A stretch of 47,944 nt of DNA, taken from assembly GCA_937868015.1 (NCBI GenBank), contig CALMLW010000256.1, positions 1 through 47,944 on the forward strand, written 5' to 3'. This document shows positions 1-47,944 of the stretch, piece after piece. Position numbers and translations under genes: made by a program. The notes under the pieces were generated by a model. The model worked only from the letters and a program-made list of their open reading frames with translations, searched no databases and was not told the DNA's origin. The stretch's first letter is position 1, and every line of letters starts with the position of its first letter. The DNA is from an uncultured Synergistaceae bacterium. Its GTDB lineage: Bacteria > Synergistota > Synergistia > Synergistales > Aminiphilaceae.

Positions 1-125
1 TTCCGTACGCAACATATCGAAAGAGGAGAAAATGCCACCCCGTGCTCTTCACCCCATCCCTCCCTTGGGACTATACTACATCTCACCTCGAAAGGTGAAG
101 TGGCTTCGAGGGACATATCTTTATC

Positions 126-134
126 AGGAGGTGA
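126..134 (+). promoter_or_regulatory. Ribosome binding site fixing the start of the efflux adaptor
   Basis: AGGAGGTGA is a near-perfect Shine-Dalgarno sequence, 7 nt before the ATG at 142. It lies inside the reading frame that opens at a GTG at 100, so the upstream GTG is very unlikely to be the true start. Confidence 0.85.
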
Positions 135-141
135 CCAACGC

Positions 142-1443
142 ATGGCCGAACGGCAAAGAAACCGTCGCTCCTGGTGGTGGGGCGTCGCGGCGTTAGTGGC
201 GCTGGGGGGAGGTTTTCTCTTCTACCGGGGAAAGGATCCGGCCCCTCTTAAGCCCGCCGAATCCCTGCGCCCCGTGCGCCCGGTGAAGACCATGGAGCTG
301 ATGCCGCCGGTGAACGCCCTGGAGCGCTCCTACCCCGGCAAGGTGCAGTCGTCCCACCGGGTGGAGCTGGCGTTTCGGGTCTCCGGCCCCCTGGTGGAGC
401 TCCCCGTAAAACGAGCCCAGGCGGTACATCGGGGGGAGCTCTTGGCCCGCATTGACTCCCGGGACTACGTGTCCCAACTGGCCAACGCCGAAAGTGCCCT
501 GGCCAACGCCCAGGCTCAGCTCGCCGCCATGAAGTCCGGGGCCCGCAAGGAAGACGTGGCGGCCTCAGCGGCCTCCGTGTCCTCCGCCAAGGCCCACCTC
601 GCCGAGGCCGAGGCCCAATACCGCCGCTTCGAAAAGCTCCACCAGCAGGGCGCCGTGGCCGATGCGGAATTCGATCGATACAAGGCCAACTACGAGGTCG
701 CCAAAGCCCAGTACAACGCCGCAGGGCAAGAGCTCTCCAAGGCCCGCACCGGGGCCCGCCCCGAAGACGTCAAAGCCATGGAGGCCACCATCGCGGGACT
801 CGCCGCCAAGGTGAGCCAAGCCCGAAGCTCCCTGGAGGACACGGAGTTGCGGGCTCCCTTCGACGGTTTCATCGCGGACCGTCACGTGGAAAACTTCCAG
901 AGCGTCCAACGAGACCAACCCATCGTGAACCTTCAGGACCTGGCCCACCTGGAAGTGACCGTCGCGGTGCCCGAACAGGATCTGTTGCTTTTCATGGGGG
1001 TCTCCCGGGACATGGTGGCCCGGGCCTTCTCCGAAGTCACCGGATCCAAAGAGATTCCCCTGACGTTCAAAGAGATCGCCACCCAGGCGGAATCCCAAAC
1101 CCAGACCTATGCCGCCACGTTTCAGATCGTCTCCCGGGAAGGGATAAACCTGCTGCCGGGCATGACGCTCTCCGTCCGAATTGGGGGTCGGGCCCGGGGC
1201 GCGGAGCTTTCCGGCCCCTTCCGGGTGCCCTCGGAGGCGGTGATGGCGGGAGAAGGAACCCGGCACTCGGTGTGGGTCATCCAGGAAAACCTATCGGTAC
1301 GCCGGGTCACCGTGGCACTCCTCTCCTTCCGAGAGGGAGACGCCCTCATCTCCGGTGACCTTAAGGCCGGAGACCGGGTGGTGACGGCGGGGGCGAACCT
1401 TCTTCTGGATGGGGAGACGGTCTCCCTGTACACCCCGAAGTAG
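142..1443 (+). CDS. RND efflux membrane fusion protein (HlyD/AcrA-type periplasmic adaptor)
   Basis: A 433-residue adaptor that would connect an inner-membrane RND pump to an outer-membrane channel. What is seen: a basic N-terminus followed by one hydrophobic anchor (about residues 10-27, no lipobox Cys); a split lipoyl/barrel-sandwich domain (RVSGPLVELPVKRAQAVHRG on one side, DTELRAPFDGFIADRHVENF on the other); between them an alpha-helical hairpin rich in Ala, Gln and Glu with an internal repeat (GARKEDV and GARPEDV); then beta-barrel and membrane-proximal regions. The ATG at 142 was chosen for its strong ribosome site. The permease gene follows 8 nt downstream, so the two are cotranscribed. 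No TolC-type channel gene lies next to them. The substrate cannot be told from the sequence. The family call is firm. Confidence 0.93.
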   Translation: MAERQRNRRSWWWGVAALVALGGGFLFYRGKDPAPLKPAESLRPVRPVKTMELMPPVNALERSYPGKVQSSHRVELAFRVSGPLVELPVKRAQAVHRGELLARIDSRDYVSQLANAESALANAQAQLAAMKSGARKEDVAASAASVSSAKAHLAEAEAQYRRFEKLHQQGAVADAEFDRYKANYEVAKAQYNAAGQELSKARTGARPEDVKAMEATIAGLAAKVSQARSSLEDTELRAPFDGFIADRHVENFQSVQRDQPIVNLQDLAHLEVTVAVPEQDLLLFMGVSRDMVARAFSEVTGSKEIPLTFKEIATQAESQTQTYAATFQIVSREGINLLPGMTLSVRIGGRARGAELSGPFRVPSEAVMAGEGTRHSVWVIQENLSVRRVTVALLSFREGDALISGDLKAGDRVVTAGANLLLDGETVSLYTPK

Positions 1444-1451
1444 GTCAGACC

Positions 1452-4400
1452 ATGAATATCGCCTCCCTGGCCTTCCGCAGCAAGGCTTTCGTCTGGTTCC
1501 TCACCGTCATCCTCATCGGTGCGGGGCTCATGGCCTATGGCAAACTGGGCAAGCTGGAAGACCCCGCCTTCACCATCAAGACCGCCGTGGTCATGACCCC
1601 GTACCCCGGCGCCTCCCCCCGAGAGGTGGAAGAAGAGGTCACCGAAGTGGTGGAATCCGCCATCCAGCAGATGGGACAGGTGGACAAAGTGCGCTCCCTG
1701 TCCCAGGCGGGGATGTCCATGATCTACGTGGACATCAAAGACCACTTCACCGCCCCGGATCTGCCCCAGATCTGGAACGAGCTGCGGCAAAAGGTGGGAG
1801 ACATGCAGCGCTCCCTCCCCCCCGGAGCGGGGCCATCGCTGGTAAACGACGACTACGGCGACGTCTTTGGCATCTACTACGCCCTCACGGGGCCGGGATA
1901 CACTCTCCGGGAGCTGGGGAGCTTCGCCGACGACCTCCGAAAAGAGCTCCTACTGGTGCCAGGGGTGGCCCGGGTGCAGATCGGCCACCGACGGCAAGAG
2001 GCGGTCTACGTAGAGATCTCACGCACCAAGCTGGCCCAGCTTGGCATCTCCCTCCAGGAAATCGCGGGGGCCATCCAGAACGAAAACCTCGTGGTGTCTT
2101 CCGGCATGGTGGAGGTAGGCAAGGAATACCTGCGCATCGATCCCACGGGGATCTTCACCGCCGTGGAGCAGATCGGAGATCTCATCCTGAGAAGCAGCGG
2201 AGGAACGCTGATCCGCCTCCGGGACGTGGCCTCGGTGCGCCGGAAATATGTCCCCCACCCCTCAAGCCTCATGTTTTACAACGGCACCCCCGCCATGGAC
2301 ATAGGCATTTCCTGCGTGGAGGGGGGCAACGTCATCCTCCTGGGAGAAGAGGTGGAAAAACGCCTGCAATCTTTCGCCTCCCACACTCCCCTGGGGATGG
2401 AGCTCCACCCCATCTACTTCCAGCCCGGCACGGTCCAGACCTCCATCGACGTCTTCATGGAGAACCTGGCGGAGGCCGTGGCCATCGTGGTGGCGCTCCT
2501 CCTGGTCTTCATGGGACTTCGAAGCGGCCTCCTCATTGGAGCCATCCTGGTACTCACCATCCTGGCCACCTTCGTGGTCATGAAAGCCTTTGCCATCGAC
2601 CTCCACAGCATCTCCCTGGGAGCCATGGTCATCGCCCTGGGGATGCTGGTGGACGCCGCCATCGTGGTGGTGGACGGCATTCTTATCGGATCTCAGATGG
2701 GAAAGACTCGAGAGGATGCGGCAAAGGGCATCGTGGGGCAGACCCAGTGGCCTCTCCTGGGCGCCACGGTCATCGCCATCATCGCCTTCGCCCCGGTGGG
2801 GCTCTCCCCCGATAGCACGGGGGAATACTGCAAAAGCCTCTTCCAGGTGGTGGGGATCTCCCTGCTTTTGAGCTGGGTGCTGGCGGTCACCATCACCCCT
2901 CTGGCGGGGGCGGCCTTCCTCCGGACCCCTCCCCTTCCCGAAGGGGAAAACCCCTTTGGCTCTCCCACTTACCAAAAGTACCGAGAGTTGCTGGAGTTCT
3001 GCCTGACCCATCGCCCCATCACCCTGATCGCCCTGGGGGGTATGCTGGCCCTGGCGGCGGTGGGGTTCACCCACGTGGCCCCGGGCTTTTTCCCCAGCGA
3101 CACGAGCCCCATGTTCACCGTGGACTTCTGGCGCCCCCGGGGGTCCTCCCTGGCCCAGACGCGTCAGGACGCAGAGCGCATGGAGGCCTTCCTGCTCCGC
3201 CAAGAGGAAGCCCCCTCGGTGACGAGCTACGTGGGAGAGGGCGCCATGCGCTTCCTGCTCACCTTCACCCCCGCCGACCCTGGAAACCACTACGGAAGCT
3301 TCGTGGTGAGCACCCATACCGGGGAAGAGGGAACCAGCCTCATGAAGAAAATCACCGACTTCGCCGCCCAGGAGATGCCCGGCCTGGATCCCCGAGTGAG
3401 ATCCTTCGGCAAGGGCACCGGTAGCGGCGCCAAGATCCAAGTTCGAGTCCAGGGAGAGGATCCCGACGCCCTGAGGAAAACGGCGGAGCGGATTTCGGCG
3501 ATCCTCCTCTCCGACTCCCGCGCCATCAACGTCCGTTCCGATTGGGGGGAGCGCACGAAGGTGTTGCGCCCCGTACTGGACGAGGTGCGGGCCCGCACCA
3601 GCGGCCTCACCCGACGGGATGTGGCCCAGGCCCTGGAAATGGCCTTTTCGGGAACCACCACCGGGATCTATCGGGATGGGGACAAGCTCTTGCCCATCGT
3701 GGCCCGCCTTCCCCGGGAAGATCGTTCCGATGCGGGGACGTTGCCTACGGTCTCGGTGTGGAGCGCCGCCCTGCGGACCTATCTTCCCCTGTCCCAGGTG
3801 GTAAGGGCCTTCGACAACGTGGCGGAAGATCAGACCATCTACCGACGAAACCGGGTCCGCACCATCACCGTGGAGTGCGATGCGGGGGACGGCCAAACCG
3901 CCGCCCTTTTCGACACCCTGCGTCCCCAGGTGGAGGCCCTGCCCTTGCCTTCAGGGCAGAGCCTGGAGTGGGGGGGAGAATTTGAAAGCTCCACCCGGGC
4001 CAAAGCGGGGCTCATGGGGATGATTCCTCTGGGGTTTCTGTTCATCGTGATCATCCTCGTGGCACTTTTCAACTCTTACCGCCAACCCATCCTCATCCTG
4101 CTCACGTTGCCCCTGTCCATCATCGGCGTCACGGCGGGGCTCCTGATGTTCAACAAGCCCTTCGACTTTCTGGCGCTTTTGGGTTTCCTGAGCCTGGCGG
4201 GGATGCTCATCCGAAACGCCATCGTGCTCATCGACCAGATAGACCTGGAAATCCACGAAGGGAAGCCCCCCTTCCAGGCGGTGGTGGAATCCGCCATGAG
4301 CCGGGCCCGCCCCGTCCTCATGGGAGCCTTCACCACAGTGCTGGGCATGGTGCCCCTCTACTTCGACGTGCTCTACTCCGCCATGGCGGTGGTCATCATG

Positions 4401-4487
4401 TTCGGCCTCACCTTCGCCACGGTGCTCACCCTGGTGGTGGTCCCCGTATTCTACGCGGTGATCTTTCGCATTCCGGCAAAGAGCTGA
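1452..4487 (+). CDS. RND-superfamily efflux permease (AcrB/MexI-like)
   Basis: A 1011-residue proton-driven efflux pump of normal family length, with an N-terminal TM helix, a large periplasmic loop, a TM block at about 330-520, a second loop and a TM block at about 840-1005. In the TM4 proton-relay motif GMLVDAAIVVVDG, Asp401 matches AcrB Asp407, but the second Asp (AcrB 408) is Ala402. The AcrB Lys940 position in TM10 appears as Arg (GMLIRNAIV). Related pumps often carry Asn at the second position, so a working pump with a simpler relay is likely. The gene starts 8 nt after its adaptor and ends before a hairpin terminator at 4624. The substrate is unknown; dyes, biocides and metabolites are all possible. 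Confidence 0.93.
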   Translation: MNIASLAFRSKAFVWFLTVILIGAGLMAYGKLGKLEDPAFTIKTAVVMTPYPGASPREVEEEVTEVVESAIQQMGQVDKVRSLSQAGMSMIYVDIKDHFTAPDLPQIWNELRQKVGDMQRSLPPGAGPSLVNDDYGDVFGIYYALTGPGYTLRELGSFADDLRKELLLVPGVARVQIGHRRQEAVYVEISRTKLAQLGISLQEIAGAIQNENLVVSSGMVEVGKEYLRIDPTGIFTAVEQIGDLILRSSGGTLIRLRDVASVRRKYVPHPSSLMFYNGTPAMDIGISCVEGGNVILLGEEVEKRLQSFASHTPLGMELHPIYFQPGTVQTSIDVFMENLAEAVAIVVALLLVFMGLRSGLLIGAILVLTILATFVVMKAFAIDLHSISLGAMVIALGMLVDAAIVVVDGILIGSQMGKTREDAAKGIVGQTQWPLLGATVIAIIAFAPVGLSPDSTGEYCKSLFQVVGISLLLSWVLAVTITPLAGAAFLRTPPLPEGENPFGSPTYQKYRELLEFCLTHRPITLIALGGMLALAAVGFTHVAPGFFPSDTSPMFTVDFWRPRGSSLAQTRQDAERMEAFLLRQEEAPSVTSYVGEGAMRFLLTFTPADPGNHYGSFVVSTHTGEEGTSLMKKITDFAAQEMPGLDPRVRSFGKGTGSGAKIQVRVQGEDPDALRKTAERISAILLSDSRAINVRSDWGERTKVLRPVLDEVRARTSGLTRRDVAQALEMAFSGTTTGIYRDGDKLLPIVARLPREDRSDAGTLPTVSVWSAALRTYLPLSQVVRAFDNVAEDQTIYRRNRVRTITVECDAGDGQTAALFDTLRPQVEALPLPSGQSLEWGGEFESSTRAKAGLMGMIPLGFLFIVIILVALFNSYRQPILILLTLPLSIIGVTAGLLMFNKPFDFLALLGFLSLAGMLIRNAIVLIDQIDLEIHEGKPPFQAVVESAMSRARPVLMGAFTTVLGMVPLYFDVLYSAMAVVIMFGLTFATVLTLVVVPVFYAVIFRIPAKS

Positions 4488-4623
4488 TCCGGCGTCAGAC
4501 CGACGGGACGGGATCTCCCCCCCAAGGCTCTTCTGGGAAAAACTCTGAGAAGATCGGAAAAATGCGGTGAGCACAGATCCCGATCCCACTGGGAAACTCC
4601 TGGGACACGAGAACACGGACCGA

Positions 4624-4652
4624 AAAGGGGCACCCCTGGGGGGTGCCCCTTT
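4624..4652 (+). terminator. Rho-independent terminator of the RND operon
   Basis: A perfect 13-bp stem (AAAGGGGCACCCC at 4624-4636, GGGGTGCCCCTTT at 4640-4652) with a 3-nt loop, 136 nt after the permease stop. The T tract is short (three T), so it is a strong hairpin with a weak tail. Confidence 0.7.
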
Positions 4653-4701
4653 GACGTTCCCGCAAGGGGAACTGCCAACTCCCGGGGACGGGGGATTCCC
4701 G

Positions 4702-4736
4702 AAAAAAAATGGGGGCGGGAAAACGCCCCGCCCCCA
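4702..4736 (-). terminator. Rho-independent terminator (minus strand) after the truncated surface protein
   Basis: Reading the minus strand, a 10-bp G/C stem (4727-4736 with 4710-4719) is followed by eight T (A run at 4702-4709). It begins a few bases after the stop at 4742. A good terminator here supports the view that 4742-5068 is the real 3' end of a once-functional gene. Confidence 0.85.
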
Positions 4737-4741
4737 CGATG

Positions 4742-5068
4742 CTACTTCGATCCCTTAAGCACCCCCAGGGGAACGAGCAGGAGCAAAAGCAGCGACGACA
4801 GGGGAAAGCTCCCGGGGCTTCCCGACGGCAGGGGCGAAGGCCCTTCCCGGGGAGCTCCCAAAAGAACCGTGGCCGTTTCCAGAGTGACGGAGGCGTTTTT
4901 CCTTCCATCCTTGTCGTAAGGCCCTCCATCCTCCACCCGAATGCGAAGTTCCTGCGCCGTGGCCTCAAAGGCGTCTCGGCCGCTCCCAGGAGCTCCCACC
5001 TCTCCGGTGGCCACTTCCCACACTCCGGTCTTCAGTGTTTCCACTCCCTCTATCTGGCCGGAAACGGC
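4742..5068 (-). pseudogene. C-terminal remnant of a surface protein with choice-of-anchor U-like domain and hydrophobic tail
   Basis: This is an open frame of about 108 codons running from just after an in-frame TAA (5069-5071) to the stop at 4742. It contains RIRVEDGGPYDKDGRKN, which resembles the DGGxxDxDGxxN/D signature next to C-terminal anchors in choice-of-anchor U proteins. A Pro/Ser-rich spacer, a run of Leu forming one hydrophobic helix, and a basic end (LKGSK) follow. This is the far C-terminus of an exported, membrane-sorted protein whose N-terminal part is missing; a decayed transposase lies where it should continue. A GTG at 5044 could start a 100-residue peptide, but no signal peptide is present, so a broken gene is more likely than a small real one. 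Family assignment rests on motif recall. Confidence 0.6.
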
Positions 5069-5100
5069 TTAACATCGGTGGCCTTTCAGGGTAAGGTTTG

Positions 5101-5440
5101 CAGAAAAAAAAGGAGTCCCCCGATCCAACCCCTCCGCCGAGGTGGCCAGGGCCAGGACTACCTACGTTTCGTTGACCTTGTCGTCTTTGCTGTAGCCCTT
5201 TTTGCGCAGCCCCCGATACGAAAGGTCCGGATCTCGGGGGAAAGCCTCCGCGCGTTCTTCCCTGTCTTCTCGGTCTCTTGAAGTCTCCTGGTCATGGCGC
5301 GGCCCTTCGTCCGAATCGGGGAGGGGGCCGTCTTCACCCTCTTCAAAACTCTCAAAGTAAAGGGTGGTGACATCAAAGAGCAGCAGGGAGACGTCCCCCT
5401 GCACCAGATGACGCCCGCACAAAAAGCCCCGCCTCCGATA
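5101..5440 (-). pseudogene. Decayed IS1634-type (IS4 superfamily) transposase fragment
   Basis: The minus strand encodes GDVSLLLFDVTTLYFESFEE, the recognisable first catalytic-Asp block of IS1634-family DDE transposases. After a low-complexity insertion of about 40 residues rich in Asp, Glu and Arg comes LRKKGYSKDDKVNET, then a TAG where the family has Gln, then VVLALATSAEGL in the same frame. The frame therefore breaks by a nonsense codon, and neither the N-terminal nor the distal catalytic part is present. No terminal inverted repeats were found. It sits between the terminator of the large surface-protein gene and the truncated surface-protein tail, so insertion followed by deletion probably destroyed the smaller surface gene. 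Confidence 0.72.
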
Positions 5441-5469
5441 AAAAAAGGGGGCGCCCAGCGCCCCCTTTT
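5441..5469 (-). terminator. Terminator of the CLCA-like gene (bidirectional hairpin)
   Basis: The stem AAAAGGGGGCGC (5443-5454) pairs with GCGCCCCCTTTT (5458-5469) around a 3-nt loop. On the minus strand it is followed by six T, so it ends transcription of the gene at 5563-8076. The plus strand also has a four-T tail. Confidence 0.8.
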
Positions 5470-5562
5470 CCGCACATCGTGAAGCCGTTTTCTTCGGGGC
5501 TATCGCGGTGACCACCGTTTTTTGAGCCTCGTTTTGAGCCTCAACGGCCACCATCTTCCCCT

Positions 5563-8076
5563 TTAGGGCTTTCGCCCCCATCCCAAAAGCGGCACCAAAA
5601 GCACGACCGCCCAGGGGAACGCCAGCATCCCCGTGGCACATCCGCCGCCGCCACCCCCGCCTCCAGGCCCCACCGTGGGTATCGCGGTGGGAGCCACGGT
5701 GGGAGCCGCAGTCGGCGCCACGGTGGGCGTCGGGGCCGCCGTGGGCGTCACCGTGGGGGTGACTCCTCCCGAAGCCTTCACCTGGAACGAGGTGCTCCGC
5801 TGGAAGTCCTCCCCCGCCAGGGCACCGTCGGGGTTGAAGACCAGTCCTTCGTCCCCCGGACCGGGGCGCGAGGGAGAGTAGCTCCAGAAGGATTCCCGGG
5901 CCGTGCCCGAGGGGTTCGAGGCGGTGACGTCGATCTTATAGGTTCCCGCCACGTAACTGGCAAGGAGCGCCGAGTATGTGCCGTCCCCCGCCACCGCGTC
6001 TCCCCCCGTGCCGTCATCCCGCAACGTCAGGAGTGTGGGCGTGGAGCTCGAAGGGGCGGTGATGGTGGCCACCACCGTGGCGTGGGCCAGGGGCACACCC
6101 CCCTTGCTTACCGTGGCGAAGAGGCGGATGGGATCGGGAGGCGTCACCGTGCTGCCCCCGTTCGCCAATCCCACCGTCAGGGCAAAGCCCGTCCCCTCCA
6201 CCGGTTGCCCCACGGCGGAGAAGGAGACCTCCCGGGGCGTAGCGGCGGTGTTCTGGACATGCACCGTCCAGAGCCCCGGGGTGGGAGCTTTCACCTCCGC
6301 CGAGTAGTCCGAGGCTCCCCCCGTCTGGGAGATCTGGGGCGTCACGGGCACCGCAATACCCCCGGGATTTCTCACGGTGATCGTCAGGTCCGCCGAAGTC
6401 CCGTTCCAGTTCAGGAAGAACTTAACGCTCCCCATGGTGCTGTCCACCCGGAAGAGGGCCTGATCCGCCACCCCCGCAGCAATGGTCTTCTTGACATTGC
6501 CGAGGTTCACCACGTCGGAGTAGCTCCCCTGGGCGGCGAAGAACACCTGCTGGAGCTCCGACTGGGTGGTGGGGGACGTGAAGTACTGCCCCCCCGTTTC
6601 ATCCGCCAGGGAAGAAAGCACGGGGTTTCCCGCTCCGCCGGAGCCGTACCCCACCGTCACCAGGGGAATCTTGGCGGCCTGGTACTCCGCGATGACCTGG
6701 GCCGAGGACTTGGACGAGCTGTTGTCGTCCCCGTCGGTGAGGAGATAGCAGGCCCCCGTCAGATCACCGCTCACCGTCCCCTGATAGGTCTTGATGTTCG
6801 CCAGCGCCGTGGAGGCGGCGTCGTAGATCGCCGTGAACCCTCCCTTGGAAATGCCGTCGATGGCGGCCTTGGTGGCGTCTTTCACCGCCCGGGCTCCCAC
6901 GTCGTCCGACGGAATGAAGGTGATGGGGTAGACCTGGGCCACCCCGTCGTCAAACTGCACCACCCCCACAGCGGTCTCCTTCGCCATGGACTCCACCAGA
7001 TCCCGGGCCGCCCCCTTGGCGTTGTCCAAGGGAGAGGGCCCGGGGTTCACCGGATCGGGATCGGGGACCATGCTTCCCGACCGGTCGATGATGATCTGGT
7101 AGACCATGCCCCCCGAAAGCCAGACAATGCGCAGATTCGCCTGGGCCGCCGCCAGGTGCGTTCCCGGCGTCACCGCCGTGCGGTACCAATCCGGCGACGC
7201 GGGGGGATTGCCGAAGGCGTACTGGACCCGCTGGGGCCACACCGCCACGGGGCGGGCATTGGGGCCGTCCAGCGAAGGATCCTGGAGCATCACTTCCCAG
7301 CAGCTCTTGCCGTAGACCCGCTTCTGGGCGGTGTCGGTGCTGGCCTTGTAGTTCCCCGCCGTGGAGTGATTGAGCCACCGCACCTGATTGTCCCGCATGG
7401 CCCCCCACTGGTCGTTCATGATGGCGGGACTCGAAGGGGACACGTCCCGGGAACGGGGGAAGTGGGCCGGGGCGTAGTTCGCGCTGTACTCGTCGTACAT
7501 GGCGTAGACGAAATGACCCGTCTCGTGCCCCAGGGTGTATCCCCCGTTGGCCTGGGAAGTGGCGGTGCTCGTCGCCCCCACGAAGACGTTGGTGCCGAAG
7601 ACATCGCCAAAGTTGATGTTTCCCAGGGGCTTGCCGTAGCCTCCGGGGAGGCCCGAGGGATGGGACGTGGCCACCCAGAGGACGGAGGCCTTATTACCCA
7701 TCTTGCCCCCCTGGTAGATGTACACCGTGCCCAGCATGTGCTGGCCGTTGGACTGCTCGTAGAGCGCGTCGGACCAGAACTTGATGACCTCCTCCACTTC
7801 CAGGGCCCGGGTCCGCTTGGGGTCCCCCGGGGGGACGCTGTCGGCGGAAAGGGTGTCGTGGTAACTGATGGTCATGTCGAAGACCGTCTTGGTTACTGCG
7901 GCGTTGATGCCTCCCAGGCTCGGCCCATACTTGTGCCACGCACCGTTCACCCACACCCGGGGGGTGGAAAGAAAGGCGTTGTCCGCCCAGACTCCCCCCG
8001 CACTTCCCCAAAGGACCCATACCGCCCCGAGGAGCCCCCCCAGGACCCGCCACGTGGTGCCCGTCGTGTTCCGCAT
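5563..8076 (-). CDS. CLCA-like surface metalloprotease with VWA domain and Synerg-CTERM anchor
   Basis: This 837-residue exported protein has a signal peptide (about residues 1-31, ending GGVWADNA). Its N-terminal region carries GYTLGHETGHFVYAMYDEY (HETGH at 184-188, DEY at 195-197). This matches the HExxHxxx[G/A]xxDE zinc-protease signature of animal CLCA proteins, with Ala replacing the usual Gly. A VWA domain follows (about 325-520) with an intact MIDAS start, DRSGSM at 331-336, and a later LLTDGDD segment. Beta-rich regions come next, then a Pro/Thr linker (772-804), eight Gly, Cys and a hydrophobic helix ending GWGRKP. That tail has the layout of the Synerg-CTERM sorting signal. The ATG at 8076 has GAGGGA 7 nt upstream. 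The gene is monocistronic with its own terminator. The domain calls are firm; self-cleavage and the substrate are inference from the CLCA family. Confidence 0.85.
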   Translation of the reverse strand: MRNTTGTTWRVLGGLLGAVWVLWGSAGGVWADNAFLSTPRVWVNGAWHKYGPSLGGINAAVTKTVFDMTISYHDTLSADSVPPGDPKRTRALEVEEVIKFWSDALYEQSNGQHMLGTVYIYQGGKMGNKASVLWVATSHPSGLPGGYGKPLGNINFGDVFGTNVFVGATSTATSQANGGYTLGHETGHFVYAMYDEYSANYAPAHFPRSRDVSPSSPAIMNDQWGAMRDNQVRWLNHSTAGNYKASTDTAQKRVYGKSCWEVMLQDPSLDGPNARPVAVWPQRVQYAFGNPPASPDWYRTAVTPGTHLAAAQANLRIVWLSGGMVYQIIIDRSGSMVPDPDPVNPGPSPLDNAKGAARDLVESMAKETAVGVVQFDDGVAQVYPITFIPSDDVGARAVKDATKAAIDGISKGGFTAIYDAASTALANIKTYQGTVSGDLTGACYLLTDGDDNSSSKSSAQVIAEYQAAKIPLVTVGYGSGGAGNPVLSSLADETGGQYFTSPTTQSELQQVFFAAQGSYSDVVNLGNVKKTIAAGVADQALFRVDSTMGSVKFFLNWNGTSADLTITVRNPGGIAVPVTPQISQTGGASDYSAEVKAPTPGLWTVHVQNTAATPREVSFSAVGQPVEGTGFALTVGLANGGSTVTPPDPIRLFATVSKGGVPLAHATVVATITAPSSSTPTLLTLRDDGTGGDAVAGDGTYSALLASYVAGTYKIDVTASNPSGTARESFWSYSPSRPGPGDEGLVFNPDGALAGEDFQRSTSFQVKASGGVTPTVTPTAAPTPTVAPTAAPTVAPTAIPTVGPGGGGGGGGCATGMLAFPWAVVLLVPLLGWGRKP
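5665..5763. repeat. Degenerate tandem repeat encoding a Pro/Thr-rich linker
   Basis: Repeats of 9-12 nt encode PT-V/A units at residues 772-804 of the surface protein. A flexible, possibly glycosylated stalk before the C-terminal anchor is the usual role. Such repeats can change copy number. Confidence 0.7.
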
Positions 8077-8117
8077 GGCCCATTCCCTCTTTCTCCACAG
8101 TCACCGCTCGTCTCCGC

Positions 8118-8151
8118 GTCCATTGCCTGAGAGGCTCGAACGCTCTCTCCC
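8118..8151 (-). promoter_or_regulatory. Glycine-riboswitch-like element (incomplete) in the leader of the CLCA-like gene
   Basis: On the minus strand, GGGAGAGAGCGTT is followed by CTCTCAGGCAATGGAC. These match the 5' GGAGAGA strand and the highly conserved 3' CUCUCAGGCAAAAGGAC of a glycine aptamer. The conserved central part (P3 stem and the GAAGGRGCAA core) is absent, replaced by about 10 nt. A further GGAGA occurs about 30 nt downstream (CTGTGGAGAAAG), where a second aptamer might begin. It is seen as a motif match only; it is probably a deleted relic or a coincidence, not a working switch. Confidence 0.3.
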
Positions 8152-8175
8152 TACCCTACCACCACATCCACCGTG

Positions 8176-8190
8176 CACCGCAGTGCGGTG
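8176..8190. promoter_or_regulatory. Palindromic operator candidate (CACCGCA-G-TGCGGTG)
   Basis: A perfect 7-bp inverted repeat with a 1-nt centre lies just downstream of the TTGACA box at 8211-8216, about 100 nt before the CLCA-like start. The position, over or just after the -10 region, suits a repressor site or a transcript hairpin. No regulator can be assigned. Confidence 0.4.
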
Positions 8191-8216
8191 TAGTACAATA
8201 GCACTTTTTCTGTCAA
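8188..8216 (-). promoter_or_regulatory. Possible promoter of the CLCA-like gene
   Basis: The minus strand has a consensus -35 TTGACA (8211-8216). The -10 is poor: the best reading is TACTAC at 15-nt spacing (8190-8195), with CTACAC at 17 nt. It may need an activator. The rest of the 528-bp gap (8217-8501) shows no gene that I can support. Confidence 0.35.
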
Positions 8217-8501
8217 AAACAAGAGGCAATCTTCCCCGGGGAACCTCGACTTGTCAGGTTTGCCCGCTGATTCCGCTCTATTTCGTAGTGACAGTTCCCT
8301 TGTTTTGCCCCCATAATATACGCACCCCTTTGGTGTGAGGTTTTTGGTCTGCGCCTTAACCTTACTTCCGCTGTTCAAGCGGCACCAGAGGGGTTTTGCG
8401 TGTCTTCTCTTCCTGTTACCTGCGGATCAAGGTTCCCCGAGAACGCCCAAAAGAACTGAGAAGGCCGATTATTGGAATCTTTGTCCCCGCCGGAACCGAA
8501 G

Positions 8502-8538
8502 AAAAACGCCCCCTTTCCGGCCTAGGAAAGGGGGCGTT
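8502..8538 (-). terminator. Terminator of the gamma-glutamyltransferase operon
   Basis: A perfect 14-bp stem (AACGCCCCCTTTCC at 8505-8518, its complement at 8525-8538) with a 6-nt loop. On the minus strand it is followed by a five-T tract, 67 nt after the stop of the gene at 8605. Confidence 0.85.
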
Positions 8539-8604
8539 CATGGATAAGGCCGCGCCCGTCGCGGAAGATCCAAAGGAGGGGTAGGCCCTTTGATTCTCCC
8601 GCCG

Positions 8605-10263
8605 TCACCAGGGGGCCACGCCTCCATCCGCCCGGGGTTCCGTGGCCCCCGCCAGCGTTCCCTGATCCGTTCTCCAGATGATTTCTCCCCGACCAAAGGA
8701 TAGGGATTCCCGTTCGCACGTCACCGCGTGTCCTTTGCGGGCCAAGGCCTGGGCCAGGGCGGAAGGAAATCCGGGCTCCACGGAGACCTTCATGCCCCCC
8801 ATCCACTGCCAGCGCGGGGCATCCAGGGCCTCCTGGGGGTTCATGCCGAAGTCCACGGTGTTCATCACCACCTGCACGTGCCCCTGGGGCTGCATAAACC
8901 CTCCCATGACGCCAAAAGGCCCCAGGGCCTCGCCATGGCGGGTGAGAAAACCGGGAATGATGGTGTTGTAGGGGCGCTTTCCCGGCGCCAGGACGTTGGG
9001 GTGCCCCGGGGTCAGAGAGAAGCAGTGCCCCCGGTTGTTCAAGGCGATGCCGGTACCGGGGACCACCACCCCGGAGCCAAAGCCCATGTAGTTGCTCTGG
9101 ATGTAGGAGACCATGGTCCCCTCCCCGTCTGCGGTGCAGAGGTACACCGTTCCTCCGGGAAGGGGGTTCCCCGCCGAGAAGTCCCCCGCCTCGGAGCGGA
9201 GCAGGGCCCGCCGGGACCGGGTGTACTCCTCGGAAAGAAGTTCTTCCACGGGCACCGGCGCGCATCGGGGATCCGCCACATACCGATGGGCGTCGGCGAA
9301 GGCCATTTTGATGGCCTCGATCTGGCGGTGCACCGTGAGGGGGTCGTGGTGGTCCGGAAAGGAAAACTCCCGGAGGATGGAAAGGGCCAACAGCGCCACG
9401 AGGCCCTGGCCGTTGGGGGGCATCTCCCAGACGTCAAAACCTTTGTAGGCCCCATGCAGGGGCTCCACCCACTCGGGGGCGAAGGCCCCCAGGTCATCCA
9501 GGGTCAGAAATCCCCCGGTGCGCCGGGCGTGGGCCACCATGCGCTCCGCCAGCTCTCCCCGGTAAAAGTCCCGGGCGTCGCTGTCCCCGATGCGCTCCAG
9601 GGTCTCGGCGTGATCCCGGGAGGCCCACCGCTCGCCGATCCTAAGGGGACGCCCCGCAGGGGCAAAGGTCTCAAACCAAGGAGCGAAAAGCTCCCCCGAT
9701 TCCCGGGCGTACCGCTGGAACGATTCCGCCATGCAGCGCCCCACCGTCACGGAGACCGCATGCCCCTCCCGGGCGTAGGCCACCGCCGGAGCCAAGTTCT
9801 CCCGCAGCGACAGACGCCCCATCTGGGACGTGAGCTCCGCCCACGCCGCCGGAGCTCCGGGAACGGTGACGGGGGCCCATCCCAGGGGAGGCACGGCGCT
9901 CCACCCCTCCCGCCGCGCGGTGTCCAGAGACAAGCTCCCGGGGCAGGGGCCGCTGGCGTTGAGCCCCCGGAGACGGCCGTCTTTCCACACCAGAGCGAAG
10001 GCGTCGCTGCCGATGCCGTTGGAGGTGGGTTCCACCACCGTGAGGGCCGCCGCCGTGGCCACCGCCGCATCCACGGCGTTGCCGCCTTTTTTTAGAATTT
10101 CCAGCCCCGCTTGGGCTGCCAACGGGTGGGCGGTACACACCATCCCCCGGGAAGCGTAGAGCACTGCCCGGCGGGAAGGGTATCGGTGATACTCCGGGTC
10201 GAAGCCCAGAAAGGGAAGACCCCCGGCAAGGTCTTTTCGATCGGAATAATCAGAAGAAATCAA
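8605..10263 (-). CDS. Gamma-glutamyltransferase family protein (YwrD-like, no signal peptide)
   Basis: A 552-residue N-terminal-nucleophile hydrolase of the gamma-glutamyltranspeptidase family, which cleaves or transfers the gamma-glutamyl group of glutathione-like substrates. The precursor should cut itself before Thr372 (in GGTVYLCTADGEG). The substrate-pocket signature FGSGVVVPGTGIALNN follows. The N-terminal half has the usual KKGGNAVDAAVAT and PTSNGIGSDAF blocks. A TTG at 10263 preceded by AGGAGGTG with 7-nt spacing was chosen; a longer frame from further upstream adds only Arg/Gly-rich sequence overlapping the previous gene. No signal peptide is visible, so unlike classical secreted enzymes this one looks cytoplasmic, as in YwrD-type proteins. 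It lies 92 nt after a TauE/SafE permease gene, in the same transcript. Confidence 0.88.
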   Translation of the reverse strand: MISSDYSDRKDLAGGLPFLGFDPEYHRYPSRRAVLYASRGMVCTAHPLAAQAGLEILKKGGNAVDAAVATAAALTVVEPTSNGIGSDAFALVWKDGRLRGLNASGPCPGSLSLDTARREGWSAVPPLGWAPVTVPGAPAAWAELTSQMGRLSLRENLAPAVAYAREGHAVSVTVGRCMAESFQRYARESGELFAPWFETFAPAGRPLRIGERWASRDHAETLERIGDSDARDFYRGELAERMVAHARRTGGFLTLDDLGAFAPEWVEPLHGAYKGFDVWEMPPNGQGLVALLALSILREFSFPDHHDPLTVHRQIEAIKMAFADAHRYVADPRCAPVPVEELLSEEYTRSRRALLRSEAGDFSAGNPLPGGTVYLCTADGEGTMVSYIQSNYMGFGSGVVVPGTGIALNNRGHCFSLTPGHPNVLAPGKRPYNTIIPGFLTRHGEALGPFGVMGGFMQPQGHVQVVMNTVDFGMNPQEALDAPRWQWMGGMKVSVEPGFPSALAQALARKGHAVTCERESLSFGRGEIIWRTDQGTLAGATEPRADGGVAPW

Positions 10264-10270
10264 GGTTTCC

Positions 10271-10278
10271 CACCTCCT
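10271..10278 (-). promoter_or_regulatory. Ribosome binding site supporting a TTG start
   Basis: The minus strand reads AGGAGGTG 7 nt before the TTG at 10263, far stronger than any site upstream of the alternative ATG at 10290. This decides the start of the gamma-glutamyltransferase gene. Confidence 0.7.
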
Positions 10279-10355
10279 CAAGTGGCGCATGTCGTCCCTT
10301 CGGGGCTCCTTCGACCGGGGCCTCTCCCCTCGTCGCCGAACCCCAGGCCCCGATC

Positions 10356-11108
10356 CTACCAGACGTCCCCTATCATCTTCGCCGCGCTGACGATGACCAC
10401 CACCACCAGGATACGCCGGATCCACCGATTACCCTTGGCCACGGTGAACTTGGCGCCGATCCAGGCCCCCACCACACTCCCCACGGCAAGCACTAGCCCC
10501 ACTGGGGGATCCACCATGCCGTTGGCGAAAAAGATCGCCAAGCTCACGGCGGTGTAGCATCCGATGATCACCGATTTGATGGCGTTGCCCTCCACCAGGT
10601 CCACCCCGGCGGCGGCGGCGAGCCCCCAGGAGATAAAAAGCCCCGCCCCGGCTTGGATGAATCCGCCATAAAAACCTATCCCGGCGAAGAGGGCATAGGT
10701 CATCCATCGAGACCATCGGCGATCCTTCCGGCCCTCCCACATCTCCGGTTTTCCCAAAAGGAGCACCGCCATGACGGAGATGAGCCCAGCGACCACGATG
10801 TTCAGGGTGGCCTTATCCACCTTGACCGCCGTAAAGGCCCCCGCCGTGGCCCCCAGCGTCGCCACCAGGGCCAGGGGAAGGGCCGACCGGAAGGATAGGA
10901 TCTTGTCCCGACGGAAACTCGTCGCCCCGGAAACGCTCTGGAGCAGGATGGCGATGCGGTTTGTGCCGTTGGCCATCGCCAAGTCCATGCCGAGGAAGGT
11001 GAGCATGGGCAAAACCAAGAAGGCCCCCCCTCCCGCCACGATGTTCAAAAAACCTTGGGCCAATCCCACCGCCACGATGGCCCCCACGTGCCACAGGTTA
11101 AGTTCCAT
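10356..11108 (-). CDS. TauE/SafE family sulfite/organosulfonate-type permease
   Basis: A 250-residue integral membrane protein with about eight hydrophobic segments and the family half-repeat signatures: FLNIVAGGGAFLVLPML with LAMANGTNRIAIL near the N-terminus, and AGIGFYGGFIQAGAGLF in the middle. The ATG at 11108 has AAAGGAG 6 nt upstream; the longer frame adds 23 polar residues and no ribosome site. It is the first gene of a two-gene unit with the gamma-glutamyltransferase, behind a good promoter at 11230-11257. Members of this family move small sulfur-containing anions, often as exporters. A link to sulfur released from glutathione-type compounds is inference. Confidence 0.85.
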   Translation of the reverse strand: MELNLWHVGAIVAVGLAQGFLNIVAGGGAFLVLPMLTFLGMDLAMANGTNRIAILLQSVSGATSFRRDKILSFRSALPLALVATLGATAGAFTAVKVDKATLNIVVAGLISVMAVLLLGKPEMWEGRKDRRWSRWMTYALFAGIGFYGGFIQAGAGLFISWGLAAAAGVDLVEGNAIKSVIIGCYTAVSLAIFFANGMVDPPVGLVLAVGSVVGAWIGAKFTVAKGNRWIRRILVVVVIVSAAKMIGDVW

Positions 11109-11229
11109 CCCGCACTCCTTTCCGTTACCCGGTTTTTCGCCCCCCCCCCGGGGGAAGGCGTCCCCTCTCCGGAGCAAAGGCCCTCGCCGCCATCTAAACC
11201 AGGGGGCCCCTCGGGGGGGACATGGCCCA

Positions 11230-11257
11230 TATATAAGCCCCTACTACGTATTGTCAA
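11230..11257 (-). promoter_or_regulatory. Sigma70-type promoter of the TauE-gamma-glutamyltransferase operon
   Basis: On the minus strand, TTGACA (11252-11257) is followed after 16 nt by TATATA (11230-11235). Transcription would start near 11223, leaving a GC-rich leader of about 115 nt that could fold but matches no class I recognise. Confidence 0.7.
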
Positions 11258-11411
11258 GCGGCCCCTCGAGAAAACGAGACAAAAGAAAGACTTTTTCGCC
11301 TCGGGCTTTCGATTAGCCCCTACTCCCCGGGAAGATCGACCGCCCATGGCATAAGGATCCCGTCGCCCCCAGAGCGCCGAAAGGCTTTGATCTTTTCCCC
11401 TTCCTTGGCTC

Positions 11412-11440
11412 TTGTGCCCCTCGGCCTTCCGGCGTATGTT
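11412..11440 (+). promoter_or_regulatory. Weak promoter candidate for the second TauE/SafE gene
   Basis: TTGTGC (11412-11417), 17 nt, TATGTT (11435-11440), about 90 nt before the GTG start. It is a partial consensus match only. Confidence 0.3.
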
Positions 11441-11532
11441 GATGGTGTGGGAGGGGGGGCGAAGGCCTGGGCCCCCTTTATCCCGGAAGAGGCCCAAACA
11501 GGATGAGTCGCTAGGAGAGGAATGGTGGCCCG

Positions 11533-12294
11533 GTGGAGCCTTTGACGTGGGGAACAGCCCTTTTTCTTGTGGTGGCGGGATTTTTTGCCTCCTTCGTAGA
11601 TTCCGTGGTGGGCGGCGGGGGACTCATCTCCCTCCCCTCGCTGCTTTTTTTGGGCCTTCCTCCCCAGCTGGCCCTGGGCACCAACAAGCTCGCCGGGGTC
11701 ATTTCCAGCTTTACCAGCTCCCTCGCCTTCCTCCGATCGGGCCGCGTGGAGATGGAGATCGTCCGCTGGTTCTTTCCCCTTTCCCTAGGGGGATCGGTGC
11801 TGGGGGTCCTGACGGTGCGCCGCGTTCCCCCGGACTTTTTGCGCCCCCTGGTGTTGGTCATGCTCGTGCTGGTGGCGCTATACACGGTGTGCCGCAAAGA
11901 ATGGGGGCAGCACGCCACCTACGCGGGCCCCACGCCCCGGGTATGGGTTTGGGGAGGCTTGGCGTCCCTAGGTCTGGGCTTCTACGACGGATTTTTTGGC
12001 CCCGGCACGGGGTCTTTTCTGCTGTTCGTCTTTTTGATGCTCGGTTTCGACTTCGTCCGGGGCGCCGGGAATGCCCGGGTGCTCAATTTTGCCAGTAACA
12101 TCGCCGCCATCGTCACCTTCGCCCTGTTGGACTCCGTCCAATACACGGCGGGGCTCGTCATGGGCATCGGCATGGTAGCGGGGGCCCTGGCGGGCACGCG
12201 CCTGGCCCTGACCAAGGGAGTGGCCTACGTGCGCCCCCTCTTTCTTTCCGTCACCACGGTCCTCATAGGCAAACAGATCTGGGACCTCTTCTAG
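11533..12294 (+). CDS. TauE/SafE family permease (second, divergent paralogue)
   Basis: A 253-residue membrane protein of the same family as the product of 10356-11108, oriented away from it. Signatures: SFVDSVVGGGGLISLPSLLF and LALGTNKLAGVISS near the N-terminus, then GLGFYDGFFGPGTGSFLLF in the second half, with about eight hydrophobic segments. The frame starts at a GTG (11533); AGGAGAGG lies at 11513-11520, a rather long spacing. An ATG at 11522 is out of frame. Sequence differences from the neighbouring paralogue are large, so this is not a recent duplication. Exporter or importer of a small sulfur anion is the family expectation; the substrate is unknown. Confidence 0.85.
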   Translation: MEPLTWGTALFLVVAGFFASFVDSVVGGGGLISLPSLLFLGLPPQLALGTNKLAGVISSFTSSLAFLRSGRVEMEIVRWFFPLSLGGSVLGVLTVRRVPPDFLRPLVLVMLVLVALYTVCRKEWGQHATYAGPTPRVWVWGGLASLGLGFYDGFFGPGTGSFLLFVFLMLGFDFVRGAGNARVLNFASNIAAIVTFALLDSVQYTAGLVMGIGMVAGALAGTRLALTKGVAYVRPLFLSVTTVLIGKQIWDLF

Positions 12295-12602
12295 GATCTT
12301 CGTCGTCCCAAAGCCCCGCAATCCTTTTGAGTTTTTTAATAAAGAATGAGAGCGCATGGCGCCGATCATCGTCGTACAAACAGGCAGCACGCTTCCGAAA
12401 ACTATGGAGCACGTACGGGAAGGACCCTGCGAGGCCCCGATGGGGACCGGAACGGAGTCCCAAGTGGAGGTGGGAATCTCCCGTTCCATCCTCCACGACC
12501 AAGACCTTCCCCCGGAGGATGACCGGAGCGACTGACCGAAGGCGACGGAACCAGGGCTCCGGGCGGCCCTCCAGCGAAAGAATTCCGCCCACCGGATGAA
12601 AC
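12295..12602. other. Intergenic stretch without a supported gene
   Basis: About 300 nt between the TauE/SafE gene and the terminator hairpin at 12603-12660. Open frames exist on both strands but have no ribosome sites or recognisable motifs, and their composition is Arg/Ser-rich as in shadow frames. Nothing further is seen up to 12798. Confidence 0.6.
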
Positions 12603-12660
12603 AAAAAGGGCACTACGAAGATGATCTTTTTCTCCGAGGGAGAGGGCATCTCGTAGTGCC
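12603..12660 (-). terminator. Long-stem terminator of the ABC binding-protein gene
   Basis: GGCACTACGAAGATG (12609-12623) pairs with CATCTCGTAGTGCC (12647-12660) with a single bulged A; the 23-nt interior has a smaller hairpin. On the minus strand five T follow (A run at 12603-12607). A TTTTT run at 12665 could also allow it to work from the plus side. Confidence 0.65.
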
Positions 12661-12798
12661 TAACTTTTTGGTGAGAATCAGTATTCGCAAAGGCTCAGGT
12701 CTTTTTTGTGCGAAAGTAGGGTTAGGCGCGACGGGAAAAGCCCCCTCAAAAGACCCCCGGGGCCATCCCGGGCTAAATCCCCTGATATCAGAGGTGCC

Positions 12799-14436
12799 TC
12801 ACTGGGCCAGCCACACGTCGTAAAGCGGCGCCCAATCCGCCCCAAAGGTGGGGAGCTTGATGTTTTTCACCCGGGGCACGCTAAGGAGCTCGTTCACCGG
12901 ATTGAAGAAGAACACCCAGGGGGCGTCGTCCACGATGATCTTCTCCGCCTCGTGGTAGAGGGCGGCCCGCTTGTTCCAGTCCACTTCCACCCGGGCCTGG
13001 TCCAACATCCGGTCCACCTCGGCATTGTTATAGAAGCAGTTGTTTCCCTTGGGTCCCGCGTTGGCGGAGTGGAAGAGCACATAGAGGAAGTTGTCCGGAT
13101 CGGCGTAGTCCGCGATCCAAGAGTAGCGGAAGAAGGGCACCTCTCCCCGGTCCAGGGCGTCGATGTGCGTGCCCCAGTCCACAGTGACGATGTTCATGGT
13201 GATGCCCACTTCCATCAGCATGGCCTGCACCGCCTCGCCGATGCGCTGGTGGCGCTGGACGTTGTTGATCTGGAGAGTGCACTCCAGTCCCTTCTCATAT
13301 CCCGCCTCTTTCATCAGCGCCCGGGCCTTATCGAGGTCGTAGGGATAGCCCTTCATGTCCGTCACGTCGTACCCCGGCATGCCCGGAGGTAGTACCCCCA
13401 CGGCGGGGACCACCCGGTTCTCGTAGATCAGCTCGTTGAGCTTGTTCTTGTCGATGGCGTAATTCACCGCCTGCCGCAGGGCCTTATTGGATCCGAAGGG
13501 CTCCTTGGCCATGTTGAAGCCGTAGTAGGACACCGCCAGGGCCGGGCTCTCCTTGAGGGTGTCGGAAAACTTTTCCCGGGCATCCTGGTAGATCTCGTCG
13601 GGAACGTAGGAGAAGACGTCCAGGTTGCCCTTTTTGAGCTCTTCGTAGGCCACAGCGTCGTCGGGGACCACCACGAATTCCACCCCATCCATGTAGGGCA
13701 AGCGCTCACCCCGGGCGTCGGTGCGCCAGTAGTCGGGGTTCTTCTTCAAGGATATGCGGATATCATGCTCCCACTTTTCGAAGGCAAAGGCTCCGGTGCC
13801 CACGGGGTGGAAGCCAAAGTCCTTCCCCCACTTCTCCGCGTCCTCCTGGGGCACCACGGAAAAGGTGGGGTAGGCGAGCATCGCCACGAAGGGCGCAAAG
13901 GGGTAGTCCAGCTCGAACTGCACGGTCTTTTCGTCGATGACTTTGACCCCGGCCCACTCGGTGACCCCGGTGACATCCCGGCTCATGAAGTCCTGATATC
14001 CTTTTACCATGTCCAGGAAGTACGCCCGGGGGGAGTCGGTGAGGATCAGGCGCTCTATGCTGTACTTGACGTCCGACGCCCGGACCTCCCGGCCTCCATT
14101 GGCCGTGGGCTGTCCCTCCGCTTGGGCCTGGAAGCGCACCCCCGGGCGCAGATGGAAGGTCCATACCTTGCCTCCGTCACTCCCTTCCCACCGCTCCGCG
14201 AGACAGGGGAGCACTCCCTTGCCCTCCAGGTCGTTTTCCACCAGAGTCTCGAAGATGGTGAGAGCCAGCCGAGTGGAACTGTTATCGGTGACCTTGGCGG
14301 GATCCAGGGTGGGCACGTCCGAAGGATCGCGCCACAGCAGGGTTCCTCCCTTAACGGGGTCTTCCGCCCAGGCCCCTCCCCCCACCGCCAAAATCAGCGC
14401 CATGACTAAAAAAACCGCCCGGAAACCTCGCACCAT
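12799..14436 (-). CDS. ABC transporter substrate-binding protein, family 5 (DppA/OppA-like)
   Basis: A 545-residue exported solute-binding protein. The N-terminus is a clear signal peptide (hydrophobic core VFLVMALILAVGGG, cleavage near AWA-ED). The mature protein opens with GGTLLWRDPSDVPTLDPAKV, the usual start of peptide/opine/nickel binding proteins, and has family blocks such as NPDYWR, ALRQAVNYAIDKNKL and FFRYSWIADYADPDNFLYVL near the C-terminus. ATG at 14436 and GTG at 14433 are both possible starts; TAGGAG directly abuts them and AAAGGA lies further upstream. No permease or ATPase genes are adjacent, so it is an orphan serving a transporter elsewhere. Peptides or amino-acid derivatives are likely ligands, in line with amino-acid-fermenting Synergistota; this is inference. 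Confidence 0.9.
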   Translation of the reverse strand: MVRGFRAVFLVMALILAVGGGAWAEDPVKGGTLLWRDPSDVPTLDPAKVTDNSSTRLALTIFETLVENDLEGKGVLPCLAERWEGSDGGKVWTFHLRPGVRFQAQAEGQPTANGGREVRASDVKYSIERLILTDSPRAYFLDMVKGYQDFMSRDVTGVTEWAGVKVIDEKTVQFELDYPFAPFVAMLAYPTFSVVPQEDAEKWGKDFGFHPVGTGAFAFEKWEHDIRISLKKNPDYWRTDARGERLPYMDGVEFVVVPDDAVAYEELKKGNLDVFSYVPDEIYQDAREKFSDTLKESPALAVSYYGFNMAKEPFGSNKALRQAVNYAIDKNKLNELIYENRVVPAVGVLPPGMPGYDVTDMKGYPYDLDKARALMKEAGYEKGLECTLQINNVQRHQRIGEAVQAMLMEVGITMNIVTVDWGTHIDALDRGEVPFFRYSWIADYADPDNFLYVLFHSANAGPKGNNCFYNNAEVDRMLDQARVEVDWNKRAALYHEAEKIIVDDAPWVFFFNPVNELLSVPRVKNIKLPTFGADWAPLYDVWLAQ

Positions 14437-14533
14437 CTCCTACCACTGTCCTTTCTTTTCCCTGTCGGGAGTTTTGATTTCCCGGGGCCCGAAGCCCCCG
14501 ACCCTAAGGAGGCTCCGAGACCACCGCGATGAT

Positions 14534-14542
14534 AATATACCA
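14534..14542 (-). promoter_or_regulatory. Extended -10 promoter candidate for the binding-protein gene
   Basis: The minus strand reads TGGTATATT, an extended -10 element, about 100 nt before the start at 14436. No good -35 is visible, as is common for this promoter type. Confidence 0.35.
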
Positions 14543-14621
14543 CCCCTACCCGCCTGAGGCCAGGCCCGACGGCACCGAAGACTTCCCCTGGGGAAAGGCC
14601 CCGTCGCCCACGGAGTGTCTC

Positions 14622-16787
14622 CTATCCCCTCTCCGCCCCCGCGCGGGCCTCTTCCACCGAGAACGGGGAAGGCATGGACTCCAGGAGGGCCGCCCCGGCG
14701 GCGTCGATCATTCCCCAACCCTTCAGTTCTCCCACGGCCCCCCGGGCCAGGGCCGCCGCGTAGCGCTCCATGGCGTTCCAGACCACCTCGTCGGCGTGAT
14801 CCGGGTGGGTCTCCTGATACCTCTGGGCGAAGGCCCGGGCCTCTTCCGCGAAGCCCTGAAGGGCCGCCATCAAGGGCTCTCCCACCTCCGGATCCATTTC
14901 CACCATCTCTTGGACCTCAGCGACCCGAAGCCGGGCCCGCACGGCGACGGCCATGCACCCCAGGGCGTGGCGCAGAGGGCTCCTTTCCGCCTCCCGTCGG
15001 AGCTCTCCGTAGACCAGAGACCGAGGGGCCCCACGACGTAGCAAGGACATGAAAAGCGTCCTTTCTTCCTGGGAGTTCCGGAAGAACTCCGAGTCGGGGG
15101 CGTGACGGCGCAAAAGCGCCAAAAAGGCCCTTTGAATTCCCGACGCCTCCAGCTCGCGAAAGGCCAGAGTCGGGGTCTCCCCATGGTCGTTTCGATCCGC
15201 CGCCTCTTCGATCTGCAGGTAAATCGCCAGGGCGCTGGGGTCGTCCAGCACTCCGGCGGAATGCATGAACTCCACCGAGGAGCGCATCCACGCCAGGACA
15301 TAGCGCCAGGTGAGGGCGGAGGCTACTCGGCGGGCTTCCTCGGGGCTTTCTTCGCCGATGTTTTGCAATTCCCCCCGGATCCTTTGAACCCCCGCCTCGT
15401 ACTGTCGCCGCACCTCGTCGAAGAGGGGTACGGAGGTCTCCTCCCCCTCCACCGTGGAGCTCAGGGCTCGGGCCGTGCGACGCCAGGCGCCGATGGCGCT
15501 CCGCAGGCGGACCATCCTTCCGACCAGGTCTTCCTTCATGAGGCCCAAACGGCGCAACACCAATCCCATGGTGGTACCCTGCACCAACAGGCTGAAAAGC
15601 ACCACCGCCAGGGTAAAGTCCACGATGAGGCGTCGGTTCTCTTCTCCCCCCACCTCGGCGGGAAGAATGCTTACCGCCAGGGCGATGGGAAGGGCTCCCC
15701 GGAGTCCCCCGAGAACCACCACCACTTGCTCGCGCCAGTTCACCCGGTGAAAGTTCCGGGTCAGGTTCAAGATGCCGAAGGAGGCCCCCACGATGAGGAT
15801 CCGGGCCAGTGTGATGGCGGCGATGGCCGCCAGGGCGTAGAACAGCGTGGCGCCAAAACCGTGACCCCGGGATAGGTAAACTTCGGTGAGGCCTATGACG
15901 AGAAAGACAAAACTGTTCGCCGCGAAGGAGGAAAAGGACCAGAAATGGTGCAGGTAATCCCGGGTTTCCCGGGAAAAGTACACCCGACCGTAATGGGCGG
16001 TGACGAGCCCCGCCCCCACGCTGGCCATGACCCCGGAGAGCCCCAAGGCCCCCTGGGCCAGCAAAAAGGAGAGGTAGGCAGAAACGATGGTGAGCGTGAG
16101 CTGCACCAGGGGGTCGGCGCGAACGAAGCGCATGCTCCCCATGACGACCCACCCCACGGCGACTCCCACCATAAGCCCCCCGATGAAGACCAGAAAAAAC
16201 TCCACCGCCGCCAACAACACGGTGCCCACGGAAAAAGGCGCCCCCGAGGAGACCAGCCCCAGCACAATGGCGAACATGACGATGGCCGTGGCATCGTTGA
16301 AGAGGCTCTCGCCGTCCACCAACATGGTGAGGCGTTTGGGGGCCCCCAGCTCGTGGAACAGGGCGATCACCGCCACGGGGTCCGTGGTGGAGATCAGGGC
16401 CCCGAAGACCAGAGCCGCCCCCATGCCGAGGGGGGTCCAGGCGGCGACGAGCCAGGCGGAGACCAGAGTGGCCACCACCAGCCCCGGCACCGCCAACACC
16501 ATCACGGGCACGATGTTCTTTTTTAGGAGCTGGACATCCATGTTGAGCGCCGCGTCAAAGATGAGGGCGGGCAAAAGGGCGTAGAGGATGAGGTTTCCCG
16601 TGAGGTGAAGCCGAGAAAAGGCTGGTAGGATGCCGAAAATGTTGACCACGGCTCCGATGATCAGGCCGATCAGCACCAGCCCGATGGTGTAGGGGAACTT
16701 AAACCGCTTCAGCGCGATGTACGCCACGCTGGCGTAGAGCAACACCTGGATCACCACTGCCACGGTGCTGACGGAGATGTCTTGCAT
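14622..16787 (-). CDS. CPA1-family Na+/H+ antiporter (NhaP-like) with long cytoplasmic tail
   Basis: A 721-residue cation/proton antiporter. Residues 1-420 form about 12 TM helices with the CPA1 signature pair: TDP at 135-137 in the unwound helix (GALISTTDPVAVIALF) and FND at 163-165 (DGESLFNDATAIVMF). Beyond about residue 430 a hydrophilic, mostly helical C-terminal domain of roughly 290 residues follows, much longer than in minimal NhaP proteins; a role in regulation is likely. The ATG at 16787 has AAGGGGGG 7 nt upstream; a longer frame adds 30 Gly/Arg-rich residues. The neighbouring binding protein starts 185 nt downstream on the same strand. The ion (Na+, K+ or Li+) cannot be set from the sequence. 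Confidence 0.9.
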   Translation of the reverse strand: MQDISVSTVAVVIQVLLYASVAYIALKRFKFPYTIGLVLIGLIIGAVVNIFGILPAFSRLHLTGNLILYALLPALIFDAALNMDVQLLKKNIVPVMVLAVPGLVVATLVSAWLVAAWTPLGMGAALVFGALISTTDPVAVIALFHELGAPKRLTMLVDGESLFNDATAIVMFAIVLGLVSSGAPFSVGTVLLAAVEFFLVFIGGLMVGVAVGWVVMGSMRFVRADPLVQLTLTIVSAYLSFLLAQGALGLSGVMASVGAGLVTAHYGRVYFSRETRDYLHHFWSFSSFAANSFVFLVIGLTEVYLSRGHGFGATLFYALAAIAAITLARILIVGASFGILNLTRNFHRVNWREQVVVVLGGLRGALPIALAVSILPAEVGGEENRRLIVDFTLAVVLFSLLVQGTTMGLVLRRLGLMKEDLVGRMVRLRSAIGAWRRTARALSSTVEGEETSVPLFDEVRRQYEAGVQRIRGELQNIGEESPEEARRVASALTWRYVLAWMRSSVEFMHSAGVLDDPSALAIYLQIEEAADRNDHGETPTLAFRELEASGIQRAFLALLRRHAPDSEFFRNSQEERTLFMSLLRRGAPRSLVYGELRREAERSPLRHALGCMAVAVRARLRVAEVQEMVEMDPEVGEPLMAALQGFAEEARAFAQRYQETHPDHADEVVWNAMERYAAALARGAVGELKGWGMIDAAGAALLESMPSPFSVEEARAGAERG

Positions 16788-16889
16788 GAAAAAACCCCCT
16801 TCGATACCCAGACCGGCCGTTCCTCCCTCCCCTCCGGGATCTCGCCGGATCCCTTCGGGCCCCCTTCGCCCCTCCATCGCCCCCTCCCT

Positions 16890-16909
16890 GGGTTATCCTC
16901 AGGTAACCC
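16890..16909. repeat. Inverted repeat upstream of the antiporter gene
   Basis: GGGTTATCCTCAGGTAACCC is an almost perfect 20-bp palindrome, with one extra T in the left arm. It lies about 100 nt before the antiporter start and 17 nt after the HAD stop. It has no T tail, so an operator is at least as likely as a terminator. Confidence 0.4.
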
Positions 16910-16926
16910 TCTTCCGGCCCCCTTCC

Positions 16927-17592
16927 CTATAGGAGCCCCCGACGCCCCATCTCCTCCCTCAGGTCGAAAGTGCCGGGGAGCTCTCGGTCGGACGCCACTT
17001 CGGGCCAGGCCATGCCCCGGTGATCCTGGGACTCATGGCGTACCACCACGGCGTCGATGCCCTGGTCCAGGGCCGCCGCCACGTTTTCTTCTCGATCGTC
17101 AAAGAAAAGGCAGGTCGAGGGGTCCAGGGCGTATCGATCGATGAGGGCTTCGTAGATCTCCCGCTCGGGCTTGAGGAGCTTCACCTCGTAGGACACCACT
17201 CCCCCGTCGAAGTGCCGGAAAAAGTCGTACCGGGAGGAGACGAAGGCGTACCCCCGGCGGGAGAAGTTCGAAAGGACGAAGAGCCTCTTTCCCGATGCCT
17301 TGAGGAGGGGTAGCAGGGCCACGTGCTTTTCGATGGGACGCAACTCCTCGAAAAGGCCCGGGAAGATGCGCCGCACCGCCTCTTTATCCTCCGGCAAACG
17401 CTGGAGAAAGCGCTCCAGCGCCTCGTCCTCCTCCAGGGCCCCCCGGTCGAGGTCTTGCCACTCCGGGGCCTCCAACACTCCTCGACAAATCCGCTCTGCC
17501 AGGGCCCCTCCCCCCAGGGTCCGATGGACGTACTCCAGGGGCTCCCACTTAAGCAACACGCCCCCCAGGTCAAAAATGACGTTTTGTATCAA
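16927..17592 (-). CDS. HAD-superfamily (subfamily IA) hydrolase
   Basis: A 221-residue soluble phosphatase-like protein. Motif I is VIFDLGGVLLKWEP, where DLGGVL replaces the usual DxDGT, as in YihX-type phosphatases; motif II is LFVLSNFSRRGY; motif III is the Lys of KPEREIYEAL; motif IV is CLFFDDREENVAAA. The first Asp nucleophile is kept, while Gly sits where the general acid Asp usually lies, as in YihX relatives. The start is a TTG at 17592 behind GGAAAGGA; nearby ATGs are out of frame. It follows gatB by 53 nt and may be cotranscribed with it. The substrate is unknown; sugar phosphates or haloacids are typical for the group. Confidence 0.85.
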   Translation of the reverse strand: MIQNVIFDLGGVLLKWEPLEYVHRTLGGGALAERICRGVLEAPEWQDLDRGALEEDEALERFLQRLPEDKEAVRRIFPGLFEELRPIEKHVALLPLLKASGKRLFVLSNFSRRGYAFVSSRYDFFRHFDGGVVSYEVKLLKPEREIYEALIDRYALDPSTCLFFDDREENVAAALDQGIDAVVVRHESQDHRGMAWPEVASDRELPGTFDLREEMGRRGLL

Positions 17593-17645
17593 AACATCTC
17601 ATCCTTTCCGACGATCTTTCCTCCAAAACATCGATAGACACTTTG

Positions 17646-19112
17646 TTATTTTTTAAAAATAAGCTCCTCCAGCGTGCGCCGCACCGCCTCTGGGGTCTCC
17701 TGTCCCCGGAGGGCCCGCATCATCAACCCCTCCAGGTACTTGATCTTTTTCCCCTTGGGATCCCTCCCTCCGAGGATCTCTTCCACCACGTCGACGTTCT
17801 CCTCCAGGGTCCGACGCCCCAGGGCTTCGAGCTCCTCCGAAGAGGGCTTTCCTCCGCCAAAGCGGCGCAGCGCCTCATCCAAGGATATCTCTTCGGTGCG
17901 GAGGGCGTGGAAGCACTCCCGGGCCACAGTGGTGGAGAGCTCTCCGGATTCCACCCTCTGGAGGAGGGCCGCCAGGGTGTCCGGCAGCACGGGGAAGGCC
18001 CCCACCGCCCGGCGCTCCTCCCGAAGGACCCGCAGCACCTCGGTGCGCACCCAGGCCGAGGCCCGCCGAGGGGGAGCCCCCGCCGCCACGGCGGCGTCAA
18101 AATACGCCGCCACGCCCCGTTCCTCCACCAGGACGGCCGCCTCCTCCTCCGAAAGGCCAAGGCCCTCCACGAAACGCCGACGCCGGGCGTCGGGAAGCTC
18201 CGGTAGGCGCCGCCGACAGGCCTCCACGAAGCCCTCGGTGATCACCAAGGGGGGCAGGTCCGGGTCGGGGAAGTAGCGGTAGTCCTGGGCTTCCTCCTTG
18301 GACCGGGTCCCCAGGGTGCGCTCCGTGACCTCGTTCCAATGCCGGGTTTCTCGGGCCACTGTTCCCCCCCGGGAGATCAGATCTCTCTGCCGGGAAATCT
18401 CGTATTCCAAAGATCGCTCCAGGGCCCGGAGGGAGTTTAGGTTCTTGATCTCCACCCGCTCTCCCCCGGACTCCCCCGGCCCCTTCAGGGAGATGTTGGC
18501 ATCCACCCGGAGTGACCCCGCCTCCATATCTCCGTCCCCGACTCCCAGGTGGCGTACCAGGCGCCTCAGGGCCAGGACGTACTCCCGGCTCATGGCCGGA
18601 GAGGTGAGATCGGGGGCGGAGACGATCTCCGCCAGGGGAACCCCCGCCCGGTTGCAGTCCACCAAGGAGCAGGATGCTCCCTCCAGACGGCCGTCTCCCG
18701 CTCCGTGGACGAGCTTTCCCGCATCCTCTTCCAGGTGGAGCCGGAGGATGCGGATCCGGCGCGTCCCGCCCTTCTCATCCGCCACGTCGATGAATCCCTC
18801 CTCCGCCAAAGGCTCGTCATACTGGCTGATCTGATACCCCTTGGGCAAGTCGGGATAGAAATAGTTCTTTCGGTGAAAGCGAGACCGGAGGCGGATGCGA
18901 CACCCCAGGGCCAATCCCGCCAGGGTTCCCAGCTCCACGGCCCGGGCGTTCAATGAGGGCAAGGCTCCAGGAAGGCCCAGACACACGGGGCACACGTTGA
19001 CGTTGGGCACGGCTCCGATGTAGTCCGTGGAGCACCCGCAGAAGATCTTGGTGCCCGTGGCGAGCTGCACGTGGATCTCTAGGCCGATGACCGGAGAAAG
19101 CTCTTCTCTCAT
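17646..19112 (-). CDS. gatB: Asp-tRNA(Asn)/Glu-tRNA(Gln) amidotransferase subunit B
   Basis: A 488-residue subunit B of the GatCAB amidotransferase, which activates Glu or Asp mischarged on tRNA and receives ammonia from GatA. Seen: PVIGLEIHVQL at the start, paired Cys of the zinc site in IFCGCSTDY and VCPVCLGLPGALP, SRFHRKNYFYPDLPKGYQIS, then GatB-specific DYRYFPDPDLPPL, and the helical YqeY-like tail domain ending EELIFKK. Length is normal. Its ATG overlaps the gatA stop by 4 nt, so translation is coupled. With gatA and gatC it completes the complex that replaces GlnRS and/or AsnRS. Confidence 0.97.
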   Translation of the reverse strand: MREELSPVIGLEIHVQLATGTKIFCGCSTDYIGAVPNVNVCPVCLGLPGALPSLNARAVELGTLAGLALGCRIRLRSRFHRKNYFYPDLPKGYQISQYDEPLAEEGFIDVADEKGGTRRIRILRLHLEEDAGKLVHGAGDGRLEGASCSLVDCNRAGVPLAEIVSAPDLTSPAMSREYVLALRRLVRHLGVGDGDMEAGSLRVDANISLKGPGESGGERVEIKNLNSLRALERSLEYEISRQRDLISRGGTVARETRHWNEVTERTLGTRSKEEAQDYRYFPDPDLPPLVITEGFVEACRRRLPELPDARRRRFVEGLGLSEEEAAVLVEERGVAAYFDAAVAAGAPPRRASAWVRTEVLRVLREERRAVGAFPVLPDTLAALLQRVESGELSTTVARECFHALRTEEISLDEALRRFGGGKPSSEELEALGRRTLEENVDVVEEILGGRDPKGKKIKYLEGLMMRALRGQETPEAVRRTLEELIFKK

Positions 19113-20584
19113 GAGTATTTCCCCCCCGTCCCCTGGATCGGTTGCGGCGCCCCGAAGGCCTTTTCCAGGATCGACGCCACTCCCAACAGGTCGAACTCCC
19201 CCCAGGGCCTTCCCACGAGCTGTACGGAGAGGGGCAAGCCGTCCCGTCCCGATCCCGTCGCCAGGGACAGGGCTGGAAGCCCCGCCAGGTTCGCCGGAAC
19301 GGTGAAGATGTCCATGAGGTACATGGCCATCGGGTCCCCCACTTCCCCGAAGTAAAAGGGCAGCCGGGGAGAGGTGGGGAGCAAGACCACATCCGCCGAT
19401 TGGAAGGCCACATCGAACTCCTCCGCCACCCGGCGCCGCACCTTCTGGGCGGTGGCATAGTAGGCGTCGTAATATCCCGAGCTTAGCACGTAGGTCCCCG
19501 TGAGAATGCGTCGTTTGACCTCGGGGCCCAGCCCCTCCCCCCGGGTGCGCCGGTACTGTTCCTGAAGGACTTCGGCCTCCCGGCAGAACCCGAAGCGCAC
19601 GCCGTCAAATCGGGAGAGGTTCGAGCTGGCCTCGGCGGGAGCCAGGATGTAATAGGCCGCCAGGCCGTAGGCGATGGTGTCACGGAGCGACACGTCCACC
19701 AGGGTGGCCCCCGCGTCCTGGCAGATCCGGGCCGCGTGCACCATGGCCGCGTGGAGCTCGGGATCCACCGCGCTGCCAGCGAACTCCCGCACCATGCCGA
19801 TGCGGCGCCCTTTCAGGGAGTAAGTCTGTATCGCGTTGAGGTAGGTGGTCCTAGGACGGGAAGAGCAGGTGGGATCCCGGTCGTCGGCCCTTCCCAGCAC
19901 CTCCAGGGCCACCGCCAGGTCCCCCACGTCCCGGGCCAAGGGGCCGATCTGGTCAAAGGAGCTGGCATAGGCCACCAGGCCATGGCGACTCACCATGCCG
20001 TAGGTGGGCTTCAGACCGTGGACGCCGCAAAATGCTGCGGGCTGGCGGATGGACCCCCCCGTATCGCTCCCCAGGGCCAAGGGGGCGTACCCCGCCGCCA
20101 CGGCGGCGGCGCTCCCCCCGGAGCTTCCCCCCGGCACCCGGTTCGGATCCCGGGGGTTTTTGGTGGGGCCGAAGAAGGAGTTCTCCGTGGAGCTCCCCAT
20201 GGCGAACTCATCCATGTTGCCCTTCCCCACCACCACCGCCCCGGCCCCCAGGAGATGGTCCACCGCCGTGGCGTTATAGGGGGCCACCCAGCGCTCCAAC
20301 ATGCGAGATCCGCAGGTGGTGGGAGATCCCTGGACGCAGATGTTGTCTTTTATCACCACCGGCACACCGCAGAGCGGGGAGATGTCCGCCCCCCCTGCCA
20401 GGGCGGTATCCAGGGCCCGGGCCCGATCCCGGGCGGCTTCCACCATGGGGGTGATGAGGGCGTGGTACGTCCCCTCCTGCCACTGCATGTGCGTCAGGTG
20501 GGCCTCCACCACCTCGCTCACGGACAGCTGCCCCTGCGCCACAAACTCCGCCAGGCGCCAAGCGGAATATTCCCAGAGTTCCAT
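19109..20584 (-). CDS. gatA: Asp-tRNA(Asn)/Glu-tRNA(Gln) amidotransferase subunit A
   Basis: A 491-residue amidase-signature enzyme that releases ammonia from Gln for the GatCAB complex. The Ser-cisSer-Lys triad is visible: Lys79 in GVPVVIKDN, cis-Ser154 in PGGSSGGSAAAVA, and nucleophile Ser178 in GSDTGGSIRQPA. Conserved GKGNMDEFAMGSSTENS and KPTYGMVSRHGLVAYASSFD blocks identify the tRNA-dependent branch rather than a general amidase. It starts 12 nt after gatC and overlaps gatB by 4 nt, giving the order gatC-gatA-gatB on the minus strand. Confidence 0.97.
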   Translation of the reverse strand: MELWEYSAWRLAEFVAQGQLSVSEVVEAHLTHMQWQEGTYHALITPMVEAARDRARALDTALAGGADISPLCGVPVVIKDNICVQGSPTTCGSRMLERWVAPYNATAVDHLLGAGAVVVGKGNMDEFAMGSSTENSFFGPTKNPRDPNRVPGGSSGGSAAAVAAGYAPLALGSDTGGSIRQPAAFCGVHGLKPTYGMVSRHGLVAYASSFDQIGPLARDVGDLAVALEVLGRADDRDPTCSSRPRTTYLNAIQTYSLKGRRIGMVREFAGSAVDPELHAAMVHAARICQDAGATLVDVSLRDTIAYGLAAYYILAPAEASSNLSRFDGVRFGFCREAEVLQEQYRRTRGEGLGPEVKRRILTGTYVLSSGYYDAYYATAQKVRRRVAEEFDVAFQSADVVLLPTSPRLPFYFGEVGDPMAMYLMDIFTVPANLAGLPALSLATGSGRDGLPLSVQLVGRPWGEFDLLGVASILEKAFGAPQPIQGTGGKYS

Positions 20585-20596
20585 GTCGTTCCTCCC

Positions 20597-20989
20597 TCAG
20601 TCGGCGGAGCACGACCCCGGCGGGAGATGTCCCCCTTCGCCGGATCCGGCTCGACCTTCGCCCTCCCTTCGGGACTCCTCGTCCCGCTCCATCCGGGGCA
20701 CCCGGAAAAAATCCCCCTCCCGGAAGGGGGCTCGATCCAGCACCTCTCCCCTCTCCTCCCAAGGGGTTTCCACGTCCTCTCGGAGGGCGATGCTAGGCTC
20801 TCCCGGGGTAAAGGGTTCCACTCCCTCCAGATCCATCTCCCGAAGGCGGGCAAAATACCCCAGGATTTTCTGGAAATGCCTCCCCAGGTCCTCCGCTTCG
20901 TCGTCGCCCACCTCCAACTGAATCAGGGCGGCGATGCGCCGCACCTCCTCCGGCGAAACGATCCCTTCCGGCTCCGATCTCCCGTGCAT
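20597..20989 (-). CDS. gatC: Asp-tRNA(Asn)/Glu-tRNA(Gln) amidotransferase subunit C
   Basis: A 130-residue small subunit that wraps around and stabilises GatA. The core matches the family: SPEEVRRIAALIQLEVGDDE at the N-terminus, then FQKILGYFARLREMDLEGVE and LREDVETP. It is longer than most GatC proteins (about 95 residues) because of a polar C-terminal extension of about 30 residues rich in Arg, Glu and Gly with no recognisable fold. It starts 84 nt after a DMT permease gene and is followed 12 nt later by gatA. Confidence 0.92.
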   Translation of the reverse strand: MHGRSEPEGIVSPEEVRRIAALIQLEVGDDEAEDLGRHFQKILGYFARLREMDLEGVEPFTPGEPSIALREDVETPWEERGEVLDRAPFREGDFFRVPRMERDEESRREGEGRAGSGEGGHLPPGSCSAD

Positions 20990-21073
20990 GACGTCACCTC
21001 GTTCCCAAAAAGTACGGGGTCTTCCCCCCCGCCTCCTCCGGAAGACCCGAGGGTACCCCGGCGGCCAAAAGCC

Positions 21074-21931
21074 CTAGGGAGAAGGGGCGCCCTTTCCTCG
21101 AGTCCCCCAGGTGCCCAGAAAGGCTCCCCCCAAGATGCACCCCATGGCCCCGGCGGCGATCGGAGTAAACTCGCCTCGCCCCGAAAAGGTCAATAGCAGG
21201 GTGGATAGCAGCGGCGTCAGGTAGGCCAAGGACCCGATGATCCGGGGATCGCCCTGGCGCAACGCCCCATCCCACAGAAAAAATGCCCCTCCCATGGGTC
21301 CCAGCCCCAGGGCAACCAGGGAGGGGAGTTCTCCCAGGGTGGGGATATAGGGCTCTTCCAAAAGGACGTGCACCAGCAGGGACAGCACCCCGGAGGCGAA
21401 GCAAAATCCCCCGATGGCGGCGTTGGGGAACCCCCCCAGGCGCTTCGTCGTGAGGGAATAGGTCGCCCAGATGAAGGCCGCTCCCCCTCCCAGAAGGTAG
21501 CCCGGCAAAAACTCGCTCCGAAAGCTCACAAAAGACCCCCCGGTGACGATGAGGGCTGCCCCCGTCATGCCCAGGAAGGCCGCCCCCAGGTGGTGGGGCC
21601 TCAGAGAGTAACCCGGCAGGATCCAAGGGGAAAAGATCACGGTGAATAAGGGCCACAAATAATTCATTAAATTCGCCTCCACCGGAGGGGCCAGGCGGAG
21701 GGCCAGGAAAAAGCACAGGTGATAGCCGAAGAGGCCGTAAACCCCCAGGGCCAGAAGCTTGGGAGATACGCGCCACTGACGAAAGTGATGCACGCTACAC
21801 CCCGACCCGATCAGCAGGGCCAGTCCCACCAGGAGGAAGGGAGGAACGGATGCCAGACGCAACCCCAGAAAAGCCAACGAACTCCACACGCCGATGGCCG
21901 AGAGGGCCAGGGCGTAGGCCCTACCTGACAT
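21074..21931 (-). CDS. EamA/DMT-superfamily exporter
   Basis: A 285-residue membrane protein with ten hydrophobic helices arranged as two EamA repeats. The second repeat contains GGGAAFIWATYSLTTKRLGG and GALRQGDPRIIGSLAYLTPL, typical of amino-acid or metabolite exporters in the drug/metabolite transporter superfamily, close to YddG-type proteins. The ATG has GGGGGGGAG about 6 nt upstream. It follows the ligA terminator and precedes gatC by 84 nt, so it may be the first gene of the gat transcript. The substrate is not known; an aromatic or other amino acid is a reasonable guess. Confidence 0.82.
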   Translation of the reverse strand: MSGRAYALALSAIGVWSSLAFLGLRLASVPPFLLVGLALLIGSGCSVHHFRQWRVSPKLLALGVYGLFGYHLCFFLALRLAPPVEANLMNYLWPLFTVIFSPWILPGYSLRPHHLGAAFLGMTGAALIVTGGSFVSFRSEFLPGYLLGGGAAFIWATYSLTTKRLGGFPNAAIGGFCFASGVLSLLVHVLLEEPYIPTLGELPSLVALGLGPMGGAFFLWDGALRQGDPRIIGSLAYLTPLLSTLLLTFSGRGEFTPIAAGAMGCILGGAFLGTWGTRGKGAPSP

Positions 21932-22028
21932 GAAATCTCCCCCCCCTTTTCGCCGATGAACCGCATCCCGCGCCCCGGCCGATCCGGGGGCGGCCTAAAC
22001 GCCCGTAGGGCACCGGAGTCCTTCCGGG

Positions 22029-22062
22029 AAAAAAGCGCCGCCGCCGACGCCGGTGGCGCTTT
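22029..22062 (-). terminator. Terminator after ligA
   Basis: Arms GGCGCTTT (22055-22062) and AAAGCGCC (22032-22039) close a GC-rich inner hairpin. On the minus strand a six-T tail follows. It separates the lysS-ligA unit from the DMT permease. Confidence 0.75.
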
Positions 22063-22086
22063 GGAAACCTTCGGAGCAGCCTTCCT

Positions 22087-24207
<2,121 letters not shown>

Positions 24208-25731
24208 TCACGCCTCCCGGGGGCGCATGGCGGGGAATAGGATCACGTCCCGGATGGAGCGGGAATCCGTGAGGAACATCACCAGCCGATCGATGCCCAC
24301 GCCGAGCCCCCCCGTGGGGGGAAGGCCGTACTCCAGGGCGGTGACGAAGTCTTCGTCGAAGGGGTGGGACTCTTCGTCCCCCGCGTCCTTCTTGCGCTGC
24401 TGATCTCGGAAGCGTTCCTCCTGATCGAGGGGGTCATTGAGCTCGCTGAAGGCGTTGGCCACTTCGCTGCCGTTGATGAAGAGCTCGAAGCGGTTGGTGT
24501 AGTCCGGGGCCTCGGGATTGCGCTTCGCCAGAGGCGATATTTCCACGGGGTGCTGGAGCACGAAGGTGGGCTGGATGAGGTGTTTTTCTCCGTACTCTTC
24601 AAAGAGCTTGGCGAGGAGCAGGAAGCGGCTCTCGTGCCCCTCCACGGGAATCCCCTTGGCCCGGGCCGCCCTTCGGGCCTCTTCGTCCGTGGTGATGGCG
24701 TCAAAATCGACCCCCGCATGCTCTTTCACCAGTTCTTTCATGGTGGCCCGCCGGAAGGGGGGATGGAGCGAGATCTCTTTGCCCTGGTAGGTCACGGTGC
24801 GCCCCCCCACGGAGTCCGCCGCCGCCACGACGATGTTCTCGCAGAGGGTCATCATGTCTTCGTAATCCGCATAGGCCCAGTAGACCTCCATGGCGGTGAA
24901 CTCCGGATTGTGCATGGTGTCCACGCCCTCGTTCCGGAAGTTCTTCCCGATCTCGTAGACCCGACCCATCATCCCCACGATGAGGCGCTTGAGGTAGAGC
25001 TCCGTGGCGATGCGCATGTACATCTGGAGCCCCAGGGCGTTGTGGAAGGTGACGAAGGGGCGGGCATTGGCCCCCCCCGCCAGGTGGGACAGGATGGGGG
25101 TGTCCACCTCCAGGGAGCCGGTGCGGGTCATGAGGGCCCGGATGGCCGCCATGATGGTGGCACGCTTGCGGAAGGTGTCCCGCACGCCCCGATTGGCCAA
25201 AAGGTCGACGTAGCGCTGACGATAGCGCACCTCCACGTCCTTCAGGCCGTGCCACTTCTCCGGCATGGGGCGCAGAGCCTTGGAGAGGAGGGAAAAGGAC
25301 TCCACCTGAACCGAGAGCTCTCCCCGGCTGGTGCGGAAGGGATGCCCCTCCACGCCCAGGAAGTCCCCCACGTCCACCCATTTTTTGAAGAACGTGTAGG
25401 CCTCTTCTCCCAGGGCATCGAACTGGAAGTAGAGCTGCATGCGATCTCCCTCGTCCTCCAAAGTGATGAAAGACGCCTTGCCGTGCTTCCTCAGAGCCAT
25501 GACCCTTCCCGCCGTGGTGAGCTTCTCCGTGCCGTGCTGATCGACGGTCAGGGAGTCGAAGCGCCGCTTTATTTCCGCAAGATGGGCGCTGCGCTCGAAG
25601 CGCTCGGGGCGGTAGGGATCGTACCCCTCCTCCTCCCGGAGCCTCCGGAGCTTCTCCTTGCGCGCCGCCAGGATTTCCTCCTCGGGCACCTGGGATCCTC
25701 CCTCAGCCTGCAACCGTTCCTGATCCTCCAT
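24208..25731 (-). CDS. lysS: Lysyl-tRNA synthetase, class II
   Basis: A 507-residue class II synthetase that charges tRNA-Lys. The N-terminal OB-fold anticodon domain contains TAGRVMALRKHGKASFITLE. The catalytic core has motif 2 (FRNEGVDTMHNPEFTAMEVY) and motif 3 (GLGVGIDRLVMFLTD). An N-terminal extension of about 30 charged residues is typical of lysS. The ATG at 25731 has GGGAGG 8 nt upstream, better than the in-frame TTG at 25749. The start lies within the last 29 nt of the dus gene, so the two are translationally linked. This is the bacterial class II form, not class I LysK. Confidence 0.96.
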   Translation of the reverse strand: MEDQERLQAEGGSQVPEEEILAARKEKLRRLREEEGYDPYRPERFERSAHLAEIKRRFDSLTVDQHGTEKLTTAGRVMALRKHGKASFITLEDEGDRMQLYFQFDALGEEAYTFFKKWVDVGDFLGVEGHPFRTSRGELSVQVESFSLLSKALRPMPEKWHGLKDVEVRYRQRYVDLLANRGVRDTFRKRATIMAAIRALMTRTGSLEVDTPILSHLAGGANARPFVTFHNALGLQMYMRIATELYLKRLIVGMMGRVYEIGKNFRNEGVDTMHNPEFTAMEVYWAYADYEDMMTLCENIVVAAADSVGGRTVTYQGKEISLHPPFRRATMKELVKEHAGVDFDAITTDEEARRAARAKGIPVEGHESRFLLLAKLFEEYGEKHLIQPTFVLQHPVEISPLAKRNPEAPDYTNRFELFINGSEVANAFSELNDPLDQEERFRDQQRKKDAGDEESHPFDEDFVTALEYGLPPTGGLGVGIDRLVMFLTDSRSIRDVILFPAMRPREA

Positions 25732-26740
25732 GGTCTGTGCCTCCCTCAACTAGTACCTGCTCCCATCTTCGCACCACGCTTTCCAGCGAGGGGCGGTCGG
25801 TGACGGTGCCGATGCTCCGGCGCAGAAAGGTCGCCCCGGGCAGTCCCTTAAAGATACCCGAGAGGAAGCGCCGGAGCAAGATCATGGCCCCCCGTTCTCC
25901 CACTTCTTCCGCCATATCGTCGGCCAAATTCATCAGAGTCGCCACCCGCTGGGCGGGGGTGGGGTTCAAGACCTCCGGCGCTCCGCCGTATCCCAGGGCC
26001 TGGAGGATCTTCGGCGTGCTGTAGACATCCCTCACGCCCCCCCGGGCCAAGAGCACCGCCGCGCACCCCCGGGACAGATAGTCCTGGACATCCTCGGGGG
26101 CATAGACGTCCCCAGAACCCACGATCCGGCCGGGAAAGCGCGCCGCCACGGCCCCCACGGCATCCCGGTCCCCCGTACCCTCGTACATCTGGGCCGCCGT
26201 GCGCCCGTGGAGCGCCACGCAGGACGCTCCGGCGGAAAAAAGCACGTCGCAGAAGTCCCCCGTGGAGAGGGGACACCCCCGTCCCGCCAGCCGGGTCTTC
26301 ACCCACACCGGCAGGCCAAAGGGCACGAGGGCCCGCACCATGGCCTCCGCCACGGCGGGACGCTCCAAAAGTCGGGCCCCCTCCCCCCGGCGGAAGACCT
26401 TCCTCACGGGACAGGCCATGTTGATCTGCACCGCCTGGGGACGCTCCCCCCGGATCAGGGCGATCTCCAGGCTTCGCCCCATCTCTTCCGCCTCGTCCCC
26501 GAAGAGCTGAAGCACCACGGGGGCCTCACCCCTCCGGGGAAGCATGGCCAAGGTGGCCCGGTTCCCGTGGCACAACCCCGAACTGCTCACCATTTCCGTG
26601 TGGGTGAGCCCCACTCCCATCCTCCTGAAGAGGGCTCGCACCGCAGGCACACTGATTTCCGCCAGCGGCGCGAGCCACAGAGGATTTGCCACCGCCACGC
26701 TCCCCACTTCTTGACCGCCCGGCGGCATCGTGTTTTTCAC
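25703..26740 (-). CDS. tRNA-dihydrouridine synthase (DusB-like)
   Basis: A 345-residue flavoprotein that reduces uridine to dihydrouridine in tRNA D-loops. Seen: LWLAPLAEISVPAVRALFRR (FMN-barrel start), THTEMVSSSGLCHGN, VVLQLFGDEAEEMGR, QINMACPVRKVFRRGEGARL with the catalytic Cys, VWVKTRLAG, CVALHGRTAAQMYEG, and PGRIVGSGDVYAPEDVQDYL. The GTG start has GGAGG 5 nt upstream. The GAR in the catalytic loop is slightly atypical (usually GSG/GAAL). It overlaps lysS by 29 nt; dus-lysS adjacency is common in bacteria. Which uridine positions it modifies cannot be told. Confidence 0.9.
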   Translation of the reverse strand: MKNTMPPGGQEVGSVAVANPLWLAPLAEISVPAVRALFRRMGVGLTHTEMVSSSGLCHGNRATLAMLPRRGEAPVVLQLFGDEAEEMGRSLEIALIRGERPQAVQINMACPVRKVFRRGEGARLLERPAVAEAMVRALVPFGLPVWVKTRLAGRGCPLSTGDFCDVLFSAGASCVALHGRTAAQMYEGTGDRDAVGAVAARFPGRIVGSGDVYAPEDVQDYLSRGCAAVLLARGGVRDVYSTPKILQALGYGGAPEVLNPTPAQRVATLMNLADDMAEEVGERGAMILLRRFLSGIFKGLPGATFLRRSIGTVTDRPSLESVVRRWEQVLVEGGTDHGGSGTVAG

Positions 26741-26771
26741 CTTTTCCTCCCCGCGTTTCGGCTCACGGCCC

Positions 26772-26803
26772 GCCGGAGGGCCCCCTTAGGGGGCCCCTCC
26801 GGC
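26772..26803 (-). terminator. Hairpin after the 5'-nucleotidase gene
   Basis: Arms GCCGGAGGGCCCCC and GGGGGCCCCTCCGGC with a TTA loop and one bulged base, 10 nt after the stop. There is no T tract, so it may be a weak terminator or an RNA-stabilising hairpin. Confidence 0.5.
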
Positions 26804-26812
26804 CCAAGGCGC

Positions 26813-28390
26813 CTAGCGCACGTAGCGCTGGCTGTCGTCCCAGTTCTCTATGACCTTCTGATCCGCCAAAAACTCCTGGAAGGCCGCCGCATCCACGAAT
26901 CCCGTGTCGTATCCTCCCCGGGCCACGGCGTCTCTGAAGACCTCGTAGCCGTCACCCCCCATGGCGAGGTAGTTGATGGTGACCATTTTGTAGCTCCTCT
27001 TCGGATCCAGGGGCTCCCCCCCCACCTTGGCGTCCACGCCCTTGCCGTCTTTAGCGGCAAAGGTCAGGTTGGAGAAATGGGGCCATCCTCCCTTGCCCTC
27101 GGGGATGGTCACCACGAAGTCCAGGAGCTTTTGGATCTCTTCCCCCGTGACCTCCATCACGTAGAGGGTGTTGCCGAAGGGCATCACCGTGAGGATGTCG
27201 CGATAAGATATGGGGCCGGGTTGGATGGAGGCCCGCACACCGCCTCCGTTCATCAGGGCGATGTCCGCCCCCGTCTTCCACCGCATGCTGTCGGCCACCA
27301 TGTTGGATAGGTTGGTGTCCCGGGCCCTCACGTTGTTCCTCTCTCCGTCCAGGAGCACCTTGGTCTCTCCCACCACCAAGGCGAGCTTTTCGGCACCGAT
27401 TTTCAGGAAATATCCCAGGGCCGCCTCCACCTCTTTGTCGGCGGGGATCTCCTTGTCGACGAAGCCCAAGACGTCTTTGCCCTCGGCATCCTTGCCCGTG
27501 ACCGTCTTGGCGTTGATGGGGATGAGGCGCCACGTCCGGCCGACGATGGTCCCCTGCTCCACCACCAGGTCAAGGCGCCCCAGGTACTGGGTCCACTCCC
27601 CCGCCGACACCACCATGGTGGTGCCGATGAGGGGGGGCTGCTCAAAGATCGTGTGGGAATGGCCGTCCACAATGACGTCAAGCCCGGGCACGGAGGCCTC
27701 CGCCAGCATCTTCGACGTGGTGTACCCCGCTGCGGGGGCCTCGGCCCAACCCAGGTGCGCCAGGGCGATGACCACGTCGGCGCTCTTTTTAAGCTCCCCG
27801 ACGATGCGTTTGGAGGTCTCGACGGCGTTTTCGAACTTCCAATCCCCCAGATAGGTGGGTTCGAGCTTGGAGGTCTCTTCCGTGGTGAGGCCGTAGAGGC
27901 CCACCTTCACGTCGCCAAAGTCCTTCAGGATGTAGGGGGCAAAGGCCTGTTTCCCTTCGCCGGTGAGGATGTTGGCGTTCACCAGGGGGCAATCCAAGAA
28001 CCGTCCCTGTCGGTCCAGCACCTCCCGGGGCTTGTCAAATTCGTGGTTTCCCAGCCCCACCGCGTCAAAACGCAACATGTTCATGGCCACGATGTCCGGC
28101 ATGGCATCGTTTTGGTCCGATTCGGGGACGCCGGTGTTGAAATCCCCGGCGTGGAGCAAGAGCACGTGCCCCCCCTGGGCCTCCACCTCCTGGCGGATCT
28201 CTTGGATCAGCGTGGCCAGGGGAGCGAAGCCCCCCACTCCCGGGTTGTTGTACAGGTCAAAGGGCCACGCGTGGCCATGGGTGTCGTTCACGTGGAGCAC
28301 CGTCAACCGGGCGGCCTCCGCCACGCTCCCCAGAACCAGGACCAAGAGGGCCACCACACACAACGCCAAGATTCTTCGGTTTTTTCTCAT
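26813..28390 (-). CDS. Secreted 5'-nucleotidase / UshA-like bifunctional metallophosphatase
   Basis: A 525-residue exported enzyme that removes phosphate from nucleotides outside the cytoplasm. A signal peptide (about residues 1-26, core LALCVVALLVLVLGSVAEA) is followed by the metallophosphoesterase domain with dimetal motifs VLHVNDTHGH, LLHAGDFNTG, GLGNHEFD, VIALAHLGW and VIVDGHSHTIF. The C-terminal 5'-nucleotidase domain (about 330-510) holds ALMNGGGVRASIQPGPISY and VMPFGNTLYVMEVTG. The ATG at 28390 has AAGGAGG 5 nt upstream; a longer frame adds 34 charged residues. It lies between coaX and dus-lysS, so it interrupts a housekeeping gene set. No anchor motif is present, so it is probably free in the periplasm. 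Confidence 0.93.
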   Translation of the reverse strand: MRKNRRILALCVVALLVLVLGSVAEAARLTVLHVNDTHGHAWPFDLYNNPGVGGFAPLATLIQEIRQEVEAQGGHVLLLHAGDFNTGVPESDQNDAMPDIVAMNMLRFDAVGLGNHEFDKPREVLDRQGRFLDCPLVNANILTGEGKQAFAPYILKDFGDVKVGLYGLTTEETSKLEPTYLGDWKFENAVETSKRIVGELKKSADVVIALAHLGWAEAPAAGYTTSKMLAEASVPGLDVIVDGHSHTIFEQPPLIGTTMVVSAGEWTQYLGRLDLVVEQGTIVGRTWRLIPINAKTVTGKDAEGKDVLGFVDKEIPADKEVEAALGYFLKIGAEKLALVVGETKVLLDGERNNVRARDTNLSNMVADSMRWKTGADIALMNGGGVRASIQPGPISYRDILTVMPFGNTLYVMEVTGEEIQKLLDFVVTIPEGKGGWPHFSNLTFAAKDGKGVDAKVGGEPLDPKRSYKMVTINYLAMGGDGYEVFRDAVARGGYDTGFVDAAAFQEFLADQKVIENWDDSQRYVR

Positions 28391-28526
28391 GACATCCTCC
28401 TTATGTTCTGCCGTGCCATCTCGAGATTTTTCCGCCTCGCTGCCCCTACGCCTCGATCTTTCCGTCCCGGGCCTCACTCCCTTCTGCGTCACCAGCTTTC
28501 GCCTCCCCTATTTCTCCTTACGGGCC

Positions 28527-29291
28527 TCATCCTCGGTGTCTGCGGTGGATCAGACGCAGCCCCTCCAAGGTGAGGTCGGGGGCCACACTCCGGATGGTCT
28601 CGGAAAAAGACGCCACCAAAGAGGCCTGCCCCCCCGTGGCCACCACGGGGGCTTCGGCGCCGAGCTCCTTCCACATGCGGCGCACCAGGGCGTCCACGAG
28701 GCCAGCGTACCCGAAGATGATCCCCGACTGCACCGCCTCCTGGGTGGAGCGTCCGATGGCAAAGGGCGGGGGCGCCAGGGCCACCTTGGGCACTTTGGCG
28801 GTGCGTCCGAAGAGGGCCTCCATGCTCACGGCCAGCCCCGGAGCCAGCGCCCCTCCCCGGTACCGCCCTTCCCCGTCCACCACGTCGATGTTCACCGCCG
28901 TGCCGAAGTCCACCACCAGGAGGGGTTTGCCGTACGCCGCCATCCCCGCCACGGCGTTCACCAGCCGGTCGGCTCCCACTTCCCCGGGGTTCAACAGGCA
29001 CACGGGCATCCCCAGATCGAGCGACGAGGTGACCTCCAGGGGGTGCACTCCGCAAAGGGCTGTCACTGCCTCGCTCCAGGGGGCATCCAGGGGGGGCACC
29101 ACGCTGGCCATCGCCGCCCCGGTGATCTCTTCGGGATCCACCCGAAGGGTTCCCAAAAGGGTAAGCAGGTAGACGGAGAGCTCGTCCGCCGTGCGTTTTT
29201 CCGAAGTGAGGCGCCAGGATCGCACCAAGCTATCTTCCCGGTAGAGCCCCAACACCGTGGTGGTATTGCCTATGTCGAGCACCAAAAGCAT
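28527..29291 (-). CDS. coaX: Type III pantothenate kinase
   Basis: A 254-residue CoaX that phosphorylates pantothenate in the first step of coenzyme A synthesis. Seen: LVLDIGNTTTVLGLY (ATP-binding start), GEVGADRLVNAVAG, LLVVDFGTAVNIDVVDG, and YRGGALAPGLAVSMEAL. These are the type III ASKHA-fold motifs, distinct from CoaA-type kinases. The ATG at 29291 is preceded by GGGGGAC; the longer frame has no support. It is the first gene of the minus-strand block and is divergent from the LysM protein gene, with 157 nt between the two starts. Confidence 0.95.
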   Translation of the reverse strand: MLLVLDIGNTTTVLGLYREDSLVRSWRLTSEKRTADELSVYLLTLLGTLRVDPEEITGAAMASVVPPLDAPWSEAVTALCGVHPLEVTSSLDLGMPVCLLNPGEVGADRLVNAVAGMAAYGKPLLVVDFGTAVNIDVVDGEGRYRGGALAPGLAVSMEALFGRTAKVPKVALAPPPFAIGRSTQEAVQSGIIFGYAGLVDALVRRMWKELGAEAPVVATGGQASLVASFSETIRSVAPDLTLEGLRLIHRRHRG

Positions 29292-29392
29292 CAATCGTCC
29301 CCCGTTCCTACTGTTGTCCTCTTCGGTCCTCGCCCGAAGAGCCTTCGGCGTCCCCTCAAGGCCTCCATTATGCCACGGCTTCGACCCACCCC

Positions 29393-29421
29393 TTATCATC
29401 GCCTCCCCCTTGTGCTATGCT
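29393..29421 (+). promoter_or_regulatory. Promoter candidate for the LysM/LytM gene
   Basis: TTATCA (29393-29398), 17 nt, TATGCT (29416-29421), 28 nt before the GTG start at 29449. Each box matches the consensus at 4 of 6 bases. Confidence 0.45.
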
Positions 29422-29448
29422 TTAGCCACGAAAGGGGGAGAAAATCCC

Positions 29449-30375
29449 GTGCGATGCAAGGCCATCGTCGTCTTCGTAGCCCTGGGGGCGATCCTTCTGG
29501 CAAAGGCCGAGGGAAGAGCCGCTCCTTCCGGTGCCGCCAGCGGCGGCGCCCGCCCCCTATCGACGGATGCCTTTGAACGCCACGTCGTCCAGGAGGGGGA
29601 GACACTTTTTGCTGTGGCCCGGCGATATCATACCTCCGTCACGGCCCTGGCCCGGATCAATGGGTTGGAAGACATCTCCCGCCTCGCCATGGGGCAGGTC
29701 CTCCTGGTGCCCCGGGGCGCCACGAGCCCCGATCTTCCTCCCCGACCGGAGGTCGTCCCTTCCGCCCGAGATCCCCAGGACTTCCCCGCTCCCCGGCCCG
29801 CCACCCACACCGTCCAAGGGGGGGACACGCTCTTTGCCGTGGCCCGACGATATCAGGTGTCGGTGGACCTTCTCCTCGAGCTCAACGCCCTGCCGGACCC
29901 CCAGCACCTGACTCCGGGCCAGGTGCTCCGGGTGGCCCCTTTACCCCGCCCCTCCGGGGCGCCGGGGCGCCCTTCTCCCCACCTTTCCGTCGCTTCCCAG
30001 ACCCCGGGAGAGGAGGCCCTGGCCTGGCCCCTTCGAGGGGCCGTGCTCCGGCGCTTCGGTCAGGAGGGATCCCCTTCTCTTCATCTGGAGGCCCCCGAAG
30101 GCACCCCCATCCGCGCCGCCGCTGCGGGCATCGTGTTGGCCGCCGGGTGGATGAAGGGCTTCGGCAACGCGGTGTACCTCCAGCACGCCGACGGCATCGC
30201 CACGTTCTACGGCAACTGCGGCGTCTTCTACTGCAAAAAAGGGGCGGTGGTCCGGCGGGGCGATCGCCTCGCCGCCGTGGGTCCGGCACCGGTCTCCGGC
30301 CCCGCTCAACTGGCCTTCACCGTGCTAAAAAATGGCAAGGCCGTGGACCCCCTGCCCCTCTTGCCCCCACCCTGA
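29449..30375 (+). CDS. Exported LysM protein with degenerate LytM (M23) domain, NlpD/EnvC-like
   Basis: A 308-residue exported cell-wall protein. A signal peptide (core IVVFVALGAILLAKA) is followed by two LysM repeats (about 42-86 and 123-166; each with GDTL/GETL, FAVARRY and the LxxGQVL end) and a C-terminal LytM fold (GTPIRAAAAGIVLAAGW, then GNAVYLQHADGIATFYG). The peptidase is almost certainly inactive: the HxxxD ligand motif is lost, and the HxH near the end is QLAFTV instead of HLHFEV. Inactive LytM proteins such as EnvC and NlpD activate cell-wall amidases at division, which would suit a diderm cell. The GTG at 29449 has GGGGGAG 8 nt upstream. The amidase-activator role is inference. 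Confidence 0.85.
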   Translation: MRCKAIVVFVALGAILLAKAEGRAAPSGAASGGARPLSTDAFERHVVQEGETLFAVARRYHTSVTALARINGLEDISRLAMGQVLLVPRGATSPDLPPRPEVVPSARDPQDFPAPRPATHTVQGGDTLFAVARRYQVSVDLLLELNALPDPQHLTPGQVLRVAPLPRPSGAPGRPSPHLSVASQTPGEEALAWPLRGAVLRRFGQEGSPSLHLEAPEGTPIRAAAAGIVLAAGWMKGFGNAVYLQHADGIATFYGNCGVFYCKKGAVVRRGDRLAAVGPAPVSGPAQLAFTVLKNGKAVDPLPLLPPP

Positions 30376-30403
30376 CATCGGCCCGAACCCTCCGCTCCGG
30401 AGG

Positions 30404-31816
30404 CTAGATGAGTTTTATCATCCCCCAAAAGGCCATCGTCGCCGCCCCCAGAAAGAGGGTGCGTCCCGGGGGAAGGCCCAGCACCCTCCCCCCCAGCGTC
30501 CCCAGAGCCAAGGCCCCGATCCCCGTGGGGATCCAGGCGTCGGTCACGCTCCCGGGAAAGAGCCTCACCAGTGCGTCGGAAAGCCCCTCCCAGAGGACAA
30601 AACAGTCCTCGGCGAAGTCGGCCCCCACCCACCCCCCGGGGAGCTCTAGTAGGGAGGGCAACCCCGCCAGGATCCCCACCGGAAAGAGCACTCCGAAGGC
30701 GGGGAGGGCCACCAGGTTTATCGCCAACCCCGCCAGGGGCACCGGCCCAAAAACCGCCGCGCACTCCCCCGCCGTGGCAATCCATGCCCCGGGGCTCGCC
30801 AAGATCCCCGCCACCCGGTGGGGAAGGCGGGATTCCGCCAAAAGGGCCAGGGCCAGGGTGGCCAGGACGGAGAGGCGCCACCCCACGTCCCAGAAATACC
30901 AGGGATTCCAGAGCAGCATACCCCCTCCCGCCACCGCCAGGGCGTTCGTTATTCCCCCTCGGCGCCCCAGGGTCCACCCCAGGAGGGCCCCTTGGGCCAT
31001 CACCGCCGACCGTACCGCGCTGGGAGGAGCCCCCGCCAGGGCCACGTAAACCCAGATGAGAACGCTGGATAAGACCCATCGCCCCCGTCCCCGGAAGATC
31101 AGGGCCCCAAAAAGCCCCACCAGCCCCACGTGAAACCCCGACACCGAAAGCAGGTGCACCGTCCCCGCCCGGCGATGAACCGCCGCCCGGTCCGGATCGG
31201 AGACCCCCACTAGGGCCGCCAGGAGGTACCCCCGGGTGAGAGGGGGGAGGGTCAGGAGGATCTTTTTCCTCAGCGAGGAGCGCACCGCCGCCAGGGACCA
31301 GCGCTCCGGGGGGAGCAGGGTCCAGGAGGCCCCCCGAAGCTCCCCCTTGGCCCCCCGGGCCCTCCAGTAGCGCTCGGCGTCGAAGGACCCTCCAGGGGAG
31401 CGCCTGAAGGCCTCTAGGGTGCCGGTCACCGCCACCCGATCTCCCTCCCGGAGCCCCGTCACCGGCGACGAGAAGGCCAGGAAAGTTCCCTGGGGCAGGG
31501 TCACCAGCACGGCCCGACGACCGCCCCAGGGGCGCTCCGCCGTCACCAGCCCCTCGCCTTCGATCTTCCCCTCCGGACGCTCCGGAAAGGCCCCCCGGTA
31601 CACCACCGCCGCACCGCCCAGGGCTCCCAGAAGGAGCGCCGCCGATCCCACCGCCCAGAAGTTTCGGGGAAAGGCCAGGGCGGTGCTCCAGATCGCCCCC
31701 GCCGTGACCAGCATCCCCACCCCCCAGGCCCCCAGGGGAGGCACTCCACCCCCCAGAGCCCCTAAGGCGGCGCACCACCCAAGAAAGATCGGCATGGAGG
31801 GCATGATCCCCAGCAT
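30404..31816 (-). CDS. comEC: ComEC/Rec2-type DNA uptake channel protein
   Basis: A 470-residue integral membrane protein with N-terminal TM segments, an OB-like soluble region (about 85-165: GDRVAVTGTLEAF, SFDAERYWRARG) and a competence domain with about seven further helices. Family blocks are clear: LVGVSDPDRAAVHRRAGTVH, HLLSVSGFHVGLVGLFG, and AGAPPSAVRSAVM. The C-terminal metallo-beta-lactamase-like nuclease domain of the longest ComEC proteins is absent; the chain stops after the last helices. The start lies 3 nt after comEA, so the two are cotranslated. ComEC carries single-stranded DNA across the inner membrane during transformation. The convergent LysM gene ends 28 nt away, leaving only a small hairpin between them. 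Confidence 0.93.
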   Translation of the reverse strand: MLGIMPSMPIFLGWCAALGALGGGVPPLGAWGVGMLVTAGAIWSTALAFPRNFWAVGSAALLLGALGGAAVVYRGAFPERPEGKIEGEGLVTAERPWGGRRAVLVTLPQGTFLAFSSPVTGLREGDRVAVTGTLEAFRRSPGGSFDAERYWRARGAKGELRGASWTLLPPERWSLAAVRSSLRKKILLTLPPLTRGYLLAALVGVSDPDRAAVHRRAGTVHLLSVSGFHVGLVGLFGALIFRGRGRWVLSSVLIWVYVALAGAPPSAVRSAVMAQGALLGWTLGRRGGITNALAVAGGGMLLWNPWYFWDVGWRLSVLATLALALLAESRLPHRVAGILASPGAWIATAGECAAVFGPVPLAGLAINLVALPAFGVLFPVGILAGLPSLLELPGGWVGADFAEDCFVLWEGLSDALVRLFPGSVTDAWIPTGIGALALGTLGGRVLGLPPGRTLFLGAATMAFWGMIKLI

Positions 31817-31819
31817 GGG

Positions 31820-32449
31820 TCAGGGTCCCGCAGTGACTAGGGGGCGCAGGGCTTCGAGTTTCTTCGGGCCAATGCCTTTGACGCGCCCCAGGTCGTCCAC
31901 GGAGCGAAAAGGGCCATTTCTCTCCCGATCTTCCACCACAGCCTGGGCGGTCTTGGGGCCGATGCCGGGGAGCTTCTCCAGCTCTTCCGCCGAGGCGGAG
32001 TTCACGTCAACCGGTCTCCCGGGGTCCTCAGGCGACGTCGGCGCCCCTCCTCCCGGGGGCGCCAGGGCCGCCAGCCGTTCCCGATCTCCCCGCCGGGGGA
32101 TGTGGAGATGGGCCCCATCCGCCACGGGCTGGGCCAGGTTGATCCTCTCGGCATCGGCCTCAGGCGCCAGCCCTCCCGCCTTCTCCACCACCGCCACCAG
32201 CCGGCTCCCCGGGGGCACGGAAAAGACCCCGGGACGACGCACCGCCCCGGTGAGATACACCACGAGCTCCGTGAGGGGTGGAGAGGTGGGGAGGGGGTCT
32301 TTCGTCGAAAGGGCGGGCCCCGCCATCGACGTGGGAGCCGTCTCCTTCCAGCGCCCCGCAAAGATACCCACCAGGATCCACGCCACCAGAAGGCAGAGGA
32401 TCCCCCCCGCTAGAACAAGCATTTGGCGCGTTTTTGGCGATAGGTTCAC
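31820..32449 (-). CDS. comEA: ComEA-type DNA-binding protein
   Basis: A 209-residue membrane-anchored protein with an N-terminal helix (MLVLAGGILCLLVAWILVG), an SLBB domain (about 55-120: LVVYLTGAVRRPGVFSVPPG) and a C-terminal helix-hairpin-helix pair (DVNSASAEELEKLPGIGPKT, then VKGIGPKKLEALRPLV). It would bind incoming double-stranded DNA in the periplasm and hand it to ComEC. The start overlaps the miaB stop by 4 nt and the stop is 3 nt from comEC, so the three genes are one operon on the minus strand. Confidence 0.94.
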   Translation of the reverse strand: MNLSPKTRQMLVLAGGILCLLVAWILVGIFAGRWKETAPTSMAGPALSTKDPLPTSPPLTELVVYLTGAVRRPGVFSVPPGSRLVAVVEKAGGLAPEADAERINLAQPVADGAHLHIPRRGDRERLAALAPPGGGAPTSPEDPGRPVDVNSASAEELEKLPGIGPKTAQAVVEDRERNGPFRSVDDLGRVKGIGPKKLEALRPLVTAGP

Positions 32450-33810
32450 GCTTTTTCCTCCCCTTCTACGCCCCCCGCATCCCCCGGGGGCCCTTCGTTA
32501 GCCCATTCTCCCCGGAGGCCCCACGGTTCTCCCGCCGTGATCCGCACCGCCCCCATGGTGCCCAGCAGCGCCACCTCCCCCCGCACCAGCACCACCTTGT
32601 CCTGGGGAGTCCTCCCCTGGAGATAACCCTCTCCCCGGGGGGCGGGGGCATCCAGGAGGACTTCATAGACGCGCCCCACCCGGTCTCGGTTTATCTCCGT
32701 GGCGATGCGACGCTGGAGGGAGTTCGCCTCCTCCAGGCGACGGAAGCGCTCTTCCTCGGGCACCGCCGGAGCCATGGACGCCGCCTGGGTGCCCGGACGG
32801 GGCGAGTAGGCCGCCGTATGGACCTGGTCAAAGCGGAAGCGCTCCAGGGCTCCCAGGGACTCCCGGAAGTCCTCTTCGGTCTCCCCCGGAAACCCCACGA
32901 TGAGGTCGCTGGTGAGCCCCACATCGGGAAGATAGCGCCGGAGCATCGCCACCCGAAGGGCGTAGTCCTCCACCGTATAGCCCCGATTCATCAGGGCCAG
33001 GACTCGATCGCTCCCCGCCTGGATGGGCAGGTTGAGGGCGGGGCAGAGGGGAGGGCCCTCCGCCAGGGTGCGCCCCAGCTCCTCCGTGAGGTCTTTGGGG
33101 TGGTTCGTGGCGAAGCGAAGCCTCCAGAGCCCCCGCACGCGCCCCGCCTCCCGGAGCAACCGGGGAAAGGTCCACCCGTCGACCCGGTCGGTGCCGTAGC
33201 TGTTCACGTTCTGCCCCACCAGGGTCACGTCCTTGACCCCCGAGGCCACCAGGCATCGTACTTCGTCCAGGATGGCCCCTGGATCCCGGGAGGCAAACCG
33301 TCCTCTCACGTGGGGAACGATGCAGTAGGCGCAGAAATTATCGCAGCCGTGGGCGATGGAGACAAAGGCCCTGTACGGGTTTTCTCGCCTTAAGGGGGGG
33401 GCACAGAGGTCTTCCAGGGCCCGGGGATCCTCGTCCAACAGGAGATGGCGCCTCCTCTCACTCAAGGCGCTCTCCAGGGCCTCGGGAATCCGCCCCAGGT
33501 GCCTCGGGCCGGACACCACCCGCACCCAGGGAAAGCGCCTAAAGAGCTCTCCTCCCACCCTCTGGGCCATGCACCCCAGCACCGCCACCGTGGGGCGCCC
33601 CTGGCCCCGCCATCTTTCGCCGTAGCGCCCCAGGGCACTCCACACCTTCTGCTCCGCCTTGTCCCGGATGCTACAGGTGAGAAATATCACTGCGTCGGCG
33701 GATTCCTCCTCTCCCTCTCGCCACCCTCCGGCCTCCAGGGCGGTGCGCAGGCGGTCTCCGTCGTAGACATTCATCTGGCATCCAAAAATTTTCAACACAA
33801 AAGAGGCCAT
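32446..33810 (-). CDS. miaB: tRNA-2-methylthio-N6-dimethylallyladenosine synthase
   Basis: A 454-residue radical SAM methylthiotransferase that adds the 2-methylthio group at A37 of tRNAs. The UPF0004 N-terminal domain contains FGCQMNVYDGDRL, TCSIRDKAEQKVW and VLGCMAQR (three Cys for the auxiliary cluster). The radical SAM domain carries HGCDNFCAYCIVPHVRG (CxxxCxxC) and the conserved TLVGQNVNSYG block. A TRAM domain follows, with RVYEVLLD and YLQGRTPQDKVVLV. GCQMN and the KAEQKVW block point to MiaB rather than RimO or MtaB. It ends by overlapping comEA by 4 nt, so the tRNA-modification gene leads the competence genes. The signalling operon ends 31 nt upstream. Confidence 0.94.
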   Translation of the reverse strand: MASFVLKIFGCQMNVYDGDRLRTALEAGGWREGEEESADAVIFLTCSIRDKAEQKVWSALGRYGERWRGQGRPTVAVLGCMAQRVGGELFRRFPWVRVVSGPRHLGRIPEALESALSERRRHLLLDEDPRALEDLCAPPLRRENPYRAFVSIAHGCDNFCAYCIVPHVRGRFASRDPGAILDEVRCLVASGVKDVTLVGQNVNSYGTDRVDGWTFPRLLREAGRVRGLWRLRFATNHPKDLTEELGRTLAEGPPLCPALNLPIQAGSDRVLALMNRGYTVEDYALRVAMLRRYLPDVGLTSDLIVGFPGETEEDFRESLGALERFRFDQVHTAAYSPRPGTQAASMAPAVPEEERFRRLEEANSLQRRIATEINRDRVGRVYEVLLDAPAPRGEGYLQGRTPQDKVVLVRGEVALLGTMGAVRITAGEPWGLRGEWANEGPPGDAGGVEGEEKA

Positions 33811-33841
33811 CGCTCCTCCCTCTCCGGCGCCGCCACACCTT

Positions 33842-35656
33842 TCACAGCGCCACTATCCCCTTGCGCAGGGCGTATTTGGTCATATCCACCACGGTGTGAA
33901 GCCCCAGCTTGACGCCGATGCGCTCCCGGTAGGTTTCCACCGTCTTGGCGGAGATGCCCAGGGCGGCGGCGATCTCTTTGATGCTTTCTCCCTCGGCGAG
34001 GCGCCGGAGCACCTCTTCCTCTCGGACCGACAGGGCTTCCTGACCCCGGCGGCGCTGGCGCACCAGGTCCTCGGCCACCGCCGCCGCCACGGGGGCGCTG
34101 AAGGCCGCCTCCCCCGCCGCCACGGCCCGGATCGCCCGGGCCAACTCCTCCGGATCGCAGTCTTTCAGCAGATATCCCGCTCCCCCTGCGTCCAGCATTT
34201 CCCGCACCACGAAGGGGTTGGCGTGCATGGAAAGTCCTAGTATTGCCGTTTTGGGAAACTCTTCGGAAAAGCGCCGGGCAGCTTCGATGCCCCCGTGGCG
34301 CCCCATGGAGACATCCAGCAGCACCACGTCGGGGTGGCACTCCCGGGCCAGCGCCAGGGCCGCCTCTCCGTCTTCCGCCTCCCCCACCAGATCCAGGTCG
34401 GCGTAGGGCTCCAGCAGGGCCCTAACCCCCCGGCGGAAGAGGTCGTGGTCGTCCGCCAGGAGCACCCGGATGGGGGGCCTCGCCTCCTCTTTTCTCGACG
34501 CCTCTCGGGGGATGAGAAGGGGCGCCCGAAGGATCCCCGTGGTCCCTTCCCCCGGGGAGGAGTGAAGCTCGAAGCGGGCCCCCAGGTGGAAAAGGCGCTC
34601 CCGGATGCTAAAAAGGCCGAAGCCTCCGCCCTGGGGCCTTTCCTCTTCCCGGACTCCCCCTTTGCCGTCGTCGGCCACCGTGCACACCAGCTCCCTTCCC
34701 TCCCGGCGAAGCGAAAGGGTCACCCGCCGGGCCTCGGCGTGCTTCACCACGTTGTGCAGCAGCTCTCGCACCACTTGGAAGAGCAGGACTTTCACGTCCT
34801 CGGCCAGAGGCTTGGGCTGCCAGTCGTCGTGCAAGGTCCAGGCAATGCCGTGTTCGTCCAACATCTTCCCCGCCAGGGCCGACACCGCCGCCTCGAAGCC
34901 CACTTCGTAGAGCACGGGGGAGCTCACCTCCAGGGTGAGGGCCCTCACCCTGGCAATGGCCTCCTCCACCAACGCCCCGATCTCGTCGAAGGGCTTGGAG
35001 GGCAGGGCCTCCCCCGCCGTACGACGCAGGTGAGAAAATTTCATTTTTAGTAATGCCAAGGTCTGACCCACGCCATCGTGCAGATCCACGGCCACCCGCC
35101 GCCGCTCCCGTTCCTCCGCCAGCGACAGCTCCGACGCCAGGGATCGAAGGTCTTCTTGGCTGCGGCGCAGCTCTTCTTCCACCCGGCTCCGTTCGGCGAG
35201 CTCCTCCTGAAGGCGCCGGGTCCGGTCGGCCACCTGTTCCTCCAGGTGTTCCCGGTGAGCTCGATTTTCCCGCAAAAGGTCCCGGCGCTCGAAGGCCCGC
35301 TCCAGGGCGTGGGAGAGGCTTTCCCGATCTCCCAAGGGCTTGAGGAGGTAATCCCAGGCGCCGCCCCGCAGGGCCTCCACGGCGGTGCCCACCTCTTCCG
35401 CCCCGGAGACCACCAGGAGGGGGAGCTCGGGCCAAGCCGAGCTCAGCACCCCCAGGACCTCCACCCCGTCTCGGTCGGGAAGCCCCAAGTCCAGGAGCAC
35501 CAGGTCCAGGTCGGCCGACACCGCCCCCAGGGCCTCTTCTCCCTCCGAGGCCTCCCGCACCTCGTATCCCAGGTGCCGAAGCCGGGTCGCCGTGGTCTTG
35601 CGGAAGACATCGTCGTCGTCCACCAGCAGCAGTCGACGCCGATCCCCTTGGGTCAT
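33842..35656 (-). CDS. Fusion regulator: REC - NarL-type histidine kinase - REC - LuxR-type DNA-binding domain
   Basis: A 604-residue cytoplasmic protein holding a complete two-component system. In order: REC1 (8-125, phospho-acceptor Asp56 in LVLLDLGLPDRDG); a coiled coil (about 125-180); HisKA_3 dimerisation domain with His193 in VAVDLHDGVGQTLALL; HATPase_c (about 285-385, N box RELLHNVVKHAEARR, G box ADDGKGG); REC2 (397-515, Asp448 in VVLLDVSMGRHGG); and a NarL/LuxR helix-turn-helix (about 540-604, LSVREEEVLRRLAEG and GISAKTVETYRERI). The second half alone would be a standard NarL regulator. No TM helix is present. It starts inside the end of the propeller kinase gene (4-nt overlap), so the two are made together. 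A phosphate path from that kinase to REC1 or REC2 is inference. Its DNA targets are unknown. Confidence 0.92.
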   Translation of the reverse strand: MTQGDRRRLLLVDDDDVFRKTTATRLRHLGYEVREASEGEEALGAVSADLDLVLLDLGLPDRDGVEVLGVLSSAWPELPLLVVSGAEEVGTAVEALRGGAWDYLLKPLGDRESLSHALERAFERRDLLRENRAHREHLEEQVADRTRRLQEELAERSRVEEELRRSQEDLRSLASELSLAEERERRRVAVDLHDGVGQTLALLKMKFSHLRRTAGEALPSKPFDEIGALVEEAIARVRALTLEVSSPVLYEVGFEAAVSALAGKMLDEHGIAWTLHDDWQPKPLAEDVKVLLFQVVRELLHNVVKHAEARRVTLSLRREGRELVCTVADDGKGGVREEERPQGGGFGLFSIRERLFHLGARFELHSSPGEGTTGILRAPLLIPREASRKEEARPPIRVLLADDHDLFRRGVRALLEPYADLDLVGEAEDGEAALALARECHPDVVLLDVSMGRHGGIEAARRFSEEFPKTAILGLSMHANPFVVREMLDAGGAGYLLKDCDPEELARAIRAVAAGEAAFSAPVAAAVAEDLVRQRRRGQEALSVREEEVLRRLAEGESIKEIAAALGISAKTVETYRERIGVKLGLHTVVDMTKYALRKGIVAL

Positions 35657-38600
35657 CGCGTTCCCCTCCTATCCTCCAAGGCCCGCCCCAGGGCTCGCCC
35701 CTCTTCCTCACTCCGAAGGGCCAAAAGGGCCAGCCCTCGCCGGGCCCCCTCGTCGTCGCCCCGCTTCAGGGCCCCTTCCACCTCCCGAGCCAGGGCCCCG
35801 GAGCGCTCCATCCAAAAGGCCCCCAGGCTTCCCTTGAGGCGATGGATCCGGCGCAGGAGAAAGTCTCGGTCTTCTTTTCCCACTCCCGCTTCCAGGGCCC
35901 TCAAGACCCCCGGCAGGGAACCCCGGAAGTCCTCCAGCAGGCGGCGGAGCTCCCCTTCTTGCCCCTCGTAAGCTTCGAAGAGCTCCCCCCAGCTTCCGAC
36001 AACGGGATCTCGGGCCTCGAAAAAATCGCCGCCCTTGCCCCGGCGCCCCAGGGCGGCCCGCACCGCTCCCTCCAGGGCCCGCCGGGTGAGGGGTTTGGGG
36101 GCAAAGGCGTCCATGCCCGAGGCCAGGCACCGTCGCCGCTCCCCCTCCCCCGCCCCGGCGGAAAGGGCCACCAGAGGAAGGCGATCTCCCCCCGGAGCCT
36201 CCCGCAGGAGCCGGGCCACCTCGGGGCCGTCCTTGCCCGGCATCTGCACGTCTAGCAGCGCCAGGTCAAAGGGCGAACCCAGGCTCCCTTCCCCCGAAGG
36301 GGCCAGGAGGCGCCAGGCCTCCTCTCCGTCCTCCACGAAGGTGAGATCCCATTGGTAACGCCCCAAAAGGGCCTCCAGAAAGCGCCTATTGGGGGGGTTA
36401 TCCTCCGCCACCAGCACCCGGAGCCCCAGAGGAAGGGCCCGGGCCTCCCCCTCGAGCTCCGGAGAACCCTCCTTATGGGTTTTTCCTTCGCCCCCACCTT
36501 CCTCTCGGCCCAAGGAGAGAGAGAAGGAAAAAATCGACCCTCCCTCCTCCCGAGGGGCCACCTCCAGGGAGCCCTCCATGAGATCCACCAGGCGCCGGAC
36601 GATGGCGAGCCCCAGCCCCGACCCGCCGTAACGGCGGCTCGTGGACGAATCGCCCTGGCTGAAGGGTTCAAAGAGCCTACCCACCTGGTCCGGGGAAATG
36701 CCCACCCCCGAGTCTTCCACTCGACCCCGGAGCCACACCCGCCCCCCCTCCGGCTGGGCCGTCAAAAATACCGCCACATGCCCCGCGGCGGTGAACTTGA
36801 CGCTGTTATCCACCAGGTTAGTGAGGATCTGGCGCAGCCTAAAGGGGTCCCCCCGGAGGATTGGGGGCACCGAGGCGTCCACTTCCGTGCAAAAGGCCAG
36901 CCCCTTTTCCCGGGCCCGGGGCTCCAGAAGGCTCCGCACCTCCTCCAGTACCGCCGCAGGGTCAAAGGGCACTTCTTCCAGGTCCAGTCGGTCCGCTTCG
37001 GCCTTGGAGAGATCCAACAGGTCATTCAAGAGGCGAAGCAGGGACCCCGCCGCGCTCCGCACGGTGACGAGCCAGGGGCGCTGGGTGGGAGAGATCTCCC
37101 CTTCCAGCAGGAGATCGGTGAATCCCAAGATGGCGTTCATGGGGGTCCTCAGCTCGTGTCCCACGTTGGCCAGAAAAACCCCCTTGGCCCGGGAGGCGCT
37201 TTCCGCCGCATCCTTGGCCGCCACCAGGGCATCCTGGGCCAAAAGGCGCTCCTCCACCTCCATCTGGAGCATCTGGGCGCTCCGCCGCAGGGCCTCGTTT
37301 TTTTCGTGGAGCTCCCGGGTCCGGAGGGCCACCTCTTCTTCCAGGGCCCGGGCCCGTTCCCGCTGCTCCCGGAGGACCCGCTCCTCTCGGCGCACCCGGA
37401 AGGAGCCGTACCCTCCCAGGATTCCCAGGGATCCCAGGGCGTAGAGCGAGATCGCCCACCAGGAACGCCACCCCGGCACGGGGACCGTCAGGCGGATCAG
37501 GCGCTCCGGGGGGCTCTCCACTCCGTCGGCGTTGGCGGCCTTGACCCAGAGAGCATAAGATCCCGGGTCCAGGTTAGTGTAAGTCACCACGTTGCGAAAT
37601 CCCAGGGAGACCCAAGAGGTCTCGAAGCCCTCCAGCTTTACCGAAAAACGGTTCCGCTCCGGGGAAGAAAAATCCAGGGCCGCCAGGGTGAAGGTCACCG
37701 ATCGATCCCGGGGCCCCAGGGACACGGGGGCCAAAGACCCCAACGTCATGGGATCCAGAGGAGACCCTTCCACCGCCACTCCCGTGATCGCCACCCCGGG
37801 GGGCATGAGATTGCGCCGGAGCCATCCCGGCCGGATGGCGTTGAGGCCGCCGGAGCCTCCGAAGATCAGCTCTCCCTCCGATCCTCGCACGCAGGCGCCG
37901 TAGTTAAACTCCTCCCCCTGGAGCCCCTCCCGGGCCCCATAGGCCTCGAAGCGTCCCGTCTCGGGCCAGTAGCGGCAAAGCCCCCCTCGGGTGGCGATCC
38001 AGAGGGATCCCGTGTCGTCTTCCAGCATCCCCGTCACTGCGTCTTCCCCCGGGGGGCGCACCTCGGGGACCTCCACCAGCACCCCTCGGGCGCGGTCCAG
38101 GCGCCGTAACCCCCCCTCGGTGCCCACCCAGATCCGCCCCCGCCGGTCTTCCAGAAGGCAAGTAGGGGTCCCCACCGAAGGGGTGCCATGGTCCTCTCGC
38201 AGGCGCACGAAGCGATCGGTGCTACGGTCGTACCGGGCGAGCCCCGTGCCCTCCGTCCCCACCCATAGGTGAGAGAAGCGATCCTCCAAAAGGCAGGTCA
38301 CGGTGTTTCCCCCCAGGGAAAAAAGGGCATCGGGGTCGTAGCGATGGTGGGTAAAGGTCTCTTTGCGAGGATCGAAGCAATCCAACCCCTCCCCCGCCGT
38401 GCCCACCCAGAGGAGTCCTTCTCGGTCCTCCAGCAGCACCGTCACATCGGCATCCGCCAGGGAGTTCTCCCGCGAGGGGTCGTGGTAAAAGCGTCTGAAG
38501 GGGGGGTCGCGCCGCAGGGGGGCAAAAAATCCCCCCCGGTCCAGGGCCGGAAGGTAAAGGCGCTGAAGTCCTCCTCCCGCCGTTCCCACCCAGAGGAAGC

Positions 38601-39894
38601 CCCGGGAGTCCGCCAGCACCGCCCGCACGGACTCCCCCGCCAGGGAGTCGGGCCTCTGGGGGTCGGGGCGAAAGGATCGCACGGATTTCCAACTGCGGTC
38701 GATGCGGTCCAACCCCCGGTCGGTCCCCACCCACACCGCCCCCGAGGAGTCCCGGCCCAGGGCCAAGACCATGGAAGAAGCCAACCCCGAAGGGTCGCCG
38801 GGGTCGTGGGTGTACAGGGGAAAGTTCTCCGCCGCCCGGAGGTTCAGCGACGCCGCCCCTCCCCCCTCCAACCCGATCCACAGCAAGCCGGACCGGTCCA
38901 CCAACAGGCAGTTCACCGTGTTCCTTCCCAGGCTCCCCGCCCGCCCCGGGGTATGGCGAAAACCCTCGAAGCGCCCCTTTTCTCGGTCGAACCGGAAGAG
39001 CCCCCCTTCCCAGGTTCCCACCCAGACGTTGCCCCGGCCATCTCGGCACAGGGCCCGCACCGCGCCCCCACCGAGGCGTCCCGGGGCCTGGGGGTCGGGG
39101 CGATGATGAATAAAAAACTCCCCCGAAGGGTCTAAGCGATCCAGCCCCGCTCCCCCCGTGCCCACCCAAAGGGCTCCGTCCCCATCGGCACAGAGGGCGC
39201 GCACGTCGTTCCTCCCCAAGGACCGGGGATCCCCCGTCCCATGGCGGAAGAGGCGCACCTCCCCCGTGCCCCGGTCCACCAGGGCCAGCCCCTCGTCGGT
39301 GCCCACCCAGAAGCGCCCCCGGACGTCCTCGCACAGGGCCCGCACCGGCGCCGAGGGCAATCCCAGGGCGTCCTTTCCCGGGCGGGGAAAGGGTTCAAAA
39401 ACTCCGTGGACCCGGTCGTACCGGGCCAACCCCCCTTCCGTGCCCACCCAAAGCACCCCCCGGGCGTCCACCAGCAGGGAAAAGACCTTGTCCCCCCCTA
39501 GCCCCCCCGGGAGTCCCCGGCCAAAGACTGTGAGCTCTCCCGAGGCCTGATGGCGGCGCACCAGCCCGTCGCCCCCCGTGCCCACCCATAGATATCCCTC
39601 GCCGTCCTCCGCCAGGGCCCGGATCATCCTCCGCCGGGGCTCTCCCGGGCGCTCCAAGGGGACGGAAAGGGTCTCCCGACCGTCGTAGCGACAGAGCCCT
39701 CCCCGGGTGCCGATCCAGAGAAAACCCGTCCGGTCCTGGAGCAGGGCCTGCACCACCCCCGAAGGGAGGCCCTGCCCCACTCCCAGGTGGTCGAAGCGAA
39801 AGACCCGAGCCAAGGCCAGGGCCCCATCGGCGCCCCCCATCAGGGCTCCCCACAGCACCACGACCAGGAAAAGCCATCGCCGCAGGCTTTCCAT
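35653..39894 (-). CDS. Propeller-type hybrid sensor kinase (Reg_prop - Y_Y_Y - TM - HisKA - HATPase - REC - Hpt)
   Basis: A 1413-residue membrane sensor. After an N-terminal export helix come 14 Reg_prop repeats of the LWVGTxGGLxRYDR type, enough for two seven-bladed propellers, then a Y_Y_Y domain (LEGFETSWVSLG, PGSYALWVKAANADG) and a TM helix near residue 795. The cytoplasmic half has a coiled coil, HisKA (FLANVGHELRTPMNAILGF), HATPase (NLVDNSVKF, DSGVGIS, YGGSGLGLAIVRR), REC (LDVQMPGKDG, phosphorylated Asp) and an Hpt domain (IHRLKGSLGAF). The ATG at 39894 has GGAGGAG close upstream; a GTG at 39921 overlaps the previous gene. Such sensors are best known in Bacteroidota, where the propellers bind carbohydrates. 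The ligand here is unknown. The gene lies 10 nt after the exported-protein gene and overlaps the fusion regulator by 4 nt. Confidence 0.94.
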   Translation of the reverse strand: MESLRRWLFLVVVLWGALMGGADGALALARVFRFDHLGVGQGLPSGVVQALLQDRTGFLWIGTRGGLCRYDGRETLSVPLERPGEPRRRMIRALAEDGEGYLWVGTGGDGLVRRHQASGELTVFGRGLPGGLGGDKVFSLLVDARGVLWVGTEGGLARYDRVHGVFEPFPRPGKDALGLPSAPVRALCEDVRGRFWVGTDEGLALVDRGTGEVRLFRHGTGDPRSLGRNDVRALCADGDGALWVGTGGAGLDRLDPSGEFFIHHRPDPQAPGRLGGGAVRALCRDGRGNVWVGTWEGGLFRFDREKGRFEGFRHTPGRAGSLGRNTVNCLLVDRSGLLWIGLEGGGAASLNLRAAENFPLYTHDPGDPSGLASSMVLALGRDSSGAVWVGTDRGLDRIDRSWKSVRSFRPDPQRPDSLAGESVRAVLADSRGFLWVGTAGGGLQRLYLPALDRGGFFAPLRRDPPFRRFYHDPSRENSLADADVTVLLEDREGLLWVGTAGEGLDCFDPRKETFTHHRYDPDALFSLGGNTVTCLLEDRFSHLWVGTEGTGLARYDRSTDRFVRLREDHGTPSVGTPTCLLEDRRGRIWVGTEGGLRRLDRARGVLVEVPEVRPPGEDAVTGMLEDDTGSLWIATRGGLCRYWPETGRFEAYGAREGLQGEEFNYGACVRGSEGELIFGGSGGLNAIRPGWLRRNLMPPGVAITGVAVEGSPLDPMTLGSLAPVSLGPRDRSVTFTLAALDFSSPERNRFSVKLEGFETSWVSLGFRNVVTYTNLDPGSYALWVKAANADGVESPPERLIRLTVPVPGWRSWWAISLYALGSLGILGGYGSFRVRREERVLREQRERARALEEEVALRTRELHEKNEALRRSAQMLQMEVEERLLAQDALVAAKDAAESASRAKGVFLANVGHELRTPMNAILGFTDLLLEGEISPTQRPWLVTVRSAAGSLLRLLNDLLDLSKAEADRLDLEEVPFDPAAVLEEVRSLLEPRAREKGLAFCTEVDASVPPILRGDPFRLRQILTNLVDNSVKFTAAGHVAVFLTAQPEGGRVWLRGRVEDSGVGISPDQVGRLFEPFSQGDSSTSRRYGGSGLGLAIVRRLVDLMEGSLEVAPREEGGSIFSFSLSLGREEGGGEGKTHKEGSPELEGEARALPLGLRVLVAEDNPPNRRFLEALLGRYQWDLTFVEDGEEAWRLLAPSGEGSLGSPFDLALLDVQMPGKDGPEVARLLREAPGGDRLPLVALSAGAGEGERRRCLASGMDAFAPKPLTRRALEGAVRAALGRRGKGGDFFEARDPVVGSWGELFEAYEGQEGELRRLLEDFRGSLPGVLRALEAGVGKEDRDFLLRRIHRLKGSLGAFWMERSGALAREVEGALKRGDDEGARRGLALLALRSEEEGRALGRALEDRRGTR

Positions 39895-39904
39895 TCTCCT
39901 CCGG

Positions 39905-40492
39905 TCAGGGTGCCCCGTCACGGCTTTCCCCCTCTCTGGGGCGAGGCCAAGCCATCATGGCTACGAAGCGGCGCTCCCACGCCGTCCGCCCCCTATCCTC
40001 CCCCTCCAGCAGGGCCCGCCAAGGGCGCTCGTCCAGCGTCGCCAGCAGGGGGCCCCTAGAAGGAGACTCCGCCAAATCAGGGGAGAGCACCAGGAAAAAC
40101 GCCGCCTGCCCCGAAGAGCCATCCTCTCCCGTCAAGAGCCATCGATGGCCGTCCGCCACCACCGAGACGAAGCCCTGGCGCTGGAGGAGCTCCACCAGGG
40201 ATACCGCCGAGACCCCTCCGGGGCGGTAGCGCTGGGCAGCGACGCACACCATGTCCCCGGAGGAAAAATCCACGAATCCCAGGTCGATCTCCCGAGAGCC
40301 AGAGACGACGTAGACCCAAGTCCTTCCCGCCACCGCATCGGGAGATCCCAGGAGGTAGCGCACCAAGGCCCGGGAAAGGCCCAACCCCAAGTCGGGGCCA
40401 TCCCAGCGGCCGATGTCCACCCCCCAGGCCGGGATAGCGAGGATCAGCACCACCCCCAGGATCCACGGTCCCAGCCCCCTTCCCTTCGCCAC
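39905..40492 (-). CDS. Uncharacterised exported protein heading the signalling operon
   Basis: This is a 195-residue protein that I do not recognise. The GTG at 40492 has AAAGAG just before it and gives a clear signal peptide (GPWILGVVLILAIPAWG, cleavage near AWG-VD). Upstream in-frame codons are Arg/Gly/Pro-rich and look noncoding. The mature part is soluble and mixed alpha/beta, with WVYVVSGSREIDLGFVDFSS, VSLVELLQRQGFVSVVADGH and FVAMMAWPRP as landmarks; no Cys pair, repeats or metal motif stand out. It ends 10 nt before the propeller kinase. The placement suggests a periplasmic partner of that sensor, such as a ligand-binding or inhibitory subunit. The gene call rests on signal peptide, operon spacing and codon composition. 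Confidence 0.75.
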   Translation of the reverse strand: MAKGRGLGPWILGVVLILAIPAWGVDIGRWDGPDLGLGLSRALVRYLLGSPDAVAGRTWVYVVSGSREIDLGFVDFSSGDMVCVAAQRYRPGGVSAVSLVELLQRQGFVSVVADGHRWLLTGEDGSSGQAAFFLVLSPDLAESPSRGPLLATLDERPWRALLEGEDRGRTAWERRFVAMMAWPRPREGESRDGAP

Positions 40493-40990
40493 CTCTTTCC
40501 CCCCCTCTTTCCCGAGACATCCCGGCCCCTGCCCCGTGGGCCCAGGACCATTGTTCGCCGTTCGCAAGCCCCTGGACGTCCCTTTTTCCCCTTCGCTCCA
40601 TTGTAGGACCGGGGGAAGGGAATGGCAAGAAAAGCCCCTCGCGTCCTTCGGTCCCTCCCCCCGGCGCCCCGGGAACCAGATCCACAAAGGGGCCGGAGAA
40701 ACGGTCTTCGGGAGGCATCGCCGAGGTCCCCAGGGCCCATCCCTCGATGAGAAGCCTCTGCTCCCGGGAGGATCCTTCGATCCGAGGGCCTCCATGGGGC
40801 TTTGGCTTTCAAAGAGCTCCTCCTTCGGAGGGGGACATCGGGGGGCCTTTAAGCTATACCTTTTCCAGAAAGATTCCCCGAGAAATGATCCCCCTGGTGG
40901 GGAGCGACGGCCCCGCCCCAAGCGCCCCTCCCCGGGAATGGTCGAAGCACCCCCAGGAGATCCAAGGGGACGAAAGGAGTTTGATCTATC
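40493..40990. other. Divergent intergenic region without a supported gene
   Basis: About 500 nt between the divergent starts of the signalling operon and rarD, so the promoters for both should lie here. Open frames on both strands look like random GC-rich sequence. One small hairpin (CTCCTCC, TTC, GGAGGGG near 40817-40833) is visible. I find no convincing -35/-10 pair. Confidence 0.5.
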
Positions 40991-41917
40991 GTGTCGACGC
41001 AACGCGCCTCCGAATTTCAAGCGGGATTTTGGGCCACCCTGGGGGCCTTCCTCCTATGGGGAGCCCTCCCCGTCTACTGGAAGGCCCTGGAAGAGGTTCC
41101 CCCTTTGGAGATCTTGTGCCACCGGATCCTGTGGTCCATGCTGGTGCTCCTGATCATGCTCTCGGCCACCCGCCGGTGGGGCGAGGTATGGAGCGCCCTC
41201 TCCCGGCGCTCCGTCGCCCTGGGGCTCGCCGTCAGCGGCACCCTCATCGGCGTCAACTGGCTCGCCTACATCTGGGCCGTGAACACGGGGAGGATCCTGG
41301 AGTCAAGCCTGGGGTACTTCATCACTCCCCTGGTGAACGTCCTCTTTGGCATGATTTTTTTTCATGAACGCCTTCGCCCCTATCAGTGGGCCGCCGTGGC
41401 CCTCGCCGCCCTGGGGGTGGGATACCAGCTCGTCCTCCACGGCTCCTTGCCCTGGGTCTCTCTTTTCCTCGCCGTGACCTTCGGGTCCTATGGATTGATG
41501 AGAAAAAAGCTCCCCGTGGGTTCCATCCCGGGACTTTTCGTAGAAACCCTCCTGCTATCCGCCCCCGCCCTGGCGTACCTGGGCTTTCTTGCCCTTCAGG
41601 GGCAGCAGTGCTTCGGCGCGGGGTCCCTCTTTCGAGACGCCCTTCTGTCCGGATCCGGCATCATCACCTCGGTGCCCCTGCTCCTTTTCGCCTTCGGCGC
41701 CGCCCGCATTCCCTTGGTTACGGTGGGACTCCTCCAGTATGTCGCCCCGTCCCTTTCCTTCGCCCTGGGCGTATTAGCCTACGGCGAGACCTTCGACTTC
41801 ACCCGGGGAGTGACCTTCGGCGCCATCTGGATAGGACTGGGGCTTTACACCCTGGATTCATTCCTCCTGAGCCGACGTTCCTCCCCGGAGGCTTCCTCCC
41901 TACGACGGGAGGCCTAG
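40991..41917 (+). CDS. rarD: RarD protein (EamA/DMT superfamily transporter)
   Basis: A 308-residue, ten-helix membrane transporter. The start has RarD hallmarks: GFWATLGAFLLWGALPVYWK and EILCHRILWSMLVLL, then LIGVNWLAYIWAVNTGRILE and SLGYFITPLVNVLFGMIFF; the C-terminal half has SYGLMRKKLPVGSIPGLFVE and LQYVAPSLSFALGVLAYGE. Length is normal. The GTG at 40991 follows AAAGGAG at a long spacing (11 nt). It stands alone, divergent from the signalling operon and convergent with a chemoreceptor gene. RarD proteins were named for chloramphenicol sensitivity; the real substrate is not known. Confidence 0.92.
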   Translation: MSTQRASEFQAGFWATLGAFLLWGALPVYWKALEEVPPLEILCHRILWSMLVLLIMLSATRRWGEVWSALSRRSVALGLAVSGTLIGVNWLAYIWAVNTGRILESSLGYFITPLVNVLFGMIFFHERLRPYQWAAVALAALGVGYQLVLHGSLPWVSLFLAVTFGSYGLMRKKLPVGSIPGLFVETLLLSAPALAYLGFLALQGQQCFGAGSLFRDALLSGSGIITSVPLLLFAFGAARIPLVTVGLLQYVAPSLSFALGVLAYGETFDFTRGVTFGAIWIGLGLYTLDSFLLSRRSSPEASSLRREA

Positions 41918-41991
41918 TCCCCGGACCCCAAAACGGACTCCCCCATCCCGGCCACCCCAGTGCTCCCGGGGACCCCTGGGGGCAAACGACC

Positions 41992-42027
41992 GGAAGGGGG
42001 CGCGCCCGTGCGGACGAGCCCCCTTCC
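41992..42027. terminator. Hairpin between convergent rarD and the chemoreceptor gene
   Basis: GGAAGGGGGC (41992-42001) pairs with GCCCCCTTCC (42018-42027), leaving a 16-nt loop that can fold further. No T tract follows on either strand, so terminator function is probable but not certain. Confidence 0.5.
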
Positions 42028-42039
42028 CCGACCCAGGGC

Positions 42040-44175
42040 TTATTCCTCCAACGCCCGAACCTCCGAGGCATCGTCCAGCACGTATCCTGCCAGGGCCCGG
42101 CCCAGATCTTCCAGGACATCGCCCTGTTGACGCCGGATCTCTTCCAGATGATCCATCTGCCCCGCCACCTGGCGAGACACCTGCTCCACCCGGGATGCGG
42201 CGCGCTGCCCCTCCCCCGCTTGGCGATGGATCATGTCCATGGCGTTTTCCACCGCTTCGTTGCCAGCGAGCTGGTTTTGGGTCACGGCGGCGATGGATCG
42301 AATACCTTCGGCAATGGCCGACACGTGGGCCACGATCTCCCCAATGCGTTCGGCGGTCTCCTGGGAGTCTTTCTCCGTCCCGGCGATGAGCTCCGTGACG
42401 CGCTCCGTGTCCCTCACCGTCTCGTCCGTCCGGGCCCTAATCTCCTCGATGACGCTCTGAATCTGGCGAGAAGCCCCATTGGAGTCCTCCGCCAACTTGC
42501 GCACCTCCTCGGCCACCACGGCAAAGCCCCGCCCCGCCTCTCCGGCCCGGGCGGCTTCGATGGCGGCGTTCAGCGCCAAAAGATTTGTCTGGTCCGCAAT
42601 GCCCTGGATGGTGGCCACAAACCGGGAAATGCTCTCCACGGAGCTCTCCAAAGCCCCCAGGGCATCCCGCACCCGGACGCTGGCCCCCCCCGCCTCGCGG
42701 ATGCCCACCGCCACCGCCCGCACTGCCTCCCCATTTGCGGACGTCTCCCGGGCCACTTCTTCCGACTCCCGGGATAGGCCCGCCACGAGGCTCGAAGCCT
42801 CCCGGGAGGCCTGGGTGACGGAGGTCACCCGGGATTTTGTCCCATCGGCCCCCTGGACCACTCTCTCCACGGTGCGCACCATGTCCTGGGCGGCCCCCAG
42901 GGCCTCTCGAAGGGATGCCACCACCTCGCCATTGATGTGCTCCATGGCGTCTCCCCGTTCCTGGAATAGCTCTTGCAACCCCTGCATCTGACTCACCAAG
43001 TCCCGATAGGCCGTACCTATACGCGCGAAGGCCGAAAGGACGACGCAGATCTCGTTGCGGCTCCCTTCGTCCTCGTCGGCACAGGTGCTAACCCTAAGGT
43101 CCCCGATGGCGACGCGGTGGGCCGTCTCCACCACGTTCCGCAGGGGGGCCAGAAGGCGTCCCACCAGGAAGGTCACCAGGGCCAATCCGGCTCCCAGGGA
43201 GAGGAGGCCCCAGATGAGCATCCGCTCTCGCATGGCCACCAGGGGGGCGGTGATCACCGACGAAGGAATGGTCACCGCCACGGTCCACTCCGGAGAATCC
43301 GTCCGGAAGACAAACACCTGGCGCGCGGCCTTGCCCTCGCCCTCGGAGAAAGATTCCACCTCCCCCGGAGCTATTTTGGCCCTCCAGGGCTCCAGGGCCG
43401 CCCACAGGGAAGAAGACCCCTCTGGGGAGGCTCCCTTTCCCAGCTCTCGCCCGTGGGCGTCGAAGACCCGGACCTCGCTTCCCTCGCCGATGTGCGACTC
43501 CCGGAGGAATTGCAGCAAAGGCGTCAACGAAACCCCCGCGAAGACCACGACGTGCTCCTCCGGCGTCTTGCCCTTCACCGAACGATACCCCCCAAAAAAG
43601 GGCTCTCCGTGGATCTCCGTCGGGCCAAAAAAGCTCTCCCCCCGGGCCAGCGCCGGCGTGGCGGGGCTATCATCTTCCAAGGGCGTACCGATCAGGGACT
43701 GCCCCGAGGCATCCTTGATCGACGTGGAAACGCGCACCAACGCGACGGCGCCGTCCGCCGAGGCGGGCTGCAACAGGGAGAAACACCCCCCCATGCGGGC
43801 TGCCCATTCCTCGGGAAGGGCGTTGTTTCCTGTGATCTTTACGAGGTTGCCCGTGGAAAGGGAAAGGGGGGTGAGCACCCACTTACCCATCGTCACGGTG
43901 AACCGGCTGGGCATGAGGCGCCCCCCCGCCACGGTCCCCGCACTCACGTCGAGGTTCGTGGCACAGGCCGTGCGAAGGAGCTTCAAGGTGTTCTCCGTGG
44001 CGTGGGCCAGGCTGGTGACGGCCCCTTGACCCTGGGTGACGGAGCTCTCCAGGAGCCGATCCCGGGCCGTGAGATAGCTCCCCCAAAAAGACACCGCCAG
44101 AGCTCCCACCACAATAACCGCCGTGCCCCCCATGATCTGGGTCCTGAGGGAACACCTCTTGATGAAACACCGCAT
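42040..44175 (-). CDS. Methyl-accepting chemotaxis protein with Cache periplasmic sensor
   Basis: A 711-residue membrane chemoreceptor. TM1 (about 14-36) and TM2 (about 320-342) bracket a periplasmic sensor of about 280 residues. Its [20 protein letters not shown] and [15 protein letters not shown] stretches resemble Cache_3-Cache_2 fusion domains. A HAMP domain follows ([20 protein letters not shown]), then the signalling helices with the invariant hairpin tip [20 protein letters not shown] and [20 protein letters not shown]. The C-terminus lacks a CheR/CheB-tethering pentapeptide. The ATG at 44175 has GGGTGGAG just upstream; an earlier frame adds 27 residues without a ribosome site. Cache domains sense small molecules such as amino acids and organic acids. 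No other chemotaxis genes are nearby, so this is an orphan receptor. Confidence 0.93.
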
Positions 44176-44306
44176 GGCTCCACCCCCCGAACAATTTACT
44201 ACAGGACATCCCCCCCCAGGGTACAGAAAAAGTTCTGGAAAGGCAATGTAAAGCAAGGTAAAGAGGAACCTCCTCGGCGTTTCTGCTCTGGTTCATCGAA
44301 GGGATT

Positions 44307-44582
44307 ATGAACGTCAAAGACAGCCTGGTATGGGAAGAGTGGGACGAAGAACTGGAACGCCGAAAGGAGGAGGGGGAGATGGACGTCAGCCTGATGGGAA
44401 AAAAGGGCTTCAGCAAAGGCCGGGCAGAAGGCTGGGCGGAAGGCCGGATGGAAGGGGAAATCGACACGGCCCGGAGGATGCTGGCCCTGGGGGAGTCGGA
44501 CGAGAAGATTCTCTACGTCACGGAGATCACCCCAGAGCAGCTGGAAGCACTCCGCCGGGAAGGGACCCTGTCTTCGTCTTAG
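44307..44582 (+). pseudogene. C-terminal remnant of an Rpn-family (PD-(D/E)XK nuclease) protein
   Basis: A 91-codon frame with KGRAEGWAEGRMEGEIDTAR followed by RRMLALGESDEKILYVTEIT and PEQLEAL. This is how the C-terminus of Rpn/YadD-type transposase-like nucleases looks: a GxAEG repeat, then a short three-helix end. The nuclease core is missing: in-frame sequence upstream (to a TAA at 44259) adds only about 15 residues, ending FLLWFIEGI. It may be expressed as a tiny protein from the ATG, but decay by deletion is the simpler reading. It sits beside the restriction-modification genes. Confidence 0.6.
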
Positions 44583-44619
44583 GGGCTTTCGGGATTGCCC
44601 GGAAGGAGATCACCCGAAG

Positions 44620-44647
44620 GAGGAGGGGGGACGAGCCCCCCCTCCTC
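44620..44647. terminator. Hairpin between convergent Rpn remnant and ASCH gene
   Basis: GAGGAGGGGGG (44620-44630) pairs with CCCCCCTCCTC (44637-44647). It includes the last two bases of the ASCH stop codon. There is no T tail, so this is a probable but weak terminator. Confidence 0.45.
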
Positions 44648-45029
44648 AACAAAGTTCCTCTGCGCCCGCTTCGGAAGGTGCCGGGACATCGAAGAGATGG
44701 AGTTTCCCCTTGATGGGCCTCGGGGCGATGGGCACGGGGTTCGCCAAAACCCACGCATACCCCCCCGGATTTTCCTCCATGAAGGCGGCCTCCAGGTCCT
44801 TTTTCTTGAACGGACGACAGTCCACCAGATCCACGATACAGAGGGTGACACCCCGGGGAAATTGATCCCGGTCCTCTTTGGGAATATCCCACTCCCCTTC
44901 CGCCCAGGACGCTGACGAGCAGATCATCAGCGCCCCGCGGTGTGGGGTCTTCCAGGACCGCCATTCGATGGTCTTTTCACCTGTGGCGATGAGGGTGGCA
45001 TACGGTTGCCGCACAGAAAGCGCTTTCAT
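44646..45029 (-). CDS. ASCH-domain protein
   Basis: A 127-residue single-domain protein. MKALSVRQPYATLIATGEKT and IEWRSWKTPHRGALMICSSA match the ASCH beta-barrel start (SVxxPYAxLIxxGxKTIExR), followed by VTLCIVDLVDCRPF and YAWVLANPVPI. ASCH domains share the PUA-like fold and bind RNA or modified nucleosides; some (YqfB type) hydrolyse N4-acetylcytidine. The ATG at 45029 has AAAGGAG 8 nt upstream. It lies 128 nt downstream of hsdM on the same strand, so cotranscription is possible. Catalytic function cannot be set, since residues that define the hydrolase branch are not clear here. Confidence 0.85.
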   Translation of the reverse strand: MKALSVRQPYATLIATGEKTIEWRSWKTPHRGALMICSSASWAEGEWDIPKEDRDQFPRGVTLCIVDLVDCRPFKKKDLEAAFMEENPGGYAWVLANPVPIAPRPIKGKLHLFDVPAPSEAGAEELC

Positions 45030-45060
45030 CGCATGTTCTCCTTTCCTCTCCAAGGACTGG

Positions 45061-45082
45061 CTTCCTCCGAGGGCGGAGGAAG
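45061..45082. repeat. Perfect inverted repeat between hsdM and the ASCH gene
   Basis: CTTCCTCCG, AGGG, CGGAGGAAG: a 9-bp stem 31 nt before the ASCH start. No T tail follows, so an operator or an RNA hairpin affecting translation is more likely than a terminator. Confidence 0.45.
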
Positions 45083-45157
45083 CGGGACGCCGGGAGCGCG
45101 TACCTTCCCGCCGGCTCTTTTCGCCCCTACGCCGCACACGGCCTTGCGGCGCGTCTA

Positions 45158-46762
45158 CTACACGGGGGGCAACCCCAGCTCCCGGAGAAAGGCGTTGTGC
45201 CGCTCCCGGGCCTCCTCGATCTTTTGCGTCACCCCCACCAGTTCGGCGTTAACCGCCCGAAGATCGATTTGGTCCTCCGCCTCCTGGGTGCTGATGTAGC
45301 GCGTGATGTTCAGATTGTAGCCGTTCTCCTCGATCTCCTTCATCGACACCCGGCGGGCGTAGCGTTCCTCTTCCCGGCGGTGTTGGTAGGTGTCGAGAAT
45401 TTTTTCGATATGCTCCGGCGTCAGGACATTCTGGCGCTTGCCCTTCTCGAAGTGGTCGGCGGCGTTGATGAAAAGCACGTCGTCGGGCTTCTTGCATTTT
45501 TTTAGCACGAGGACGCAAACCGGAATGCTCGTGGAGAAGAAAAGGTTGGCGGGGAGGCCGATGACCGTGTCGATGTGGCCGTCCTGGAGCAGCTTCGTGC
45601 GGATGCGTTCCTCGGCGCCGCCCCGGAAGAGCACCCCGTGGGGCAGAATGATGGCCATGACCCCTTCCGGCTTCAGGTAGTGGAAACCGTGCAGCAGAAA
45701 GGCGAAGTCCGCGGCGGATTTGGGCGCAAGACCGTGGTTCTTGAACCGCATGTCGTCGCCCAGGGCCTCGGTGGGCTCCCATCGGTAGCTGAACGGCGGA
45801 TTGGCCACCACCGCATCGAACTTCGGCATCTTGGCCGGATTTGTCTCCCGGAGCGCATCCCAGTCGTTGGTGAGGGTGTCGCCGTGGTAGATCTGGAACT
45901 CCGAATCCTTCACTCCGTGGAGCAGCATGTTCATGCGCGCCAGGTTGTACGTGGTGATGTTCTTCTCCTGGCCGTAGATCTTGCCGATGCCCATTGTCCC
46001 CATGCGGCGGCGGACGTTGAGCAGCAGGGAACCGGAGCCGCAGGCGAAGTCGAAGACGCTTTCGAGGTTTTTGCGCCGACCGGTGGCCGGTTCCTGGCTG
46101 TCCAGCGTGACGATGCCGGAGAGGATGCTGGAAATCTGCTGCGGCGTGTAGAACTCCCCCGCCTTCTTCCCCGAACCGGCGGCGAACTGGCCGATGAGGT
46201 ACTCGTAGGCGTCCCCCAGGGTGTCGCTGTCGGCGGAAAACTGCGCCAGCCCCTCGGCGATCTCTCCGATGATGGTGCAGAGCTTGGCGTTGCGGGCCAC
46301 GTAGTCCTTTCCCAGCTTCTCCGAATTCAGGTTGATCTCCGAGAACAGACCGGCGAAGGTGCTGTCGAAGGATTCGTTCTCGATGTAGGAGAACCCCTTT
46401 TCCAGGGTGTGCAGCAACTCCCCGTTCTGGATCCGGGCCATCTCGGCGATGCTCCCCCAGAGGTACTCCGGCTTGATCACGTAGTGTGCCTTGCGGCGCA
46501 TCTGTTTTTCAAACTCGTCGACATCGCCGGGGTTTTGGTCGTACCACACCGCCAAGGGGGGGCGACGGTCGCCTGGCGGCAGCTTCGGATAATCGGACAT
46601 GAGCTCCTTCTGCGCCGCCCCGTCGTAGTTGTCCGACAGATAGCGCAAGAAAAGGAAGGAGAGCATGTAGTCCCGGAAGTCGTCCGCGTTCATGGCGCCG
46701 CGCAGTTGGTCGGCGATGGCCCAGAGGGTGGCGCCCAGTTTCCTTTTGTCTTGCTCGATCAT
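45158..46762 (-). CDS. hsdM: Type I restriction-modification system methyltransferase subunit
   Basis: A 534-residue N6-adenine DNA methyltransferase subunit. The N-terminal helical domain (LGATLWAIADQLRGAMNADD, then FRDYMLSFLFLRYLSDNYDG) is followed by the catalytic domain with AGEFYTPQQISSIL, SAM-binding motif I (SVFDFACGSGSLLLNV), YGQEKNITTYNLARMNMLLH, and the NPPF motif in FDAVVANPPFSYRW. The C-terminal helices (AVNAELVGVTQKIEEARERH) pack against HsdS. The ATG at 46762 overlaps the rhuM stop by 4 nt and has AAGGAGG 7 nt upstream. In the operon hsdS and rhuM precede it; hsdR is not in the window. Base use is close to its neighbours, though A/T is slightly higher. Confidence 0.96.
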   Translation of the reverse strand: MIEQDKRKLGATLWAIADQLRGAMNADDFRDYMLSFLFLRYLSDNYDGAAQKELMSDYPKLPPGDRRPPLAVWYDQNPGDVDEFEKQMRRKAHYVIKPEYLWGSIAEMARIQNGELLHTLEKGFSYIENESFDSTFAGLFSEINLNSEKLGKDYVARNAKLCTIIGEIAEGLAQFSADSDTLGDAYEYLIGQFAAGSGKKAGEFYTPQQISSILSGIVTLDSQEPATGRRKNLESVFDFACGSGSLLLNVRRRMGTMGIGKIYGQEKNITTYNLARMNMLLHGVKDSEFQIYHGDTLTNDWDALRETNPAKMPKFDAVVANPPFSYRWEPTEALGDDMRFKNHGLAPKSAADFAFLLHGFHYLKPEGVMAIILPHGVLFRGGAEERIRTKLLQDGHIDTVIGLPANLFFSTSIPVCVLVLKKCKKPDDVLFINAADHFEKGKRQNVLTPEHIEKILDTYQHRREEERYARRVSMKEIEENGYNLNITRYISTQEAEDQIDLRAVNAELVGVTQKIEEARERHNAFLRELGLPPV

Positions 46763-47775
46763 GATTCCGCCTCCTTGCGATCCTTTATTCTGTGTTCCAG
46801 CGCTTTCAGCTCCGCCTCGTCCTGGGCGTCCGCCTCCTGGGCTTCTTGGGTTTTGCGGCGTTGCTCGTAGTCCAGAAACAGGGGGGTGACGTGCGACTCC
46901 ACGCGGGCATGGCTCACCGATCCCGCCCCCGCCAACAGGGGAAAGCCGTTGGCCACGATGATCTGCGCCACGTTCTCGCGCCAGAAGGCCATGGTGGTCA
47001 CCGTCTGCCGCTTGGCCCGCAGTTCGGCGGTTTCGAGAAAGATCACCACCAGACGGTTGAGCGTGTCGATTTCCTCCTCGGTGAGGTAGTTTTTGGCCAC
47101 CAGAATGTCGTGCCTGCGCACCCGATGGCCCGTCCAGGCCCTCAGGCCGAAATGGGGATCCGCAGGGTTTGCGCGGTGGAGGACCATTTCGGCGGCGGTG
47201 CACTGGGTGACGGCATACAGCAGCATGTTCTGCACGGCGGCGAAAAACGTCTGGGTGGCCTGATCGGTCTTGTCGTAATCGGCGGCCAGGGCAAAGAGAT
47301 CGCGCACCTTTTGATAGAAGCGCTTCTCCGAGGCGCGTATATCGCGGATGCGGGCCAACATCTCGTCGAAATAGTCCGGGCGACCGTCGGGGTTCTTCAG
47401 CCGCTCGTCGTCCATGACGAAGCCCTTGCGCAGATACTCCGCCAGCACGGTGCTGGCCCAGCGGCGGAACTGCACGCCGCGCGGCGAGCGCACCCGGTAC
47501 CCCACGGCGAGAATGGCGTCAAGGTTGTAGAGCGTGACCGAGCGGCGCACCTCGCGCCCGCCCTCGGTTTGAACTACCGAGGATTCCTCGGCAGTTGCCG
47601 CGCGTTGCAGTTCGCCGTCGGCGTAGATGTTTTTCAGATGCAGGCCGATAGTGTCCGGCGAGACATCGAACAATTCGGCCATTTGCCGCTGGCTGAGCCA
47701 CACCGTGCCCCGATGGGCCCGCAACTGCACGTGGGCGTGGCCGTCTTCGCTGGTGTAGAGGATGAGCTGCGTCAT
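46759..47775 (-). CDS. rhuM: RhuM-family protein in a restriction-modification operon
   Basis: A 338-residue soluble protein of the Virulence_RhuM family, named after a Salmonella pathogenicity-island gene. Seen: VWLSQRQMAELFDVSPDTIG (a helix-turn-helix-like start), SVTLYNLDAILAVGYRVRSP, GVQFRRWASTVLAEYLRKGF, FAAVQNMLLYAVTQCTAAEM and LVAKNYLTEEEIDTLNRLVV. The C-terminus is charged and helical. The ATG overlaps the hsdS stop and the stop overlaps the hsdM start, each by 4 nt. RhuM genes are often found in type I RM operons, but their role is not settled. The N-terminal region suggests DNA binding. Confidence 0.92.
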   Translation of the reverse strand: MTQLILYTSEDGHAHVQLRAHRGTVWLSQRQMAELFDVSPDTIGLHLKNIYADGELQRAATAEESSVVQTEGGREVRRSVTLYNLDAILAVGYRVRSPRGVQFRRWASTVLAEYLRKGFVMDDERLKNPDGRPDYFDEMLARIRDIRASEKRFYQKVRDLFALAADYDKTDQATQTFFAAVQNMLLYAVTQCTAAEMVLHRANPADPHFGLRAWTGHRVRRHDILVAKNYLTEEEIDTLNRLVVIFLETAELRAKRQTVTTMAFWRENVAQIIVANGFPLLAGAGSVSHARVESHVTPLFLDYEQRRKTQEAQEADAQDEAELKALEHRIKDRKEAES

Positions 47776-47944
47776 GCGGGGACCTCGTCCGACACCGGGA
47801 AAAGCTGCTGCATCAGGCCCTTTTTGTGGGTCTTGAGGGCGTCGAGTTTCTGGGTCTCCAAGGCGATGAGGTCGTCGAGGGAGGAGAGGCAGTCGGCGAT
47901 TTTTTGTTGTTCGGCAATAGCAGGGGGAACTGGAACGGGCAATG
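47772..47944 (-). CDS. hsdS: Type I restriction enzyme specificity subunit, C-terminal end (partial)
   Basis: The window ends within this gene. The last 57 codons read PVPPAIAEQQKIADCLSSLD, then DLIALETQKLDALKTHKKGL and MQQLFP before the stop. This is the classic end of HsdS: the PxxxEQQxIAxxLxxLD helix of the second conserved region and the KxGLMQQLFP tail. The target-recognition domains lie outside the window. The stop overlaps the rhuM start by 4 nt (ATGA). Confidence 0.93.
   Translation of the reverse strand, partial: LPVPVPPAIAEQQKIADCLSSLDDLIALETQKLDALKTHKKGLMQQLFPVSDEVPA

Follow-up and report, generated by a model that had tools for sequence, protein, structure and literature searches.

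Several described systems resemble parts of the locus reported here. In Leptospira, a hybrid kinase (LvrA) and a kinase with an N-terminal receiver (REC) domain (LvrB) are encoded in one operon, and LvrA phosphorylates the receiver aspartate of its operon partner, which demonstrates transfer from a hybrid kinase to a Rec-kinase (PMC5863495, PMC13269768). The structures of LvrB, in which REC and DHp are connected by a long helix, revealed that receiver phosphorylation activates the kinase allosterically by inducing a coiled coil and freeing the catalytic domains (PMC13269768). LvrA senses through a PAS domain, with no propeller reported, and LvrB is devoid of a second receiver or DNA-binding domain, the output LvrC being a separate protein (PMC5863495, PMC13269768). 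ExsG, a REC-HWE kinase of Rhizobium NT-26, likewise has an N-terminal receiver that is phosphorylated by another kinase and controls the attached one; here receiver phosphorylation is inhibitory, the kinase leaves its own receiver unphosphorylated and its partner is a separate receiver (PMC3899027). In TodS/TodT a receiver feeds a second transmitter, and in TodS this receiver lies between two transmitters of the same chain (PMC4321377). On the sensor side, the Bacteroidota HTCS (PDB 4a2l, 3v9f and 3ott) combine a double seven-bladed propeller and Y_Y_Y domain with a hybrid kinase and an AraC-type HTH in the same chain. Hybrid kinases ending in REC-Hpt (HKRRHPt) commonly adjoin a response regulator gene, as in all six Synergistetes cases of a 2015 survey, which also counted about 2,000 proteins that combine a single kinase with two receivers (HKRR1RR2), domain order disregarded (PMC4558063).

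The window analyzed here is a whole contig of 47,944 nucleotides from an uncultured Synergistaceae bacterium, whose genome is estimated to be 84% complete. Its minus strand carries three ORFs, denoted A, B and C, in a cluster that is known from this one draft genome. The features are as follows.

40600..40628, minus strand: candidate sigma-70 promoter TTGCCA-17-TACAAT upstream of gene A; weak (1 found against 0.4 expected by chance)
39905..40492, minus strand: gene A, exported protein of an unnamed family, 195 aa; GTG start; faint BamE-like N-terminal half
35653..39894, minus strand: gene B, propeller hybrid histidine kinase, 1413 aa; alternative GTG start at 39921
37795..39771, minus strand: B, 14 Reg_prop blades (14 motifs counted; PF07494, E=4.7e-66), two seven-bladed propellers expected
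37483..37674, minus strand: B, Y_Y_Y domain (PF07495, E=2.3e-11)
37396..37458, minus strand: B, likely single membrane segment after Y_Y_Y (by hydropathy only, 1.24 over 19 residues)
36994..37185, minus strand: B, HisKA with H913 (Pfam and motif)
36511..36852, minus strand: B, HATPase_c (Pfam)
36061..36417, minus strand: B, receiver domain with D1215, S1245 and K1267 (Pfam and motif)
35722..35943, minus strand: B, Hpt with H1351 in IHRLKGS (PF01627, E=6.5e-9)
33842..35656, minus strand: gene C, REC-HisKA_3-HATPase-REC-GerE fusion, 604 aa (Pfam; AlphaFold2 model, mean pLDDT 85.8)
35303..35635, minus strand: C, REC1 with D56, S84 and K106 (Pfam and motif)
35006..35326, minus strand: C, single predicted helix, residues 111-217, from REC1 alpha5 into the H193-bearing DHp helix (AlphaFold2 model)
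34928..35107, minus strand: C, HisKA_3 with H193 in LHDGVGQ (Pfam and motif)
34517..34789, minus strand: C, HATPase_c (Pfam)
34469..34516, minus strand: C, fusion linker, residues 381-396; ATG, GTG and TTG absent in frame; low pLDDT at 383-388
34127..34465, minus strand: C, REC2 with D448, S476 and K498 (Pfam and motif)
33869..34036, minus strand: C, GerE (LuxR/NarL-type) DNA-binding domain (PF00196, E=1.7e-15; LiaR/VraR/NarL by fold)

The initial annotation had described this region as a three-gene operon made up of an exported protein of unknown family, a 14-repeat propeller hybrid kinase with REC and Hpt, and the fusion protein C. The ORF calls place and space the three genes as described, with the 10-nt gap between A and B depending on the ATG of B at 39894; the alternative GTG at 39921 has a better-spaced Shine-Dalgarno sequence and would instead create a 17-nt overlap between the two genes. 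The end of B and the start of C share 4 nt (ATGA), and C is served by a strong Shine-Dalgarno sequence of its own. The description of B was borne out, as all its Pfam domains were found and the 14 motifs can be counted, and the phospho-sites named for B (H913, D1215, H1351) and C (D56, H193, D448) are all present. As an operon, the co-directional and tightly spaced genes A, B and C represent a minimum size, because the run continues past C in the same direction into miaB (31 nt away), comEA and comEC; no terminator-like site was found in the 31 nt between the end of C and miaB (33811-33841). The cluster may drive expression of miaB-comEA-comEC. Upstream of the cluster, a search for an RNA family or a clear operator found neither. 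A rarD-like EamA transporter gene (40991-41917) diverges from gene A and adjoins the gene for a methyl-accepting chemotaxis-type protein (window positions 42040-44256).

Gene A agrees with its earlier description as an exported protein of unknown family: a signal peptide is recognizable by inspection, and no Pfam entry matched above its cut-off. The GTG start matches the starts of homologues, and R41, G49, P51 and G92 are invariant in the family. The best Pfam match, BamE (PF04355), reached E=0.056 and 13.7 bits against a cut-off of 23.2, and just one of eight family members matches BamE at all; we therefore rejected this assignment. Profile matches to the PDB at E-values of 0.3-0.5 were nearly all to one protein family repeated, and a single-sequence structure prediction (pLDDT 35) was of no use. 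Counting the source genome itself, the family occurs in nine of 183 genomes of the order by sequence search and in 12 by profile. In nine other neighbourhoods that were read, neither a sensor kinase nor a response regulator lies beside a gene A homologue. Instead, a umuC (UmuC-like polymerase) gene is the neighbour in three of four neighbourhoods of family f10 (L042, L043, L044), a LemA-like gene, named by sequence only, in family f4, and other genes, none of them a kinase or response regulator, in families f3 and f6. Gene A was therefore rejected as a conserved system component. Gene A may be an exported accessory protein recruited in this lineage, possibly a sensor modulator; its membership of a conserved exported family and its position beside the gene for a periplasmic sensor point to such a role, nothing more.

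The cluster as a whole looks lineage-specific from gene order, because none of its three genes lies upstream of miaB in the three other genomes of the family examined, in which miaB and its comEA and/or comEC neighbours are conserved. The proposal of a three-gene system, when checked for co-occurrence across relatives, thus found no support.

The Pfam matches to the domains of B and C, with E-values ranging from about 1e-66 to 1e-8, lie well outside what chance would give. Eleven Reg_prop stretches of B pass Pfam individually, fourteen motifs being found by direct count, and the sensor matches the three Bacteroides HTCS sensors of known structure by sequence. HisKA, HATPase, REC and Hpt follow one another in the order of a tripartite hybrid kinase, each of the three phospho-residues being in place. 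B shares the double propeller, Y_Y_Y domain and hybrid kinase of the HTCS; however, it ends in Hpt and is not an HTCS, because it has no HTH.

Propeller proteins occur in 27 of the 183 genomes of the order and are of three kinds. In the first, a propeller-Y_Y_Y-HisKA_3 kinase is followed by a separate NarL-type gene (L083, L084, L085, L091, L097); these pairs, from five genomes of two families, adjoin a transporter-like gene, and most of them an epimerase-like gene as well. The second comprises hybrids with HisKA-HATPase-REC, in which Hpt scores above the Pfam cut-off in L090 and more weakly in L089, L092 and L094. They share the domain series of B but are longer (1518-1687 aa), and in L090 and L094 the hybrid gene overlaps its partner by 4 nt, as B does; in contrast to C, that partner is a REC-HD_5 protein (HD-GYP type) and not a DNA-binding Rec-kinase. 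The two loci (L090:2498-8178 and L094:2207-8385) represent a possible propeller-to-c-di-GMP pathway, and L090 shows an additional overlap with a PnrA-like substrate-binding protein gene. The third kind is a double-propeller Y_Y_Y sensor fused to GGDEF, a propeller diguanylate cyclase found in a sister genus of the same family as the window (L088:5624-8752, genome G001). No full-length counterpart of B was found among the 183 order genomes, where alignment was limited to the kinase part. Judged by its domains, B is nevertheless ordinary for the order, where propeller hybrids that end in REC-Hpt and have a separate output protein already exist.

The unusual element of the locus is C. Its domains match those of NarX/NarL- or LiaS/LiaR-type separate pairs, but they lie in a single ORF whose junction lacks a start codon, and assignment to such a pair was rejected. 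Residues 375-397 contain no stop and no ATG, GTG or TTG in frame; the two halves share one reading frame, and codon-position GC stays steady across them. The linker retains an SD-like AAAGAGGAGG before ATC CGG GTG, where the start of a regulator would be expected. The simple reading of this sequence is that C arose by loss of the stop and start of an adjacent gene pair. The remnant would also suit two genes joined by a sequencing or assembly error, or by a mutation that arose very recently in this draft genome, and the fusion was seen in no other genome searched; yet a single sequencing error would not be enough, because the linker has neither stop nor start codon and the halves share their frame and codon-position GC. 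We consider such an artefact or private mutation highly improbable.

Searches for C covered about 1,180 genomes, with the top few candidates per genome scored under strict E-value cut-offs. None of the 183 order genomes contained a full-length counterpart at E<=1e-60; matches at this level begin at residues 146-161 (248 in one contig-end fragment), and six of the seven cross a stop and correspond to a kinase and a regulator as two genes. None of the 69 loci returned by a GTDB scan has REC-HisKA_3-HATPase-REC-GerE as one ORF, and no record of the plasmid set covers 80% of C. In phylum samples of 198 genomes (Nitrospira's phylum), 400 genomes (for the Chloroflexi locus; a Chloroflexota search run without a positive control) and 392 genomes (for the Planctomycetota locus), we found two-gene pairs alone or nothing over E=1e-80. 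An apparent second fusion (L077, genome G033) cannot be counted, because its contig contains N bases and is frameshifted close to the HTH.

The closest pair found, from the Planctomycetota sample (L220, genome G895), is 49% identical to C over residues 152-604. It consists of a REC-PAS-HisKA_3-HATPase kinase and a NarL-type regulator encoded 6 nt downstream, in effect an unfused C with the domains in matching order; it differs from C in being two genes and in having a PAS domain between REC and kinase, and its short contig shows no propeller kinase. Among Rec-kinases that end in a further receiver, the nearest, a REC-PAS-HisKA_3-HATPase-REC protein of Nitrospira moscoviensis (L152), is encoded downstream of a giant hybrid kinase of 2099 aa; unlike C it has no HTH after the last receiver, and a propeller was not found. 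Elsewhere in N. moscoviensis, five consecutive HisKA_3 kinases lie within 13 kb (L180:1-12919), most of them bearing receivers at one or both ends. The REC-kinase-REC-HTH order with a HisKA_3 core in one chain is thus so far unmatched among the top hits searched, as judged by domain content, while the component parts of B and C are all of known kinds. The claim that no described system has this layout holds, within these searches, for the fusion of a Rec-kinase to its own NarL-type regulator. It does not hold for the arrangement at large, since lvrAB has been described (PMC5863495) and the order itself contains propeller-REC-Hpt hybrids whose output protein is separate.

C has the make-up of a Rec-controlled kinase, namely an N-terminal REC with a complete acceptor site (D56, S84, K106) joined to DHp-CA. 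Kinase relatives of C carry PAS, GAF or Cache-HAMP where C carries REC1, which places REC1 in the input position. A fold search returned LiaR, VraR, NarL and RcsB for the C-terminal half, as well as DesK and the Rec-kinase LvrB. In the AlphaFold2 model of the monomer, computed from 40 sequences, a continuous helix of residues 111-217 starts at REC1 alpha5 and includes H193; the pTM of 0.46 makes the placement between the halves unreliable, with linker residues 383-388 among the least certain parts. The heptads of this helix are only moderate, with 39% LIVM at positions a and d, a point against the two-stage reading given below. Because a single predicted helix contains H193, D56 and H193 would be held apart by a long rod. 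Phosphorylated REC1 thus more likely gates the second kinase than donates phosphate to it, as suggested by the modelled anatomy and by analogy to LvrB and ExsG. This argues against the complete periplasm-to-promoter phosphorelay that the initial annotation had proposed, given a receiver in the input-domain slot and a continuous predicted helix to H193.

B and C very likely form one pathway; the genes are adjacent and overlapping, their phospho-sites are intact, and a signal path from B to C, as proposed earlier, is the natural reading. For its course we favour, at somewhat better than even chances, a cascade of two kinase stages, the second driven by ATP, over one phosphate passed through six steps. 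The periplasmic double propeller and Y_Y_Y domain of B would bind a ligand, probably an oligosaccharide or another small envelope-side molecule, and binding would drive the cytoplasmic relay H913 to D1215 to H1351. By analogy to LvrA/LvrB, the Hpt would then pass phosphate to D56 of REC1, whose phosphorylation state would travel along helix 111-217 and either activate the HisKA_3 kinase, following the example of LvrB, or inhibit it, following that of ExsG. The kinase would autophosphorylate H193 with its own ATP. As the ancestry of the kinase-regulator pair suggests, transfer from H193 to D448 of REC2 would occur in cis, with the short flexible linker acting as a tether, and the phosphorylated REC2 would enable the NarL-type HTH to bind its putative target promoters. 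We prefer this cascade because of the input position of REC1, the helix 111-217 and the precedents of LvrB activation and ExsG inhibition.

A linear relay H913-D1215-H1351-D56-H193-D448, in which one phosphate reaches the fused DNA-binding domain and the second transmitter serves as a phosphotransfer domain, could draw on six phospho-residues that are all present across B and C, and on receivers that feed a second transmitter in TodS/TodT (PMC4321377) and the Myxococcus Red pathway (PMC3018481). Those receivers are, however, placed differently from REC1, which lies N-terminal to DHp; a TodS/TodT-type TRTR relay was rejected for B/C, as an Hpt intervenes and REC1 is the N-terminal input domain of a second protein. 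Contact between D56 and H193 in cis also looks hard to achieve, because 87 residues, in a predicted continuous helix, separate K106 from H193. The studied N-terminal REC-kinases LvrB and ExsG are gated, not relayed, and a HisKA_3 kinase with intact ATP-binding motifs needs no donated phosphate, which makes the linear relay rather improbable.

The Hpt of B might instead bypass REC1. In tripartite hybrids, transfer from Hpt to a NarL-type receiver is the classical pairing. BvgS/BvgA and EvgS/EvgA are named examples (PMC4321377). Because tripartite Hpt domains often feed NarL-type receivers directly, that of B might act on REC2 as in BvgS, EvgS and BarA, while the REC1-kinase would respond to a second input from the cytoplasm and tune REC2 by kinase or phosphatase activity. 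The HDxxxQ motif in the HisKA_3 domain of C suggests a phosphatase activity. The ancestry of REC2, however, lies in a kinase-regulator pair whose HisKA_3 kinase is its natural partner, and the complete, apparently functional acceptor site of REC1 would have no donor; we regard this branch as unlikely. B and C could also be neighbours without partnership, C answering another kinase or acetyl phosphate and the Hpt of B serving a regulator encoded elsewhere. Co-inheritance cannot be demonstrated, because the pair is not conserved in relatives; yet the ATGA overlap and common direction of the two genes, and the frequent adjacency of HKRRHPt and response regulator genes (PMC4558063), make independence quite improbable.

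Taken together, hybrids of the B type and Rec-controlled kinases are already known, and the element unmatched in the searches is a Rec-kinase fused to its own NarL-type regulator. B exemplifies a propeller sensor with an output other than the AraC domain that such sensors usually carry in the same chain. Should REC1 gate the kinase as the two-stage cascade predicts, C would take in phosphate as a signal and, within one chain, use ATP to phosphorylate the transcription factor that it carries. Rec-controlled kinases raise the question whether a signal is amplified, delayed or insulated when kinases are stacked, which is difficult to address for a kinase of unknown output partner; C would then provide a compact system in which it could be measured.
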